Origin: Mesorhizobium koreense
GTDB taxonomy: Bacteria > Pseudomonadota > Alphaproteobacteria > Rhizobiales > Rhizobiaceae
Assembly: GCF_031656215.1 (NCBI RefSeq)
Contig: NZ_CP134228.1
Coordinates: 1,879,001 to 1,943,000 of the forward strand
Length of the DNA stretch: 64,000 nt
Direction: 5' to 3'
Shown one piece after another: positions 1-64,000 of the stretch. Both the position numbers and the translations under genes were made by a program. The notes under the pieces are model-generated. The model made no database searches and was not told the DNA's origin. It was given only the letters and a program-made list of their open reading frames with translations. Within the stretch, counting starts at the first letter, position 1. Every line of letters starts with the position of its first letter.

Positions 1-135
1 GCCGAACTCGTTGACGATGATGGCGTAGCGCTTGCCGTGGTCCTCCGAAAGGATGCGGTTCAAAAGCGTCGTCTTGCCGGACCCGAGGTAACCGGTCAGC
101 ACGGTTACCGGGATCTGCGCCTGGGTGTCGGTCAT
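1..135 (-). CDS. CobW/COG0523-family GTPase (metal chaperone), 5' end only
   Basis: Only the first 45 codons lie in the window; the gene runs off its left edge. The protein begins [18 protein letters not shown] and carries a P-loop GYLGSGKTT at about residues 16-24, followed by VNEF near residue 42. This is the N-terminal pattern of G3E GTPases of the CobW/YjiA/ZigA group, which handle zinc or cobalt delivery. The ATG at 133-135 opens the frame and is preceded on the minus strand by an AGAGGAA stretch. It diverges from the MarR gene at 334. Subgroup and metal cannot be assigned without the rest of the protein. Confidence 0.85.
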
Positions 136-333
136 GGTATTCCTCTTTCGGATGCGCGTTTCATATAGGACGGCGGCTTCCCGATTGCACGCCCCTTGAT
201 TGTCATCCGGCTGTCACATGGGTCTGCAATGAAAGCACATCCGTTGCCGGCAAAATGTCGCCAGCGGCATGACGGTTGCGAAAGTTTCGGCTGCCGCTAA
301 GTTTCGTATCCGGACGGCCGGAGAGGAAAAGCC

Positions 334-819
334 ATGGCCAGGGGCAACAGGGTCGCGACGATGAATCTGCTGCAATCGGCCGCGCGGCTTTCGCGCACCG
401 CTCTGGCGTCACGGCTGAACGGCCAAGGCCTCTATCCCGGGCAGGACCAGATCGTGCTGGCGTTGGCCGAAGAGGACGGGCAGACGCCCGGCCAGCTCGC
501 GCTCCGCCTGGGCGTCAGGCCGCCCACCATCACCAAGACCCTCAACCGGCTGCAGGGCCAGGGCTTCCTTGCCAAACAGGCTTCCGAGCAGGACGGGCGG
601 CAGGCGCATGTATTCCTGACGGAAAGCGGGCGCGATGCCATCAAGGCGATCGAGAAATCCGTGCGCAAGACGCAGAAACTCGCGCTGAAGGGCCTCGACA
701 AGAAGGAGCAGAAGACGCTCGCCAAGCTTCTCCGGCGTATCGAGGCAAACCTGTCGGATGCCGAGTATATCGAGGCGGACGAGGGAACCGAGGAAGAGAC
801 GCCGGCCGCCGCCGAATAG
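334..819 (+). CDS. MarR-family transcriptional regulator
   Basis: A 161-residue winged-helix protein. The HTH and wing are visible at about residues 50-100: LALRLGVRPPTITKTLNRL, then a basic wing with an EQDGRQAHVFLT segment typical of MarR (D-x-R-x-x-x-v-x-L-T). The acidic tail (DEGTEEETPAAAE) is unusual but compatible with the family. The start at 334 is favoured by GAGAGGAAAAGCC just upstream; an in-frame ATG at 361 is an alternative. Its effector is unknown. It stands alone between the divergent CobW gene and the LacI gene, so autoregulation or control of the CobW gene are the simplest guesses. Confidence 0.85.
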   Translation: MARGNRVATMNLLQSAARLSRTALASRLNGQGLYPGQDQIVLALAEEDGQTPGQLALRLGVRPPTITKTLNRLQGQGFLAKQASEQDGRQAHVFLTESGRDAIKAIEKSVRKTQKLALKGLDKKEQKTLAKLLRRIEANLSDAEYIEADEGTEEETPAAAE

Positions 820-888
820 CCTCCTTCCGCGTAACGCCGCTGCAGCCGAAAAAGCTTTGATCCGGCCATCTTTCGATGGCATAAGCAG

Positions 889-905
889 CTTTAAACTGTT
901 TAAGG
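889..905. promoter_or_regulatory. Candidate LacI-type operator upstream of the lacI-like gene
   Basis: TTAAAC-T-GTTTAA is a perfect 6-bp inverted repeat at 891-903, extending imperfectly to 889-905. It ends about 20 bases before the inferred CTG start of the LacI-family gene. LacI-family repressors bind short palindromes and often autoregulate, so this is a plausible operator. No second copy was seen near the downstream dehydrogenase gene. The assignment is inference from symmetry and position. Confidence 0.4.
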
Positions 906-926
906 CTCGCTTGCCGGGAGAGGGTT

Positions 927-1946
927 CTGGCCCAGAAGATCAAGCTGTCCACGATCGCCGATGCGCTGAAGGTATCGACGGCCACGGTGTCGCTGGCGCT
1001 CCGCGATTCGCCGCTCGTCGCCGACAAGACGCGCGAGCGCATCAAGGAGCACGCGCGCGCCATCGGCTATATCTACAACCGCCGCGCGGCGAGCCTTCGG
1101 ACGTCCCGCTCGGGTATCGTCGGCGTCGTCGTGCACGACATCATGAACCCGTTCTACGCCGAGATCCTGCGTTCGATCGAATCCGAGCTCGATCGCGGCC
1201 GCCAGACCTTCCTGCTCTGCAACCATTACGACGATCTGGAAAAGCAGCGCACCTTCATCGACACGCTGCTTCAGCTCGGCGCCGACGGCGTCATCATGTC
1301 GGCGGCGATCGGCACGCCGAAGGAGGACATCGCGCTGGCCGAGGAGAACGGTCTGCCGGCGGTGCTGATCGCCCGCAGCGTGACGGGCGCGGATGTGCCC
1401 GTCTTTCGCGGCGACGATGCCTACGGGATCGGCCTTGCCACCAACCATCTGATCTCGCTGGGACACAGCCGCATCGCCATGATCGGCGGCACGGACAACA
1501 CTTCTACCGGGCGCGACCGCTATCGCGGCTACGTGATCGCCATGAAAAAGGCCGGCATGGAACTGAAGTCCGAATGGCGGCTGTCCGGCCCGCGTACCAA
1601 GCAGTCGGGCTTCGAGGCGGCGCAACAATTCCTGGCCTTGAAGGACAAACCGACGGCCGCCGTCTGCTGGAACGACCTCGTCGCGATCGGACTGATGAAC
1701 GGCATCGCGCGCGCGGGCATGGTGACGGGCGTGGATATCTCGGTCACCGGCTATGACGATTTGGAAGAGGCGGCAATCGCCACTCCTGCGCTGACGACCG
1801 TCTGGAATGGGCAGCGCGAAGTCGGGCGCCGCGCCGCGCGGGCTCTGCTCGATCGCCTGAGCGGTATTGAAGTCCATGGCGGGCAGGAACTCATCCGACC
1901 GGAACTGCATGTTCGTCAGTCCACCGGCCGACCGAAAGAAAGATGA
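927..1946 (+). CDS. LacI-family transcriptional regulator (probable CTG start)
   Basis: A 339-residue LacI/GalR repressor. The N-terminal HTH reads LSTIADALKVSTATVSLAL, followed by the hinge (GYIYNRRAASLR) and a periplasmic-binding-like sensor domain (SGIVGVVVHDIMNPFYAEIL onward). An ordinary start at GTG 987 would cut through the recognition helix, so the true start must be upstream. The only suitable codon is CTG at 927, three bases after GGAGAGG (918-924), giving (M)AQKIKLSTIADAL, a normal family N-terminus. No ATG, GTG or TTG lies in frame nearby. The 2-hydroxyacid dehydrogenase gene follows after 18 bases and is probably co-transcribed. Ligand unknown. Confidence 0.85.
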   Translation: MAQKIKLSTIADALKVSTATVSLALRDSPLVADKTRERIKEHARAIGYIYNRRAASLRTSRSGIVGVVVHDIMNPFYAEILRSIESELDRGRQTFLLCNHYDDLEKQRTFIDTLLQLGADGVIMSAAIGTPKEDIALAEENGLPAVLIARSVTGADVPVFRGDDAYGIGLATNHLISLGHSRIAMIGGTDNTSTGRDRYRGYVIAMKKAGMELKSEWRLSGPRTKQSGFEAAQQFLALKDKPTAAVCWNDLVAIGLMNGIARAGMVTGVDISVTGYDDLEEAAIATPALTTVWNGQREVGRRAARALLDRLSGIEVHGGQELIRPELHVRQSTGRPKER

Positions 1947-1964
1947 AGAAGTGAGAGAGACGGA

Positions 1965-2939
1965 ATGAAAGCTTTGGGTGAAATCGGCGTGCTTGTGCCG
2001 GGCCCCCTCAACGAGCATGCGCGTCAGCGTATAGGCGATACGTTTGCGATGGAGCACATACCGACCGGCGACGCGACGCTGGTCACGCCCGCGATGGCGG
2101 CAAGCGTGCGCGGCATCGCCTCGATGGCTCCGGTCAGAGCCCCGCTGATCGACGCGCTGCCGAAGCTCGAGATCATCGCCAATTTCGGCGTCGGCTATGA
2201 CGCGGTGGATTCTGCCCATGCTGCAGCGAAGGGCATCATGGTCACCAACACGCCCGACGTGTTGACCGAAGAGGTCGCCGACACGGCGCTCGGCCTCCTT
2301 ATCAACGCGGCGCGCGAACTGCCCAGCGCGGAAAAATGGCTGCGCGAAGGGCGCTGGCCGAAGGAAGGCTCCTATCCGCTGACCCGCGCGACCTTGCGGG
2401 GGCGCCACGCCGGCATTTTCGGGCTGGGCCGCATCGGCAAGGCGATCGCGGTCAGGCTCGAAGTGCTCGGCATGCCGGTTGCCTATCACAACAGGAATCC
2501 GGTCGAGGGCTCGCCTTATACCTACTATCCAAGCCTCGTCGAACTGGCGAAGGCCGTCGATACGCTCATTTGCGTGGCCCCCGGCGGCAAGGGCACCGAA
2601 AAGGCCGTCAACGCCGAAGTGCTCAAGGCGCTCGGCCCGAACGGCGTGTTCGTCAATGTCGGGCGCGGCAGTTCTGTGGACGAGGACGCGCTTGCCGCGG
2701 CGCTCGAAAGCGGCACCATCCACGCGGCCGGCCTCGACGTCTTCGCCGACGAGCCGAACGTGCCGCGACGGCTCCTCGATGCGCCCAACACCTGCCTCCT
2801 GCCGCATGTCGGCTCCGCCAGTGTGTACACGCGGGACGCGATGGCCGATCTGCAGGTCGATAATCTGGCCTCCTGGTTTTCCGAAGGAAAGGCGATCACG
2901 CCGGTATCGGAGACGCGGCACCTCCAGCCCAAATCTTAG
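1965..2939 (+). CDS. D-isomer-specific 2-hydroxyacid dehydrogenase (glyoxylate/hydroxypyruvate reductase type)
   Basis: A 324-residue NAD(P)-dependent dehydrogenase that interconverts a 2-keto acid and a D-2-hydroxy acid. The Rossmann motif GLGRIGKAIA is near residue 150. The catalytic triad is present: Arg in NVGRGSSVDEDAL, Glu in DVFADEPNVP and His in LLPHVGSAS. An Asn-Arg (HNRNP) instead of Asp at the end of the second beta strand suggests NADPH preference. The substrate-entry motif NFGVGYDAVD matches the glyoxylate/hydroxypyruvate reductase subgroup. It lies 18 bases after the LacI gene, which probably controls it. The exact substrate is not readable from sequence. Confidence 0.9.
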   Translation: MKALGEIGVLVPGPLNEHARQRIGDTFAMEHIPTGDATLVTPAMAASVRGIASMAPVRAPLIDALPKLEIIANFGVGYDAVDSAHAAAKGIMVTNTPDVLTEEVADTALGLLINAARELPSAEKWLREGRWPKEGSYPLTRATLRGRHAGIFGLGRIGKAIAVRLEVLGMPVAYHNRNPVEGSPYTYYPSLVELAKAVDTLICVAPGGKGTEKAVNAEVLKALGPNGVFVNVGRGSSVDEDALAAALESGTIHAAGLDVFADEPNVPRRLLDAPNTCLLPHVGSASVYTRDAMADLQVDNLASWFSEGKAITPVSETRHLQPKS

Positions 2940-2945
2940 GATTTC

Positions 2946-2960
2946 TTAACGCCCGTTTAA
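2946..2960. promoter_or_regulatory. CtrA-type box TTAA-N7-TTAA
   Basis: The sequence has TTAA, seven bases, then TTAA with a following GG, which matches the full CtrA recognition pattern of alphaproteobacteria. It lies 62 bases upstream of the small AprI-like gene at 3022 and directly after the dehydrogenase stop codon. CtrA binding is inferred from the motif alone; in GC-rich DNA such a match is not common by chance. Confidence 0.45.
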
Positions 2961-3021
2961 GGCTTGTTCCCCATTCTCCCGGTGAAAGGCGGCATTTTCG
3001 CCGTGGCCGGGGGGCCAGCAT

Positions 3022-3438
3022 ATGAATTTGTTATCCATCGGGTTGGTGGCCGGGCTGGCCGCGACGCTCGGCGTGGCGGCGCTGAAAAAGCCTGTGACGG
3101 CGATCGACGAGGCGCCGGCAAAGAGCGTCGAGACAGAGGCTCTCCTGAAGCCGGATACGGTCTTCCGGCTGGAGAACGCCGGCGGCCAGATGAGCTGCAT
3201 CGTGCGCAAGGGGCGGAAGCTTTCCGACGGTCGTTCACTTATCGAGCCGGGGCCGCGCTGCGCCGCGATCTTCGCGCCGCTCGGCGATGCGGCCGTGTGG
3301 CGCGAGGGGGATGACGGGACGGTCGACTTCATCGGCAGGGGCGGACGGACGCTGGTCCGGTTCGCGCAGGCCGACGGGGCCGGCTACGAATCCATCCGCC
3401 CGCGCTCCAGGATCCTGTCGCTCATCGCAGAACGATAG
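3022..3438 (+). CDS. Small exported protein, AprI/Inh-like (protease inhibitor fold)
   Basis: A 138-residue protein with a hydrophobic N-terminal segment (LLSIGLVAGLAATLGVAAL) that serves as signal or membrane anchor. The rest shows the pattern of the AprI/Inh metalloprotease-inhibitor and Omp19-like fold: Cys in MSCIVRKG, Cys in GPRCAAIFA, Trp in AAVWREGDDG, then DFIGRGGRTLVRF and a tyrosine. The two Cys could form the disulfide known in that family. The family call is a pattern judgement, not a search result. A CtrA-type box sits upstream. It converges with the PuuD-like gene. Confidence 0.55.
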   Translation: MNLLSIGLVAGLAATLGVAALKKPVTAIDEAPAKSVETEALLKPDTVFRLENAGGQMSCIVRKGRKLSDGRSLIEPGPRCAAIFAPLGDAAVWREGDDGTVDFIGRGGRTLVRFAQADGAGYESIRPRSRILSLIAER

Positions 3439-3454
3439 ACCGCCGCAAGCGATC

Positions 3455-4228
3455 CTATTCCGCCGCCTGTCGCACCGTCGTCCGCGCGGCGGCATGCGCG
3501 CGCACTGCATCGCCGAAGGCTTCGAAGATACGGCGCGAGGCGTCATCCTTGTGCGCCCAATATTCGGGATGCCACTGTACGCCGACGGCAAAGGCCGGGG
3601 CGCCCCTGACCGACACGGCTTCGACCGTGCCGTCCTCGGCGACGGCCTCGACATCTAGCCTGGGGCCAAGCCGGTCTACTCCCTGGCGGTGCAGCGAATT
3701 CACCTGGACCTCGCCCGCGCCGAAGATGCCGGCGAGGCAGCTTCCCGGCCGGATGGAGACCTTCTGGCGGATGGCGAAGCGCTCGTCCTGGCTGGCGCTT
3801 GCCGGCGCGCGGTGGTCGATCGCGCCCTCGCGCTCCTGTATCTCCGTCGCCAGCGTGCCGCCCAGCGCCACGTTCATCTCCTGTATGCCGCGGCAGATGG
3901 CAAGCAGCGGAACGCCTCGCGCCACCGCCTTGCGGATAAGTGGCAGCGTCGTCGCGTCACGGCCCGGATCGTAGGGGCCGTCTGCCTCCGTCGCCTCGCG
4001 GCCATAGAGCGAGGGATGCACATTGGATTTCGATCCGGTGACCATGACACCGTCCACTGCGGCGAGAAGAGCCTCCAGATCGAGCCGCTCACCGAAGGAA
4101 GGGACGAGGACGGGTAGCACGCCGGAGGCGGATATGGCCGCTTCCAGATACTGCTCAGGCGCCGCATGCCAGACGTAATTCTCGAACGCCCTGACATCGG
4201 TGGAGACGGCAACCAGCGGCTGGTTCAT
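3455..4228 (-). CDS. Gamma-glutamyl-gamma-aminobutyrate hydrolase family protein (PuuD-like class I amidotransferase)
   Basis: A 257-residue stand-alone class I glutamine amidotransferase of the peptidase C26 group. The nucleophile Cys is in LLAICRGIQEMNVALGG near residue 110, and the catalytic His and Glu are in GVQWHPEYWA near residue 220. PuuD removes glutamate from gamma-Glu-GABA in putrescine catabolism; relatives hydrolyse other gamma-glutamyl amides. The ATG at 4226-4228 follows a GAGGA ribosome site at correct spacing, whereas the open frame runs much further upstream through repeat DNA. No other putrescine-pathway gene is adjacent, so the substrate is uncertain. Confidence 0.85.
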   Translation of the reverse strand: MNQPLVAVSTDVRAFENYVWHAAPEQYLEAAISASGVLPVLVPSFGERLDLEALLAAVDGVMVTGSKSNVHPSLYGREATEADGPYDPGRDATTLPLIRKAVARGVPLLAICRGIQEMNVALGGTLATEIQEREGAIDHRAPASASQDERFAIRQKVSIRPGSCLAGIFGAGEVQVNSLHRQGVDRLGPRLDVEAVAEDGTVEAVSVRGAPAFAVGVQWHPEYWAHKDDASRRIFEAFGDAVRAHAAARTTVRQAAE

Positions 4229-4499
4229 CGAAATCCTCGGAGAGCTGTTCCGGCAAGGCCGGCAGCAAAGAGATAATATTATTTGCCGGGATTTCCAATC
4301 GTGGCCAGGGCCTAACCTCGCGACGCCATTTCTTGATCCGCTTTTCTTCGACGCTCGCCTCGCCGATATCTGAACCGGCATGACGCGCGTCGGGTTGGCC
4401 GGCGAAAACGTGGATGGGATCAAGCCTGCCGGCCTCCGGAAGCCGCTAGCTTCCGCGCTTCCCGCATTTTTCTTCTCTCCTTTTATCCATGCCTTCCGC

Positions 4500-4860
4500 G
4501 TTTCCTCCATACTCCCTTTCAGTTCCTCCCATCGGGAACACCGATCATGACGGTGATTGCGTGGGGAGGAGCCGGCGCCTCCGCCGTGATGCCGACGTGG
4601 CATCACGGCCGGGGAGGTCCCGTCTGGAGGTTCCCCTGGGGGCACTATGACCCCTGCGTGCCGGAAGAAGGCACACAGACCCGAAGCAGAAGAGCGCTTC
4701 GGGAGCAGCGGAACAGGCGGGAACAGAAATCGCCGGACGGGGCGGCCGAGAGGACGCACGTAAATTGCTTAGATGAGCGAGCCTGCCGCCGCCCGTCTTT
4801 CCCAAGTGAACAATGGCCAGGGCCCGAAGGGCAGCGTGGCGAAGATGAGGCATGTCTGGA
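4500..4860 (+). ncRNA. Structured intergenic element, copy 1 (candidate RNA)
   Basis: This lies in a 1.1-kb stretch without genes (4229-5365). A closely matching copy occurs at 59755-60145. Over 4547-4682 the copies differ at only five of 136 positions with no gap; similarity continues more loosely to the shared AACAATGGCCAGGGC near 4808 and upstream to about 4400. A 10-bp stem with a 5-base loop (4584-4608) keeps pairing in copy 2 by two G-U wobbles, which works only for RNA read from the plus strand. Further hairpins are possible at CACCG-N7-CGGTG and GGGGA/TCCCC. Every codon change in the overlapping frames is a replacement, so coding is unlikely. It matches no RNA family I recognise. Confidence 0.45.
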
Positions 4861-4892
4861 AGGCAAATGCGGATAGTCTTTTGCCCCTTCGC

Positions 4893-5052
4893 ACCCCCCT
4901 CTGTCCTGCCGGACATCTCCCCCTCAAGGGGGGAGATTGGCTGGCATCGCGGTCTCCGCCTAACCTTCGGCATTGCAGAAAAGGGGAGCCAAGAGCGCGG
5001 CGGGCTGATCTCCCCCCTTGAGGGGGAGATGTGCGGCAGGACAGAGGGGGGT
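4893..5052. repeat. Large palindromic intergenic repeat (45-bp arms)
   Basis: The left arm 4893-4937 and right arm 5008-5052 are inverted copies with a single mismatch, separated by 70 bases. Each arm starts or ends with ACCCCCCTCTGTCCTGCC and contains a smaller ATCTCCCCC/GGGGGAGAT hairpin. Interspersed elements of this type are common between genes in Mesorhizobium and relatives; this is family knowledge, not a search. The bases from 5053 to 5365 show nothing convincing beyond the leader of the TRAP gene. Confidence 0.85.
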
Positions 5053-5242
5053 ACGCAGGGGCGCAGACAGGAAAGGATGTCCACAACGGCAATAAGCTTC
5101 AGGCGAACATCCCCAAACGCCCGACCGGGCGTCGCGCCCGATGGCGCGCCCCCGCGGAGCTCAACCGCGTCAGCGGCGGTACGGGCGTGAGCGAAAACAA
5201 ACCCGCGAAAAGGAAAACAGCTCTTACGCCAGATTACCTTAG

Positions 5243-6472
<1,230 letters not shown>

Positions 6473-6495
6473 TCGTCACAGCCGATTGCATGCCG

Positions 6496-6524
6496 ACCCG
6501 GGGCGCGCTGCGCTCCGGGTTTTT
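6496..6524 (+). terminator. Rho-independent terminator after the first TRAP binding-protein gene
   Basis: ACCCGG (6496-6501) pairs with CCGGGT (6515-6520), with additional GC pairing inside, and is followed directly by TTTT. It separates the two paralogous binding-protein genes into independent transcripts. Confidence 0.75.
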
Positions 6525-6564
6525 GCGTTCTGGGCCGCCGCGTGAAGGCGCTGGATCACCTTGA

Positions 6565-7779
<1,215 letters not shown>

Positions 7780-7800
7780 GCCGCCTGATTTCATGATCGA

Positions 7801-7828
7801 AAGGCCCCGGCAAGCGCCGGGGCCTTTT
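7801..7828. terminator. Bidirectional terminator between convergent TRAP genes
   Basis: AAGGCCCCGGC (7801-7811) and GCCGGGGCCTT (7816-7826) form an 11-bp stem with a 4-base loop and a TTTT run on the plus strand. It can stop transcription from the second binding-protein gene and from the convergent LssY_C gene, whose stop codon abuts it. Confidence 0.85.
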
Positions 7829-8634
7829 CAGTCGGCGACGCCGTGCCAGAGCCGGTTCTTCCATTCGATCAGGGGAGGCGATGGCAGGTTGACGGGTGCT
7901 GTGGTGGCCGGACGGCCGTCTCTTGTGAGAACGAGCACGCGGATTTCACCATCGGTGTAGTAGGGGTCGCCGCCGCCGTTGCGGCCGAGAAGGGTCGGCC
8001 CGATGCCGGAAACCTCGTAGGTCTCGGTCGCCATCTTCGCAGCCTCCAATTCGTGCGCCAGCAATTCGCGCTCCGCGTCGATGTCCGGCGCGATGTGATG
8101 CGTCACCTGGCCCGTATAGCGGCTGATGCCGACGCCTTTGTCGAATGTCGCCGCGCCAAGCCAGACCGGACGTCCTTCTTCGCCGTTTTCCAGTACGCGC
8201 CACAGCCGGACGTGGTGGCGGCGATCAGCGCTCCTGCCGTCCGGCTTCTCGAAAGCGAGATCCTCGCGACGGCCATCGAGAAAGAGCGGGCTGACCGGCG
8301 CGTCCGGATAGGGACGATCGAGAACGACGCTGCCTATGATGCCGATGCTGGTGCGGAAGGTAACGGGGTCGGCCGGGTGCCAGCCGGCAGCGTGCATGGC
8401 GTGGACCAGGTCTTCTGTTGCTCCGACCATGCCTATGTTGAGCGGATCCCCTGGAAGGTCGTCGCCGGTACGGGTTACCATCGGCAGGCCAGTGAGACCG
8501 CGCTGATGTTCATAGTGGACCCATAGAAGCGGCAGCACGAAATAAGCAACGGTCACGTACAGCACAACCACCGCCGCCAGCAGGCCCAGAAGGCGACGAT
8601 GACGGCGAAGGAGAGACGAGGGCCTTTCGGACAT
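7828..8634 (-). CDS. LssY C-terminal domain protein, membrane anchored
   Basis: A 268-residue protein with one N-terminal membrane helix (about residues 16-38, LLGLLAAVVVLYVTVAYFVL) and a soluble LssY_C-type domain. Family landmarks are GDPLNIGMVGATEDLVHAM, APVSPLFLDGR and AATFDKGVGISRYTGQVTHHI with a conserved DIDAER. LssY_C proteins sit at the cell envelope and have no established activity. The start at 8634 follows AAGGAAGAGACGG. It lies 24 bases downstream of dctM on the same strand, so it is probably the last gene of a dctQ-dctM-LssY operon; a link to TRAP transport is context only. Confidence 0.8.
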   Translation of the reverse strand: MSERPSSLLRRHRRLLGLLAAVVVLYVTVAYFVLPLLWVHYEHQRGLTGLPMVTRTGDDLPGDPLNIGMVGATEDLVHAMHAAGWHPADPVTFRTSIGIIGSVVLDRPYPDAPVSPLFLDGRREDLAFEKPDGRSADRRHHVRLWRVLENGEEGRPVWLGAATFDKGVGISRYTGQVTHHIAPDIDAERELLAHELEAAKMATETYEVSGIGPTLLGRNGGGDPYYTDGEIRVLVLTRDGRPATTAPVNLPSPPLIEWKNRLWHGVAD

Positions 8635-8657
8635 CGCCGTCTCTTCCTTGGTGCGTC

Positions 8658-10460
8658 CTAGTTGAATTTAGGCGGCTGGCTGAGGTCGGTCCCCGGAGCG
8701 GGTGTTGCCGGCTTGGGTGCGTTGTTACCGCCGCCCAGCGCCGGCGGTGTGCCGCCAAGGCCCGGAGGCGTACCGCCGAGGCCAGGTGACTGCGCATTGC
8801 CGCTGCCCGGCGTGGCGAAAGGATTGAAACCTATGCCGCCGCCGCCCAGACCCGGCACCTGGATATGGATGTTCGTTATGTCCTCGTGAACGGCATCGGC
8901 CTTGTAGCGCATCACCATTTGCGGGAAGGCGATGGTTAGGCCGATCATGATGACCTGGATGACGACGAACGGCACCGCGCCCCAGTAGATCTGGCCGGTC
9001 GTGATCGGCTCGATCTTCTTTCCGGTAACCTTGTCGATATAGGGCACGCGGGCAGCGACCGAGCGCAGGTAGAACAATGCGAAGCCGAACGGCGGGTGCA
9101 TGAAGCTCGTCTGCATGTTGACGCCCAGGAGCACGCCGAACCAGATCAGGTCGATGCCGAGCTTGTCCGCGACGGGCGCCAGCAGCGGGATGAGGATGAA
9201 GGCGAGTTCGAAGAAATCGAGGAAGAAGGCGAGGACGAAAACCAGGATGTTGACGACGATCAGGAAGCCGAGTTCGCCGCCCGGCACCGACAGCAGGAGA
9301 TGCTCCACCCAGAGATGCCCGTTGACGCCGTAGAAGGTGAGCGAAAAGGTGCGCGCGCCGATCAGGATGAAGAGCACGAAGGAGGAGAGCCGCGTTGTCG
9401 AGGTGAGCGCCTGCCGGACCACGTCCATCGAGAGCCGGCCCTTTACCGCCGCCATGACAAGCGCGCCGACCGCGCCCATCGCGCCGCCTTCGGTCGGCGT
9501 GGCGATGCCGAGGAAGATGGTGCCGAGCACGAGGAAGATAAGGGCCAGCGGCGGAATGAGCACGATGACCACCTGCTGCGCCAATCGTGACATCAGACCG
9601 ATCTTCAGGCCCTTATCGAGGATCGCCGCGACGTAGATGACGATGATGCCGATCGTCGCGCCCCAGATGTCGGCGTTCTGGCCGTAATGGGGGATGAGGA
9701 TGCGGTTCGCGCCGTAGGCGACGGCAACCGCTATCACCAGCGCCACGATCAGCGACGTGACGCCTGAGCCGAGGGTGCGTGCTTCGGGCGGCAGAGCCGG
9801 CATCGAGTCCGGCCTGACGATCGACATGATAAGAACGTAGCCCATGTAGAGGCCGGTCAGCACGAGGCCGGGCACGATCGCGCCCGCATACATGTCGCCG
9901 ACGGAGCGGCCGAGCTGGTCGGCCAGAACGATCAGCACCAGCGAGGGCGGGATGATCTGGGCGAGCGTGCCGGACGCGGTGATGACGCCGCTGGCGATGC
10001 GCCTGTCATAGCCGTAGCGCAGCATGATCGGGAGCGAGATCAGGCCCATGGCGATGACGGAAGCCGCGACCACGCCGGTCGTCGCGGCGAGAAGCGCACC
10101 GACGAAGATGACCGCGTAGGCGAGGCCGCCGCGGACCGGGCCGAACAATTGCCCGATCGTGTCGAGCAAATCCTCGGCCATGCCGGATCGTTCGAGGATG
10201 ATGCCCATGAAGGTGAAGAACGGGACTGCAAGCAGCGTCTCGTTCGACATGATGCCCCAGAAGCGCTCGGGAAGCGCGTAGAGAAGCGGCCATGACAGCG
10301 AAATGCTGCCGCCCGAATAAGGCGCCAGTTCCACGCCGATAAAGAAGAACAGAAGCCCGTTCGCGGCGAGCGCGAAGGCGGCGGGGTACCCGATGATGAG
10401 GAAGATCACCAGGGCGGCGAACATGATTGGCGCCATGTTCTGCGCGATCAACTCGATCAT
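8658..10460 (-). CDS. TRAP transporter large permease DctM (FcbT3 type) with Gly/Pro tail
   Basis: A 600-residue integral membrane protein, the ion-coupled transport subunit of the TRAP system. Many hydrophobic segments span residues 1-500. Landmarks include VPFFTFMGIILERSGMAEDL near residue 80, SGTLAQIIPPSLVLIVLAD near 165 and GIATPTEGGAMGAVGALVMA near 325. The last 70-80 residues are a low-complexity tail with repeats GLGGTPPGLGGTPPALGG, absent from ordinary DctM proteins. Its ATG overlaps the dctQ stop codon, showing translational coupling. The FcbT3/COG4664 subgroup fits the TakP-like binding proteins across the convergent junction. Confidence 0.93.
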   Translation of the reverse strand: MIELIAQNMAPIMFAALVIFLIIGYPAAFALAANGLLFFFIGVELAPYSGGSISLSWPLLYALPERFWGIMSNETLLAVPFFTFMGIILERSGMAEDLLDTIGQLFGPVRGGLAYAVIFVGALLAATTGVVAASVIAMGLISLPIMLRYGYDRRIASGVITASGTLAQIIPPSLVLIVLADQLGRSVGDMYAGAIVPGLVLTGLYMGYVLIMSIVRPDSMPALPPEARTLGSGVTSLIVALVIAVAVAYGANRILIPHYGQNADIWGATIGIIVIYVAAILDKGLKIGLMSRLAQQVVIVLIPPLALIFLVLGTIFLGIATPTEGGAMGAVGALVMAAVKGRLSMDVVRQALTSTTRLSSFVLFILIGARTFSLTFYGVNGHLWVEHLLLSVPGGELGFLIVVNILVFVLAFFLDFFELAFILIPLLAPVADKLGIDLIWFGVLLGVNMQTSFMHPPFGFALFYLRSVAARVPYIDKVTGKKIEPITTGQIYWGAVPFVVIQVIMIGLTIAFPQMVMRYKADAVHEDITNIHIQVPGLGGGGIGFNPFATPGSGNAQSPGLGGTPPGLGGTPPALGGGNNAPKPATPAPGTDLSQPPKFN

Positions 10461-11149
10461 CAGCGGATCTCCGAGGGATCGAGTTCCTCGATATCGTCGA
10501 GGGATTGGTGCGTTGCGACATGCTGGTGCTCATCAGGCATCAGGCCGCGCATGATGGCGATCTTCTTGACGATCTCGGACACGCCTTGCAGTGCGAGCAG
10601 CCCGAATCCGAGAAGCAGCATCAGCTTACCCGGCCAGATGATGAGGCCGCCGGCATTCGTCGATACTTCGCCGGAATGGTAGGAGAGCAGGACGTAAGGA
10701 AAGAAATAGGAAAGCATCAGGAGAACGAAGGGCATCAGGAAGAAGATATGCCCAAACAGATCGACAATGTTCTGCTTACGGCGCGAATACATGTTGTAGA
10801 GGATATCGATACGGATGTGCTCGTTCTGCTGGAGCGTATAGGCTGCGGCGAGGAGATAGGCCGCGCCGAACAGATACCATTGCAATTCGAGCCAGGCATT
10901 CGAGGCGACATCGAATGCCTTTCTCGAAATCGCATTGCCGGCGCTGACGAGAACGGCCAGCAGGATCAGCCAGGAAACCGCCTTGCCGACGAAGGCGGTT
11001 ATCCGGTCGATGATGCGCGCCAGCGCGATCAGGACCGTCATCCGGCGGTCGAACAGGAGCGTCCACAATGCGGCCGCCGCGACGGCCAGAACGATGGCTC
11101 CTATGACCTCCGTCGCCGGCGACAGGTCAATGGCAAGATGGAACCCCAC
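10460..11149 (-). CDS. TRAP transporter small permease DctQ (FcbT2 type)
   Basis: A 229-residue membrane protein with four or five hydrophobic segments, longer than most DctQ proteins but usual for the FcbT2 subgroup. The family stretch WLELQWYLFGAAYLLAAAYTLQQNEHIRID is split across residues 85-115; the QNEHIRIDI part is diagnostic. The GTG start at 11147-11149 is supported by GAGGGGAGG eight bases upstream. DctQ forms a complex with DctM in the inner membrane. It is the first gene of the minus-strand operon, which faces the MarR-emrAB operon across 343 bases. Confidence 0.9.
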   Translation of the reverse strand: MGFHLAIDLSPATEVIGAIVLAVAAAALWTLLFDRRMTVLIALARIIDRITAFVGKAVSWLILLAVLVSAGNAISRKAFDVASNAWLELQWYLFGAAYLLAAAYTLQQNEHIRIDILYNMYSRRKQNIVDLFGHIFFLMPFVLLMLSYFFPYVLLSYHSGEVSTNAGGLIIWPGKLMLLLGFGLLALQGVSEIVKKIAIMRGLMPDEHQHVATHQSLDDIEELDPSEIR

Positions 11150-11176
11150 CCGCTTTTCCTCCCCTCAACGAGTATC

Positions 11177-11203
11177 GGACCGCCTGCTCCCGACCGGCGG
11201 TCC
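11177..11203. other. Hairpin in the dctQ leader region; 11150-11492 otherwise without genes
   Basis: GGACCGCC (11177-11184) and GGCGGTCC (11196-11203) pair perfectly over an 11-base loop. It lies about 30 bases upstream of the dctQ start, so it would be in the 5' leader of the TRAP permease mRNA. It may affect mRNA stability. The rest of the 343-base divergent spacer holds the MarR operator described next and no open frame worth reporting. Confidence 0.4.
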
Positions 11204-11459
11204 TTCCTTGGCTGTTCTCGGCGCCGTGCTTTTACACGTGCGCGAGAATCGCATTTTTCCCCTAACAGCTTTACCGCTTCGTGCAAACAAAATGGTGCGG
11301 CGGGTCGGTGCCCTTTGGTAAGTTTTGATCGCCTCGCCGCCGCAAACCTGTTGATAGGTATGGGCCGGGCTGCCCTCTGAGGTGCGTCGGTAGATGCCGC
11401 TTTTTCGGAGATTTCGGCGGCGACAGCATTTTGGTCACCGATCGGTGCGGAATTAACTT

Positions 11460-11485
11460 GATATAATAAGCTAGGTGATTATATC
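11460..11485. promoter_or_regulatory. MarR-type operator overlapping the promoter of the marR-emrAB operon
   Basis: GATATAAT (11460-11467) and ATTATATC (11478-11485) are perfect 8-bp inverted arms around ten bases. The left arm contains TATAAT, a good -10 hexamer that would start transcription near 11475. The site ends seven bases before the ATG of the MarR gene at 11493. MarR repressors that control emrAB-type pumps bind such AT-rich palindromes over their own promoter. The AT-rich island stands out in GC-rich surroundings. Confidence 0.65.
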
Positions 11486-11492
11486 GGCGCTT

Positions 11493-11957
11493 ATGGCATC
11501 GCCAAGGAACACTCTCAACGGCTTCGGCTATCTGCTCAACGATACGGCGCGGCTCCTGCGCCGGCGCTTCGAGCAGAAGGCGGGCGACTACAACATCACC
11601 TCCGCCCAATGGCGCGCGATGGCGCAGTTGTCGCGCAATGACGGGCTGACCCAGGTGGCGCTGGCGCATCTCCTCGAGATCGAGCCGATGAGTGTGTGCC
11701 GCCTGGTGGATCGCATGGAAGCGGGCGGCTTCGTCGTGCGCCAGCCCGACCCGGCGGACAAACGCGCGAAGCTTGTCTACCTCACGGAGAGGTCCCGCGA
11801 ACTGCTCGACGTCATGAAGGTCGTGGCGGCGGAAGTCTACGAAGATGCCTTTGCCGGATTCGAGGAAGACGAGCGCGTGCGGCTGGTTGGTACGCTCAAC
11901 AGGATCAACGCGAACCTTTCCAGGGTGATCGCGGTTCGCGAGGAAGAAATTGCATGA
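11493..11957 (+). CDS. MarR-family regulator of an EmrAB-type efflux operon
   Basis: A 154-residue winged-helix repressor. Residues 45-95 carry the MarR HTH (QVALAHLLEIEPMSVCRLVD) and wing (QPDPADKRAKLVYLT). ATG 11493 is preferred over GTG 11475, because the latter overlaps the expected transcription start and operator. Its stop codon overlaps the emrA start (ATGA), so regulator and pump are coupled in one mRNA. It probably represses its own operon through the 11460-11485 palindrome and is released by a pump substrate, as for EmrR. Confidence 0.9.
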   Translation: MASPRNTLNGFGYLLNDTARLLRRRFEQKAGDYNITSAQWRAMAQLSRNDGLTQVALAHLLEIEPMSVCRLVDRMEAGGFVVRQPDPADKRAKLVYLTERSRELLDVMKVVAAEVYEDAFAGFEEDERVRLVGTLNRINANLSRVIAVREEEIA

Positions 11958-13051
11958 ATGCGCGTGTCGAAGTACCGGCGGACGTCAAGACGGCCGTTCC
12001 GGAGACCTCTTTCCCGCCGCAGAGGCGCAAGCGGCGTATGTGGCGTCTTGTGCTGATGGTCAGCGTGCCGCTGCTGCTGGCGGTGGCGGGGGCTTATTTC
12101 TGGTTGACCGGTGGCCGCTACATCGAGACGGACAACGCCTACGTCAAGCAGACGATGGCCGCCATCTCGTCCGATGTCGCGGGTAAGATCATCGAGGTCG
12201 ACGTCCGGGAAAACCAGAAGGTCAAGGTGGGAGACGTGCTCTTCAAGATCGATCCCGAACCCTTCCGGATCGCGGTCGATCAGGCGGATGCGGCGCTGGC
12301 GAACGCAAGGCTTCAAGTCAAGCAATTGCACGCCGCCTACGCGACAGCCGAGGCCAAGCTGAAGGCCGATCAGGCGACGGCAGAGATCAGGCATCGTGAA
12401 CTGACGCGTTCCGTCGAGCTTGCTGGCAAGGGCTTCGCGGCAGCCTCGGCGCTCGACGAGAGCCGGCTTGCGGCACAGCAGGCCGACGCGCAGGTCGAGC
12501 TTTCGCAGAAAGGCGTCGATGCCGCGGCCGCCGCCCTCGACGGCAATCCCGGTGCGCCGATCGACGCCCACCCGACCGTCCAGGCCGCGCTGGCTGCGAA
12601 GGAAAAGGACGTGCTCGATCTGGCGCGCACGACGGTCAAGGCGCCCAAGAACGGGATTGCCAGCCAGGTGGCCAAGGTCAATGTCGGCCAGTACGTCTCG
12701 GAAGGCACCGAAATGCTCTCGCTGGTCGAGACGAGCGACACTTGGATCGAGGCCAATTTCAAGGAAACGCAGCTCACCGATATGCATCCCGGCCAGTCGG
12801 TCGTGGTGACGGTCGACACCTATCCGGGGCTGAAGCTCGAAGGCAAGGTCGAGTCGATCGGTCAGGGGACCGGCTCGGAATTCTCGCTGATCCCGGCGCA
12901 GAACGCGACCGGCAACTGGGTCAAAGTCGTGCAGCGTATTCCCGTCCGGATACGCGTCGACCAGAAAGGCGCCGACATCCTGCGTGCCGGCATGAGCTCC
13001 GACGTGACGGTCGATACTGGCAAGACCCGGCTCGATCGCGGGATATTCTGA
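11954..13051 (+). CDS. emrA: HlyD/EmrA-family membrane fusion protein
   Basis: A 365-residue periplasmic adaptor. An N-terminal membrane helix (about residues 33-52, LVLMVSVPLLLAVAGAYFWL) is followed by the EmrA hallmark YIETDNAYVKQ, a lipoyl-like domain split around a long alpha-helical hairpin (residues about 110-220) and a beta-barrel domain (SDTWIEANFKETQLTDMHPG). EmrA proteins link the MFS pump EmrB to an outer membrane channel. The ATG overlaps the preceding MarR stop, although the open frame extends further back in a shadow reading. The emrB gene follows one base after its stop. Confidence 0.92.
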   Translation: MNARVEVPADVKTAVPETSFPPQRRKRRMWRLVLMVSVPLLLAVAGAYFWLTGGRYIETDNAYVKQTMAAISSDVAGKIIEVDVRENQKVKVGDVLFKIDPEPFRIAVDQADAALANARLQVKQLHAAYATAEAKLKADQATAEIRHRELTRSVELAGKGFAAASALDESRLAAQQADAQVELSQKGVDAAAAALDGNPGAPIDAHPTVQAALAAKEKDVLDLARTTVKAPKNGIASQVAKVNVGQYVSEGTEMLSLVETSDTWIEANFKETQLTDMHPGQSVVVTVDTYPGLKLEGKVESIGQGTGSEFSLIPAQNATGNWVKVVQRIPVRIRVDQKGADILRAGMSSDVTVDTGKTRLDRGIF

Positions 13052-13052
13052 C

Positions 13053-14600
13053 ATGAGCGGAGCGGCCGCTAGCGGGCAGGCTGCAGAATCCGTCAGCAAC
13101 CGCGGCGCCATCACCGTGGCGGTGATGCTGGCCACGATCATGCAGGTGCTCGACACCACGATCGCCAACGTCGCTCTGCCTCACATGCAGGGCAGCCTCA
13201 ATGCGGCGCAGGACCAGATCACCTGGGTCCTGACGTCCTATATCGTCGCCGCCGCGATCATGACGCCGGTGACCGGATGGCTCTCGGACCGGTTGGGCCG
13301 CAAGAACCTTTTCCTCCTTTCCGTCGCCGGCTTCACGCTTGCTTCGCTCGCCTGCGGCATTGCCACGAGCCTGCCGGAAATGGTGATGTACCGCCTCTTC
13401 CAGGGTCTGTGCGGCGCCGCGCTGGTTCCCCTTTCGCAGGCCGTTCTCCTCGATATTAACCCGCGTGAGCGTCATGGTCAGGCGATGGCCCTGTGGGGCG
13501 CGGGCATCATGGTGGCGCCGATCATCGGGCCGACGCTCGGCGGCTGGCTGACGGAAAGCTACAATTGGCGCTGGGTGTTCCTGGTCAACCTGCCGGTGGG
13601 CATCCTCGCCTTCTCCGGCATCCTAGTGTTCCTGCCCAAGGAGCCGACACGAGAACGCCGCTTCGACCTGTTCGGTTTCGCCATGCTGTCGCTCGCCATC
13701 GGCGCGCTCCAGATGATGCTCGACCGTGGCGAACAGCTCGACTGGTTCAATTCGCCTGAAATCTGGATCGAGCTTGCGCTGACGATCACGGGCGCGTGGG
13801 TATTCGTCGTTCATTCGCTGACGGCCGAGAATCCCTTCATCGACATCGCCATGTTCCGGGATCGCAACTTCTCGATGGGCCTGGTCTTCATCTTCATCAT
13901 CGGCATCGTGCTTCTGGCGAGCCTGGCGTTGTTGCCGCCCTTGATGCAGAGCCTGCTCGGTTATCCCGTCATCACCACCGGGCTGGTCATGGCGCCGCGC
14001 GGCGTCGGCACGATGCTATCCATGATCATCGTCGGGCGGCTGACGCGTATCGTCGATGCGCGCATCCTCGTCTTCATCGGCTTGACGCTGACGGCCTATT
14101 CCATGCACATGATGGCGGAATTCTCCATCATCATGTCGGACTGGCCCTTCATCACCAGCGGCGTCGTCCAGGGGATCGGCATGGGCCTCGTGTTCGTGCC
14201 GCTTACCACGCTTGCCTTCGCCACCCTTCCACCCCGCTACCGGACAGACGGGACCGGCCTGTTCAGCCTCGTGCGCAATGTCGGGTCCAGCATCGGCATC
14301 TCGGTGGTCTCGACGGTCCTCGCCCAGATGACACAGGTCAACCACGCGGAGATCGGCAGCTTTTTGACGCCGTTCAACCGCAACGTCGTCAACCACGCCC
14401 CGGGGCTCCTGACAGGCGATCCCATGACGCTCGCCCAGATCAACGGCGAGGTGACGCGACAGGCGGCCATGATCGGTTATCTCGACGATTTCAGGCTGAT
14501 GATGGTGATCTGTCTGTTGGCCATGCCGATCATTCTCCTCCTGCGTTCGCCGAAGCACCAGGCGGGAAGCGGGGCGGGGACGCATGCGGTGATGGAGTGA
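13053..14600 (+). CDS. emrB: DHA2-family MFS drug efflux transporter, EmrB/QacA type
   Basis: A 515-residue, 14-helix proton antiporter. Landmarks are motif D1 near the start (MQVLDTTIANVALPHMQGSL), motif A (GWLSDRLGRKNLFL near residue 75) and motif C (GAGIMVAPIIGPTLGGWL near residue 150). It works with the EmrA adaptor to expel hydrophobic compounds across both membranes. It is the last gene of the marR-emrA-emrB operon and converges with mntR after three bases. The substrate cannot be read from sequence. A separate outer membrane TolC is needed and is not in the window. Confidence 0.93.
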   Translation: MSGAAASGQAAESVSNRGAITVAVMLATIMQVLDTTIANVALPHMQGSLNAAQDQITWVLTSYIVAAAIMTPVTGWLSDRLGRKNLFLLSVAGFTLASLACGIATSLPEMVMYRLFQGLCGAALVPLSQAVLLDINPRERHGQAMALWGAGIMVAPIIGPTLGGWLTESYNWRWVFLVNLPVGILAFSGILVFLPKEPTRERRFDLFGFAMLSLAIGALQMMLDRGEQLDWFNSPEIWIELALTITGAWVFVVHSLTAENPFIDIAMFRDRNFSMGLVFIFIIGIVLLASLALLPPLMQSLLGYPVITTGLVMAPRGVGTMLSMIIVGRLTRIVDARILVFIGLTLTAYSMHMMAEFSIIMSDWPFITSGVVQGIGMGLVFVPLTTLAFATLPPRYRTDGTGLFSLVRNVGSSIGISVVSTVLAQMTQVNHAEIGSFLTPFNRNVVNHAPGLLTGDPMTLAQINGEVTRQAAMIGYLDDFRLMMVICLLAMPIILLLRSPKHQAGSGAGTHAVME

Positions 14601-14603
14601 TCG

Positions 14604-15065
14604 CTATCTCCGCCTGGCGCAGCCTGCGGAATAAAGCCGGAAGGCTTCCAATGTCGCCTCGCTGACATGGTGCTCGATGCCTTCCGCGTCGCGGCGGGCG
14701 GTCTCGGGATCCACTCCGATATCGATCAGGAAACGTTCAACGATACCATGGCGGATGCGGCTTTGCTCGGCGAGCGTGCGGCCGCGCTCGGTCAGGAAGA
14801 CGCCGCGATAGGGCTTGCGCGAGACCAGCCCCTCCTCGATCAGCCGCTTCAGCATGCGCGCCACGGTAGGCTGGGCCACGCCGAGCCGTGCGGCAATGTC
14901 CACCTGACGCGCTTCGCCGCCGTCGCGGATCAGATCGTCTATCAGTTCGACATAATCCTCGAACAGTTCCACCTTGCGCGCTTCGCGCGCCTGGCGAAAC
15001 GCCTCGGCCTGCACATCCGCATCCGGAAGCGAAGGGTCGTCGGCATGCGTCGGTCGGCTCACCAT
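14604..15065 (-). CDS. mntR: Manganese-responsive DtxR-family regulator MntR
   Basis: A 153-residue metalloregulator of the DtxR/MntR family. The HTH is at about residues 55-80 ([20 protein letters not shown]), followed by a wing ([14 protein letters not shown]) and a dimerisation/metal region ([29 protein letters not shown] is split here for its key part: E and H in EGIEHHVSE). With Mn(II) bound it represses manganese uptake genes. ATG 15065 gives the usual MntR length; an in-frame ATG at 15155 would add 30 residues unlike the family. It diverges from mntH across a spacer that contains an MntR box. Confidence 0.88.
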
Positions 15066-15187
15066 GGTCGTCCCGGCGGTTCTCCCAATCACCCCTATTT
15101 GCGTCAGCGGGCGGGGAATTGGAACCCCCTGACTGGAAGGAGGCGACGATGGCATCTTGACAAACCGGTAGTTAGCATTAACTCTTA

Positions 15188-15207
15188 ATTATAGCATCTG
15201 CTATATT
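15188..15207. promoter_or_regulatory. MntR box upstream of mntH
   Basis: TATAGCA-TC-TGCTATA (15190-15205) is a perfect palindrome and matches the ATAGC-N4-GCTAT core known for E. coli MntR sites. It overlaps a TATATT hexamer (15202-15207) that would suit a -10 element and ends 14 bases before the mntH ATG. A TTGACA hexamer also lies at 15157. Repression of mntH by Mn-MntR is the expected outcome. Confidence 0.8.
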
Positions 15208-15220
15208 CAGATTGAAGATC

Positions 15221-16570
15221 ATGCTCCAGGTCACATCCCGTACGATCGACGAAAGCCGTTCCGACCTCGCCGAGGGCGGCAGGGCAAGCCTCGCCGAGGT
15301 CAATTCGACGGTGGTGGTTCCGCATGGCGCGTCCTGGCTGAGAAGGCTGTTTGCCTTCGCCGGTCCGGGCTACATGGTCTCGGTGGGCTATATGGACCCC
15401 GGCAACTGGGCGACCGACCTCGCCGGCGGCTCGAAATTCGGCTACACGCTCCTGTCGGTCATCCTGCTTTCCAATTTGATGGCGATCCTGCTGCAGGCGC
15501 TTGCCGCGCGGCTTGGCATCGCGACGGGCCGGGATTTGGCACAGGCGTGCCGCGCGTATTACCCTCGCCCGGTCAATCTGGCGCTCTGGTTCCTGTGCGA
15601 ACTGGCCATTATCGCCTGCGATCTGGCCGAGGTGATCGGCACGGCGATTGCGCTCAATCTGCTTTTCGGCATCCCGCTGATCGCCGGCGCGCTCATCACC
15701 GCGCTCGACGCCTTCCTGGTGCTTCTCCTGATGCACAAGGGATTCCGCTACCTGGAAGCCTTCGTTGTGGCGCTGCTGATCGTCATTTCCGTCTGCTTCG
15801 GCGTTCAGGTGATCGCGGCCCAGCCGGTGGTCGGCGAATTGCTCCGCGGTTTCGTCCCGTCGCCCGAGATCGTCCGCCATCCCGAGATGCTTTACATCGC
15901 GATCGGCATCATCGGCGCGACGGTCATGCCGCACAATCTCTACCTGCATTCCTCGATCGTGCAGACGCGCGCCTATAAGCGGAACCCGGAAGGCAGGCGG
16001 GAGGCGGTGAAGTTCGCGACGATCGATTCGACCATCGCGCTGATGCTGGCACTGTTCGTCAACGCGGCCATTCTCATCGTGGCGGCGGCGAGTTTCCATA
16101 CCAGCGGCCATCAGGTCGAGGAGATCGGCCAGGCCTTCGAGCTTCTGTCGCCGCTTCTGGGGCTTGGTATCGCCTCGACGCTGTTCGCGGTGGCGCTGCT
16201 CGCATCCGGCCTGAATTCGACCGTCACGGCAACGCTTGCCGGGCAGATCGTCATGGAGGGGTTCCTGCAGCTTCGGATGCCGCCATGGGCGCGGCGGCTC
16301 GTGACCCGCGGCATCGCCATCGTGCCGGTGGTTTTCGTGACGGCGCTCTATGGAGAAAGCGGGACCGCCAAGCTTCTCGTGCTCAGCCAGGTCATTCTAT
16401 CCATGCAACTGCCCTTCGCCATCGTGCCTTTGATCCGGTTCGTCACCGACCGTGGCCAGATGGGGGAATTCGCAATATCAAGAAAGACTGCCTGCATTGC
16501 ATGGGTTGTCGCGGCAGTTATCATAGTTCTCAATGTAAAATTACTTTTCGATACTTTCATTTCATATTGA
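15221..16570 (+). CDS. mntH: Nramp-family Mn(II)/divalent metal transporter MntH
   Basis: A 449-residue inner membrane protein that imports Mn(II) with protons. The helix-1 metal-binding motif is intact in [15 protein letters not shown] (Asp and Asn), and the helix-6 motif is intact in [19 protein letters not shown] (Met and His). Eleven hydrophobic segments fit Nramp topology, and [17 protein letters not shown] is the conserved helix-3 loop. ATG 15221 is chosen; a TTG at 15212 in the same frame is possible, and neither has a strong ribosome site. It is controlled by the divergent mntR through the palindrome just upstream. Confidence 0.95.
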
Positions 16571-16720
16571 ATTGAACCAAACCCGTCTTCCTTCCACGAT
16601 TTTCTCTTGCGCCTGACATTCACGCGACGTTTCGGCTTTGCGTAAGATTTGATGGACATTACGAAAACGTCACTTTTCTTCCGCGCCGTCTAACTTATGT
16701 GACAATTGGATGACAGCCAT

Positions 16721-18676
16721 ATGACGGCTGCGCGACAGGCGTGGCTTGCTGCGTGGAGAGATGCGTTGACGGGTTCGGTTCAAAATCACCCGGTTTCTGA
16801 ATCTTCGTCGGTTCGCGAGGGCACGCCAGCCGCGCGGCGTTGGCCTTTGCTGCGGACGGCGGGCTCGGTGCTGGTCACCGTCGTTCTTGCGTCCGCTCTC
16901 GTCTTTCTGGTCGAACTTATCGTGCGCGGCTCGTTTGCCGAGACGGTGCAGTTTTTCTCGACCGTCGAAATGCCGGGCTGGTCGACGATCCTTCTCTTCG
17001 CGCTGTTTCTGATCGCGCTTGATGCGATACTGGGGCGAGCGCATCAGGCAGTGATCATCGTTGGGCCGATCGTACTTGCCTTGGCCTTCATCAGCCATGA
17101 GAAGGCGCGCTATCTCGGCGATCCGCTCTATCCGGCCGATATCCTCTATGCGCGGCAGATTCTCGATCTCCTGCCGCTGCTCGCACGCGAGCGGCCGTGG
17201 ACGATGGTGGCGGTGGTTGCCGGCGCGGTCGGCGGTGTCGCCCTTTTGATCGCGGCGCTGATGCTGTGGCGTCGGAAGGCGCCGATCGCCTGGCGCGGGC
17301 GTATCCTGCGGCTTGCCGTGGCGTTGCCGGTGCTCGCCTCCTTCGCATCGGTCATGGATTATTCCACTTTCTCGTGGGTGCGCGACCGACTGAGCATCAG
17401 CCCCATCATGTGGGACCAGAAGGAGAACTATTCGCATAACGGCTTTGCCGCCGCCTTCATCCTCAACGTGCCGATGGCCGATGTCGCCAAGCCGAAGGGC
17501 TACTCGAAAAAGGCAATCGAAAGCCTCGCGGCAGGCCCGGCCATCTCCGTGCCGTCCGATGCGCCAGACATCATCATCGTCATGAACGAATCATTCTGGG
17601 ATGCGACCCGGCTGCCCAACACCAAGATAACGCCCGACCCGATCCCGACAGTGCGCGCCAATCTTTCGGGCGAGATGTTCTCGCCGGAGTTCGGCGGTAC
17701 TACCGCGAATATCGAATTCGAGGCGCTGACGGGCTTTTCGAATGCCTTCCTGCCGTATGGCAGTATCCCCTATCAGCAATATATGCGTCGGCCGATGCCG
17801 TCGCTCGCGTCCTTCCTCGGCTCGCAGGGCTATGTGACGCGCGCGCTGCATCCGTTCGCGAAGTGGTTCTGGAACCGCGGGACGACCTACAAGGATTTCG
17901 GCTTCGACAGCTTCATGTCGGAGGAGAACCTGCCGCCGCTCGACACACATGGCCCGCTCGTCTCCGACAAGGCCCTTTTCAACGAGATCATCCGTGAGGC
18001 CGACCAGCAGAAAAGGCCCTTCTTCTTCTTTGCCGTCACGCTGCAGAATCATGGTCCGTACGAGCCGTTCCGCTACACAGACCCGACAATCGATGTCGAG
18101 ACGACGGCTGACGACGCCTCCAAGCAATCGATCCTGAGCTACGCCCAGGGCACGGCGGACGGCGATAAGGCGCTGGCGAGTCTGATGGACTGGGCCAAGC
18201 ACCGCAAGCGGCACACGATCCTCGTCATGTTCGGCGACCATCTGCCGCCGCTCGGCCCCGCCTATGTCGCGACCGGCTTCCTGAAAGACAATGTCGCACC
18301 ACGCAGCGGCCCTGTCGACAAGATGAAGATGGACCACGAAACGCCGCTCGTCATCTGGTCGAATCGTTCCGGTTCGGTCCGCGATGTCGGCACGATCAGC
18401 CCCTCGCTCATCCCGCTCTATGTTCTCAAGCTCGCCGGGATCGAGCATCCTTATTACACCGGCTTCCTCAGCCAGGTGCGCGATCGCTATCCGGTGGTCT
18501 ATCGGCAGATGCTGATCGGCGCGGATGGCAACGCCGTGGACAATTGGCAGAAAAAGGAGCCGGCTGACCCGGTGTTGCGTGATTTTCGCCTGATCCAGTA
18601 CGATCAGATGTTCGGCAAGGAATATGCCTCGCCGAAATTCTTCCCGGCCATGCAGGCATCGAAGCCGGGAAGCTGA
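16721..18676 (+). CDS. LtaS-like phosphoglycerol transferase / membrane sulfatase-fold protein
   Basis: A 651-residue protein with four or five N-terminal membrane helices (residues 45-215) and a periplasmic alkaline-phosphatase-fold domain. All key LtaS residues are visible: Glu in IIVMNESFWDATRLP, the Thr nucleophile in EFGGTTANIEFEALTG, Trp/Arg in KWFWNRGTTYKDFGFDSF, and Asp-His in LVMFGDHLPPLG. In Gram-negative rhizobia relatives of this fold (CgmB, OpgB) add phosphoglycerol to periplasmic glucans, which is the likeliest role. TTG 16706 is an alternative start; GGATG lies eight bases before ATG 16721. It stands alone, with no glucan synthase nearby. Confidence 0.85.
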   Translation: MTAARQAWLAAWRDALTGSVQNHPVSESSSVREGTPAARRWPLLRTAGSVLVTVVLASALVFLVELIVRGSFAETVQFFSTVEMPGWSTILLFALFLIALDAILGRAHQAVIIVGPIVLALAFISHEKARYLGDPLYPADILYARQILDLLPLLARERPWTMVAVVAGAVGGVALLIAALMLWRRKAPIAWRGRILRLAVALPVLASFASVMDYSTFSWVRDRLSISPIMWDQKENYSHNGFAAAFILNVPMADVAKPKGYSKKAIESLAAGPAISVPSDAPDIIIVMNESFWDATRLPNTKITPDPIPTVRANLSGEMFSPEFGGTTANIEFEALTGFSNAFLPYGSIPYQQYMRRPMPSLASFLGSQGYVTRALHPFAKWFWNRGTTYKDFGFDSFMSEENLPPLDTHGPLVSDKALFNEIIREADQQKRPFFFFAVTLQNHGPYEPFRYTDPTIDVETTADDASKQSILSYAQGTADGDKALASLMDWAKHRKRHTILVMFGDHLPPLGPAYVATGFLKDNVAPRSGPVDKMKMDHETPLVIWSNRSGSVRDVGTISPSLIPLYVLKLAGIEHPYYTGFLSQVRDRYPVVYRQMLIGADGNAVDNWQKKEPADPVLRDFRLIQYDQMFGKEYASPKFFPAMQASKPGS

Positions 18677-18874
18677 CGGAAGTGCCGTAATTTTCATGCG
18701 GGTAAGGCGGTTTCAGCGCAGCAATATTTCTGCCTGCGTGCGCTCGGTGTTGCTTCCTGTCGCCATCTTCGCTGGGGCACGATTTCGTTTGACGTGGTAA
18801 GAAAGCGGCGAAACACTATCTCCTGATCCGTTACAGAGTCCGCCGAACGAGCGCGGAACCGGAAGGAATGGCAG

Positions 18875-21800
18875 ATGACGCTGCATCAGGTCGCGCTCGA
18901 CGACAAATACGATCTTTCCAAGGAGCGGATATTCATCTCCGGCTCGCAGGCGATCGTGCGCATGCTTCTCATGCAGCGCGAGCGCGACCGCCGCGACGGG
19001 CTGAATACTGCCGGCTTCATCTCGGGTTATCGCGGCTCTCCGTTGGGAGGGCTGGACCAGCAACTCTGGAAGGCAAAGAAGCAACTGTCGGCTTCCGACA
19101 TCGTCTTCCAGCCCGGTCTCAACGAGGAACTGGCGGCGACCGCCGCATGGGGCTCGCAGCAGACTGAACTTCTCGGCGAAGGCAAATATGACGGGGTCTT
19201 CGCCCTCTGGTACGGCAAGGGCCCGGGCGTCGATCGTTCCGGCGATGTGTTCCGCCACGCCAATCTCGCCGGCACGTCTCCGCATGGCGGCGTGCTTGCA
19301 CTGATGGGCGACGACCACACGGCCGAATCCTCCACCACTGCGCATTCGAGCGAATTCGCGTTCGTCGATGCGATGATCCCGATCTTCAACCCGGCCGGGG
19401 TTCAGGAGATGGTCGATTACGGCATCTACGGTTACGCGCTTTCACGTTTCGCCGGCATGTGGGCGGCGATGAAATGCGTCAAGGACAATATTGAATCGAC
19501 CGCCTCGGTCGATGTTTCACTCGACCGGCTCGCCATTACCCTGCCAGAGATCGAAATGCCGCACGGCGGACTCTCTATCCGCCATGAGATCGACATGCTC
19601 GGTCAGGAAGAGCGGCTGCACGAGCACAAGCGACGGGCGGCGGCCGCCTTCATCCGCGCCAACAACCTGAACCGGATCGTCTATTCCGGCGGGCGCGATC
19701 CCAAGCTCGGCATCATCACGGTGGGAAAAAGCTATCTCGACGTGCGCCAGGCGCTTGACGATATCGGTATCGACGAGGCGCGCGCCAACGAACTCGGCAT
19801 CCGTCTCTTCAAGGTCGCCTGCCCGTGGCCGCTCGATTTCGAGCATATCGGCGAATTCGTCAAGGGCCTCGAAACGGTGATGGTGGTCGAGGAGAAGCGG
19901 TCGCTGATCGAGGTGCAGTTGCGCGAAAGCCTGTACGGCACGGCGATGCAGCCGGTCATCGTCGGCAAGAAGGACGAGCGCGGCGACTGGCTCTTCCCGG
20001 CCAAGGGGGCGCTCGATCCGAACGAGGTCGCCATTGCCATCGGCGAGCGCGTGCTCAAGATCATCGGGCCTTCGGAAGAGATCGCGGCCCGCGTCGACCG
20101 CATGCGGCAGTTCCAGGCGATGCTCGCCGACACGACGGACGTGGCGACGCGCACGCCCTATTTCTGTTCAGGGTGCCCGCACAATTCCTCGACCAAGGTG
20201 CCGGAAGGCTCGCTCGCGTCAGCGGGTATCGGCTGCCATTTCATGTCGCTTTGGATGGACCGCTCCACCGTCGGCTTCACGGCGATGGGCGGAGAGGGCG
20301 CGCAATGGATCGGCCAGGCGCCTTTCTCCAAGCGCGACCACATCTTCCAGAACCTCGGCGACGGCACCTACAACCATTCCGGAATGCTGGCGCTGCGCTT
20401 CGCGCTCGCTTCGGACGCCAACATCACCTACAAGATCCTTTACAACGACGCCGTGGCCATGACCGGCGGACAGCCGCATGAGGGCGGCCTTTCCGTCGAT
20501 GCGATCGCCCGGCAGGTGCGCGCCGAGGGCGTGCAGCGCGTCGCAATCGTGACTGACGAGCCGGAAAAATATGCCGGCAAAGCCGATTTCCCCGTGGGCG
20601 CGACGATCAGCCATCGCGACGATCTGGATGCCGTTCAGCGCGAGTTGCGTGAGGTACCGGGCGTCTCGGTGCTGCTCTATGACCAGACCTGCGCGGCGGA
20701 GAAGCGCCGCCGCCGCAAGCGCGGCACGTTCCCCGATCCGGACAAGCGGGTCGTTATCAACGAACTGGTCTGCGAGGGCTGCGGCGATTGCGGCATCGCC
20801 TCCAATTGCGTCTCCGTGCAGCCGCTGGAAACCGAGTTCGGCCGCAAGCGGCGGATCGACCAGTCGAGTTGCAACAAGGACTTCTCCTGCGTCAATGGCT
20901 TCTGCCCGTCCTTCGTGACGGTGCATGGCGCGCGCATCCGCAAGGCGGAGGGCGCGGCCGGCCGGCACGATCCGCTGGAAGGCGTGCCGGAGCCCGAGCT
21001 TGCACCGCTCGGAGGCGGATGGTCGGCGATCGTGGACGGCATCGGCGGGACGGGCGTCGTCACCGTCGGCGCCATCCTCGGCATGGCCGCCCATCTGGAA
21101 GACAAGGGCTGCGGCATGATCGACATGGCCGGCCTCGCGCAAAAGGGTGGCGCCGTCTACAGCCACATCCAGGTGGCAAGGTCTCCGGCCGACATCCACG
21201 CCATCCGTGTATCCGCCGGCAAGGCGGACCTGATCCTTGGCTGCGATCTTGTCGTATCGGGTGCCAAGAAGGTGCTGGCGGCGGCCCGCGAGGGGCATAC
21301 GATCTTCGTCGCCAATACCGCCGAAGTGATGCCGGGCGACTTTGCCCGCTCGACCGATTTCTCGCTGCCGACCGAGCGGCTGAAGAAGGCGATCAGGACG
21401 GCGGCGGGCGAGGAGCATGCGCATTTCTTCGACGCGACGCGCACCGCGACCGTCCTGTTCGGCAATTCGCTCGGCGCCAACATGTTCATGCTCGGCTTCG
21501 CTTATCAGCATGGCGGACTGCCGCTTTCTGCGGAGGCGATCGAGCGCGCCATCGAGCTCAACGGGCAGGCGGTGGCTATGAACGTCTCGGCCTTCCGCTG
21601 GGGCCGGCGCGCGGCGCACGATCCGGATTTCGTCCGTGGCATGGTCGAGAAGGCACGCGGCGGAGCGTCCGATCGCAAATTCGCCGAAGGGCTCGACGAG
21701 ATCGTCCAGAAGCGCGCCGCGTTCCTGACTTCCTATCAGGACAAGGCTTATGCGGAGCGCTACCGCAAGCGCTTAGCCGCGATCCGCTCGGCCGAGGAGA

Positions 21801-22354
21801 AGGCCGTGCCAGGCTCGACCGTTGTGGCCGAGGCGGTGGCGCGCAACCTCTTCAAACTGATGGCGGTCAAGGACGAGTACGAAGTTGCCCGGCTCTATAC
21901 GGACGGCTCGTTCCGGAAGCAGCTTGCCGCCGAGTTCGAGCATTACGACAAGCTCGAATTCCACCTCGCGCCTCCGATCCTCAATCGGCGTGGTGCGGAC
22001 GGCCGCTTGCGCAAGTCGAAATTCGGCCCGTGGATGATGAAGGCGTTCGGCGTGCTTGCCTCGCTGAAAGGGCTGCGCGGCACAGTGTTCGACATCTTCG
22101 GCTATTCGGAAGAGCGGCATATGGAGAAGCGTCTGCTTGCCGAGTACGAGAGCGATTTGGACCGTATCGCCGCGACGCTTTCGGCGGAGCGGATCCAGGC
22201 CGCCGTGGCGCTCGCCTCGGTGCCGTCGCTGATCCGCGGCTTCGGCCACGTGAAGGCGGCCAATGCGGCCAAGGCCGAGGGGGAGCGCAAGCGCCTTACG
22301 TCCCGATTTTTGCACGGTTCTGAAGCATCCGAGGTGCTGCAAGCCGCTGAATGA
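18875..22354 (+). CDS. Fused indolepyruvate ferredoxin oxidoreductase (copy 1)
   Basis: A 1159-residue thiamine-diphosphate enzyme that oxidatively decarboxylates aryl pyruvates to aryl-acetyl-CoA. The alpha-chain N-terminus is at residues 20-350 (GFISGYRGSPLGGLDQQLW), and the TPP domain starts near 428 (PYFCSGCPHNSSTK through YNDAVAMTGGQP). A cysteine-rich region at 628-690 (CEGCGDC, then SCNKDFSCVNGFC) is likely to hold an iron-sulfur cluster. The gamma-like domain from 722 has GIGGTGVVTVGA and GLAQKGGAVYSHIQ. IorA and IorB are joined in one chain, as in aerobic proteobacteria. AAGGAATGGCAG precedes the ATG. It has no aminotransferase beside it, unlike copy 2 at 54920. Confidence 0.92.
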   Translation: MTLHQVALDDKYDLSKERIFISGSQAIVRMLLMQRERDRRDGLNTAGFISGYRGSPLGGLDQQLWKAKKQLSASDIVFQPGLNEELAATAAWGSQQTELLGEGKYDGVFALWYGKGPGVDRSGDVFRHANLAGTSPHGGVLALMGDDHTAESSTTAHSSEFAFVDAMIPIFNPAGVQEMVDYGIYGYALSRFAGMWAAMKCVKDNIESTASVDVSLDRLAITLPEIEMPHGGLSIRHEIDMLGQEERLHEHKRRAAAAFIRANNLNRIVYSGGRDPKLGIITVGKSYLDVRQALDDIGIDEARANELGIRLFKVACPWPLDFEHIGEFVKGLETVMVVEEKRSLIEVQLRESLYGTAMQPVIVGKKDERGDWLFPAKGALDPNEVAIAIGERVLKIIGPSEEIAARVDRMRQFQAMLADTTDVATRTPYFCSGCPHNSSTKVPEGSLASAGIGCHFMSLWMDRSTVGFTAMGGEGAQWIGQAPFSKRDHIFQNLGDGTYNHSGMLALRFALASDANITYKILYNDAVAMTGGQPHEGGLSVDAIARQVRAEGVQRVAIVTDEPEKYAGKADFPVGATISHRDDLDAVQRELREVPGVSVLLYDQTCAAEKRRRRKRGTFPDPDKRVVINELVCEGCGDCGIASNCVSVQPLETEFGRKRRIDQSSCNKDFSCVNGFCPSFVTVHGARIRKAEGAAGRHDPLEGVPEPELAPLGGGWSAIVDGIGGTGVVTVGAILGMAAHLEDKGCGMIDMAGLAQKGGAVYSHIQVARSPADIHAIRVSAGKADLILGCDLVVSGAKKVLAAAREGHTIFVANTAEVMPGDFARSTDFSLPTERLKKAIRTAAGEEHAHFFDATRTATVLFGNSLGANMFMLGFAYQHGGLPLSAEAIERAIELNGQAVAMNVSAFRWGRRAAHDPDFVRGMVEKARGGASDRKFAEGLDEIVQKRAAFLTSYQDKAYAERYRKRLAAIRSAEEKAVPGSTVVAEAVARNLFKLMAVKDEYEVARLYTDGSFRKQLAAEFEHYDKLEFHLAPPILNRRGADGRLRKSKFGPWMMKAFGVLASLKGLRGTVFDIFGYSEERHMEKRLLAEYESDLDRIAATLSAERIQAAVALASVPSLIRGFGHVKAANAAKAEGERKRLTSRFLHGSEASEVLQAAE

Positions 22355-22449
22355 TAAGGGCTTTTCGGCTTCTCCCTGCTTGGCGCTACATAAGCGATTT
22401 ATTAAGGGGGGTGTGCCATTATCTGCCGTCAGCCGGCGGACTCCTATCA

Positions 22450-24762
22450 ATGAAGCGAACAAAACCGGGAAACATCCCTGCCGATGTCTACATCCAGTTT
22501 GTTCGCTCGTTGTTTAACAGCGTCCATACTGTTCTTTCCGGCGCCTGTATCCACGCATTCCTTGCTTTTCTGACTTTCTGGAAAAGCGGCTATCCAATCT
22601 ACGCCGAAATGGCGATCCTGCTCTTGATCGTCGGCATCTGGCGTTACGTCGGAATGCTGAAATTCTATCGCTCGGAACAGATCATCGACGAGAGCGATGC
22701 GCAACGGTGGGAAAAACACTATATTTTTCGGGGAAGCGCTCAGGCGTTTTCCCTTGGACTATTTTGCTTCGTTGCTTTTTTTGTAGCGAGAGATCATTTC
22801 GCTGAAATAGTTGCTGTGTGCCTGACATTCGGTTCCATCGTCACGGTGGCGGGGCGCAATTATGGCTCACCGCGAATGGTGGCGATATTTTCCGCGTGCT
22901 TTCTGACTCCGTATGGTCTTGGGCTCGTTCTGCGCGGGGATATCGCCCATATCCTGCTCGGGATAATGACCATTCCATTTTTCCTGATCATCAGGAGCAC
23001 TGCCAGTCAAATTCGTGAAGTCTTGTTCTCGGCGGTTATCGGCCATCGGACTGCCAAGCAACTGGCCCAGAGATTCGACCGCGCATTGAACACCATGCCG
23101 CACGGCCTGATCATGCTGAACCCCGAGGGACAGGTGGCCGTGGCCAATTCAGAAGCCGCGCATTTGATGCTCACGGCTTCCCCTGACAGGTTGCTTGGCC
23201 GTTCGCTGAAATCGCTCATGGCGCGGGGTGTCGCGGCGGGGCTTCTCAGCCGCAAGGATGCGCAATTCGCGGAGACTCAGCTCACGCGGGCGCTTCACGA
23301 AGGCCGCGACCGCAAGCTGCTGCTCAGTTTCCGGAACGGTCGCCATTTCGAGTTCTCCACACGCGAAGGCCGTGACGAACTTGGCGTCATAACATTCGAG
23401 GATGTGACGGCTCGGGTCGAGGCGGAGGAACGCGTTCGCTTCATGGCTCGCTACGACAATCTTACCGGGCTTGCCAATCGGGCCTATTTCAACGAACAGG
23501 TGATGGAGGCGATGGCGAGCGGCGGCCGCGACCGGCTATGCGGCCTCGCCGTCTTCGATCTCGACGATTTCAAGAGCATCAACGATACGCTCGGGCACCC
23601 GGTGGGGGACGGGCTGATCTATGCCGTTGCCGAGAGGCTCGCCTCTTTTGCGAGCGAGGATGCCAAGGTCAGCCGCTTCGGTGGCGACGAGTTCATGATC
23701 TTCTTCGATCGTATCGCCGACGAGGCGGATTTCAAGCGAAACCTCGATACCATTTTCCAGGGCCTGCAAGGCGAAGTCGACGTCGCCGGGCATTGCCTGC
23801 GCATCCAGTGCAGCGCCGGCGCTGTCCTGGACATGGTCGGCGAGACCGATGTCGACAGCATGATCGTCAAGGCCGACCTCGCGCTCTACAAGGCAAAGGA
23901 CCAGGGCAAGGACAGCTGGAGGCTTTTCGAGACCGCAATGGATGCGGCGTTCCGCAATCGCCAGATCATGAAAGCCGATCTGCGCAGCGCCGTCGAGGCG
24001 CGGGAACTGAGAGTGGTCTATCAGCCGATCGTGGCAATGGATACGATGCGGATCGCAAGCTGCGAGGCGCTTTGCCGGTGGGATCACCCGCAGCTCGGCC
24101 CGATCTCGCCGGCGATCTTCATCCCTCTCGCCGAAGAGATGGGGATCATCTCGGAAATATCGAGCTTCATGCTGGCGGCGGCCTGCGCCGAATGTGCCAA
24201 GTGGCCGGACCCCATAACGGTCTGCATCAATCTGTCGGCCAAGGATTTCCGCGATCACGGCATTGTCGAAAAGGTCCGCGACGCGCTGGCCGCATCGGGT
24301 CTGGCGCCGCGGCGGCTCGAGATCGAGGTCACCGAGACGGCGCTTCTGGACGACAAGTCGCTCACGCGCGAGTATCTGGGCGAACTCAAGGCGCTTGGCG
24401 TCAGGATCGCTCTCGACGATTTCGGCACCGGCTATTCGAGCCTCAGCTATCTGCACACGCTGCCGCTGGACAAGGTCAAGATCGACCGCAGCTTCCTCAT
24501 GGATGTGGTGCGCAACGAGCGTTCGCTGCAATTGCTGCGAGGGATCGCCGATCTGTCGCGTTCGCTCGGACTCGTCGTCACGATGGAAGGCGTGGAAACC
24601 TTCGAGCAATTGAAGGTGCTTGCACTGAACGTAAAGCCGGACCTGGTGCAGGGCTTCCTTTTCGGCTCGGCACTCACCGCTTCCGGCATCGAGACGATGT
24701 CCAGCACCGTATGGCCGTTCGGCAGCGAAATCGAGAACGTCCGCAGATCCTCCCGGCGCTGA
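22450..24762 (+). CDS. Membrane-bound GGDEF-EAL cyclic-di-GMP protein with PAS-like domain
   Basis: A 770-residue protein. Residues 15-205 hold about six membrane helices, 230-325 a PAS-like region (ALNTMPHGLIMLNPEGQV), 340-500 a GGDEF domain with intact RFGGDEFMIF, and 515-760 an EAL domain. EAL residues are present: CEALCRW, the Asn in CINLSAKDF, EVTET, DDFGTGYSSLSYL, KIDRSF and EGVET. Both cyclase and phosphodiesterase activity are therefore possible; no clear RxxD inhibitory site precedes GGDEF. ATG 22450 begins the first hydrophilic stretch; the frame extends upstream without support. The N-terminal third is more AT-rich than its neighbours. CtrA-type boxes and the FeeM-like gene follow. 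Confidence 0.92.
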   Translation: MKRTKPGNIPADVYIQFVRSLFNSVHTVLSGACIHAFLAFLTFWKSGYPIYAEMAILLLIVGIWRYVGMLKFYRSEQIIDESDAQRWEKHYIFRGSAQAFSLGLFCFVAFFVARDHFAEIVAVCLTFGSIVTVAGRNYGSPRMVAIFSACFLTPYGLGLVLRGDIAHILLGIMTIPFFLIIRSTASQIREVLFSAVIGHRTAKQLAQRFDRALNTMPHGLIMLNPEGQVAVANSEAAHLMLTASPDRLLGRSLKSLMARGVAAGLLSRKDAQFAETQLTRALHEGRDRKLLLSFRNGRHFEFSTREGRDELGVITFEDVTARVEAEERVRFMARYDNLTGLANRAYFNEQVMEAMASGGRDRLCGLAVFDLDDFKSINDTLGHPVGDGLIYAVAERLASFASEDAKVSRFGGDEFMIFFDRIADEADFKRNLDTIFQGLQGEVDVAGHCLRIQCSAGAVLDMVGETDVDSMIVKADLALYKAKDQGKDSWRLFETAMDAAFRNRQIMKADLRSAVEARELRVVYQPIVAMDTMRIASCEALCRWDHPQLGPISPAIFIPLAEEMGIISEISSFMLAAACAECAKWPDPITVCINLSAKDFRDHGIVEKVRDALAASGLAPRRLEIEVTETALLDDKSLTREYLGELKALGVRIALDDFGTGYSSLSYLHTLPLDKVKIDRSFLMDVVRNERSLQLLRGIADLSRSLGLVVTMEGVETFEQLKVLALNVKPDLVQGFLFGSALTASGIETMSSTVWPFGSEIENVRRSSRR

Positions 24763-24770
24763 AGCCAAAA

Positions 24771-24866
24771 ATGCGCCGCGATCTTTGTGACCGGCTCACG
24801 CGCTTCAGCGTGTGATTTCGCGCATAGCCTTATCCCGAAACCGGCCTTCACCTTCGGGGCATTGCC
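24771..24866. repeat. Rhizobiales interspersed repeat of about 100 bp, diverged copy
   Basis: This stretch resembles 40104-40211: both share CGCGATCTTT, GCGCTTCAGC and TTATCCCGAAACCGG in the same order. It follows the GGDEF-EAL stop codon. Copies of this element are scattered through many Rhizobiales genomes; here there are three. It is more degraded than the copy at 40.1 kb. Confidence 0.7.
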
Positions 24867-24887
24867 TTCATCGGGAGAGAGCCGATC

Positions 24888-24919
24888 TTAACGATCCGTT
24901 AAGGTTAACATACCGTAAA
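24888..24919. promoter_or_regulatory. Tandem CtrA-type boxes upstream of the FeeM-like gene
   Basis: TTAA-N7-TTAA occurs exactly at 24888-24902 and is also a TTAACG/CGTTAA inverted repeat. A second near-match, TTAA-N7-TAAA, follows at 24905-24919. They lie 77-108 bases before the inferred TTG start at 24996. CtrA is the master cell-cycle and motility regulator of alphaproteobacteria, so control of the following gene by CtrA is a reasonable inference from the motif. Confidence 0.55.
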
Positions 24920-24995
24920 TTCTTTGGTTTTTATTTTCAACTTTCCTGTGGTTAAGGATGGGTTTACGCTTTCCACGGTGGTAGAGGAGGCGGTG

Positions 24996-25775
24996 TTGGA
25001 CACTCATTCTGTCGAAGAAAGTGTGGGGAAGCGCGGGGGTGTAGAGTTTGACGATCCCGGTATGAACGCTTTCTCCAGAATTGTCCTGCAATTGATGGAG
25101 CATATCGAATACAGGATTTGCCGAAGCGGGGAAGATCTGGAAAGCATATTCCGTCTCCGCTACGATTCTTACCTGTCGGTCGGCATGATCAAGGCGGATG
25201 CCAAGCGCATCGTCGAAGATGAATTCGACTACAGCGCGAATGTATTCAACTACGGCGTCTATTATGACGGCCATCTGGTCAGCACGGTCAGGCTCCATCA
25301 TGTGACCGGCGAGGTACCTGTCTCGCCGAGCGTCAAGGTGTTCGGCGATGTGCTCGAGCCCCGTATCGCCAATGGTGCATCCTATGTCGATCCCAGCCGC
25401 TTCGCGGCCGACAAGGATTGGTCGGCGGAACTCAGGGTCCTGCCTTACATCACGTTGCGGCTTGCGTTGATCGCCTGCCACCATTTCAAGCCGACCGCCT
25501 GCCTGACAGCGATAAAAGAGGAGCATGCGGCCTTCTACAGGCGCGTATTCATCGCCGAGCCGATCGTGAGAGGGCGCATCTATCCGGGCCTGACGACGCC
25601 GGTGGATCTTTGGCAGGCTCCGTGCCCGATGTCGCCGGATCAGGGCGCGCGGCGCTTCGCCTTCTTCCGGTCCACGGCGCTCGAGAGGCGGTTGCTGTTC
25701 AGCCCGCCGGAAGATGACCGCTCCGCGTCGCTGACGATCCTGCCGAGCGCGAAGTATATCCGACACGCCGCATAA
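24996..25775 (+). CDS. FeeM-like N-acyl amino acid synthase (GNAT/LuxI-related fold)
   Basis: A 259-residue protein resembling the FeeM catalytic domain, which joins a fatty acyl group from acyl-ACP to an amino acid and is structurally related to LuxI-type signal synthases. Landmarks are IFRLRYDSYLSVGM near residue 50 (the R-x-x-x-Y element), GHLVSTVRLHHV near 90, and YVDPSRFAADKD near 130. The open frame starts at 24924, but AGAGGAGG at 24983-24990 is five bases from TTG 24996, which I take as the start (GTG 24993 is too close). The product is inferred from fold similarity. Upstream CtrA boxes and a following Crp/Fnr gene suggest regulated signalling or lipid production. Confidence 0.68.
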   Translation: MDTHSVEESVGKRGGVEFDDPGMNAFSRIVLQLMEHIEYRICRSGEDLESIFRLRYDSYLSVGMIKADAKRIVEDEFDYSANVFNYGVYYDGHLVSTVRLHHVTGEVPVSPSVKVFGDVLEPRIANGASYVDPSRFAADKDWSAELRVLPYITLRLALIACHHFKPTACLTAIKEEHAAFYRRVFIAEPIVRGRIYPGLTTPVDLWQAPCPMSPDQGARRFAFFRSTALERRLLFSPPEDDRSASLTILPSAKYIRHAA

Positions 25776-25832
25776 CGGTCCGCTCGCGCCGCGCTTGCAG
25801 CAGGCGCCATTCGAGAGGTAAACCGTACACAT

Positions 25833-26519
25833 TTGACGAGCTACAAGGCGAGTTCATCCCGAGACGAGACCGTTCGCAATTCGGTCTGGGCGGCGGAGCT
25901 TTCCGCGGACGAGATCGATCGTGCCCGCAAAGGCACCATCGAGAAGGTCTTTCCGAAGGGGGCCTATATCTGCCATCGCGGCGATCGTCTCGATTACTGG
26001 ACCGGAGTGGCGCAGGGTCTCGTCAAGATCAGCACCGTATCGCAAGGCGGCAAGGCGATGACTTTTGCCGGCATCGGCACTGGCGGCTGGTTCGGCGAAG
26101 GATCGATCCTCAAGGAGGAGCCGCGCCAATACGATCTGGTCGCGCTGCGCGAGACGCGGCTCGCCATGATGAACCGGGCCACCTTCTTCTGGCTCTACGA
26201 GAACAGCACCGGCTTCAACCGGTTCCTCGTTCGTCAGCTCAACGAGCGCATGGGCCAGTTCATCGCCACGATCGAGCACGACCGGATCCTCGACGCGAAG
26301 GCGCGTGTCGCCCGCAATCTGTCTTGGCTCTTCAATCCGGTGCTCTATCCGGGCGCCGGCTCTCAGATCGAGATCACCCAGGAAGAGCTCGGGCTTCTGG
26401 CCGGCGTTTCGCGCGTAATCGCAAACCGCAGCCTTGCCGAACTGGAAGATGAGGGGCTGATCCGTGCCGAGCACGGAAAAATAAGGGTGCTCAACCTGGC
26501 GGCGCTCAGAACCTACTGA
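25833..26519 (+). CDS. Crp/Fnr-family transcriptional regulator
   Basis: A 228-residue regulator with a cyclic-nucleotide-binding-like domain (residues about 30-135, KGAYICHRGDRLDYWTGVAQG and GGWFGEGSILKEEPRQYD) and a C-terminal winged HTH (TQEELGLLAGVSRVIANRSL). It lacks the N-terminal Cys cluster of Fnr, so it does not look like an oxygen sensor. The start is TTG 25833, with a weak ribosome context. The gene follows the FeeM-like gene by 57 bases in the same direction and may be co-transcribed. The phosphate-binding core is not the canonical Crp RxS pattern, so cAMP is not assured as ligand. Confidence 0.88.
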   Translation: MTSYKASSSRDETVRNSVWAAELSADEIDRARKGTIEKVFPKGAYICHRGDRLDYWTGVAQGLVKISTVSQGGKAMTFAGIGTGGWFGEGSILKEEPRQYDLVALRETRLAMMNRATFFWLYENSTGFNRFLVRQLNERMGQFIATIEHDRILDAKARVARNLSWLFNPVLYPGAGSQIEITQEELGLLAGVSRVIANRSLAELEDEGLIRAEHGKIRVLNLAALRTY

Positions 26520-26740
26520 GGCTGTTTGCCGCGAAACACACAGAAGCTCCCATCTATCACGCATCGTGCCGCTCTGTCTGTCAAGCCATCTGTTGCGGGA
26601 CAGACCCATTTAAACGATCCTGTCCATGTCGCCCGCTCGGCAGGCATAGCCGATTGGCTACTTGCGGCTGGATCAGCGCACGCGATAAATTTGGTCCAAC
26701 ATCGCGAATGATGCGAGGACGGCTGGGAGGAAGATAAAAA

Positions 26741-28726
26741 ATGGATTCGACGGCGGGTGCCGCCGAAACTCTCGACACGTTCCCGAAATATCTGCTGCTG
26801 AACGCCTCGCGCTTCGCGGAGCGGCCCGCCATGCGCTTCAAGGATTACGGCATCTGGCAAAGCTGGACCTGGGCCCGGCAGCTCGACGAGGTGCGCGCCT
26901 TCTCAATCGGCCTTGCCGAACTTGGCGTCGAACATGGCGACAAGGTTGCGATCGTCGGGCCGAACCGACCGCGGCTTTACTGGACTTTCGCCGCGGCGCA
27001 GGCGCTTGGCGCCATTCCCGTTCCCGTCTATGCCGACGCGGTGGCCGAGGAGATGGCCTATGTGCTTGACCATGCCGGTGCGCGTTTCGCCATCGTCAGC
27101 GATCAGGAGCAGGTCGACAAGATCCAGTCCTTCGCCGAACGTATCCCGGCGCTCGAACACGTCATCTATGACGAGGCGCGCGGGCTCGAGGATTACGATC
27201 CGGCTACGCTCCATTCCTTCGAGGCGTTGCAGGCGCGTGGCAGGGAGATAGTCGCCGCCGATCCGGAGGCGGCCCGCCGATGGGAGGAGAAGGTCCGCGC
27301 CGCCAGCGGCGAGGACGTTTCCGTCATGCTCTATACATCCGGCACGACGGGACGCTCCAAAGGGGTGATGGTGCGTGCCGGGGCGGCGGTCGCCGCGACG
27401 CTCGACACGGTGACGTTTGACACGCTGACGGAAAAGGACAGCGTGCTCGCGTATCTGCCGCTCGCCTGGGTCGGCGACCACTACCTGAACTTCGCGCAGA
27501 GCTATGTTTCCGGGTTCTGCATGGCCTGCCCGGAAAGCCAGGAGACGGTGCCGCAGGATCTGAGGGAGATCGGGCCTACCTTCTATTTCGCGCCGCCGCG
27601 CATCTTCGAATCGTTGCTCACCAGCGTCACCATCCGCATGGAGGATGCCAGCCGTCCCAAGCGCTGGCTCTTCCGCCATTTCATCGGCGTGGCGAAGAAA
27701 TATGGCGAGGCGATCCTGGAGCAGCGCCCGGTGCCGCTTTCGGGCCGCATCGCCTATGCGCTCGGCAACGCCATCATCTATGCGCCGCTCCGGAACGTGC
27801 TTGGCCTTTCGCGCATCCGCATCGCCTATACGGCCGGCGAGGCGATCGGCGAGGATTTATTTTCCTTCTTCCGCTCGCTCGGCATCAACCTGAAGCAGCT
27901 TTACGGTCAGACCGAAGCGTTCTTGTATGTAACGGCGCAGAAAGACGGCGAGGTCCGTTCCGACGCGGTCGGCCCGGCCGTGCCCAATGTCGATATCCGC
28001 ATCGCGGAGGATGGCGAGGTGCAGTTCCGCTCGCCGGGCCAGTTCGCCGGCTATTACAAGGAGGACGCGAAGACCGCCGAGGTGATGACGCCGGACGGCT
28101 TCATCAAGACCGGCGATGCCGGCTTCTTCGACAAGGACGGCCAGTTGAAGATCATCGACCGGTCCAAGGACGTCGGCCGGCTGGAGACGGGCGCGCTGTT
28201 CGCCCCGAAATATGTCGAGAACACGCTGAAATTCTTCCCCAACATCAAGGAAGCGGTTGCTTTCGGGCACGGCCGCGAATTCTGCGCGGCGTTCGTCAAT
28301 ATCGATCTCCAGGCCGTGGGCAACTGGGCGGAGCGCAACAGCATCGCCTACGCTTCCTATCAGGAACTGGCCAGTCATCCCGAAGTGCTCAAGATCATCC
28401 TCGGCCATGTCGGGGAAGCGAATCTGAGGCTATCGCGCGAGGAACTGATGGCGGGGTCGCAGATCCGCCGCTTCATCGTACTGCACAAGGAACTCGACGC
28501 CGACGACGGCGAACTCACCCGCACGCTCAAGGTGAGGCGAGGGTTCATCGCCGAGCGCTACGGCGAACTGATCGAGGCGCTTTATGACGGCTCGACGGAG
28601 AAATACGTCGAGACGGAAGTCACTTATGAAGACGGCCGCAAGGGCCGTATCCGGGCGACGCTCTCGATCCTCGACGCTCCGGTCTTCGGCGAAGGCCGGA
28701 CGGGCTGGCGGGAGGCGGCCGAATGA
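26741..28726 (+). CDS. AMP-binding long-chain acyl-CoA synthetase / aryl-CoA ligase
   Basis: A 661-residue adenylate-forming enzyme that activates a carboxylic acid to its CoA thioester. The P-loop-like motif SVMLYTSGTTGRSKGVMV is near residue 195, the A5 motif YGQTEAFLY near 390, and the A7 motif GFIKTGDAGFFDKDGQL near 455. Like eukaryotic-type FadD15 proteins it has a long C-terminus with TRTLKVRRGFIAERY. GGGAGG precedes ATG 26741. The stop overlaps livG (ATGA), so it heads an operon with a Liv-type ABC transporter; such pairs commonly import and activate an aromatic or fatty acid. The substrate is unknown. Confidence 0.9.
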   Translation: MDSTAGAAETLDTFPKYLLLNASRFAERPAMRFKDYGIWQSWTWARQLDEVRAFSIGLAELGVEHGDKVAIVGPNRPRLYWTFAAAQALGAIPVPVYADAVAEEMAYVLDHAGARFAIVSDQEQVDKIQSFAERIPALEHVIYDEARGLEDYDPATLHSFEALQARGREIVAADPEAARRWEEKVRAASGEDVSVMLYTSGTTGRSKGVMVRAGAAVAATLDTVTFDTLTEKDSVLAYLPLAWVGDHYLNFAQSYVSGFCMACPESQETVPQDLREIGPTFYFAPPRIFESLLTSVTIRMEDASRPKRWLFRHFIGVAKKYGEAILEQRPVPLSGRIAYALGNAIIYAPLRNVLGLSRIRIAYTAGEAIGEDLFSFFRSLGINLKQLYGQTEAFLYVTAQKDGEVRSDAVGPAVPNVDIRIAEDGEVQFRSPGQFAGYYKEDAKTAEVMTPDGFIKTGDAGFFDKDGQLKIIDRSKDVGRLETGALFAPKYVENTLKFFPNIKEAVAFGHGREFCAAFVNIDLQAVGNWAERNSIAYASYQELASHPEVLKIILGHVGEANLRLSREELMAGSQIRRFIVLHKELDADDGELTRTLKVRRGFIAERYGELIEALYDGSTEKYVETEVTYEDGRKGRIRATLSILDAPVFGEGRTGWREAAE

Positions 28727-29547
28727 ACGCGCGTCCCGATCCTGCAGGACTTGCCGATGCGGGCGACGCGATCGCCGACGGGGCAGTGCTGCTCGATGTG
28801 CGCAACGTGTCGCTCTCCTTCGGCGGGGTGAAGGCGATCAGCGACATCTCCTTCGATGTGCTGAAGGGCGAGATCCGCGCCATCATCGGCCCGAATGGCG
28901 CCGGCAAGACCTCGATGCTCAACGTCATCAACGGCTTCTATACCGCGCAGCAAGGGACCATCCTCTTTCGCGGCAGGGAACGGCGCGCGATGAAGGCGCA
29001 TGAGGCGGTGGGGCAGGGGATCGCCCGCACCTTCCAGAACGTCGCGCTGTTCAAGGGCATGTCGACCCTCGATAACATCATGGCCGGGCGCTCGGTGAAA
29101 ATGAAAAGCGGCCTTTTCTGGCAGATGTTGCGCCACGGCCCGGCGCTTCGCGAGGAGATCGAGCACCGCGAGGTCGTGGAGGAGATCATCGATTTCCTGG
29201 AGATCGAGCACATAAGGCATACGCCGGTCGGCAAGCTGCCCTACGGGCTGCAGAAGCGCGTGGAACTCGGCCGCGCGCTCGCCATGGAGCCGATGCTTCT
29301 CCTTCTCGACGAGCCGATGGCCGGCATGAACCTCGAGGAAAAGGAGGACATGAGCCGCTTCATCGTGGAGGTGAATCGCCATCGCGGCACGACGATCGCG
29401 CTGATCGAGCACGATATGGGCGTGGTCATGGATCTCTCGGACCGGGTCGTCGTCCTCGACTATGGAAAAAAGATCGCGGACGGCCCTCCGGACGCCGTGA
29501 AGACGAACAAGGATGTTATCGACGCCTATCTCGGCGTCGCACACTGA
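28723..29547 (+). CDS. Liv-type ABC transporter ATPase (LivG-like)
   Basis: A 274-residue ATPase subunit of a branched-chain amino acid type importer. It has Walker A GPNGAGKTSML, the Q-loop FQNVALFKGMS, the signature region LPYGLQKRVELGRALA (degenerate LPYG rather than LSGG, as usual for LivG) and Walker B LLLLDEPMAGMN. The ATG overlaps the preceding ligase stop. Its partners are LivF at 33207 and the permeases at 29741 and 30705. In combination with the ligase the transported compound is more likely a carboxylic acid than leucine. Confidence 0.93.
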   Translation: MNARPDPAGLADAGDAIADGAVLLDVRNVSLSFGGVKAISDISFDVLKGEIRAIIGPNGAGKTSMLNVINGFYTAQQGTILFRGRERRAMKAHEAVGQGIARTFQNVALFKGMSTLDNIMAGRSVKMKSGLFWQMLRHGPALREEIEHREVVEEIIDFLEIEHIRHTPVGKLPYGLQKRVELGRALAMEPMLLLLDEPMAGMNLEEKEDMSRFIVEVNRHRGTTIALIEHDMGVVMDLSDRVVVLDYGKKIADGPPDAVKTNKDVIDAYLGVAH

Positions 29548-29566
29548 CATTCGTGGAGCCAGAGAC

Positions 29567-29710
29567 ATGCATGGAATTCATTTCGCACCGCTGATCTCCC
29601 TTATCGCCGGCATTCTCATCCTGATCGTGCCGCGCCTGTTGAACTACATCGTCGCAATCTACTTGATCGTCATCGGCCTTATCGGCCTGTTCCCGCAGCT
29701 CGCGAGCTAG
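29567..29710 (+). CDS. DUF3096-type small membrane protein
   Basis: A 47-residue protein, almost entirely hydrophobic, with two adjacent membrane segments (FAPLISLIAGILILIVPRLL and IVAIYLIVIGLIGLF). This is the DUF3096 pattern, of unknown function. ATG 29567 fits the conserved MHGIHFAPLISL start. It sits between livG and livH, 19 bases after the former and 30 before the latter, so it is part of the transporter transcript. No enzymatic motif is visible; it could be an accessory peptide of the permease. Confidence 0.75.
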   Translation: MHGIHFAPLISLIAGILILIVPRLLNYIVAIYLIVIGLIGLFPQLAS

Positions 29711-29740
29711 CTGCTAAGGGGACGAGCCGGGAGGGGGAAC

Positions 29741-30700
29741 ATGGATCTTGCCTATCAGATACTGGTCAAGCCGTTCGCCGACATGATTTCGGCGCCGGAT
29801 TTCCTGATGCAGGTTCTTTGGGAAGGGCTGGTATCCGGCGTGCTTTATGCGCTGATCGCGCTCGGCTTCGTGCTGATCTTCAAGGCCTCGCGCGTGTTCA
29901 ATTTCGCGCAAGGCATCATGGTGGTGTTCGCCGCGCTGTCGCTGGTCGGCCTGCATGAGCACGGCGTGCCTGCCTGGCTCGCCGTGCTCCTTACTCTCGG
30001 CATCATGCTCGTTCTGGCCGTGACGGTGGAAAGGGTCGTGCTGAGGCCGCTCGTCAACCAGCCCGACATCATCCTTTTCATGGCGACGATCGGCATCACG
30101 CTGTTCCTCATCGGTTTCGGTGAGCTGATCTTCGGCGGCGAGAACAAGCTGATGATCACCGAGCAACTGGGCATTCCTACGGGCAGCTTCGAGTTCGAGC
30201 CTTTCGGCGGGCTGCTTTCCATCGAACAGAAGGATTTGACCGCTGTCGTGGGTGCGGTGGTTCTGGTGGCGGTGCTGATCCTCTTCCTCAACCGGACCAA
30301 GATGGGGCGCGCCATCCGCGCGCTCGGCGACGATCATCAGGCGGCGATGTCCGTCGGCATCTCGTTGTCGACGATCTGGGTGGTGGTGTGGTTCATCGCG
30401 GGCATCATCGCGCTCGCTACCGGCATCGTGTGGGGCGCGCGTGCCGGCGTTTCCTTCGCGCTGGAGGTCATCGCCTACAAGGCGCTGCCGGTGCTGATGC
30501 TGGGCGGCCTGGAATCGGTGCCCGGCGCCATCATTGGCGGCGTGGCGATCGGCCTTCTGGAGAAGCTGTTTGAGATCTACTGGGGGCAGCCGCTACTGGG
30601 CGGCAACACCGAGACATGGTTTGCCTACGTGCTTGCGTTGATCGTGCTCCTGTTCCGGCCGCAGGGCATTTTCGGCGAAAAGATCATCGAGCGGGTGTAA
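29741..30700 (+). CDS. Liv-type ABC transporter permease (LivH-like)
   Basis: A 319-residue membrane protein with about eight helices. Family landmarks are GLVSGVLYALIALGFVLIFK near residue 30, RVFNFAQGIMVVFAA near 50 and RAIRALGDDHQAAMSVGI near 190, which is the coupling-helix region contacting the ATPase. GGGAGGGGGAAC provides the ribosome site before ATG 29741. It forms the translocation pathway with the LivM-like protein that begins four bases after its stop. Confidence 0.93.
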   Translation: MDLAYQILVKPFADMISAPDFLMQVLWEGLVSGVLYALIALGFVLIFKASRVFNFAQGIMVVFAALSLVGLHEHGVPAWLAVLLTLGIMLVLAVTVERVVLRPLVNQPDIILFMATIGITLFLIGFGELIFGGENKLMITEQLGIPTGSFEFEPFGGLLSIEQKDLTAVVGAVVLVAVLILFLNRTKMGRAIRALGDDHQAAMSVGISLSTIWVVVWFIAGIIALATGIVWGARAGVSFALEVIAYKALPVLMLGGLESVPGAIIGGVAIGLLEKLFEIYWGQPLLGGNTETWFAYVLALIVLLFRPQGIFGEKIIERV

Positions 30701-30704
30701 AAGA

Positions 30705-31781
30705 ATGCTTTACCGGACGGCGGGCCAGTTCAAGACCAGCTACGAAGCGGATTTCGCGCTTTTCCCCGTGCGCCAGGACGCGGTGTTGCTCGGCGTGATC
30801 CTGTTTTTCGCATGGGTGATCCTGCCGTTCAGCGCCAACGAATTCGTCTTCCAGACGCTGCTCATCCCCGTCCTCATCTATTCGCTGGCCGCGCTTGGGC
30901 TTAACCTTCTCACCGGATATGCCGGGCAATTGTCCCTCGGAACGGCGGCCTTCATGGGGGTCGGCGCCTATGCCTGCTACAAGCTGACGACCATCTTTCC
31001 GGGCATGAACCTCGTGGTGGCGATTGCGCTGTCGGGCTTCTTCGCCGCGTCGGTGGGGGTCGTGTTTGGCCTGCCCTCGCTGCGTATCAAGGGCTTCTAT
31101 CTCGCGATCGCAACGCTCGCCGCGCAGTTCTTCCTCGTCTGGCTGTTCGAGAAATGGGCGTGGCTTTACAACTACAATTCCTCGGGCGCCATCCAGGTGC
31201 CGAACATCAAGATGTTCGGCGTCTATGTCGCCGGCCCGCAGGCCAGTTCGCTGACGCAGTATTATTTCGTGCTTGCCATCGTCAGCCTTGTGACGTGGTT
31301 TGCCATCAACATCACGCGCGGCCGTATCGGGCGGATGTGGAAGGCCGTGCGCGACATGGATATCGCCGCCGAACTGGTGGGCATCAACCTGATGCGCGCC
31401 AAGCTGTCGGCCTTCGCCATATCGTCTTATGTCGCGGGGGTGAGCGGCGCGCTGTTCGTGTTCCTGTGGCGCGGAGCGGCGGAGCCGGTGCTGTTCGACG
31501 TGCAGCTTTCCTTCCGTATCCTCTTCATCGCGATCATAGGCGGGCTCGGCTCGATCATCGGCAATTATTTCGGCGCGCTCCTGATCGTGGCGCTGCCCGT
31601 CATCCTCGGCGTCGTACCGGAGGCGCTCGGCCTGCCGATCGGGGCGGCGACCCAGGAGCACCTCAACACGATGATCGTCGGGGCGCTCATCATCACCTTC
31701 CTCATCGCCGAGCCGCTGGGCATGGCCAGGCTTTGGGGCATCATCAGGGAAAAGCTCATTATCTGGCCTTTCCCGCATTAG
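30705..31781 (+). CDS. Liv-type ABC transporter permease (LivM-like)
   Basis: A 358-residue membrane protein with eight to ten helices. Landmarks are LGLNLLTGYAGQLSLGTAAFMGVGAYACY near residues 65-95 (the GQLSLG core is diagnostic) and GRMWKAVRDMDIAAELVGINLMRAKL near 210, the coupling helix. Short spacing after livH indicates translational coupling. The substrate-binding protein gene follows after 49 bases. Confidence 0.93.
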   Translation: MLYRTAGQFKTSYEADFALFPVRQDAVLLGVILFFAWVILPFSANEFVFQTLLIPVLIYSLAALGLNLLTGYAGQLSLGTAAFMGVGAYACYKLTTIFPGMNLVVAIALSGFFAASVGVVFGLPSLRIKGFYLAIATLAAQFFLVWLFEKWAWLYNYNSSGAIQVPNIKMFGVYVAGPQASSLTQYYFVLAIVSLVTWFAINITRGRIGRMWKAVRDMDIAAELVGINLMRAKLSAFAISSYVAGVSGALFVFLWRGAAEPVLFDVQLSFRILFIAIIGGLGSIIGNYFGALLIVALPVILGVVPEALGLPIGAATQEHLNTMIVGALIITFLIAEPLGMARLWGIIREKLIIWPFPH

Positions 31782-31830
31782 GCGAAGCCGGGCTCATCCG
31801 GGTCGTGACAATTGGAGTGGAGGAAAAGCG

Positions 31831-33141
31831 ATGAACGCACTTACAAGGAAATGCCTGCTACCGGCCCTTCTGGCCATGGGGACGATGCTCACCCTTCCGG
31901 CGCTGGCGGAAGATTCGGTGAACGTCACCAATCTTTCCTATCGGACCGGCCCCTTCGCGGCGACCGGCACGCCGGTCATGAACGGCCAGCGCGACTACAT
32001 GCTGATGATCAACGCGCGGGACGGCGGCGTCAACGGCGTGAAGATCGACTATCAGGAATGCGAGACCGGCTACAACACCGAAAAGGGTGTCGAGTGCTAC
32101 GAGAAGACCAAGGGGCAGAGCATTGTCACGCAGCCCTGGTCGACCGGTATCACGCTGCAGGTTCTGCCGAAGTCGAACATCGATAAGGTGCCGATCCTGG
32201 CGCCGGGCTATGGCTTCTCGCCGATGGCCGACGGCAAGACCTTCCAGTGGGCCTTCAACCCGCCGACCAGCTATTGGGACGGCGCCTCGATGATCCTGCA
32301 GGACATCGCCAAGGGCGACCTCGCCAGCCTGAAAGGCAAGAAGATCGTCCTCCTGCATCTCGACGCGCCCTACGGCAAGGAGCCGATCCCGCTGCTTCAG
32401 GCCTATGCGGATAAATACGGCTTCACCTTCCAGGCGATTCCGGTCGGCGTGAAAGAAATGCAGAACCAGTCTGCGCAGTGGTTGCAGATCCGTCGCGAGA
32501 AACCTGATTACGTCCTGATGTGGGGTTGGGGCGCCATGAATGCCGGCGCGCTCACCGAAGCGGTCAAGACCAAGTTCCCCATGGATCATTTCGTCGGCAT
32601 CTGGTGGTCGGGCAGCGATGCCGACCTCAAGACGGTCGGGGAAGCCGGCAAGGGCTATCGCTCGATCTCGTGGAGCTATCCGGAGTCCAACTCCAAGGTC
32701 ATGCAGGACGTGAAGAAATATGTCGTCGATGCGGGCCAGTCGATGCTGCCCAAGGACGAGTTCGACTACGTCTTCTACCAGAGGGGTGTCGTGATCTCGA
32801 TGTTCACCGTCGAGGCGATGAAGGCGGCGCAGGAGCATTTCAACACCAAGGTCGTATCGGCCGAGCAGTTGCGCTGGGGGCTGGAGAACCTCAAGCTTGA
32901 CGACGCGCATCTGGCGGAGATCGGTATGACCGGCATGGTGCCGTCCTTCTCCACTTCCTGCGCCGACCATTCCGGTCACGCCGGCGGCTGGATGCTCCAG
33001 TGGGACGGCTCCAAATTCGTGAAGTCTTCCGATCTGCTGAAGCCGGAGACGGAAATGTATGCCGATCTGTCCAAGACCGAGGCCGCGAAATATGCCGAGG
33101 CGAACAAGCCCTGGCCGGTCAACGAAGAGTGCAAGATGTAA
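31831..33141 (+). CDS. Liv-type periplasmic substrate-binding protein
   Basis: A 436-residue type I periplasmic binding protein with a Sec signal peptide cleaved after LPALA (residue 26). It is longer than LivJ/LivK and belongs to the group linked with aromatic acid transport operons. ECETGYNTEKGVECYEK near residue 75 contains two Cys that may pair, and IVTQPWSTGIT follows. The C-terminal CADHSGHAGGWMLQWDG may supply another disulfide with the end of the protein (EECKM). GGAGGAAAAGCG precedes ATG 31831. A strong hairpin just downstream suggests its mRNA is stabilised relative to livF. Confidence 0.9.
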   Translation: MNALTRKCLLPALLAMGTMLTLPALAEDSVNVTNLSYRTGPFAATGTPVMNGQRDYMLMINARDGGVNGVKIDYQECETGYNTEKGVECYEKTKGQSIVTQPWSTGITLQVLPKSNIDKVPILAPGYGFSPMADGKTFQWAFNPPTSYWDGASMILQDIAKGDLASLKGKKIVLLHLDAPYGKEPIPLLQAYADKYGFTFQAIPVGVKEMQNQSAQWLQIRREKPDYVLMWGWGAMNAGALTEAVKTKFPMDHFVGIWWSGSDADLKTVGEAGKGYRSISWSYPESNSKVMQDVKKYVVDAGQSMLPKDEFDYVFYQRGVVISMFTVEAMKAAQEHFNTKVVSAEQLRWGLENLKLDDAHLAEIGMTGMVPSFSTSCADHSGHAGGWMLQWDGSKFVKSSDLLKPETEMYADLSKTEAAKYAEANKPWPVNEECKM

Positions 33142-33151
33142 TGAAGGCGTT

Positions 33152-33185
33152 CTTCTCCCCGCGAACCCTCGTTCGCGGGGAGAAG
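33152..33185 (+). other. Strong intercistronic hairpin between the binding-protein gene and livF
   Basis: CTTCTCCCCGCGAAC (33152-33166) and its exact complement (33171-33185) form a 15-bp stem with a CCTC loop, with no T-run after it. It begins ten bases after the binding-protein stop. Such hairpins behind binding-protein genes protect upstream mRNA from exonucleases and raise binding-protein levels. It also rules out the ATG at 33141 as a useful livF start. Confidence 0.75.
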
Positions 33186-33206
33186 GGCAGTAAGCGCGGA
33201 GCCTCG

Positions 33207-34040
33207 ATGACGATCGCAACGAACCTTCAACCGGCAACCGACGCCATCTTGTCGGTCAACAATATCGAGGTCATCTACGACCGGGTGATCCTTGTCCTGA
33301 AAGGTGTCTCTTTTTCGGTGCCGGCCGGCGGCATCACGGCGCTTCTCGGCGCCAACGGCGCCGGCAAGACGACGACGCTGAAGGCGATCTCCAACTTGCT
33401 GCGCGGCGAGCGCGGCGAAGTCACCAAGGGCAACATCCTGTTCGAGGGGAAGGAAATACAGACCTCCTCCCCGAACGAACTTGTTCGTCGCGGCTGCATC
33501 CAGGTGATGGAAGGGCGCCATTGCTTCGGCCATCTGACGGTCGAGGACAATCTCATGACCGGCGCGTTCACGCGCCGCGACGGCAAGGCGGCGATCCACC
33601 GCGACCTGGAACTGGTCTATTCCTATTTCCCGCGCCTCAAGGTGAGGCGGTCGAGCCAGGCCGGCTACACGTCGGGCGGCGAGCAGCAGATGGTGGCGAT
33701 CGGGCGGGCACTGATGTCGCGGCCGAAGATGATCCTGCTCGATGAACCGTCCATGGGGCTTGCGCCGCAACTGGTCGAGGAGATTTTCGAGATCGTGCGG
33801 AAGCTCAACGAGGAGCAGGGCGTTTCCTTCCTGCTTGCCGAGCAGAACACGAACATCGCGCTGCGTTACGCGAAATACGGCTACATCCTCGAATCGGGAC
33901 GCATCGTGCTCGACGGCGAGGCGCATGCGCTGCGCGAAAACGAGGACGTCAAGGAATTCTATCTCGGCATCGGCGGCGAAGGCCGCCGGTCCTTCAAGAA
34001 CGTCAAGCATTACAAACGGCGTAAACGCTGGCTTTCGTGA
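33207..34040 (+). CDS. Liv-type ABC transporter ATPase (LivF-like)
   Basis: A 277-residue ATPase. It has Walker A GANGAGKTTTLK near residue 53, the signature SGGEQQMVAIGRAL near 160 and Walker B MILLDEPSMGLAP near 180, with the H-loop region degenerate as is common in LivF (LLAEQN). ATG 33207 is chosen because GCGGAG lies six bases upstream and family proteins begin just before the first beta strand; the open frame continues back into the preceding gene. It completes the seven-gene ligase-transporter operon. Confidence 0.93.
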   Translation: MTIATNLQPATDAILSVNNIEVIYDRVILVLKGVSFSVPAGGITALLGANGAGKTTTLKAISNLLRGERGEVTKGNILFEGKEIQTSSPNELVRRGCIQVMEGRHCFGHLTVEDNLMTGAFTRRDGKAAIHRDLELVYSYFPRLKVRRSSQAGYTSGGEQQMVAIGRALMSRPKMILLDEPSMGLAPQLVEEIFEIVRKLNEEQGVSFLLAEQNTNIALRYAKYGYILESGRIVLDGEAHALRENEDVKEFYLGIGGEGRRSFKNVKHYKRRKRWLS

Positions 34041-34154
34041 ACGGGTCACGGCTCAACGCGCCGGACCTTGGCGGCATGTGCGGCGAAACCTGCCATTGCC
34101 CTTCACCCGGCTTTTCGCTATGTCGGCGGGAACGGCATTCTTGAGGGTTTCACC

Positions 34155-34403
34155 ATGGCAGATCATTCGCCCGCCGGTCCGGTCGAAATGGGCGCACCGA
34201 TGGACTATCCGGAGCACGAGAAGACCTATCGGCTCTTCCTGGGCTTGACGAAATACGGCACGCTGCATGTCGTGGCGCTGATGATCGCGATGGCGTTCGG
34301 CTATTTCACCAGCGCCGGCTTCTTCTCCGCGCTGATCCTTTTCATCATTATCTCGCTCGTCGGCATCTATCTTCTGCGCCGCGCGCCCGAGCACGTGGCC
34401 TGA
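34155..34403 (+). CDS. aa3-type cytochrome c oxidase subunit IV
   Basis: An 82-residue protein with a hydrophilic head (MDYPEHEKTYRLFLGLTKYG) and two close hydrophobic stretches ending in IYLLRRAPEHVA. This matches the small bacterial aa3 oxidase subunit IV family, a single-helix peripheral subunit of the terminal oxidase. ATG 34155 follows a GAGGG site. In many Rhizobiales this gene sits directly before pntAA, as here, away from the main cta operon. The 34041-34154 gap holds nothing else recognisable. Confidence 0.8.
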   Translation: MADHSPAGPVEMGAPMDYPEHEKTYRLFLGLTKYGTLHVVALMIAMAFGYFTSAGFFSALILFIIISLVGIYLLRRAPEHVA

Positions 34404-34469
34404 CCTTTCTTCCGGCGACTCGGCACACGCCCGCAGTCGCCTATTTCCCAATCGGGAGGGCATAAGGCG

Positions 34470-35744
34470 GTGGGACAAACAGTCTTCATCCCGCGGGAAA
34501 CGGTGGCTGGCGAGCCGCGCGTTGCGGCGTCGCCCGAGACGGTGAAGCGCATGGCTGGCCTCGGCCTTGAAATCATCGTCGAAGGCGGTGCCGGAGAGCA
34601 TTCGCGCATACCGGACACGGACTTCAAGGCGGCCGGCGCAACGATCGGCAAGGCGTCCGATGTCGGCAAGGCCGACGTGGTGCTCAAGGTCCGCCGGCCG
34701 ACCGCCGCCGAGCTCAAATCATACAGGAAGGGCGCCATCGTCATCGCCACGATGGACCCGTATGGTAACGAGGGCGACGTGCAGGCGATGGCGAAGGCCG
34801 GGGTGACGGCGTTCGCCATGGAGTTCATGCCCCGCATCACGCGCGCGCAGTCGATGGACGTACTTTCCAGCCAGGCCAATCTAGCCGGCTATCAGGCGGT
34901 CATCGATGCGGCTTCCGAATATGACCGGGCGCTGCCGATGATGATGACGGCGGCGGGCACGGTTCCGGCGGCGAAGGTGTTCGTGATGGGCGTCGGCGTC
35001 GCCGGCCTGCAGGCGATCGCCACCGCCAAGCGCCTCGGCGCGGTCGTCACCGCGACGGACGTGCGACCCGCCGTGAAGGAGCAGGTGCAGTCGCTTGGCG
35101 CAAAATTCCTCGCCGTCGAGGACGAGGAGTTCAAGGCGGCCGAGACGGCGGGTGGCTACGCCAAGGAGATGTCCAAGGAATATCAGGCGAAGCAGGCGCA
35201 ACTCACGGCCGACCATATCGCCAAGCAGGATATCGTCATCACCACGGCGCTCATTCCGGGCAGGCCCGCGCCACGTCTGATATCCGCTGGGATGGTGAAA
35301 TCCATGCGACCGGGCTCGGTCATCGTCGATCTGGCGGTGGAGCGTGGCGGGAATGTGGAGGGCGCCGCGGCGGGCAAGATCGTTACGACGGCGAGCGGCG
35401 TGAAGATCGTCGGCCATCTCAACATGCCGGGCCGCATCGCGGCGACGGCCTCCCTGCTCTACGCGAAGAACCTCTACACCTTCCTCGAGACGATGGTGGA
35501 CAAGGAAGCGAAACAGATCGCACTCAATCGTGATGACGAGCTCGTCAAGGCCACGATGCTGACGGACGGCGGAGCGGTCGTTCATCCGAATTTCGCCGGT
35601 GCCGCACCTTCCGCGAGCGCGGCCAAGGCGGATGAAGCGGCTTCGGCATCGAAGCCTGCCGCCGCGAAGAAGGCCGGTGGCAAGGCAGCAACCGCCAAGA
35701 CGCGCGCGAAGAAGGCTCCCGCCAAGCCGAAGGGAGGCGCATGA
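34470..35744 (+). CDS. pntAA: Proton-translocating NAD(P) transhydrogenase subunit alpha, part 1, with Lys/Ala tail
   Basis: A 424-residue cytoplasmic dI (NAD(H)-binding) subunit of the three-subunit transhydrogenase. It shows the alanine dehydrogenase/PNT fold: [20 protein letters not shown] at the start, [22 protein letters not shown] near residue 170, and [13 protein letters not shown] near 260. The first 375 residues match the family; the last 45 are an Ala/Lys-rich tail ([17 protein letters not shown]) not typical of dI subunits. The start is GTG 34470 after GGGAGG. The stop overlaps pntAB. It supplies NADPH from NADH using the proton gradient. Confidence 0.93.
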
Positions 35745-36175
35745 TGGAAAAGACGGCGCTTACACAGGCCCTTGACCAGCTCGACAAGGCTTCCGCATCG
35801 GTGCGGGCTGCTCTCGAGACGAGCGCCGGCTATGCCGACCATGCCGCCGACGCGGCTGGTGCGGCCGCGCATGCCGCAACGGGCGGTGCTATCGACCCCT
35901 TCATCTTCCGCTTCGCCATCTTCGTGCTGGCGATCTTCGTCGGCTATTACGTGGTCTGGTCGGTGACGCCGGCACTGCACACGCCGCTTATGTCGGTCAC
36001 CAACGCCATCTCGTCGGTGATCGTGGTCGGTGCGCTGCTTGCCGTCGGCATTTCGGCATCCGGGCTTGCGAGCGGTTTCGGCTTCGTCGCGCTGGTGCTC
36101 GCCTCGGTCAACATCTTCGGCGGCTTCCTGGTCACGCAGCGCATGCTCGCCATGTACAAGAAGAAAGAGAAGTGA
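35741..36175 (+). CDS. pntAB: Proton-translocating NAD(P) transhydrogenase subunit alpha, part 2
   Basis: A 144-residue membrane subunit (first part of dII). A hydrophilic Ala-rich head (about 45 residues) precedes three or four helices; [25 protein letters not shown] is split here for its key part, [13 protein letters not shown], the family signature. The ATG overlaps the pntAA stop (ATGATGG, with a second possible ATG at 35744). It is followed by pntB after three bases. Its extended N-terminal head is longer than in most PntAB proteins. Confidence 0.92.
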
Positions 36176-36178
36176 CCG

Positions 36179-37576
36179 ATGTCGGCTAACGTCGCTTCCT
36201 TCCTCTATCTCGTCTCCGGCATCCTCTTCATCCTGGCACTCAGGGGGCTGTCGCATCCGACGACCAGCCGGCGCGGCAACACGCTCGGCATGATCGGCAT
36301 GGCGATCGCCATCCTGACGACGCTGGCGCTCGCCACGCCGTCATGGGACCGGTTCGGGCTGATCGTGCTCGGCATCGCCATCGGCGGTGGGGCGGGCGCA
36401 TTCATCGCGCGCAAGATCGCAATGACGGCGATGCCGCAGCTTGTCGCGGCCTTCCATTCGCTTGTCGGCCTTGCCGCGGTGATGGTGGCGGCTGGCGCGC
36501 TCTATGCGCCCGGAAGCTTCGGTATCGGCACGGTGGGCGCGGTCCACGCGCAGGCGCTGGTCGAGATGTCGCTCGGCGTCGCCATCGGCGCCATCACCTT
36601 CACCGGCTCCGTCATCGCCTTCCTCAAGCTCGACGGCCGCATGTCGGGCAAGCCGATCATGCTGCCGGCGCGTCACGCCATCAACATCCTTCTCGCCGTG
36701 GCCCTGGTCGTACTCATCGTCCTGCTGGTCACGACGCAGAACCATCTTGCATTCTGGCTGATCGTGGCGCTGGCGCTCCTGCTCGGCGTGCTCCTCATCG
36801 TCCCGATCGGCGGCGCCGACATGCCGGTCGTCATCTCGATGCTGAACTCCTATTCGGGATGGGCGGCGGCGGCGCTCGGCTTCACGCTGGGCAATTTGGC
36901 GCTGATCATCACCGGCGCGCTGGTCGGCTCCTCGGGCGCGATCCTGTCCTACATCATGTGCAAGGGCATGAACCGCTCCTTCATTTCCGTCATCCTCGGC
37001 GGCTTCGGCGGCGAGACGGCGGCGGCCGCCGACGACGGCATCGAGCGGACCGTCAAGCAAGGCTCGGCGGACGATGCCGCCTTCCTCATGAAGAACGCGC
37101 AGAAGGTCATCATCGTGCCGGGCTACGGCATGGCGGTGGCGCAGGCACAGCACGCGCTGCGCGAGATGGCCGACAAGCTGAAGGCGGAGGGCGTCGAGGT
37201 CAAATACGCCATCCACCCGGTCGCCGGTCGTATGCCCGGCCACATGAACGTGCTTCTGGCCGAAGCCAACGTGCCCTATGACGAGGTCTTCGAGCTGGAG
37301 GACATCAACTCCGAGTTCGCGCAAGCCGACGTCGCCTATGTCATCGGCGCCAACGACGTGACGAATCCAGCCGCGCGCGACGACAAGAACTCGCCGATCT
37401 ACGGCATGCCGATCCTCGAGGTCGACAAGGCGCGCACCTGCCTCTTCGTCAAGCGCTCGCTCGGCTCCGGCTATGCCGGCATCGACAACACGCTGTTCTA
37501 TAAGGACGGCACGATGATGCTGCTCGGCGACGCCAAGAAGATGACCGAGGATATCGTCAAGGCGCTTGACGAGTAG
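36179..37576 (+). CDS. pntB: Proton-translocating NAD(P) transhydrogenase subunit beta
   Basis: A 465-residue subunit with eight or nine membrane helices (residues 1-265) and a C-terminal dIII NADP(H)-binding domain. Landmarks are MPVVISMLNSYSGWAAAALG near residue 220 in the channel region, VIIVPGYGMAVAQAQH near 313 (the NADP loop), HPVAGRMPGHMNVLLAEA near 345 and IGANDVTNPAARDD near 385. It completes the PntAA-AB-B operon. The following 164 bases to the next gene contain no recognisable element. Confidence 0.95.
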   Translation: MSANVASFLYLVSGILFILALRGLSHPTTSRRGNTLGMIGMAIAILTTLALATPSWDRFGLIVLGIAIGGGAGAFIARKIAMTAMPQLVAAFHSLVGLAAVMVAAGALYAPGSFGIGTVGAVHAQALVEMSLGVAIGAITFTGSVIAFLKLDGRMSGKPIMLPARHAINILLAVALVVLIVLLVTTQNHLAFWLIVALALLLGVLLIVPIGGADMPVVISMLNSYSGWAAAALGFTLGNLALIITGALVGSSGAILSYIMCKGMNRSFISVILGGFGGETAAAADDGIERTVKQGSADDAAFLMKNAQKVIIVPGYGMAVAQAQHALREMADKLKAEGVEVKYAIHPVAGRMPGHMNVLLAEANVPYDEVFELEDINSEFAQADVAYVIGANDVTNPAARDDKNSPIYGMPILEVDKARTCLFVKRSLGSGYAGIDNTLFYKDGTMMLLGDAKKMTEDIVKALDE

Positions 37577-37740
37577 GCCAAGGAAAGCGGCCAAGCCCTC
37601 TCCGGGCTGTTCCGTATCGAGACTCTTCGTACTGCATGTCGGCTGGTCTCTTGCCGAAGCGCCTCACATGGTCAAGATAGGCAATCTTCAGTCGCCTGCC
37701 GCGTGGATGCGCGCATAGGCGGGACAGAAATGTGGGGTAC

Positions 37741-38583
37741 ATGATGAAGATTCTGCTGCAATCGGCGGTGATCGCCGGGATGTTCGGCCTGTCCCTGGCT
37801 TCGGCCCAGGCCGGGGAGACGCTCGACCGCGTCATGAAGAACAAGGTGCTGGTCGAGGTCACGGACCAGGCCTATCCGCCTTTCTCCTATCTCAACGACA
37901 AGGGCGAGATGGATGGCTTCGACATCGACGTTTCCAAGGAAGTCGCGAAGCGGCTCGGCGTCGGCTACAAGGTCGAGACGCCGTCCTGGGCGATCATCAC
38001 GGCCGGCAATTGGAAGGGCCGTTGGGATATCTGCGTCTGTTCGATGACGCCGACGACCGAGCGCGCACAGGTGCTCGACTTCGTCAACGAATATTATGCG
38101 GCGCCTGCGGTGATCGTCGTCAATTCGGATAATACCGATATCAAGGGCGCGGCCGATCTGAACGGCAAGAAGGTCGGGGCAGAGGCCGGCACGACCTACG
38201 AGAAATATATCCAGAAACAGCTCGTCATCGAGGTTCCGGGACAGCCCACCGTCAAGCCGGACTTCCCCTTCGACAACGCCGAGGTGGTTCCCTATGATTC
38301 CGAGGACACGGCTTTCCAGGACCTCGCACTCGGCAGCGGCAAGCGGCTCGATGCCATCGTCAGCGGCTACATGACCGCAAAGGACCGGGTCGAGAAGTCG
38401 AACGGCAAGTTCAAGATCGTTGGCGACAGCCTCTATGCCGAGCCCATCTGGGTTTCCGTCGACAAGGGCGACAAGGAATGGGAAGCCAGGATCAAGGAGA
38501 TATTCCAGGCGATGCACGATGACGGCACGCTGAAGAATATCTCGGAGAAGTGGGTCGGCAAAGACATCTCGACCAAGCCCTGA
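37741..38583 (+). CDS. Amino-acid-type ABC transporter substrate-binding protein (family 3)
   Basis: A 280-residue periplasmic protein with a Sec signal ending near ASAQA. The domain begins TLDRVMKNKVLVEVTDQAYPPFSYLNDKGEMDGFDID in parts (PPFSYLNDKGEMDGFDID is the family core), followed by WDICVCSMTPTTERAQVLDF and GKKVGAEAGTTYEKYIQ. The conserved ligand arginine of the ERA(Q)-x-x-x-F block is present. ATG 37741 or 37744 is the start; GTG 37732 is less likely. The permease gene follows after 14 bases. Two Cys in ICVC are unusual for the family. Confidence 0.9.
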   Translation: MMKILLQSAVIAGMFGLSLASAQAGETLDRVMKNKVLVEVTDQAYPPFSYLNDKGEMDGFDIDVSKEVAKRLGVGYKVETPSWAIITAGNWKGRWDICVCSMTPTTERAQVLDFVNEYYAAPAVIVVNSDNTDIKGAADLNGKKVGAEAGTTYEKYIQKQLVIEVPGQPTVKPDFPFDNAEVVPYDSEDTAFQDLALGSGKRLDAIVSGYMTAKDRVEKSNGKFKIVGDSLYAEPIWVSVDKGDKEWEARIKEIFQAMHDDGTLKNISEKWVGKDISTKP

Positions 38584-38597
38584 GCGCTCCGGTACCC

Positions 38598-39440
38598 ATG
38601 AGCGAGGGCGAAAACGCGGCAGCCGGGGAGGGGAATGCGACGTCGCCCTTTCCCGCTTCCGAACACAATTACGCGTTCCGGCTGAGGGTGCTCGCGACCT
38701 GGACGACGCTTTTTGCGCTCTTCGTCGTCTTCTTCCTGAATTTCGGGCTCGACTTCCCGTTCATCATCGAGAAGTTCCCGATGCTCGCGGGGCTCAGGCT
38801 GACGCGCGACGGCTTCATACAGGGTGCTGCGCTGACGCTGTTCGTCTGCTTCTTCGCCATCGTGGCGTCGATCATCCTGGGGCTGGCGTCGGCGCTGTCA
38901 CGGCTTTCGAAGAGCGCCGTCCTCTACGGCATTTCCACCTTCTATACGTCCTTCTTCCGTGGCACGCCGCTTCTCGTCCAGATATTCCTGATCTATCTCG
39001 GCCTGCCGCAGATCGGTCCGGTGCCGCGCGCCGTGCCGTCGGGGATCATCGCGCTTTCGCTGAATTACGGCGCGTATCTCAGTGAGATCTTCCGCTCCGG
39101 CATCCTGTCGGTGCCGCAGGGCCAGCGCGAGGCCGGCGCTTCGCTCGGTCTGCATCGTGGTCAGATCATGTGGACGATCGTGCTGCCGCAGGCGATGCGC
39201 ATCGTCATTCCGCCGACGGGATCGCAGTTCATCGCCATGCTGAAGGATTCCTCGCTCATCTCGGTCATGGGCGTGTGGGAAATCATGTTCCTGGCGCAAT
39301 CCTTCGGTCGTGCCAGTTATCGCTATATCGAGATGCTGACCACGGCGGCGGTCATCTACTGGTTCCTGTCTTTCCTGTTCGAGCTCGTACAGGCGCGTCT
39401 CGAAGCCTATTACGGCAAAGGCTACCGGCAGCAGAGATAG
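38598..39440 (+). CDS. Amino-acid-type ABC transporter permease (HisM/GlnP family)
   Basis: A 280-residue inner membrane permease with an N-terminal hydrophilic head and about five helices. It shows the family signature for polar amino acid permeases: FFRGTPLLVQIFLIYLGLPQ near residue 120 and the EAA-like loop GQREAGASLGLHRGQIMWTIVLPQ split around EAGASLGL near 180. The late part DSSLISVMGVWEIMF is also typical. ATG 38598 is chosen because the frame before it overlaps the binding-protein end. No ATPase gene follows; the next gene is convergent DUF992, so the ATPase must be encoded elsewhere. Confidence 0.92.
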   Translation: MSEGENAAAGEGNATSPFPASEHNYAFRLRVLATWTTLFALFVVFFLNFGLDFPFIIEKFPMLAGLRLTRDGFIQGAALTLFVCFFAIVASIILGLASALSRLSKSAVLYGISTFYTSFFRGTPLLVQIFLIYLGLPQIGPVPRAVPSGIIALSLNYGAYLSEIFRSGILSVPQGQREAGASLGLHRGQIMWTIVLPQAMRIVIPPTGSQFIAMLKDSSLISVMGVWEIMFLAQSFGRASYRYIEMLTTAAVIYWFLSFLFELVQARLEAYYGKGYRQQR

Positions 39441-39465
39441 GCCGGCCACGGGTATACGGCCGGCC
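39440..39465. other. Hairpin between convergent permease and DUF992 genes
   Basis: GGCCGGCC (39440-39447) and GGCCGGCC (39458-39465), itself self-complementary, flank a ten-base loop directly after the permease stop codon. No T-run follows on either strand, so it is a weak or Rho-assisted terminator at best. Confidence 0.4.
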
Positions 39466-39492
39466 CTTGCCTCGATTGTCCGTCAGCGGTCC

Positions 39493-39981
39493 CTATTTCA
39501 GCACGCTCTCCAGATGAAAGCTCGCGACGCCGGCGGCGACATTGACGCCGGTCTGCGCCTGGACGCTGACAGGCTGCAGCGTGAAGGTCCGGTCGGAGCC
39601 GCCCACCAGGAGGTTGGCGCCGGCGCCGACCCCGGCGGTCGCCTCGGCGGTAGCACCCGTGTAGTCGCCGGCGAGCGCGCCCGGTCCATAACCGCTCTTG
39701 GTCGGGGCGAGCACCAGCCATTGCATCACGGATTTGCCGGTGACGCCGACGTCCAGCCCGATCTTGGTGACGCGGCCGACATAGTCCTCCTTCGGAACGT
39801 TCGGGTCGGAGGGCGTATAGGTGCAGTTCAGCTTCTTCGACGAACCGACGATCATGCCGACCCCGCCGTGGATAACGCACTCAAGCCGGCCGACTTCCTG
39901 GGCCTGATCCGATGCCGCGGCAAAGGCGGGAGCTATGGACATAAACAAGGCGGCAGCCGCCGCCGGTGCGAGCGTCTTCAT
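39493..39981 (-). CDS. DUF992 domain secreted protein
   Basis: A 162-residue protein with a Sec signal cleaved after IAPAFA and a DUF992 domain: VGRLECVIHGGVGMIVGSSKKLNCTYTP (core GMIVGSSKKLNC, with paired Cys), then IGLDVGVTGKSVMQWLV and GDYTGATAEATAGVGAGANLLVGG. DUF992 proteins are small periplasmic beta proteins restricted mainly to Rhizobiales; their function is unknown. AAGGAGATCC gives a strong ribosome site before ATG 39981. It is monocistronic and convergent with the ABC permease gene. Confidence 0.88.
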   Translation of the reverse strand: MKTLAPAAAAALFMSIAPAFAAASDQAQEVGRLECVIHGGVGMIVGSSKKLNCTYTPSDPNVPKEDYVGRVTKIGLDVGVTGKSVMQWLVLAPTKSGYGPGALAGDYTGATAEATAGVGAGANLLVGGSDRTFTLQPVSVQAQTGVNVAAGVASFHLESVLK

Positions 39982-40103
39982 CGTGGGATCTCCTTGACGT
40001 TTCGTCTGGCGGATTAACCAGCGAACAGGCCAACGGTTCCGATCACGGATCGTGACAGGGAAGAGATTCGGTTTACTTTTGCCGGCGATGACCGGATGGC
40101 GGC

Positions 40104-40211
40104 GCTTTAAAGCGCGTCGCGATCTTTCAGATACGCCCCAGGCGCTTCAGCTTCTGATTCTGCGCATGTCTTTATCCCGAAACCGGTTCCCGCGTTGGGG
40201 AGACATGCCTT
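40104..40211. repeat. Rhizobiales interspersed repeat of about 108 bp, best copy
   Basis: The element contains GCGCGTCGCGATCTTTCAG, GGCGCTTCAGCTTCT, TTATCCCGAAACCGGTTCC and ends GGGGAGACATGCCTTA. It overlaps the TAA stop codon of the TPR lipoprotein gene by two bases, so the repeat supplies the end of that gene. Related copies lie at 41076-41162 and 24771-24866. The copies at 40.1 and 41.1 kb bracket the TPR gene in the same orientation. Confidence 0.8.
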
Positions 40212-41052
40212 AGCTGGAGCGGGTCCGGGCGAGGCCATCGACGGCCGGCTTGTAGTTTCGGTCGATCTGTACGGCCTTGGCATAGGAGGCAGCCGCCTTC
40301 TGCCTGTCGCCGCGCTTTTCGTAGACCAGGGCCTGGTTGGCCCAGCTTTCCGCGACGTTGCCGTCGAGCTTGATGGCGGTGTTGAAGTCGGCGAAGGCAT
40401 TGTCGGTGTCGCCGAGCGCCAGATAGGAAAGGCCACGGCCGTTGTAGGGCTCAGGCGCGCGCGGCGACAGCGATATCGCCTTGGAGAAATCCTCGATCGC
40501 CTGCTTGTGCTGTCCTTGCGCCTGATAGATCAGGCCGCGGTCGTGGTAGGCACGGCCATCGGTCGTGTCCTGCGAGATGGCCTGATTGAAGTCGGAGAGT
40601 GCCTGGTCGAGCCGGCCCGCCTGACGGTAGATGTCGCCGCGACCGATATAGGCGGTATCGTAGCTCGGATTGATCTGGATGGCGCGCGAGTAGTCCGCTA
40701 CGGCCTTGGCGTCGTCACCGGTATAGTGCCAGATCAGCGCGCGGTTGGCGTAGGCCTGGTAATAGTTCGGGTTGAGCTTGATCGCCGTATCGAAGTCGTC
40801 GAGCGCGTCGCGATACTTGCCGGCACGGCCGTAGGCCGACCCGCGGACATTGTAGGATTCGGGGCTGTTCGGATTGCGGTTGATGACGGCCGTCAACGAG
40901 CCGATGTTCTCCGCCGAGCCCTGTGCGGGGTCGACATTGTACATCTGTTCCGGCGCGCTCTGGCATGCGGCAAGCCCGAGCATCGCAAACAGCGCGACGG
41001 CAATACCCGCCTTGCGTGACGCCGAATGCCTGCTATCTGCGAAATCCGCCAT
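40210..41052 (-). CDS. TPR-repeat lipoprotein
   Basis: A 280-residue lipoprotein: the lipobox LAAC places the lipidated Cys at residue 30. From residue 50 to 270 it consists of about six tetratricopeptide repeats with the W/Y-x-x-L/G-x-x-Y/A pattern, such as AYGRAGKYRDALDDFDTAIKLNPN (key part ALDDFDTAIKLNP), AVADYSRAIQINPS, ALSDFNQAIS and AFADFNTAIKLDGN. Such lipoproteins (NlpI/LpoA-like arrangement) scaffold envelope complexes. It is flanked on both sides by copies of the same interspersed repeat. Partner unknown. Confidence 0.88.
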   Translation of the reverse strand: MADFADSRHSASRKAGIAVALFAMLGLAACQSAPEQMYNVDPAQGSAENIGSLTAVINRNPNSPESYNVRGSAYGRAGKYRDALDDFDTAIKLNPNYYQAYANRALIWHYTGDDAKAVADYSRAIQINPSYDTAYIGRGDIYRQAGRLDQALSDFNQAISQDTTDGRAYHDRGLIYQAQGQHKQAIEDFSKAISLSPRAPEPYNGRGLSYLALGDTDNAFADFNTAIKLDGNVAESWANQALVYEKRGDRQKAAASYAKAVQIDRNYKPAVDGLARTRSS

Positions 41053-41075
41053 TCCGTCAGTTCCTCATCTGCCGC

Positions 41076-41162
41076 TGAAGCGTGTCGCGATCAGATTCGC
41101 CCCATACGTTTCAGGTTCTTGATTTTACGCATATCTCCCGACTTTTGAGAGACATGCTTTAG
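41076..41162. repeat. Rhizobiales interspersed repeat, partial copy
   Basis: It shares with 40104-40211 the order AGCGTGTCGCGATC, ATTCGCCCCA, TCAGGTTCTTGATTTTACGCAT-like and AGAGACATGCTTTAG, but lacks the CCCGAAACCGG part. It starts 24 bases upstream of the TPR lipoprotein start and therefore lies in its promoter or leader region. Confidence 0.7.
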
Positions 41163-41197
41163 TTCTGCTTACGGGATACCATCAGAAGCGGCGATCT

Positions 41198-41235
41198 CAA
41201 ATAGAAAGGCGGCCGCGATTGCCGATCGCGCCGCC
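41198..41235 (-). terminator. Rho-independent terminator of rpsU
   Basis: On the minus strand GGCGGC-GCGAT pairs with ATCGC-GCCGCC (one bulged base) over the span 41208-41235 and is followed by TTTCTATTT. It lies 35 bases past the rpsU stop codon, separating it from the TPR gene downstream. Confidence 0.75.
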
Positions 41236-41270
41236 TCCAGTATCCCTTGAAAAGGTCGAAATATGGGCGC

Positions 41271-41501
41271 TTAGCGCGCTATCGCCTTGGGGCCGGCCAC
41301 GAGGCCTTCCCGCTGCGCGCGCTTGCGTGCGAGCTTGCGGGCGCGGCGAACGGCCTCAGCCTTCTCGCGGGCGCGCTTCTCGGACGGCTTCTCATAATGT
41401 CCGCGCATCTTCATTTCGCGGAAGATGCCCTCGCGCTGCATTTTCTTCTTGAGCGCGCGAAGCGCCTGGTCAACATTGTTGTCGCGGACGAGTACCTGCA
41501 C
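41271..41501 (-). CDS. rpsU: 30S ribosomal protein S21
   Basis: A 76-residue basic protein with the S21 start [20 protein letters not shown] and the core [21 protein letters not shown], then an Arg/Lys/Ala-rich C-terminus typical of alphaproteobacteria. S21 binds near the anti-Shine-Dalgarno region of 16S rRNA and helps initiation. The start is a GTG (41499-41501) with AGGA upstream; the open frame reaches back 23 codons without family sequence. It is monocistronic with its own terminator. Confidence 0.95.
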
Positions 41502-41698
41502 GTGTGATCCTGTTTCCGAGCGAGTTGCTGCTGTCTTCTGCCCAGCACCAAGGCTTTCGCGGCGCACCACCGTCGCGAATAGCGGCGGCTGTTAGCAGAA
41601 TGAGCAAGGAATGTCGAGCGAAAAGCGCGGGATTGCGCAGTTTTTGCAAAGACGCATCCATCAATCGAAACAGAACGATCCGATGAGGGATCGTCGAG

Positions 41699-42109
41699 TC
41701 AGGTCATCAGTTTCAGCCCGTTGACGATCTTGTCCACGATCTTGCGTTCGCCATGCAGGCCGAGCCCCACGAGATCGAGATCCGCAGCGTTGGTGACGGC
41801 AACAGAAGCGCGGTTTTCGGGGTCGCTGCTCGTCGTGAACAGCGGGCGTGTATAGAGCGTGAAGCCTATGCCGCGCGACATTGCCCGGTCGTAGGTGCGG
41901 CGCATCGTCTGCCCGTCGGCGGCGAAGACGAAGATCGGTTCCCGTACGAGCGGCAGGTAGGCGTTGCCGTCGGCGTCACCATAGGGTTCACCGGCAAGTT
42001 CCGGATAGCTGTGCATGAGGCCGCCGGTCAGGAAGGCGGCGACGTTGACTTTCTGCCAGGCAAGAAGACCGTCGAGCAGGACGAGAGCGGTTTTGGTAGG
42101 ATAGATCAT
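41699..42109 (-). CDS. DUF2000 domain protein
   Basis: A 136-residue protein with the DUF2000 pattern: ALVLLDGLLAWQKVNVAAFL at the start, GNAYLPLVREPIFVFAADG in the middle and FTLYTRPLFTTSSDPENRA near residue 95. Some family structures resemble peptidyl-tRNA hydrolase II, but activity is unknown. The start ATG overlaps the leader of the divergent AraC gene, 52 bases away. DUF2000 and AraC genes are often divergently paired, so the AraC protein probably regulates it. The 41502-41698 gap upstream of rpsU has nothing recognisable beyond the rpsU leader. Confidence 0.85.
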   Translation of the reverse strand: MIYPTKTALVLLDGLLAWQKVNVAAFLTGGLMHSYPELAGEPYGDADGNAYLPLVREPIFVFAADGQTMRRTYDRAMSRGIGFTLYTRPLFTTSSDPENRASVAVTNAADLDLVGLGLHGERKIVDKIVNGLKLMT

Positions 42110-42160
42110 GCATCCATCCTATCTGTCGGGTGGAACACGTCTTGAACGATCGTGCAGGCC

Positions 42161-42970
42161 ATGCCGGAAGATTTCATCCTGACCGACGAGCCGGCTCCCG
42201 GCGTCCGGCGCCTTGTCGCCGGGTTCCAAGGTCACGCCTATGATCCGCATCGGCACGAAACCTATGCGATCGGGCACACGCTTTCGGGCGCGCAGGCCTT
42301 TCGCTATCGCTGCGTCGGCCGGGTAAGCTCCGCCGGGGAGTGCATGGTGATTCATCCCGACGAGGTTCATGACGGCCACGCACCCGCCGCGACCGGTTTT
42401 CGCTATCGCATGGTCTATGTCGAGCCCTGGCTGATCCACAGGGCGTCAGACGGTCATGGCGGCCTTCCCTTCGTGCCCGAGGTAGTGGCATCCGATCCGG
42501 CGCTTTCCGCGCTGCTGGAGGAGATGTTCGAGGATTTCGGGCGGGGTACCGAAACGCTTGCATGGGACGAATATATCGCGCGTCTCGCAGAACTCCTGAT
42601 GGGGAGGAGCGACAACGGCGAGACCGTGCGAATCATGGCTTTGCCGGAAGCCGAGGTGGCGAAGGCACGCGCAATGATGAGCGACGAATTTGCGCGGCCG
42701 CTCAACTCCTCCGATCTCGAACAGGCAACCGGCCTCGACCGTTTCGAGCTCGCACGCGCCTTTCGTCGGCTCGCTGGTACCTCGCCTTACCGTTATCTGC
42801 TCGGCCGTCGCCTGGAAGCCGCGCGGCGCGCCATTCTTTCCGGTGAGGAGATTTCGCATGTGGCGGCCGGCGTTGGCTTTGCCGATCAGGCGCACATGAC
42901 GCGGCATTTCAAGGCGCGTTACGGCATCACGCCTGGTCGCATGGCGGTGCTGGCGCGCGGCCGGACATGA
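42161..42970 (+). CDS. AraC-family transcriptional regulator
   Basis: A 269-residue regulator with an N-terminal cupin-like AraC ligand domain (YDPHRHETYAIGHTLSGAQAF, with the His-rich metal or ligand strand; VIHPDEVHDGHA near residue 65) and a C-terminal double HTH (residues 175-265, LEQATGLDRFELARAFRRL and ISHVAAGVGFADQAHMTRHF). GTG 42152 three codons upstream is an alternative start. It diverges from the DUF2000 gene and probably controls it and itself. No sign of ligand identity. Confidence 0.9.
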   Translation: MPEDFILTDEPAPGVRRLVAGFQGHAYDPHRHETYAIGHTLSGAQAFRYRCVGRVSSAGECMVIHPDEVHDGHAPAATGFRYRMVYVEPWLIHRASDGHGGLPFVPEVVASDPALSALLEEMFEDFGRGTETLAWDEYIARLAELLMGRSDNGETVRIMALPEAEVAKARAMMSDEFARPLNSSDLEQATGLDRFELARAFRRLAGTSPYRYLLGRRLEAARRAILSGEEISHVAAGVGFADQAHMTRHFKARYGITPGRMAVLARGRT

Positions 42971-43102
42971 AAGAGGCCGCCGGGGCATTCGGTGCAAAGC
43001 GGCAAACACCGTCGCAAACAGCGCAAGGCCGATCCGGCCTTTTCGGTACAGGGGCTGTGGTGCTACACGTCGCTCCGGACGAGGCAGCAGGGCGGAGAGG
43101 CC

Positions 43103-44356
43103 ATGCGCAAATATTCTATTTTCGCGATCGCGCGCGAGGCCATGCGCGGGAACAAGGGCTGGGAGGAACAATGGTCCTCGCCCGAGCCGCGCGCGGAATA
43201 CGATGTCATCATCGTGGGTGCAGGCGGGCATGGGCTCGCCACCGCCTATTACCTCGCCAAGGAACACGGCATCACCAATGTCGCGGTGCTGGAGAAGGGC
43301 TGGCTCGGCGGCGGCAATACGGGCCGCAACACCACCATCATCCGATCCAACTACCTCTATGACGAATCGGCCGGTATCTACGACCATGCGGTGAAGCTGT
43401 GGGAGGGGTTGAGCCAGGACCTCAACTACAATGTCATGTATTCGCCGCGCGGCGTCATGATGCTGGCGCACAACGTCCACGACATCCAGGTCTTCAAGCG
43501 GCATATCCATGCAAATCGGCTGAACGGCGTCGACAATGAATGGCTGACGCCGGAACAGGCGAAGGAATTCTGTCCGCTGCTCAATATCTCGAAGGACGCC
43601 CGCTATCCGGTGATGGGCGCCGCCTTGCAACGGCGCGGCGGCACGGCGCGGCACGACGCGGTCGCCTGGGGCTATGCGCGGGCGGCCTCGGCGCGCGGTG
43701 TCCACATCATTCAGAATTGCGAGGTGACGGCCATCCGGCGCGGCCCGAACGGCCATGTCACCGGCGTCGAGACGACGAAGGGACCGATCGGCGCGAAGAA
43801 GATCGGCGTCGTCGCGGCGGGGCATTCCTCGGTGCTGATGGAGATGGCCGATGTGCGCATGCCGCTAGAAAGCTACCCGCTTCAGGCGCTGGTGTCGGAA
43901 CCGGTGAAGCCGTGCTTTCCCTGCGTGGTCATGTCGAATACGGTGCATGCCTATATCTCGCAGTCGGACAAGGGCGAACTCGTCATCGGCGCGGGCACCG
44001 ACCAGTACATCTCCTATTCGCAGACGGGCGGCCTGCACATCATCCAGCATACGCTGGACGCGATCTGCGAGATGTTCCCGATGTTCTCACGCATGAAGAT
44101 GCTGCGCTCGTGGGGCGGTATCGTCGACGTGACGCCGGACCGCTCGCCGATCCTCGCCAAGACGCCGGTGCCGGGACTTTACGTCAATTGCGGCTGGGGG
44201 ACCGGCGGCTTCAAGGCGACGCCAGGCTCGGGGAACGTCTTCGCCCACACCATCGCCAACGACAATCCGCACCCGATCAACGCGCCCTTCACGCTGGAGC
44301 GTTTCCGCACCGGCCGGCTGATCGACGAGGCGGCGGCCGCCGCCGTGGCACATTAG
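43103..44356 (+). CDS. soxB: Sarcosine oxidase beta subunit
   Basis: A 417-residue flavoprotein subunit of heterotetrameric sarcosine oxidase, which demethylates sarcosine to glycine and passes the methylene group to tetrahydrofolate. The FAD-binding motif [18 protein letters not shown] is near residue 36. The His of [14 protein letters not shown] (about residue 184) is the covalent FMN site of the family. [18 protein letters not shown] and [16 protein letters not shown] close the FAD domain. ATG 43103 follows GGCGGAGAGGCC; the frame runs upstream without support. It heads the soxBDAG operon. Confidence 0.95.
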
Positions 44357-44365
44357 GCAAAAGAA

Positions 44366-44665
44366 ATGCTTCTGATCCGCTGCCCCTATTGCGAGCAGGA
44401 ACTTCCCGAAATCGAGTTCCGCAATGCCGGCGAGGCGCATATCGCCCGGCCGGCCGACATAGCGAATGAAAACGACGACGATTTCGAGAAGCATTTCTTC
44501 ATCCGCACCAATCCCAAGGGGATCATCTACGAACGCTGGCGGCATGTGCATGGCTGCGCGCGCTTCTTCAACGCAGTGCGCGATACCGTGACCGACAGGT
44601 TCCTGCTGACTTACAAGGCCGGTGAGAAGAAGCCGAAGAGAGTGCCGGGGGTGGGCAAGCAATGA
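44366..44665 (+). CDS. soxD: Sarcosine oxidase delta subunit
   Basis: A 99-residue zinc subunit. The ligands seen in known structures are present: Cys6 and Cys9 in MLLIRCPYCEQELPE, and His60/Cys64 in RHVHGCARFFNAVRDT. It stabilises the alpha-beta complex and has no catalytic role. It begins nine bases after soxB and overlaps soxA by four bases. Confidence 0.95.
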   Translation: MLLIRCPYCEQELPEIEFRNAGEAHIARPADIANENDDDFEKHFFIRTNPKGIIYERWRHVHGCARFFNAVRDTVTDRFLLTYKAGEKKPKRVPGVGKQ

Positions 44666-47655
44666 CTGCGTCTTTCCGCCTTGCCAATGCCGGCCGACTC
44701 GGCCGCGGCAAATCCGTCCGTTTCAGCTTCGACGGCAAGGAATATGCGGGCGTCGAGGGCGATACGCTCGCTTCGGCGCTGCTCGCCAACGGCGTTCATC
44801 TGGTCGGGCGCTCGTTCAAATATCATCGCCCGCGCGGCATCCTGTCCGCCGGCGCGGAGGAGCCGAGCGCGCTTGTCGGCATCCATCGCGATGCGGCGAG
44901 GAAAGCGCCCAATATCCGCGCCCCCGTACAGGAACTCTATGAGGGGCTGACAGCCGTTTCGCAGAACCACTGGCCGTCGCTCTCCTTCGACGCTGGATCG
45001 GTCAGCGACCTCGTCTCGCCGCTGCTTTCCGCCGGCTTCTACTATAAGACCTTCATGTGGCCGAAAGCGGCGTGGAAGTCGCTCTACGAGCCGAAGATCC
45101 GCGAGGCGGCGGGTCTCGGCGTGGCACCCGATCAACCCGATCCGGATCATTATTCGGCGCGCTATGCGCATTGCGACGTGCTGGTCGTCGGTGGTGGCGT
45201 GGCTGGTCTGGCGGCAGCGCTGGCGGCCGCTGAGACGGGCGCGCGCGTCATCGTCTGCGATGAACAGGCCGATCTGGGCGGCGCGCTACGCTACGAGCAG
45301 GGCGCGACTGTGGACGGCCAGCCGGGCTGGGAGTGGGCGCAGGCAACTGTCGCCAGGCTCGCCGCGAAGGATAATGTGCTCCTGCTCACCCGCACCACGG
45401 GCTTCGGCTACTATGCGCAGAATTTCGTCGGCCTCGTCGAGCGCGTGACAGACCATCTCGCCCAGCCGTCAGTCGACCAGCCGCGCGAGCGGCTCTGGCA
45501 GGTACGGGCGAAGCGCGTCATCCTCGCCACGGGCGCCATCGAACGCCACATGGTGTTCGGCGACAATGACCGGCCGGGCGTCATGCTGGCTTCCGCGGCG
45601 CGAACCTATCTCAATTACTACGGCGTCGCCGTCGGTTCGAATGTCGGCGTGTTCACCGCCAACGACTCCGCCTATTGGGCGGCGATCGATCTGAAGAAGG
45701 CCGGGGTGAATGTTGCGGCGATCGTCGATACACGCGACAACCCGAGCGGGCCGGCCGTCGAGGAGGCTCGCGCGCTCGGTATCGAACTCAATCTCGGGCG
45801 CACGGTGATCAGGACGAACGGCCGGCTGCGCGTTTCCTCCATGGTGGTGCAGGCCAAGAAGGGTGGGCCGGAGCGCACCATCCGGGTCGATGCGCTTCTG
45901 ATGTCAGCGGGCTGGACGCCGTCGGTTCATCTCTTTTCGCAGTCGCGCGGCAAGGTCGCGTTCAACAAGACGACCAACCGCTTCGTGCCCGGTGACTATG
46001 CGCAGGCCTGCGTTTCGGTGGGGGCCTGCAATGGTACGGACGGGATCGACCCGTCCGTGGCGGAAGCTTTCGCGGCGGGCGAGAAGGCTGCTAGGGAGGC
46101 CGGCGCCAAGGCGCGCAGGCTGTCGCGGCCGAAGGCGGAGACGAGCGAAAGCTGGTCGCGCGGGATGGCAGGAGCCGCGCCCGGCGCCGGAGCCGATGCG
46201 AAATCCAAGGCTTTCGTCGACTTCCAGAACGACGTGACGGCCAAGGATATAAGGCTCGCGGTCGGGCAGGGCATGCACTCGATCGAGCACGTCAAGCGCT
46301 ACACCACCAACGGCATGGCGACGGACCAGGGCAAGACATCGAATTTGCACGGTCTGGCGATCGCCGCCGAGATGCTCGGCAAGACGATGCCGGAGGTCGG
46401 GCTCACGACCTTCCGGCCGCCCTATACGCCGGTCACCTTCGGCGCCATCGTCAATCATTCTCGCGGGAGCCTATTCGAGCCGACGCGCAGGACGCCGATG
46501 CACGACTTCGCGGTGGCGCGCGGCGCGGTGTTCGAGGATGTCGGGCAATGGAAGCGCGCCTGGTATTTCCCGCAGACCGGCGAGGACATGCACGCTGCCG
46601 TCAACCGCGAATGCGTCACGGTGCGCAAGGCGGCCGGCATCTTTGATGGCACGACGCTCGGCAAGATCGAGGTGGTGGGGCCGGACGCCGCCACCTTCAT
46701 GGAACTTCTCTACACCAACCCCTGGCAGAAGCTCGATCCGGGCCGTTGCCGCTACGGCATCATGCTCAGGGAAGACGGCTTCATCTATGACGACGGTGTC
46801 GTCGGACGGCTGGCGCCGGATCGCTTCCATGTGACCACGACGACGGGCGGCGCGCCGCGCGTTCTCCAGCACATGGAAGATTATCTGCAGACGGAATTCC
46901 CGCATCTGAAGGTGTGGCTGACCTCGACCAGCGAGCAGTGGGCGGTGATCGCCGTTCAGGGGCCGAAGAGCCGGGACATCATCCAGCCCTTTGTGGAAGG
47001 CATCGACATTTCGGACGAGGCGTTGCCGCACATGTCCGTGCGGGAAGGGAAGTTCTGCGGCGTGCCGACGCGGCTTTTCCGCATGTCGTTTTCCGGCGAG
47101 CGCGGCTTCGAGATCAACGTGCCGTCCGACTACGGCCCGGCGGTCATCGAGGCGATCTGGAAGCAAGGCCAGAAGCACGGCGCCTGCATGTACGGCACCG
47201 AAACGATGCACGTGCTGCGCGCCGAGAAGGGCTACATCATCGTCGGGCAGGACACGGACGGAACCGTCACGCCGGACGATGCCGGGCTCTCCTGGGCGGT
47301 CGGCAAGAAGAAGACGGATTTCGTCGGCATACGCGGCATGAAGCGGCCGGACCTGCTCGCCAAGGGGCGCAAGCAGCTTGTCGGGCTGAAGACGAAGGAC
47401 CCGAAGACCGTGCTGGAGGAAGGCGCGCAGATCGTCGCCGATCCGCGGCAGGCGATCCCGATGACCATGATCGGCCATGTGACTTCGTCCTACTGGTCGG
47501 AGAATTGCGGACGCTCCATCGCGCTCGCGCTGGTCAAGGACGGGCGCAGCAAGATTGGCGAGACGCTTTACGTGCCGATGCCCGACCGCACGATCGAGGT
47601 CGAGGTGACGGGTACGGTATTCTACGACGAGACGGGAGCGCGGCTGAATGGCTAA
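44662..47655 (+). CDS. soxA: Sarcosine oxidase alpha subunit
   Basis: A 997-residue subunit with three parts: an N-terminal ferredoxin-like fold without cluster (SVRFSFDGKEYAGVEGDTLA), an NAD-binding FAD-type domain (VLVVGGGVAGLAAALAAAETGA near residue 172), and a C-terminal aminomethyltransferase-like folate domain from about 610 (PMHDFAVARGAVFEDVGQWKR in part, and TTLGKIEVVGPDAATFMELLYTN in part). It receives the iminium intermediate from the beta subunit and forms methylene-THF. It overlaps soxD by four bases and soxG by eight, showing tight coupling. Confidence 0.95.
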   Translation: MTASFRLANAGRLGRGKSVRFSFDGKEYAGVEGDTLASALLANGVHLVGRSFKYHRPRGILSAGAEEPSALVGIHRDAARKAPNIRAPVQELYEGLTAVSQNHWPSLSFDAGSVSDLVSPLLSAGFYYKTFMWPKAAWKSLYEPKIREAAGLGVAPDQPDPDHYSARYAHCDVLVVGGGVAGLAAALAAAETGARVIVCDEQADLGGALRYEQGATVDGQPGWEWAQATVARLAAKDNVLLLTRTTGFGYYAQNFVGLVERVTDHLAQPSVDQPRERLWQVRAKRVILATGAIERHMVFGDNDRPGVMLASAARTYLNYYGVAVGSNVGVFTANDSAYWAAIDLKKAGVNVAAIVDTRDNPSGPAVEEARALGIELNLGRTVIRTNGRLRVSSMVVQAKKGGPERTIRVDALLMSAGWTPSVHLFSQSRGKVAFNKTTNRFVPGDYAQACVSVGACNGTDGIDPSVAEAFAAGEKAAREAGAKARRLSRPKAETSESWSRGMAGAAPGAGADAKSKAFVDFQNDVTAKDIRLAVGQGMHSIEHVKRYTTNGMATDQGKTSNLHGLAIAAEMLGKTMPEVGLTTFRPPYTPVTFGAIVNHSRGSLFEPTRRTPMHDFAVARGAVFEDVGQWKRAWYFPQTGEDMHAAVNRECVTVRKAAGIFDGTTLGKIEVVGPDAATFMELLYTNPWQKLDPGRCRYGIMLREDGFIYDDGVVGRLAPDRFHVTTTTGGAPRVLQHMEDYLQTEFPHLKVWLTSTSEQWAVIAVQGPKSRDIIQPFVEGIDISDEALPHMSVREGKFCGVPTRLFRMSFSGERGFEINVPSDYGPAVIEAIWKQGQKHGACMYGTETMHVLRAEKGYIIVGQDTDGTVTPDDAGLSWAVGKKKTDFVGIRGMKRPDLLAKGRKQLVGLKTKDPKTVLEEGAQIVADPRQAIPMTMIGHVTSSYWSENCGRSIALALVKDGRSKIGETLYVPMPDRTIEVEVTGTVFYDETGARLNG

Positions 47656-48241
47656 GGCTGCTGCAAAAGCGCCGGCGGAGGCTGTGGCGCGCACGTTCGT
47701 GCTCGAAGGCCGGGAAAAGAAGACATCGCGCGTAGTGGTAGAGCCGGCCGGCCCGGCGCATCGCGTCTCGCTGAGGGCGCCAGCGGAATCGCTTAGCAGC
47801 CTGTCGCGGGCGCTCAGCGTCAAGCTGCCCGAGGAACCCATGGGCTCCGCTTTCGGCAAATCCGGCGATTTCACCGGCAAGGGGGGACGTTCTGCCCTTT
47901 GGCTCGGCCCGGACGAATGGCTGGTGATCGACACCGCTGGTAACGACCCCATGGCCGATTGCGCTAAAGCGAAGGCGCTTCATTCGGCGACCGATATCTC
48001 GCACCGGCATGTCGCGATCGACGTATCCGGGGCGGGCGCGGCGGACGTGCTCAACGCCGGCTGCCCACGCGACCTGTCGCTTGCGGCGTTCCCGGTCGGC
48101 GCGGCGGCGCGCACGGTGCTGGGCAAGGTCGAGATCGTGCTTTTGCGGACCGGCGAGGATGCGTTCCGCGTCGAGTGCTGGCGCTCCTTCTCCGACTACG
48201 CCTTCACCTTCCTCGCCGAAGCGGCGCGGGATGTTTCATAA
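47648..48241 (+). CDS. soxG: Sarcosine oxidase gamma subunit
   Basis: A 197-residue subunit with the folate-binding-like fold of the family: LWLGPDEWLVIDTAG near residue 85, ATDISHRHVAIDVSGAGAADVLNAGCPRDLSL in part (core VLNAGCPRDLSL near 135) and FRVECWRSFSDYAFTFLAEAA at the end. It lies near the folate site of the complex. The operon ends here; glyA, purU and folD genes that often follow sox operons in rhizobia are not present. Confidence 0.93.
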   Translation: MAKAAAKAPAEAVARTFVLEGREKKTSRVVVEPAGPAHRVSLRAPAESLSSLSRALSVKLPEEPMGSAFGKSGDFTGKGGRSALWLGPDEWLVIDTAGNDPMADCAKAKALHSATDISHRHVAIDVSGAGAADVLNAGCPRDLSLAAFPVGAAARTVLGKVEIVLLRTGEDAFRVECWRSFSDYAFTFLAEAARDVS

Positions 48242-48264
48242 CCATGGGAACCATCGCGTGCTAG

Positions 48265-48492
<228 letters not shown>

Positions 48493-48502
48493 GCGCCTGG
48501 CC

Positions 48503-48676
48503 GTGCGTCCTTCGAGGCTCGCTTTGCTCGCACCTCAGGATGAGGGAGGCTGGAGTTCCGCAGCCCTAACCTTTGATGCCTCTTGCCCTATGCTTGCGTC
48601 CCAGAATTGAGGCAGCGGGCTAGGCGCAGTGGTCCTCATCCTGAGGTGCGAGCGAAGCGAGCCTCGAAGGACGCAC
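48503..48676. repeat. Palindromic intergenic repeat (43-bp arms)
   Basis: The left arm 48503-48545 and right arm 48634-48676 are inverted copies with one mismatch, 88 bases apart. Each contains GTGCGTCCTTCGAGGCTCGC and CTCAGGATGAGG. Elements with the same arms are widespread between genes in Bradyrhizobium and Mesorhizobium. Here it lies between convergent genes and may terminate both transcripts. Confidence 0.85.
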
Positions 48677-48698
48677 CACCTGAATCCCGGCTACTGCG

Positions 48699-49739
48699 TC
48701 ATTCCCCGCTGTCGATCCGTTCCACCGCCAGCCCCGCCAGGAGCTTGACCGCCTGACCATAGGTGCGGGCCTTTTCCGGGTTAGAGGCGTTGCCGTCGAG
48801 CGCGCGCTTGTAGACGCCCTGGCAGATCGCGGCGAGGCGGAAGAAGGAAAAGGCGAGATAGAAGGTCCAGTTGCCGATGCCGGCAATGCCGCGCCGCTTG
48901 CAATAAAGCTCGACATACTCCTTTTCCGAGGGCAGGCCGATTGCGGCGCGGTCGATGCCGCCGAGGCCCTTGAAGCCGGAGGTGTGGGGCAGCCGCCATT
49001 GCATGCACTGGTAGGCGAGATCGGCATAGGGGTGGCCGAGCGTCGAAAGCTCCCAGTCGAGCACGGCGAGGATTTCCGAGCCATGGGGCGCGAAGATCAT
49101 GTTGTCCAGCCGATAATCCCCATGGACGAGCGAGACGATGCCGTCATCCGGCGGCAAATGCTCCTCCAGCCAGGCGATCAGGCGGTCCATATCGGCGACG
49201 GTCCCTGTCTCCGAGGCGCGATACTGGCTCGACCAGCGCGAGAGCTGGCGCTCGAAATAGCTGCCCGGCCGGCCGAAACCGGCAAGGCCGGCCTTTTCGA
49301 TATCGACATCGTGGAGGGCGGCCAGCGCGGCGTTCATGGCGTCATAGATGGCGGCGCGTTCCGCATTGCCGGACAATTCCGGTAGTGTCGGGTCCCAGAA
49401 GATGCGGCCGTCGAGAAAGCCCATGACGAAGAACATGCGGCCGATCGGGGAATCTTCGGAGGCCAGGAACAGCGCGTCCGGAACGGGCACTTTCGTGCCC
49501 TTCAACGCCTTCATGACGCGGAATTCGCGGTCCACCTGATGCGCGGATTTGAGGAGTTCGCCCGGCGGCTTGGCGCGCAGGACGTATCGGCCACTCTTTG
49601 CGCGCAGCAGATAAGTCGGGTTCGATTGGCCTGAATTGAATTTCTCGATCGCCTCAAGCCCGGAAAAACCCGGCACGTTCGCTTCCAGATAGGGCCCGAG
49701 CGCGGCCCGATCGAGCGTATTCGGGTCGGGCTTGTTCAT
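48699..49739 (-). CDS. APH-like phosphotransferase of acyl-CoA dehydrogenase clusters (ACAD10/11-N type)
   Basis: A 346-residue kinase-fold protein. The catalytic loop VHGDYRLDNMIF (Asp and Asn) is near residue 205, and the metal Asp is in ILAVLDWELSTLGHP near 228; YLLRAKSGRYVLRAKPPG holds the ATP-binding lysine. The same domain forms the N-terminus of human ACAD10/ACAD11, which phosphorylates 4-hydroxyacyl-CoA before dehydrogenation. An acyl-CoA dehydrogenase is encoded across the divergent spacer at 51872. It is the last gene of the SDR-MaoC-APH operon, four bases after MaoC. The substrate is inferred. Confidence 0.88.
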   Translation of the reverse strand: MNKPDPNTLDRAALGPYLEANVPGFSGLEAIEKFNSGQSNPTYLLRAKSGRYVLRAKPPGELLKSAHQVDREFRVMKALKGTKVPVPDALFLASEDSPIGRMFFVMGFLDGRIFWDPTLPELSGNAERAAIYDAMNAALAALHDVDIEKAGLAGFGRPGSYFERQLSRWSSQYRASETGTVADMDRLIAWLEEHLPPDDGIVSLVHGDYRLDNMIFAPHGSEILAVLDWELSTLGHPYADLAYQCMQWRLPHTSGFKGLGGIDRAAIGLPSEKEYVELYCKRRGIAGIGNWTFYLAFSFFRLAAICQGVYKRALDGNASNPEKARTYGQAVKLLAGLAVERIDSGE

Positions 49740-49743
49740 GTGC

Positions 49744-50238
49744 TCAGGCCGTTTCTTCCTTGCGTTCGAGCACCGTCAGGGTCAGCCAGCGCGCGGTGAG
49801 CGCCGGCTTCTTCGAGTTCTCAATCTCGATCGTGACATCGTAGCTCGACTGGATCCAGCCCGACGGCCGCACATTGAGATCGGCCAGAACGAAGCGTGCG
49901 CGCACACGCGCGCCGGTCTTGATCGGCGCCTGGAAGCGGACGCTGTCGAAGCCGTAATTGATGCCCATGCCGGAGCCCTCGATCGGGTGCAGCGTCTCGA
50001 AGGCGAAGGTCGAGAGAAGCGAGAGCGACAGGAACCCGTGCGCGATGGTGCCGCCGAATGGCGTCTCGCGTGCGGCACGCTCCGGGTCGACATGGATGAA
50101 CTGGTGGTCGTCGGTGGCGTTCGCGAACTGGTCGATCATCTCCTGCGTGACCGTGCGCCAGGGAGAAACGCCCACTTCCCGGCCCACCGCGGCCTTCACC
50201 TGGTCCACGGTGACAGGTTGCAACTTGTATGCTGACAT
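49744..50238 (-). CDS. MaoC-family (R)-enoyl-CoA hydratase
   Basis: A 164-residue hot-dog-fold hydratase. The hydratase-2 motif is visible as ATDDHQFIHVDPERA (Asp and His) followed by GGTIAHGFLSLSLLS near residue 60. It adds water to enoyl-CoA, giving (R)-3-hydroxyacyl-CoA, and usually works as a dimer. It lies between the SDR and the APH-like kinase on one transcript, 17 and 4 bases from each, consistent with a side pathway of acyl-CoA breakdown. Confidence 0.9.
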   Translation of the reverse strand: MSAYKLQPVTVDQVKAAVGREVGVSPWRTVTQEMIDQFANATDDHQFIHVDPERAARETPFGGTIAHGFLSLSLLSTFAFETLHPIEGSGMGINYGFDSVRFQAPIKTGARVRARFVLADLNVRPSGWIQSSYDVTIEIENSKKPALTARWLTLTVLERKEETA

Positions 50239-50255
50239 CTTCGCCGCTTAGCGCC

Positions 50256-51077
50256 CTACCTGACGTCCTTGAACAGCCTCATGCCGTGATTGATGGATTC
50301 ACCGCCATCGATCGGCAGGATGGCGCCGGTAACATATGAACCGGCCTTCGAGCATAGATAGAGCGTCGCTCCGGCAATGTCACTCGGGCTTCCGATACGG
50401 CGAAGCGGCACGTGGCTGGCCACGATTTCAGCCTTCTCCTCGGTGGCGGTGGCAAACGCCGTCATGCGGCTCTGGAAAGGGCCGGGCGCGAAGGCGTTGA
50501 CAGTGATGAACCTGCCCGCGAACTCGTTAGCCAGGGTGCGGGTCAGATGATGCACGGCCGCCTTGGAGGCTGTGTAGGAATAGGCGCCGTCGGCCATCGG
50601 TTGCGTGCCCATGACCGAGCCCAGATTGATGATGCGCGATGGGTCCTCGAAGCTCGCCGCCTTGGAAATCAGCGGCAGCAATTCGCGCGTCAGATGGAAG
50701 AGGCCCGTCACGTTGACGTTGAGGACGCGAGCCCAGGCACTATAGGGAAATTCCTCCAGCGGGGCTCCCCATGAAAGGCCGGCATTGTTGATGAGGATAT
50801 TGAGCCTGTCGGTGTGCTTCTTCACCTCCCCGGCGAGCGCTGTCACGCCTTCCTCGCTACCGACATCGCCGGCAAAACCTTCCGCCTTGCCGCTTGCGCC
50901 AAGGGCGTTCAATTCGCCTGCCACCCTCTCGCAATCTTCGCCCTTGCGCGAGGCGATCATCACCTCCGCCCCGGCCTCGACAAGCGCGGTCGCGGCCATG
51001 CGTCCTATGCCGGTCGCGCCACCGGTGACCAGCGCCTTCTTGCCGGCGACCGAAAACAACTCTTCCAGATATGACAT
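50256..51077 (-). CDS. SDR-family oxidoreductase
   Basis: A 273-residue short-chain dehydrogenase. The cofactor motif TGGATGIGRMAA is near residue 19; IASRKGEDCERV, with Arg-Lys at the end of the second strand, suggests NADP. The catalytic Ser, Tyr and Lys are in NLGSVMG and AYSYTASKAAVHHL near 165, and NNAG is present (INNAGLSWG). The start at 51077 follows GGGAGAGGTC; the open frame reaches ten codons further. It is the first gene of the minus-strand operon, reading away from the TetR operator, and probably oxidises a 3-hydroxyacyl-CoA or related alcohol. Confidence 0.92.
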   Translation of the reverse strand: MSYLEELFSVAGKKALVTGGATGIGRMAATALVEAGAEVMIASRKGEDCERVAGELNALGASGKAEGFAGDVGSEEGVTALAGEVKKHTDRLNILINNAGLSWGAPLEEFPYSAWARVLNVNVTGLFHLTRELLPLISKAASFEDPSRIINLGSVMGTQPMADGAYSYTASKAAVHHLTRTLANEFAGRFITVNAFAPGPFQSRMTAFATATEEKAEIVASHVPLRRIGSPSDIAGATLYLCSKAGSYVTGAILPIDGGESINHGMRLFKDVR

Positions 51078-51133
51078 GACCTCTCCCTGCGCTTTCCACG
51101 TCGCCATAGCTACAGACAGTGGCGCGCGTTGAC

Positions 51134-51153
51134 AACATACCCGGTAGTATGTT
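51134..51153. promoter_or_regulatory. TetR-type operator between divergent acyl-CoA operons
   Basis: AACATAC (51134-51140) and GTATGTT (51147-51153) are perfect 7-bp inverted arms around six bases. The site overlaps a TTGACA hexamer on the plus strand (51129-51134) and a TTGTCA hexamer on the minus strand (51130-51135), so one bound repressor could block both divergent promoters. The TetR gene begins 80 bases further on. Confidence 0.75.
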
Positions 51154-51233
51154 CATCATTTCCGGATCGTTGGACCCGTTTCCCTTATCCGCGAAAAGAG
51201 CGAGGCAGGCGGGTATGGGAGGGTTGTAGGCGG

Positions 51234-51875
51234 ATGGCGCTCAGCGTTCGGGAGCATATGCCCGACAGTTCCCGCGCGGACATACTGGAAGCGGCGGCGC
51301 ATTGCTTCATGGAGCGTGGCTATGCCGCAACCTCGATCGACGATGTGGCGCGCAGGCTCGGCGCCACCAAGGGACGCATCTATCATCACTATCCTTCCAA
51401 GTCGGACCTGTTCGCGGATGTCTTCCGCTTCGGCATGGATATGAACTACCGGGCGATCGAGCCGTTCCGCCATTCAGGCGAGAAGGCTGGCAAGCGCTGG
51501 CGGGGGATGGCGCTCGTTCATGTCGTCCAGATGATCACGACGCGGCAGTTCCAGCGGGTGGTATGGGAAGGCGTGGAGATGCACCTTCGCGGGGCTACGA
51601 CACCTGAACAGCGCACCGTCTTCGCCGAATTGATCGAACGCCGTTCTCAATACAGCGACATCTTCCGCGATCTACTGGCCGAAGCGCGCGAGGACGGCGA
51701 TATGGTGTTCGAAAACCTCGGCATCACCAACCAGTTGGTCTTCATCACACTGAATTCGCCCATATTCTGGTATTCGCCGCGCGCCGGCGAGACCGACCGT
51801 GATATAGAGGACATCGCCCGGCAGATCGTCGGCTTTGCCATGCATGGCCTTGGCATCAGGAAAGGAAATCCATGA
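51234..51875 (+). CDS. TetR-family transcriptional regulator
   Basis: A 213-residue repressor. The N-terminal HTH is clear: RADILEAAAHCFMERGYAATSIDDVARRLG in part (core ATSIDDVARRLGATKGRIYHHY near residue 45). The C-terminal ligand domain resembles fatty-acyl-CoA-responsive TetR proteins such as those controlling acyl-CoA dehydrogenase operons. ATG 51234 is preferred because the frame upstream crosses the operator. The stop overlaps the dehydrogenase start (ATGA). It probably represses both divergent operons via the 51134-51153 palindrome until an acyl-CoA binds. Confidence 0.9.
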   Translation: MALSVREHMPDSSRADILEAAAHCFMERGYAATSIDDVARRLGATKGRIYHHYPSKSDLFADVFRFGMDMNYRAIEPFRHSGEKAGKRWRGMALVHVVQMITTRQFQRVVWEGVEMHLRGATTPEQRTVFAELIERRSQYSDIFRDLLAEAREDGDMVFENLGITNQLVFITLNSPIFWYSPRAGETDRDIEDIARQIVGFAMHGLGIRKGNP

Positions 51876-53113
51876 ATCCGGAAATGAACCTCGGCATGAC
51901 CGAACGGCTGAAGCCGCTCCATGAGAAGGTCAGCCGCATGGTGCGCGAGGAGATCGCGCCGCTCGACGAGGAATTTCTGGCCGAAGTGGGCAAGGGCGGC
52001 GACCGGTGGACGTTCACCGCACGCCAGACGGAAATCCTCGACAGGCTGAAGGCCAAGGCGCGCGAACGGGGCTTGTGGAATTTCTGGCTGACCGATTCGG
52101 AGCGTGGCTACGGGCTCAGCACGGTCGAATACGCGTATCTTGCCGAGGAAATGGGCAAGGCGCATCTCGGCGCGGAAACGTTCAACTGCTCCGCGCCGGA
52201 TACCGGCAACATGGAAGTGCTGGAGCGCTACGGTACGGAGGAGCACAAGAAGCTCTGGCTCGCGCCGCTGCTGGAAGGCAAGATCCGCTCCGCCTATCTG
52301 ATGACCGAGCCGGACGTCGCCTCTTCCGACGCCACCAACATTGCCATGAGTTGCGTGCGCGAGGGCGAGGAATATGTGCTGAACGGCGAGAAATGGTGGT
52401 CGTCGGGCGCCGGTGATCCGCGCTGCGAGATCTATATTGTCATGGTGAAGACGCCGAATGACGGGCCGAAACACAAGCAGCATTCGATGATCCTCGTGCC
52501 GGCGAAGACGCCCGGCATCACCAAGCTGCGCGCCATGCAGATCTACGGCCATGACGACGCGCCGCACGGCCATCTGCATCTGCGTTTCGAGAATGTCCGC
52601 GTGCCGGCTTCCAGCTTGCTTCTCGGCGTGGGGCGCGGCTTCGAGATCGCGCAGGGTCGCCTCGGGCCGGGGCGTATCCACCACTGCATGCGCGCCATCG
52701 GGCAGGCCGAGCGCGCGCTGGAACTGATGTGCCAGCGGTCGCTCCGCCGCGAGGCATTCGGCCAGCCGCTGGCTAAGCTTGGCGCCAATTACGACATCAT
52801 CGCCGAGGCGCGCATGGAGATCGAGATGGCCAGGCTCCTCTGCCTCAAGGCGGCATGGATGATGGATCAGGGCGACGCGCGCGCGGCGGCGCCATGGATC
52901 AGCCAGATCAAGGTCGTCGCGCCGCGCATTGCACTGAAGATCACCGACGAAGCCGTGCAGATGTTCGGCGGACAGGGCGTCAGCCAGGATACGCCGCTCG
53001 CCCGCTCGTGGACGCATCTGAGGACGCTTCGCCTGGCGGACGGCCCGGATGCCGTGCATCGCAGGCAGGTGGCGCGCGCCGAACTGAAGAAATACACGCA
53101 GCAGAAGATCTGA
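51872..53113 (+). CDS. Acyl-CoA dehydrogenase (ACAD11-like)
   Basis: A 413-residue flavoenzyme that makes a 2,3-double bond in acyl-CoA. Motifs are YLMTEPDVASSDATNI near residue 145, the flavin strand GEKWWSSGAGDPRC near 170, and QMFGGQGVSQDTPLARSW near 365 before the C-terminal RTLRLADGPDAVHRRQVAR. The set matches the ACAD10/11 subgroup, in keeping with the separate APH-like kinase at 48699. It overlaps the TetR gene by four bases and precedes a quinone oxidoreductase gene. Confidence 0.92.
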   Translation: MNPEMNLGMTERLKPLHEKVSRMVREEIAPLDEEFLAEVGKGGDRWTFTARQTEILDRLKAKARERGLWNFWLTDSERGYGLSTVEYAYLAEEMGKAHLGAETFNCSAPDTGNMEVLERYGTEEHKKLWLAPLLEGKIRSAYLMTEPDVASSDATNIAMSCVREGEEYVLNGEKWWSSGAGDPRCEIYIVMVKTPNDGPKHKQHSMILVPAKTPGITKLRAMQIYGHDDAPHGHLHLRFENVRVPASSLLLGVGRGFEIAQGRLGPGRIHHCMRAIGQAERALELMCQRSLRREAFGQPLAKLGANYDIIAEARMEIEMARLLCLKAAWMMDQGDARAAAPWISQIKVVAPRIALKITDEAVQMFGGQGVSQDTPLARSWTHLRTLRLADGPDAVHRRQVARAELKKYTQQKI

Positions 53114-53133
53114 GCCGAAGATTTGAGATTGCC

Positions 53134-54102
53134 ATGAAAGCGATTGTTGCGCGCGATTTCGCGCCGATAAAAGAACTCGTCTATGCCGACTGGCCCGAGC
53201 CGGAAGCCTCCGGCGACACGGTGGTCATCGAGGCCGAGGCGATCGGCGTCAATTATCCCGACGGGCTGCTCGTCCAGGGCCTCTACCAGTTGAAGCCGCC
53301 AACGCCCTTCGTGCCCGGCATGGAAGTCGCCGGGTGCGTGGTGGCGGTCGGCGAGAAGGTGAGATCGGTGAAGGTCGGCGACCGCGTGGCGGCCATGTCG
53401 TCGCTGGGCTCTTACGCCGAGAAGGTCGCCGCGCCGGAGCGTTCGGTGATGAAACTGCCGGACGGCATGGACGCGGGCGCCGCCTGCGCGCTTTTGTGCG
53501 GCTATTCGACCTCGCATTACGCGCTGAAGCAGCGCGGGCAATTGAAGGAGGGCGAGACGCTTTGCGTGCTGGGTGCGTCGGGCGCTACCGGCATCGCCGC
53601 CGTCCAGATCGGCAAGATCATGGGCGCTCGAGTGATCGGCGTCGCCTCCAGTGAAGAAAAGCGCAAGCTGGCGCGCGAGGCCGGCGCGGACGAGACGCTC
53701 GGCTACGAAAATCTGAAGGATGCACTGAAGCAGGCGACCGGCGGCAAGGGCGTCGATGTCGCCTATGATCCGGTCGGCGGGGATGCCTTCGACGCTCTGT
53801 CGCGGTCGATCGCCTGGGGCGGACGCCTGCTCGTCATCGGCTTTGCTTCCGGGCGCATCCCGCAACTCCCGGTCAATCTGACGCTCGTGAAGGGTTACAG
53901 TGTCGTCGGCGTCTTCTGGGGCGATTTCACGCGCCGGGAGCCCGAAACCTTCCAGGCCAATATGAGGGAACTCATCGGCTGGTACATGGAAGGCAAGGTG
54001 AAGCCGCTGATCGAGGGCACCTACCGGCTCGCCGAGGCAGCGAGCGTGCTCCAGCGCATCCATTCCCGCGGCACGGTCGGCAAGCTCATCCTGAAACCCT
54101 GA
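53134..54102 (+). CDS. Zinc-free MDR-family NADPH:quinone oxidoreductase
   Basis: A 322-residue medium-chain dehydrogenase lacking the zinc-binding Cys and His set. The substrate domain shows GVNYPDGLLVQGLYQ and PFVPGMEVAGCVVAVGE; the cofactor motif is LGASGATGIAAVQIGKIMG near residue 145, followed by VIGVASSEEKRKLAREAGAD. ATG 53134 gives the usual MKAIVARDF start. It is 20 bases after the dehydrogenase and belongs to the same transcript. Members reduce quinones or enoyl-CoA; here a role in acyl-CoA chemistry fits the context. Confidence 0.9.
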   Translation: MKAIVARDFAPIKELVYADWPEPEASGDTVVIEAEAIGVNYPDGLLVQGLYQLKPPTPFVPGMEVAGCVVAVGEKVRSVKVGDRVAAMSSLGSYAEKVAAPERSVMKLPDGMDAGAACALLCGYSTSHYALKQRGQLKEGETLCVLGASGATGIAAVQIGKIMGARVIGVASSEEKRKLAREAGADETLGYENLKDALKQATGGKGVDVAYDPVGGDAFDALSRSIAWGGRLLVIGFASGRIPQLPVNLTLVKGYSVVGVFWGDFTRREPETFQANMRELIGWYMEGKVKPLIEGTYRLAEAASVLQRIHSRGTVGKLILKP

Positions 54103-54148
54103 TCCGGCTTAAGCCGTGGTGATCGTGCATGGAATTTGCACGGCCCTT

Positions 54149-54290
54149 TACCCCCACCCCTAACCCCTCCCCACAAGGGGGAGGGAGACGCTGCCGCTGC
54201 GTTCTGAGGTGAAATTATCGCAGTTTGTGCCTGCCTGCGCTGCTGCAAAGTTCCCCTCCCACTTGTGGGAAGGGGCTAGGGGTGGGGGTA
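54149..54290. repeat. Palindromic intergenic repeat (about 36-bp imperfect arms)
   Basis: The left arm begins TACCCCCACCCCTAACCCCT and contains CCACAAGGGGGAGGG; the right arm (54251-54290) is its imperfect complement ending in GGTGGGGGTA. About 60 unrelated bases lie between. It occupies the space between two convergent genes. The sequence differs from the repeats at 4.9 and 48.5 kb but is built in the same way. Confidence 0.8.
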
Positions 54291-54312
54291 TCTTCATACG
54301 CGGCAGCCCTGC

Positions 54313-54774
54313 CTAAACCGGCAGCCTTGTTTCCAGCTTCACTTCCTTGAGGACGAGGTTTGTGCGCACATGGGCGATGCCGGGAAGCCGGAAGAGAAAC
54401 GTATCGAGGAAGGCGTTGTAGGCGTCCTTGTCGCGGCAGACCACGCGCAGGTGGTAGTCCGCCTCGCCGGTGGTGGCCAGGCACTCCAGCACTTCCGGCC
54501 GCTCCACGATGCGCGCGATGAAGGTCTCGACATGGGAAGCGTCGTGACGCGTCAGCGTGATGTGCACGATGGCGCTGAAAGAAAGGCCGGCCTTTTCCGC
54601 ATCAAGCACTACCGGATAGGCGGCGATTATCCCGGCTTCCTCCAGTGCGCGGACGCGCCGCCAGCAAGCCGACGCCGACATACCCGCGCGCTCGGCAAGC
54701 TCCTGATTGGAGATGCGGCTATCGGTCTGGAGGACCGTTAGCAGGCGGCGGTCGGAATCGGTAAGCTGATTCAT
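54313..54774 (-). CDS. Lrp/AsnC-family transcriptional regulator
   Basis: A 153-residue regulator with an N-terminal HTH (RLLTVLQTDSRISNQELAER in part, then GMSASACWRRVRALEEAGII near residue 30) and a C-terminal RAM domain (VLECLATTGEADYHLRVVCRD near 95) that binds amino acids. It diverges from the second indolepyruvate oxidoreductase gene across 145 bases holding three palindromes. It probably senses an aromatic amino acid and controls that operon and itself. Confidence 0.92.
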   Translation of the reverse strand: MNQLTDSDRRLLTVLQTDSRISNQELAERAGMSASACWRRVRALEEAGIIAAYPVVLDAEKAGLSFSAIVHITLTRHDASHVETFIARIVERPEVLECLATTGEADYHLRVVCRDKDAYNAFLDTFLFRLPGIAHVRTNLVLKEVKLETRLPV

Positions 54775-54819
54775 TCAGGCTCTTCTTCGTGATGAGATTT
54801 CCCGTTTCTATATCATATC

Positions 54820-54874
54820 TGGTAAATTTCACCATCAGGATAGCTTTATCCGGCCATTTTGGAATCGATTTCCA
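54820..54874. promoter_or_regulatory. Three spaced palindromes, candidate Lrp/AsnC operator array
   Basis: The spacer has TGGTAAATTTCACCA (54820-54834, six of seven pairs), GGATA-GCTT-TATCC (54838-54851) and TGGAA-TCGAT-TTCCA (54860-54874), with centres about 17 and 22 bases apart. Lrp-type proteins are octamers that bind several spaced 15-bp sites. A TATAAT hexamer at 54886-54891 would suit a -10 element for the oxidoreductase gene, just past the array. Confidence 0.55.
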
Positions 54875-54919
54875 CGCCATCCCGATATAATTTTGTCTCC
54901 GAAGCCATGGGAGGCGATC

Positions 54920-57900
54920 ATGCTTACAGAAAAGGCGCGCCTCGACCACTCCTACCGGCTGGAGGACCGCTACCTGAAGGAGCGCGGCCGGGTCTTCATG
55001 ACCGGCACGCAGGCGCTGGTACGCATCGTGCTCGACCAGGCACAGCGTGACCGTACGGCGGGACTGAACACGGCCGGCTTTATTTCGGGTTATCGCGGCT
55101 CGCCGCTCGGCGGCGTCGATCTCGAACTGTGGCGCGCAAGCAAGCTCGTCGAGGAAAACCGCGTCGAATTCCTGCCGGCGGTGAACGAAGACCTCGCCGC
55201 CACCGCCGTGCTCGGCTCGCAGCAGGTCGAGACCAACCCGGACAGACAGGTCGAGGGCGTCTTCGCGCTCTGGTACGGCAAGGGGCCGGGCGTGGACCGC
55301 GCCGGCGATGCGCTGAAGCATGGTAACGCCTACGGCTCCTCGCCGCATGGGGGCGTGCTGGTGGTGGCCGGCGACGACCACGGTTGCGTCTCGTCCTCGA
55401 TGCCGCACCAGTCGGACGTCGCCTTCATGGCGTGGTTTATGCCGACGCTGAACCCGGCCTCGGTGGCGGAATACTTGACCTTCGGCGAATATGGCTACGC
55501 GCTGTCGCGCTTTTCCGGCATGTGGGTCGGCTTCAAGGCGATCTCGGAGACGGTGGAATCGGCCGCCTCGATCGACCTTCGGCACCCTCGCGTTTTCAAT
55601 GCGCCGGATTTCACGCCGCCCGCCGGCGGGCTGCACTATCGCTGGCCCGATCTTCCCGGTCCGCAAATCGAGGAGCGGATGCAGGCGAAGAAGAACGCCG
55701 TCTATGCCTTCGCGGAGGCAAACCCTATCGACCGGCATATCTACAGGATCGGCAAGGAGGCCAGCTACGGCATCGTCACCACCGGCAAGGCGCATGGCGA
55801 TTTGATGGAGGCGCTGCGGCTGCTCGGGCTCGGCGAGGCCGAGTGCCGTCGGATCGGCATCGATATCTACAAGGTCGGCATGGTGTGGCCGCTCGCCCGC
55901 CGCGACGCGCTCAACTTCGTCCGCGACAAGCGCGAGGTGCTGGTGGTGGAGGAAAAGCGCGGCATCATCGAGAGCCAGTTCAAGGAATATTTCTACGACT
56001 ATCCCGGCCACAAGCCGGAGCGCATGATCGGCAAGAACGACGAGGCCGGCCGGCCGCTCATTCCGTGGACGGGCGAGCTTTCGCCGCGCCTGCTGGCGCC
56101 GATCGTTGCGCGGCGGCTGGACGCGATCTTTCCCGGCCTCGATCTCACGGCGCGGGCCGAGGCGCTGGCGCAGTCGGCGGCGCATATCATCCAGGTCGCG
56201 GGCGCTACCCGCACGCCCTATTTCTGCTCGGGCTGCCCGCACAACACCTCCACCAAGGTGCCGGAAGGCTCCAGGGCACTCGCCGGCATCGGCTGTCATT
56301 TCATGGCAAGCTGGATGGAGCGCGAGACGAGTTCGCTGATCCAGATGGGTGGCGAGGGAGTGAACTGGGCGGCTTCGTCAAGGTTTACCGGCAATGGCCA
56401 CATCTTCCAGAATCTGGGCGAGGGCACCTGGTATCACTCCGGCTCTATGGCGATCCGGCAGGCGGTCGCGGCGAAAGCCAACATTACCTACAAGATCCTC
56501 TACAACGACGCCGTCGCCATGACCGGCGGCCAGCCCGTCGACGGGCCGGTGAGCGTCGAGGCGATCGCGCATGTCGCCCGCGCGGAGGGCGTGGAACGCA
56601 TCGCCATCGTCTCCGACCAGCCGGAAAAATTCGACGTGACGCGGTTTCCCGCCGGCACGACGCTCGACCATCGCCGCAATCTCGACCCGATCCAGCGCGA
56701 ATTGCGCGAGGTGCCGGGCGTGTCGGTGCTCATCTACGAACAGGCCTGTGCCACGGAAAAGCGTCGCCGCCGCAAGCGCGGCACGATGCCGGACCCGGCG
56801 CGATTTGCCGTCATCAACGAACTGGTGTGCGAAGGCTGCGGCGACTGCTCGGTGGAATCGAACTGCCTGTCGGTCGAGCCGAAGGAGACGCCGTTCGGGC
56901 GCAAGCGGCAGATCAACCTTTCCTCCTGCAACAAGGATTTTTCCTGCGTGAACGGCTTTTGCCCGAGCTTCGTTACCGTGGAGGGCGCGCGGCGCAGGAA
57001 GAAGAAAGTCGATGCCGAGGATTTTTCGGCGCGTGCGACGATGCTGCCCTTGCCTGAAAGTGCTCCGCTGGAGGAGCCCTACGATCTTCTGGTCACCGGC
57101 GTCGGCGGCACCGGCGTGGTCACCATCGGGGCCATCGTCACCATGGCGGCGCATCTGGAAGGCAAGGGTGCTTCGGTGCTCGATTTCACCGGCTTCGCCC
57201 AAAAGTTCGGGCCGGTACTCAGTTATATCCGCCTCGCTTCCGCGCCGGAGGCCGTCAATCAGGTGCGGATCGACGAGGCGAGCGCGGACGCGCTGATCGG
57301 CTGCGACCTCGTCGTCTCCTCCTCGCCGAAAGCGTCGGCCGCCTATCATCACGGTACGCGCGCCGTACTGAATACGGCGGAGATGCCGACCGGCGATCTG
57401 GTGCGCTTCCGCGATGCGGATTTGCGCTCCATGACGCGGCTCGACGCGATCCGCGATGTGCTCGGCGAAGGGAATGTCGACGCGCTCGACGCCAATCGGC
57501 TTGCCGAGAAGCTGTTCGGCGATGCCGTCTTCGCCAACATGCTGCTGCTCGGCTTCGGCTGGCAGAAGGGTCTGGTCCCGGTCTCGCTTGAAGCGCTTTC
57601 CCGTGCGATCGAATTGAACGGCGTCGAGATCGAGAAGAATCGTGCCGCTTTCGCCGCCGGCCGACTGGCGGCGGTGGGCGAGGAGTTTGCGCCCGACAGT
57701 GCGGAAGAAAGTTGGCGGGCGGAAACGCTGGACGAGATCATCGCCCGCCGCGAGGCTTTCCTGAAGGGCTACCAGAACGCAGGCTGGGCCGCGCGCTACC
57801 GCGTTGCCGTCGACCGCGTTCGCGAGGCGGAGAAGGCTTGTGGCTCGGAGGCTTTCACGCAGACGGTCGCCCGCTCGCTGTTCAAGCTCATGTCCTACAA

Positions 57901-58387
57901 GGACGAGTATGAGGTGGCGCGGCTGCACATGCAGACGGGTTTTCTGGAGAAATTGAAGGAGGAGTTCGAGGGCGATTTCAAGGTCCACTACCATCTCGCG
58001 CCGCCGATCCTGCCGTTCGGCCACGATGCGCGCGGACGGCCGAACAAGAAGGCGTTCGGGCAGTGGATACAGTCGCCGTTCCGTGTGCTGGCACGGCTGA
58101 AATTCCTGCGTGGCACCGCCTTCGATCTGTTCGGCTACACGGCGGAGCGCCGCGCCGAGCGGGAACTGATCGGTTGGTATGAAGGCGTTGTCGATACGCT
58201 GCTTTCGTCGCTCGGCAAGGCCGATATCACGGCGCTTGCCGCAATTGCCGTGCAGCCGATGGAAATCCGTGGCTATGGCCCGGTGAAGGATAAGGCTATC
58301 GCGGAAACCAAGGCGGAGGTGGCGGGCCGGCTTGCCGCGTTGCAAAAACCGGGCAAGGCGCGTAATGCCGAGCCCGTCATTGCTTAG
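54920..58387 (+). CDS. Fused indolepyruvate ferredoxin oxidoreductase (copy 2)
   Basis: A 1155-residue paralogue of the protein at 18875 with the same domain order: alpha N-terminus (GFISGYRGSPLGGVDLELW), TPP domain near 432 (PYFCSGCPHNTSTK, YNDAVAMTGGQP), Cys region (CEGCGDC, SCNKDFSCVNGFC) and gamma-like domain (GVGGTGVVTIGA). It departs from copy 1 in the gamma motif, GFAQKFGPVLSYIR near residue 758 instead of GLAQKGGAVYSHIQ. ATG 54920 has an ideal GGGAGGCGATC site; an upstream TTG at 54893 is not needed. It is followed 13 bases later by an aminotransferase, which would supply the aryl pyruvate substrate. Confidence 0.92.
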   Translation: MLTEKARLDHSYRLEDRYLKERGRVFMTGTQALVRIVLDQAQRDRTAGLNTAGFISGYRGSPLGGVDLELWRASKLVEENRVEFLPAVNEDLAATAVLGSQQVETNPDRQVEGVFALWYGKGPGVDRAGDALKHGNAYGSSPHGGVLVVAGDDHGCVSSSMPHQSDVAFMAWFMPTLNPASVAEYLTFGEYGYALSRFSGMWVGFKAISETVESAASIDLRHPRVFNAPDFTPPAGGLHYRWPDLPGPQIEERMQAKKNAVYAFAEANPIDRHIYRIGKEASYGIVTTGKAHGDLMEALRLLGLGEAECRRIGIDIYKVGMVWPLARRDALNFVRDKREVLVVEEKRGIIESQFKEYFYDYPGHKPERMIGKNDEAGRPLIPWTGELSPRLLAPIVARRLDAIFPGLDLTARAEALAQSAAHIIQVAGATRTPYFCSGCPHNTSTKVPEGSRALAGIGCHFMASWMERETSSLIQMGGEGVNWAASSRFTGNGHIFQNLGEGTWYHSGSMAIRQAVAAKANITYKILYNDAVAMTGGQPVDGPVSVEAIAHVARAEGVERIAIVSDQPEKFDVTRFPAGTTLDHRRNLDPIQRELREVPGVSVLIYEQACATEKRRRRKRGTMPDPARFAVINELVCEGCGDCSVESNCLSVEPKETPFGRKRQINLSSCNKDFSCVNGFCPSFVTVEGARRRKKKVDAEDFSARATMLPLPESAPLEEPYDLLVTGVGGTGVVTIGAIVTMAAHLEGKGASVLDFTGFAQKFGPVLSYIRLASAPEAVNQVRIDEASADALIGCDLVVSSSPKASAAYHHGTRAVLNTAEMPTGDLVRFRDADLRSMTRLDAIRDVLGEGNVDALDANRLAEKLFGDAVFANMLLLGFGWQKGLVPVSLEALSRAIELNGVEIEKNRAAFAAGRLAAVGEEFAPDSAEESWRAETLDEIIARREAFLKGYQNAGWAARYRVAVDRVREAEKACGSEAFTQTVARSLFKLMSYKDEYEVARLHMQTGFLEKLKEEFEGDFKVHYHLAPPILPFGHDARGRPNKKAFGQWIQSPFRVLARLKFLRGTAFDLFGYTAERRAERELIGWYEGVVDTLLSSLGKADITALAAIAVQPMEIRGYGPVKDKAIAETKAEVAGRLAALQKPGKARNAEPVIA

Positions 58388-58400
58388 CCTAGGTCGTCCG

Positions 58401-59594
58401 ATGTTCGAAACGCTCACCGCTGCCCCGCCCGACAAGATCATCGCTCTCATGGGCCAGTTCCGCGAGGATCCGCGGCCCGGCAAGATCGATCTCGGCGTCG
58501 GCGTCTACAAGGATGCGAAAGGTAACACGCCGATCATGGCGGCCGTTCGCGAGGCCGAAAAGCTGCTCTACGAGCGGCAGAGCACGAAGACCTATGTCGG
58601 CATGGCCGGCGATCCAGTCTTCAACGCGGCGATGATCGGTCTCGTCTTCGGCGAAGATGCCGACAGGGCGCGCATCCGCGCGGCGCAAGCGCCGGGCGGG
58701 TCTGGGGCGTTGCGCATTCTGGCCGAACTCATTGCGCGCTCGAAGCCGGGCGCGACGGTGTGGCTCTCCGATCCGACCTGGCCGAACCATGTGCCGCTCG
58801 TTCGCGCCGCCGGCGTCACGACAAAGGACTATCCTTATTTCGACGCCGCCACGGGCATGGTCCGTTTCGACGCGATGATGATGGCGCTGAAGAAGGCCGC
58901 GCCGGGCGATGTCGTGCTGCTGCATGGCTGCTGCCACAACCCGACGGGCGCCAATCTCGACCACGGACAGTGGGAGGCGGTTGCCGAGCTTTTCGTCTCG
59001 CGCGGGCTGTTTCCTTTCGTCGACCTCGCCTATCAGGGTTTCGGCGATGGGCTCGAAGAGGATGCTTTCGGTGTCCGGTTGCTCGCCTCGCGTGTGCCGG
59101 AAATGGCTGTGGCGGCGAGCTGTTCCAAGAACTTCGCCGTCTATCGCGATCGCGTTGGCACGGCGTTCCTGCTCGGCAAGGGCGCGGCGGAGGCCGACAT
59201 CGCCTACAGCCAGCTTCTGTCGGTCGCGCGCGGCATGTATTCGATGCCGCCGGACCATGCGGCGGCGGCCATCCGCATCATCCTCGAGGACAAGGGCCTG
59301 ACCGCGAGCTGGAAGAGCGAACTTGAGACCATGCGGCAGCGGATGGTTTCGCTGCGCGAAGGTTTTGCGGATGCGCTCCGTCGCCAGTCGAACAGCGACC
59401 GCTTCGATTTCATCGCCCGCCATCGCGGCATGTTCTCGCGCATCGGCGCGACGCCGGAGCAGGTGGAGAAGCTGCGCGCGGAGCACGGCGTCTATATGGT
59501 GGGCGACAGCCGCATCAACGTCGCCGGCCTGCCGGAAGACCGGCTCGACACGCTGGCCGCGTCGATCATCTCGGTGATGGGCGAGACGGCTTAA
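58401..59594 (+). CDS. Aromatic/aspartate amino acid aminotransferase (TyrB type)
   Basis: A 397-residue class I PLP enzyme. Landmarks are KIDLGVGVYKDAKGNTPIM at the start, WPNHVPLVRAAG near residue 130, HGCCHNPTGANLD near 175 (the Asn and the NPTG loop), PFVDLAYQGFGDG near 208 and the PLP lysine in SCSKNFAVYRDRVGT near 240. It transfers the amino group of Tyr, Phe, Trp or Asp to 2-oxoglutarate. It lies 13 bases after the indolepyruvate oxidoreductase gene, so the pair would convert an aromatic amino acid to aryl-acetyl-CoA. Confidence 0.93.
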   Translation: MFETLTAAPPDKIIALMGQFREDPRPGKIDLGVGVYKDAKGNTPIMAAVREAEKLLYERQSTKTYVGMAGDPVFNAAMIGLVFGEDADRARIRAAQAPGGSGALRILAELIARSKPGATVWLSDPTWPNHVPLVRAAGVTTKDYPYFDAATGMVRFDAMMMALKKAAPGDVVLLHGCCHNPTGANLDHGQWEAVAELFVSRGLFPFVDLAYQGFGDGLEEDAFGVRLLASRVPEMAVAASCSKNFAVYRDRVGTAFLLGKGAAEADIAYSQLLSVARGMYSMPPDHAAAAIRIILEDKGLTASWKSELETMRQRMVSLREGFADALRRQSNSDRFDFIARHRGMFSRIGATPEQVEKLRAEHGVYMVGDSRINVAGLPEDRLDTLAASIISVMGETA

Positions 59595-59754
59595 CCGCCG
59601 CCCCAGCATCACCCTCGCCAAGTTCTCCCAGCCGCTCGGCTCTGCCTCGCCGGCCGGCGAAAACGTGGACAGGATCGCGCAGGCAGTCCTCGTAACTCTC
59701 TGATCCAGCGGCCCTTCGCTTTTTTCTTCGCTTCCCTTTATCCACGCCTTTTTC

Positions 59755-60145
59755 CCTTCCTCCATACTCCCCGTCAGTTCCTCCCACCGGGAACACCGAT
59801 CATGACGGTGATTGCGTGGGGAGGAGCCGGCGCCTCCGCCGTGATGCCGACGTGGCATTGCGGCCGGGGAGGTCCCGCCTGGAGGTTCCCCTGGGGGCAC
59901 TATGACCCCTGCGCGCCGGTAGAAGGCACACAGACCCCGGGACGAGCGCTGGATCTGATCGGAGTGACTACCCTTCGGCAGGTTCAGGGTGAGGCTCGGG
60001 GAGCAGCGGAACAGGCGGGAACAGAAATCGCCGGCGGGGCGCGAGTGTCGCGCCACGTATTTATATTCGGAAGGCACGGCTGAGCGCCCCGCTTCCCGAC
60101 TGAACAATGGCCAGGGCTGGAAGGCAGCGTGGCGATGAAGAGTGC
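59755..60145 (+). ncRNA. Structured intergenic element, copy 2 (candidate RNA)
   Basis: This is the second copy of the element at 4500-4860, in a 564-base stretch without genes (59595-60158). The core 59802-59937 is nearly identical to 4547-4682. The 10-bp stem (59839-59863) has two changes that turn G-C and U-A pairs into G-U and U-G wobbles. About 40 extra bases near 59945-59990, including ACTACCCTTCGGCAGGTTCA, are inserted relative to copy 1. Similarity also extends upstream to GGCCGGCGAAAACGTGGA near 59652. The remaining bases hold nothing else recognisable. Confidence 0.45.
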
Positions 60146-60158
60146 TGGCCGAATTCCC

Positions 60159-63100
60159 TCAGTAATCCTTCTCGTAGAACAGGCCCATGCTGGAATCGGT
60201 GGTGCCGAGCGCGCCCTTGGCTTTCAGGTCCTTCGTTATGTCCAGATTGACCGTACCCTTGGTGTCGCCTTGCGCGCCTGCTTCGACGCCGAGATAGATG
60301 TTGTCCTGGATGTAGCGGCCGGCACGCACCGCCGTCTGGCCCTTTTCGTTGGTCACCACATCCAGATCGTCCAGCCCCGTCGCCTTGCGCAGATTACCCA
60401 GCAGCGACGTGTTCGAGCCGCCCGCAAGTTCAGCCACGGCTGCGGCAAGCTGCGCGATCTGGAAGGCGGAAAGGTCGTTGATGCCGCGGTTGAAGATCAG
60501 GCGCGCCAGGACCTCGTCCTGCGGCAGTTCGGGCTGCGAGGAGAACACGACTTTCGGGTCGGAAGCGCGACCTGTCACCGTCACGAAGACGGTGATGTCG
60601 GTGCCTTCCGAGGTCGCCACGAGATGGACCATCGGGTCGAGATCGCCGATCAGCGTCACCTCGCCTTCGGTGAAGACGATGCGCTGGCCGATGATCGAGA
60701 GACGGCCGCGGATCAGCTTGAAGCCGCCGACCGGCCTTATGCCGGTGACCGGGCCGGTCAGCTTGATCTGCCCGCCAAGCTCGACGTCGAGCCCGCGCCC
60801 GCGCACGAAGATGCGTGCCGGCGCGCGCACCGTCAGGTCGAGCTTCGCGACGCTCGGGCGGCCTGTCGGCACCGGCGTGCCGTCGTTGGCATGAGCGCGA
60901 GCAAGCGTCGCGGCAACCTTGGGGGGCGCGTTGAGATGCTTGACGTCGATGCCGGCCGCGCCGCCGCCGAGCGTATCCGGCACGCTGATCTCGGCGCGCT
61001 CGACATCGATGTTGCCGGAAATCAGAGGATCGCGGGTCAGCGGGCCGGTGACGGCGATGTTGCCGTTGAGGCGCGCCACCACCATGTTGCCGTCGGCATA
61101 GCGGGCGTTGTCGAGGACGATCCTTATATTGGCCGGGAAATTCGCCGCCGCGTTGGTCGAGATGGTGCCGGTGACGGTCATCTTCCCGCCTTTGCCGAGA
61201 GAGGCCGTAACCGACCGCAACGTGACCGTCTCGCCGGCGATCGAACCGTTTACCGCGATGTCGCCGAGGCGAAGATTGGTTTCCGGATCGACAAACTGGG
61301 CTCCGGAGGTCGAGAAGCTGCCATTGATGAGCGGCTTGCGGATGCTGCCGGATACCTTGGCGTTGAGTGCCAGTATGCCCGAGGCCTGAGCGCCGCGATC
61401 GGCCAGAAGCCGGTTGGCGAGCGAGAGCGGCGCCTTGCCGTCGATGCTCACGCCGAGGCCCGAGCCGGAGAGCGGCACGCGGCCGCTTGCCGAGATGGAC
61501 AGGCCTTGCGGCGAATTGGCGGTTGCGGACCGGAGCGTGATCGCCTTGCCTTCGTAGCGCCCGGCCGCCTTCACATCGAGATAGGTGACGCCGGCGTTTT
61601 CGAGTGGGGCTGCAGAGACGCGGTTGCCATCGATGGTGAAGTCGGCGGTTGGATCGGCAAGCGTGCCGCCGACTTTCGCCGAGGCCGAGAGCTTGCCGCC
61701 GAGGTTCTGGCCTTTTGCGACGGCGTTCAGCGCGGCAAGCGGGAAGGCATCGAGATCGACGTTCATGGCGATACGGCCTTCGTCGTCCAACGGCACGTTG
61801 CCCTTGGCGACGGCGCGCAGGCCCTCGGGGCTGGTGACATTGGCGTCGAGTTGGAGGGTTTTCCCGCTCGAATTACCTTTGGCGTCGACCGAAACGGTCG
61901 AGAGCCCGGCCTCTCTGAGGGCGGCGGCGGTCAGGCCCTTGCCCTGCAGCGAGAAGTTGATGTCCGGATTGGCGCGCTCTCCGGAAACGTTCGCCGTCCC
62001 GTCGATCGTACCGCCCGCCTGGAGATCGGGGCGTATGGCATTGGCGATTGCCAGCGGCAGCGCATGAATTGTCACCGCGAGGTCAAGCTTGTCCGCGACC
62101 TTCCCTTTGGCGTCGATGCGTCCGCCGCCCGTGTTGAGCGACAGGCTGTCGATGGCGAGGTTCTGGCCCTGGACAAGGATGCTCGCGGGTTCCGCAAGGG
62201 CGACGGAAAGCTTGCCCTGTTTCAGATCCGTCTGCGTCAGTCTCAGCCGATAGCCGTCATTTTCCGGGGCGAGCGAACCGGCGACGGCGGCATCGGTGCC
62301 GTTCTTGAGATTGGCGGTCGCGTCGAATTTCGTGGCGTCGCCGTTGCGGTTGGCGTTTGCGTCGAGCCTCGTCACTTCGATCTTCGCCACCGTCAGGTCG
62401 GTTGCCTTGGCGGAGCCGTTTACGGCCGGCACGCCGAACAGATCGGCGATGGCGGCGTTGAGTTGCGCCTGGCCGATACGGTTCTCACCTACGGTGACGC
62501 CGTCGAGCCTGGCGGAGATATCGGCGGCCTGTTTGCCTTCGGTGTTCGACAGCGCGATGTCGGCATGGGCCGCACCGCTTGCCTCCTGGAGGAAGAGTGC
62601 GGCGGCGGTCGAGATATCGGTCGAGGCGAGCGAGAGCTTGCCGTCGAGGAGGCCTGTTGCCGATTGCGTCACGTCGCCGGAAAGCCGGGTGGCACCCGCC
62701 GTGAAGGAAAGACCCGTCAGCCGCTTCTCGCCGTCAGCGAGGGCGATGTCCGACGCCAGCGAAACCGGAGCGTTGTCAAGCGTGGCGTTGCCGTCGAGCT
62801 TGCCGGAAAGGTTGCCATTCTGAAGAATTCCGTCGAAATTCATGACCGCGCCGGCAAGCTTCTTCTCGGCCAGCGTGCCGTCCGGCACTTCGGCCTTGAA
62901 GGCAAGCGCTATGCGGCCATTGTCGCCCTTGGCGCGGCCCGAGGCGGTCAGCTTGCCGCTTGCCTGCTTGGCTGCCAGCGCGAGGTCGGCGAGCGTGAAA
63001 TCGAAGCCGAAATCTGCTTTGCCGGTGGCAAACTTGCCGTCCGCGGTGAGGGTCAACTGCTGGTTTTCGATCCTGAGCTTGTCCGCGGTCAGACCGGTTT

Positions 63101-64000
63101 CGTCGCGGGCGACGCGGCCGGTGATCGAGGTGACGCCGCCGAGCAGGCTGTCGGCGGAGGGGCTGTCGATGGTGAGGTCCATCGTCTTTCCGTCGAGCAC
63201 CATGTCGAAACCACCGGAGAGCGGTTTCAACTGGCCCTTGGCGGCGAGCTTCATCGAGCCGGAAAGCTGGCGGTCGGCGAGGCCGGAGAAGGGTGCGATG
63301 CTCGACGCATCGACATCGATCGTCCCATTGAAGACGCTTTCGGCGATCTCGCCGGCGATCGACAGGCTGAGCCCGTTGCCGGAAAGGAGCGCTTTCGACA
63401 ATTCGACCGGCTTGCCGGCGCGCCAGTCGCCCTGGATATCGAGATCGATCTCCTTGCCGAGGGCCTTTGCGACATCCGGGCGCTTCGAGGTGATGCCGGA
63501 AGCTTTGCCCTTCGTGGAGAAGGAGATGTGGCGGGATGCCGGCTGGTCCATGTTCTCGGCGACGCCGCCCATGTCGAGCGCGATGTTCTCGGAAGCGAAG
63601 GTCGGGGAGGTGAGCCCAGCGATATCGAGCGATCCGGTCCATTTCTGATCGGGATCGTCGCCGAAGGCGACGGCGAGTTTGGCGTTTTCGATGGTCGTTT
63701 GCGCGCCGGATACGGGCAGGAGCACGGTCTTGCCGGTCGGGTCGGCGATCGAGGCGTCGAGCTTGAGGCGGCGCAGGAAGCCGTCCGATGTCGTTTCGAG
63801 GCTGCCGTCGAGCTTGAGCGCGTTGCTGGCGAGGTTCAGCCGGTCGAGGATGACGCCGCCCGAATCCTTGACGACGCCATCGGCGAGAAGGTTGGTGTCC
63901 GCGCCGAAGAAGTCGCGGAATTGCGGCGGCACGAGCTTCGCGATCGGCCCGCCGAGCTTCGCGGAAAAGCCGTAGCCGCCGTCGCTGCGGCGGATATTCG
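60159..64000 (-). CDS. tamB: Translocation and assembly module subunit TamB, 3' part
   Basis: At least 1280 residues of a very long repetitive beta-helical protein; the start lies beyond the right edge. The body consists of AsmA/TamB-type beta repeats with frequent G-x-L/V-x-A/L patterns, such as GGRIDAKGKVADKLDLAVTI in part, and the C-terminal TamB (DUF490) domain is clear: VGGFKLIRGRLSIIGQRIVF, DITVFVTVTGRASDPKVVFSS in part, LPQDEVLARLIFNRGI and the ending SSMGLFYEKDY. TamB is anchored in the inner membrane and reaches the outer membrane, where with TamA it supports outer membrane protein assembly and lipid transport. tamA would be expected upstream, outside the window. Confidence 0.93.
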   Translation of the reverse strand, partial: NIRRSDGGYGFSAKLGGPIAKLVPPQFRDFFGADTNLLADGVVKDSGGVILDRLNLASNALKLDGSLETTSDGFLRRLKLDASIADPTGKTVLLPVSGAQTTIENAKLAVAFGDDPDQKWTGSLDIAGLTSPTFASENIALDMGGVAENMDQPASRHISFSTKGKASGITSKRPDVAKALGKEIDLDIQGDWRAGKPVELSKALLSGNGLSLSIAGEIAESVFNGTIDVDASSIAPFSGLADRQLSGSMKLAAKGQLKPLSGGFDMVLDGKTMDLTIDSPSADSLLGGVTSITGRVARDETGLTADKLRIENQQLTLTADGKFATGKADFGFDFTLADLALAAKQASGKLTASGRAKGDNGRIALAFKAEVPDGTLAEKKLAGAVMNFDGILQNGNLSGKLDGNATLDNAPVSLASDIALADGEKRLTGLSFTAGATRLSGDVTQSATGLLDGKLSLASTDISTAAALFLQEASGAAHADIALSNTEGKQAADISARLDGVTVGENRIGQAQLNAAIADLFGVPAVNGSAKATDLTVAKIEVTRLDANANRNGDATKFDATANLKNGTDAAVAGSLAPENDGYRLRLTQTDLKQGKLSVALAEPASILVQGQNLAIDSLSLNTGGGRIDAKGKVADKLDLAVTIHALPLAIANAIRPDLQAGGTIDGTANVSGERANPDINFSLQGKGLTAAALREAGLSTVSVDAKGNSSGKTLQLDANVTSPEGLRAVAKGNVPLDDEGRIAMNVDLDAFPLAALNAVAKGQNLGGKLSASAKVGGTLADPTADFTIDGNRVSAAPLENAGVTYLDVKAAGRYEGKAITLRSATANSPQGLSISASGRVPLSGSGLGVSIDGKAPLSLANRLLADRGAQASGILALNAKVSGSIRKPLINGSFSTSGAQFVDPETNLRLGDIAVNGSIAGETVTLRSVTASLGKGGKMTVTGTISTNAAANFPANIRIVLDNARYADGNMVVARLNGNIAVTGPLTRDPLISGNIDVERAEISVPDTLGGGAAGIDVKHLNAPPKVAATLARAHANDGTPVPTGRPSVAKLDLTVRAPARIFVRGRGLDVELGGQIKLTGPVTGIRPVGGFKLIRGRLSIIGQRIVFTEGEVTLIGDLDPMVHLVATSEGTDITVFVTVTGRASDPKVVFSSQPELPQDEVLARLIFNRGINDLSAFQIAQLAAAVAELAGGSNTSLLGNLRKATGLDDLDVVTNEKGQTAVRAGRYIQDNIYLGVEAGAQGDTKGTVNLDITKDLKAKGALGTTDSSMGLFYEKDY

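Follow-up and report, generated by a model that had tools for sequence, protein, structure and literature searches.

Evidence for a multicopy family of modular structured RNA genes in Mesorhizobium koreense and related Rhizobiales

The analysis of a 64-kb window (the whole stretch of 64,000 nucleotides under study) of the Mesorhizobium koreense genome gives good support, by sequence comparison, to a family of structured RNA genes with tens of copies, which is apparently undescribed so far. Each copy is probably a small structured-RNA gene that acts in trans, with copies homogenised by gene conversion and modules swapped between them. The gene would consist of a promoter-like region, the RNA itself (helices P1 to P6 and a long 3' hairpin), and then a short tail hairpin; the RNA would measure about 284 nt in the first copy of the window and more in others. 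The preliminary description had proposed an unrecognised multicopy structured RNA of Rhizobiales or a mobile RNA-like repeat. The RNA proposal gained ground from covariation that spans genera of the family as well as two other families within the order, from a plus-strand wobble asymmetry, from promoter-like upstream sequence, and from the lack of any Rfam match.

The two copies of the window were compared directly. Their cores (4547-4682 and 59802-59937) differ at five of 136 positions, as first reported, namely 4604 C>T, 4605 A>G, 4623 T>C, 4659 T>C, and 4665 A>T. The previously noted 10-bp stem (4584-4593 with 4599-4608) is present, and both changes within it, at 4604 and 4605, convert G-C to G-U and U-A to U-G in copy 2, that is, to plus-strand wobbles, whereas 4659 T>C disrupts the pair 4659-4673 of another helix, P5. 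The similarity between the "two copies" of the preliminary description is real, but the family is larger (31 places in the genome), and the stretch common to both copies (4397-4850 and 59652-60142) is longer than first stated. The structured RNA of copy 1, of type I, was placed at 4520-4803 on the plus strand, with ends predicted from a covariance-model match at 4520-4682 and from the conserved 3' domain. The RNA of copy 2 (59775-60097, plus strand) was located by a model match at contig positions 1938775-1938937 with 163.7 bits, and it carries a longer P6 and a CGGGGCGCG 3' hairpin. As each copy has its own version of P6 and of the 3' hairpin, module exchange is seen within the window itself.

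The single contig of the genome (5,035,462 bases) was searched for further copies. BLAST of positions 4380-4860 returned 56 matches at E <= 10, of which about 29 span the core (40 of 66 candidates scored). The covariance model R2 found 36 places, 31 of them at E <= 1e-11 (150 of 4757 candidates scored); 29 of the 31 reached at least 142.8 bits, two at about 75 bits represent a shortened variant, and the five places at E 0.017 to 0.34 were left out. Outside this genome, the fold modelled by R1 was detected in 55 of 394 genomes of the same family, covering 27 of 109 genera, and the R2 fold in 7 of 397 genomes drawn from the order (five belonging to two other families) and in 1 of 385 drawn from the class, which was the genome of the window. 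Since only 7-10 candidates were scored per genome in these many-genome searches, under stricter filters, the copy numbers and the spread that they give are lower bounds, and the E-values of R1, R2, and the later model R3 are rough. A pattern scan yielded 77 stretches, hosted by Mesorhizobium, Chelativorans, Aminobacter, Paramesorhizobium, Aquamicrobium, Phyllobacterium, Pseudaminobacter, Brucella endophytica, and several MAGs. One copy (93.5 bits) lies in an unannotated stretch of a Phyllobacterium zundukense plasmid; three other matches of the same search were judged by eye to be an unrelated repeat. Plasmid searches with the window copy and two distant copies as queries gave no match, and the 3' hairpin plus tail as query returned two weak matches in Phyllobacterium. 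A viral origin was considered and set aside, as two exact patterns had no match in viral contigs and one distant copy had none in phage records.

The fold was set from alignment A2, which holds 23 sequences (21 copies of this genome and two relatives), and comprises five helices with 43 pairs; this alignment gave model R1. The helices, all on the plus strand, are P1 with the inner hairpin P1b (4522-4572; 4522-4543 with 4551-4572), P2 (4578-4582 with 4613-4617), which encloses P3 (4584-4608, the stem-loop of the preliminary description), P4 with the loop GCAYTAYGA (4639-4654), and P5 (4658-4674). An RNAalifold pairing of columns 63-67 with 148-152 in alignment A1 was replaced by hairpin P5, which is backed by both-side changes seen by eye in L040, L041, L042, and L048.

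Covariation was evaluated in three further alignments. A3 comprises 43 sequences, nine from this genome and 34 from others, and includes part of the R1 training set; 95.0% of its cells were paired against 82.0% after shuffling, with double changes at 23 of 43 pairs. Its covariation score was 0.470 against 0.229 for shuffled data, a value equalled in none of 500 shuffles, and structures slid along the alignment were only 40-56% paired. A4 (77 matches from named genomes, 68 of them distinct) gave 94.5% paired cells, double changes at 26 of 43 pairs, and a score of 0.447 against 0.202 for the control; both A3 and A4 were fitted to the model, so these alignments lean towards the modelled fold. In A6, which has 14 sequences, 13 of them from two other families, 85.4% of cells were paired against 67.0%, and 32 of 43 pairs were doubly changed.

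In A3, P1 and P1b together (19 pairs) had seven doubly changed pairs with 96.8% of cells paired, and P4 (four pairs) had three with 100% paired; all five pairs of P5 and eight of the ten pairs of P3 were doubly changed, the latter rising to nine of ten in A4. P2 was 96.7% paired with zero double changes, and its invariance in A4 follows from the search pattern, which prescribed it. In seven of the 23 A2 copies, the P3 pair 4586-4606 is disrupted, which counts against the fold. Pair-keeping covariation, as expected of a structured noncoding RNA, was found: the covariance model suggested earlier has been built, and base-pair covariation exceeds the shuffled and slid controls across A3, A4, and A6.

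The strand of folding was read from the wobble pairs. G-U exceeded A-C by 212 to 21 in A3, by 331 to 39 in A4, and by 109 to 7 among 21 copies of this genome. With G-U far above A-C, the plus strand is the folded strand, since a minus-strand fold would give the reverse bias and a cruciform no bias. The earlier claim of plus-strand-only pairing, drawn from two copies, holds in these three sets, although this test alone does not tell plus-strand RNA from plus-strand single-stranded DNA. Single-sequence folding of the window copy gave z values of -2.18 (plus) and -2.03 (minus), by which the strands are not told apart.

Many copies in this genome start at a common 5' border block, GCGAAAACGTGGAT (4402-4415, plus strand; 59657-59670 in copy 2), preceded by unrelated sequence, and this block is the inverted partner of block 4482-4493, an inverted pair recognised by eye in other genera. 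From 79 nonredundant sequences among 114 distinct upstreams, two blocks emerged at a near-fixed distance from the first helix. The first, TTTATCCACGCC, lies at about -38 to -27 and corresponds in copy 1 to TTTATCCATGCC (4482-4493, plus strand, by column information); it occupies the -35 position but is not TTGACA. The second (CATAAT, TACAAT, or TATCCT), at about -12 to -6, corresponds to the -10-like hexamer CATACT (4508-4513, plus strand), with TATCAT as a further form among the copies. Of 14 distant upstreams, seven carry TTGACA or TTGACT at about the -35 place, and six of these seven have TAGGAA, TAGCTA, TAGGTC, or TATATA 17 bases on; L234 has CATTAT 18 bases after its TTGAC box. The other seven, including L221 and the copies of genomes G655 and G689, have no TTGAC, and a sigma-70 consensus scan of the window copy found no promoter. 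Transcription from an own promoter is likely. As a separate observation, a palindrome ATTCCTA-N5-TAGGAAT covers the -10 region, in the manner of an operator, in two of the 14 distant upstreams (L222 and L232 (G621)).

At the 3' side, P6 (4680-4703, plus strand) is a variable hairpin that by eye is swapped whole, with different stem-loops between identical borders both in copies of this genome and in relatives. It is followed by the conserved motif CGGAACnGnCGGnnAC..AAATCGCCGG (4709-4736, plus strand), derived from 27 aligned sequences; of the 32 loci chosen at the start, four were not hit by the search expression and a fifth was left out as misplaced. A long GC-rich hairpin ending in CTTTCCC (4737-4803, plus strand) comes next, terminator-like by its position only and occurring, by eye, in two interchangeable versions. 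A search of 4380-4880 for an intrinsic terminator (GC-rich stem plus T run) found none, and the 3' hairpin was not recognised. The tail hairpin GGCCAG..CGTGGC (4815-4840; 60109-60133 in copy 2; plus strand) comes last and also ends the type II copies described below. One version of it resembles helix 8 of SRP RNA, a lead that was dropped because of loop changes in other copies.

Other repeat modules adjoin the element. A 180-bp inverted repeat with CTCCCCCTCAAGGGGGGAGAT arms (4883-5062) lies 3' of copy 1 as a nested module, and repeats with the same arms occur at 12 other loci of this genome, mostly in the same relative place. A last module, CCGACCGGGCGTCGCGCCC...GGGCGTGAGCGAAA (5092-5215), follows many copies, and some of these, L004 and L006 among them, lack the nested palindrome. 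A different repeat, also dispersed (attcccgacactctccgctc...gaggtcgggaatgacg with its variants), is often found 5' of the element, as in L003, L007, L013, L022, and most of L266-L275 in genome G130, where its version contains GAATC, a GANTC site; it may be one of the methylation-site repeats to which PMC1273637 refers.

A second core type was found among 20 places that had the tail hairpin and lay outside the type I matches. Model R3, built from alignment A7 of 16 such and similar loci, matched 19 of these 20 places with at least 70.9 bits, L247 being the one without a match; because 13 of the 19 were in the training set, the independent matches are L237, L239, L242, L245, L246, and L254. The type II RNA is longer (296-432 nt over 20 loci) and, by eye, shares with type I the shapes of the promoter and of P1 as well as the 3' hairpin and the tail; it covaries too, nine of its 29 predicted pairs being doubly changed. 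R3 matched 39 of 394 genomes of the family in 14 of 109 genera, some of the weakest possibly being cross-matches. If the same 394 genomes entered both searches, as the shared genome identifiers suggest, at least one type occurs in 71 of them and both in 23, against 5.4 expected by chance. Within the genus Chelativorans, the type II copies L250, L252, L209, L244, and L245 have, by eye, between zero and two hairpins whose loop is like GGGUGAGAGAC, and an extra hairpin is present within the 3' hairpin of some type II copies.

The two types occupy the same sites in sister species. One orthologous site holds type I in Chelativorans xinjiangense (G345, contig C35) and type II in C. alearense (G304, C32) and C. 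salis (G382, C18); at another the arrangement is reversed, with type I in C. alearense (C12) and type II in C. xinjiangense (C42). In C. salis C9 and C17 and C. alearense C31, R1 had no match at E <= 10, and R3 had only one, at E 0.42. Clean empty sites were absent from the orthologous places of these three species, which held other repeats, cores, or sequence instead. In C. alearense, the alignable tract begins at -31 in five of six other copies and reaches at least +327, the outer flanks differ, and an identical 161-base core is present in six of seven fetched copies. The ten type II copies among 15 regions of genome G130, nine of them closely similar, are split three to seven by 3' hairpin version, and one of their hairpin pairs is G-U, A-U, or G-C depending on the copy (both by eye). 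The mean pairwise identity of 28 copies in the genome of the window is 94.5% in the core but 56.7% over the 80 bases upstream of the promoter-like block. Conserved cores, diverged flanks, and modules swapped at fixed sites would fit gene conversion better than plain transposition. Recombination of this kind between shared segments would keep the dispersed copies alike, and the same recombination would exchange entire hairpins, and even entire cores, between copies that stay in place.

The neighbouring genes were surveyed for 105 copies (28 from this genome and 77 from named genomes) with a crude codon-bias gene call, under which 76 were classified as ++ (30), -- (10), +- (19), or -+ (17), while 25 lay too near an end and four had no call. 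The excess of tandem ++ over -- (p 0.002) could be a hint of a cis effect or of read-through, and would agree with a leader or 3'-UTR element regulating the adjacent gene. However, the downstream gene is opposite in 29 of the 76, the neighbours are unrelated (nine of ten tested belong to ordinary Pfam families such as GatB, gyrase A, EPSP synthase, and cytochrome bd oxidase), and the promoter-like block precedes the RNA itself; a cis-acting role is thereby weakened to the point that we regard it as very improbable. Since the neighbours occur in all four arrangements and come from ordinary families, the RNA would rather act in trans, as RNA. A small protein gene starting at the ATG at 4547 has in its favour a frame of about 48 codons that, by eye, is uninterrupted in 26 of the 28 copies of this genome. 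Against it, all four changed codons of copy 2 in this frame are replacements, as the preliminary description had pointed out, L002 is frameshifted, L013 has stops, the ATG is CGC by eye in Chelativorans and several others, and indels vary across genera in a way that keeps pairing rather than frame. We consider a protein product hardly credible, less so even than the cis-acting element.

The other part of the preliminary description, a mobile RNA-like repeat, was supported only in part, by the exchange of cores and by the differences in presence from one species to another; target duplications and clean empty sites were not found, nor was a Y1, TnpB, or reverse transcriptase (RT) match in the genome of the window. 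A selfish non-autonomous element that needs an RNA or single-stranded DNA fold for its own mobilisation, after the model of RAYT/REP units, IS605-type elements with guide RNA, or retroelements, would account for the many dispersed copies and their patchy spread, the presence/absence differences between sister species, the identical C. alearense cores, and the short conserved 5' and 3' borders, and single-stranded DNA would also tolerate G-T pairs on one strand. Yet the longest direct repeats at the junctions measured 5.32 bases against 5.27 for mismatched junctions (from 25 of the 28 copies, with several of the 5' borders badly placed), and the flanks are far more diverged than the cores, unlike dead copies. 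In eight copy-bearing genomes, the Y1 transposase domain PF01797 was found in one, the reverse transcriptase domain PF00078 (RVT_1) in three, and the TnpB zinc domain PF07282 in none. The genome of the window and genomes G130, G304, G411, and G621 had none of the three, which weakens present-day mobilisation by RAYT, TnpB, or RT in the former; an extinct or a different enzyme may have acted. The selfish element is, in our judgement, unlikely, and we continue with the trans-acting RNA gene as the preferred reading.

Several known systems share single traits with this family. OLE, GOLLD, ROOL, and HEARO are large RNAs with a complex conserved fold whose function is not known; the present RNA differs in having no Rfam match, tens of near-alike copies, and swapped modules. 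REP/BIME sequences with RAYT and IS605-family elements with guide RNA likewise occur as many dispersed, hairpin-rich copies, but the genome of the window has no match to their Y1 transposase or TnpB zinc domain. At the gathering cut-off, Rfam 15 returned zero matches for the 64-kb window and 17 related loci, and membership in an Rfam family was rejected. Below the cut-off, L003 matched, on the nested palindrome, MNV_3UTR (33.4 of 70 bits, E 1.6e-5), mir-2545, and DUF3800-IV, together with two more miRNA models at other places of the element, whereas L024 had no match; five type II loci matched three miRNA models and the Ruegeria Trans44_sRNA (18.8 of 108 bits, E 0.088).

Genes for structured RNAs are a known kind, and so are mosaic intergenic repeats. 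The Rhizobium-specific intergenic mosaic elements (RIME) and the Sm repeats of Sinorhizobium meliloti are also dispersed intergenic repeats of Rhizobiaceae (cited in other papers as Osteras 1995, 1998); the comparison was by description, and the passages on them mention no covarying fold or promoter. In S. meliloti, 26 REP elements and 16 repeats are reported to be transcriptionally active, according to the relevant passages of one survey (PMC2873474). The suhB RNA and other multicopy alphaproteobacterial sRNAs also occur in several copies per genome, and the passages on suhB describe a putative promoter and terminator and no fixed neighbours (PMC1273637, PMC3927594). In these passages, five and four copies are given as examples with little conserved structure, in contrast to the 31 places and the large covarying fold of the present family, which also, unlike the suhB family, has no Rfam match. 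Our literature search linked no paper to this RNA family, a result that covers subscription papers poorly and hence is no proof of absence.

A wider reading is that these copies form a new RNA class, with at least two core types, promoter-like and 3' ends in common, tens of dispersed copies, and hairpins or cores shuffled between fixed sites with pairing preserved, a modular repertoire with no adjacent protein partner whose job or selfish cycle is unlike those of known bacterial RNAs. We put this forward tentatively, as a possibility that we would not yet favour.

The passages available from two rhizobial sRNA surveys show how such repeats have been handled: one dropped repeat-mapping reads before counting, yet reported some transcribed repeats (PMC2873474), and another excluded intergenic regions with RIME or Sm repeats (PMC2245857). 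If it is true that repeats of this kind are expressed RNA genes, the practice of repeat exclusion has hidden a sizeable RNA family. Given their copy number, within-genome covariation, and swapped cores, these repeats lend themselves to the study of how RNA genes evolve in concert, and the family bears on whether an RNA can spread without a known transposase or reverse transcriptase.
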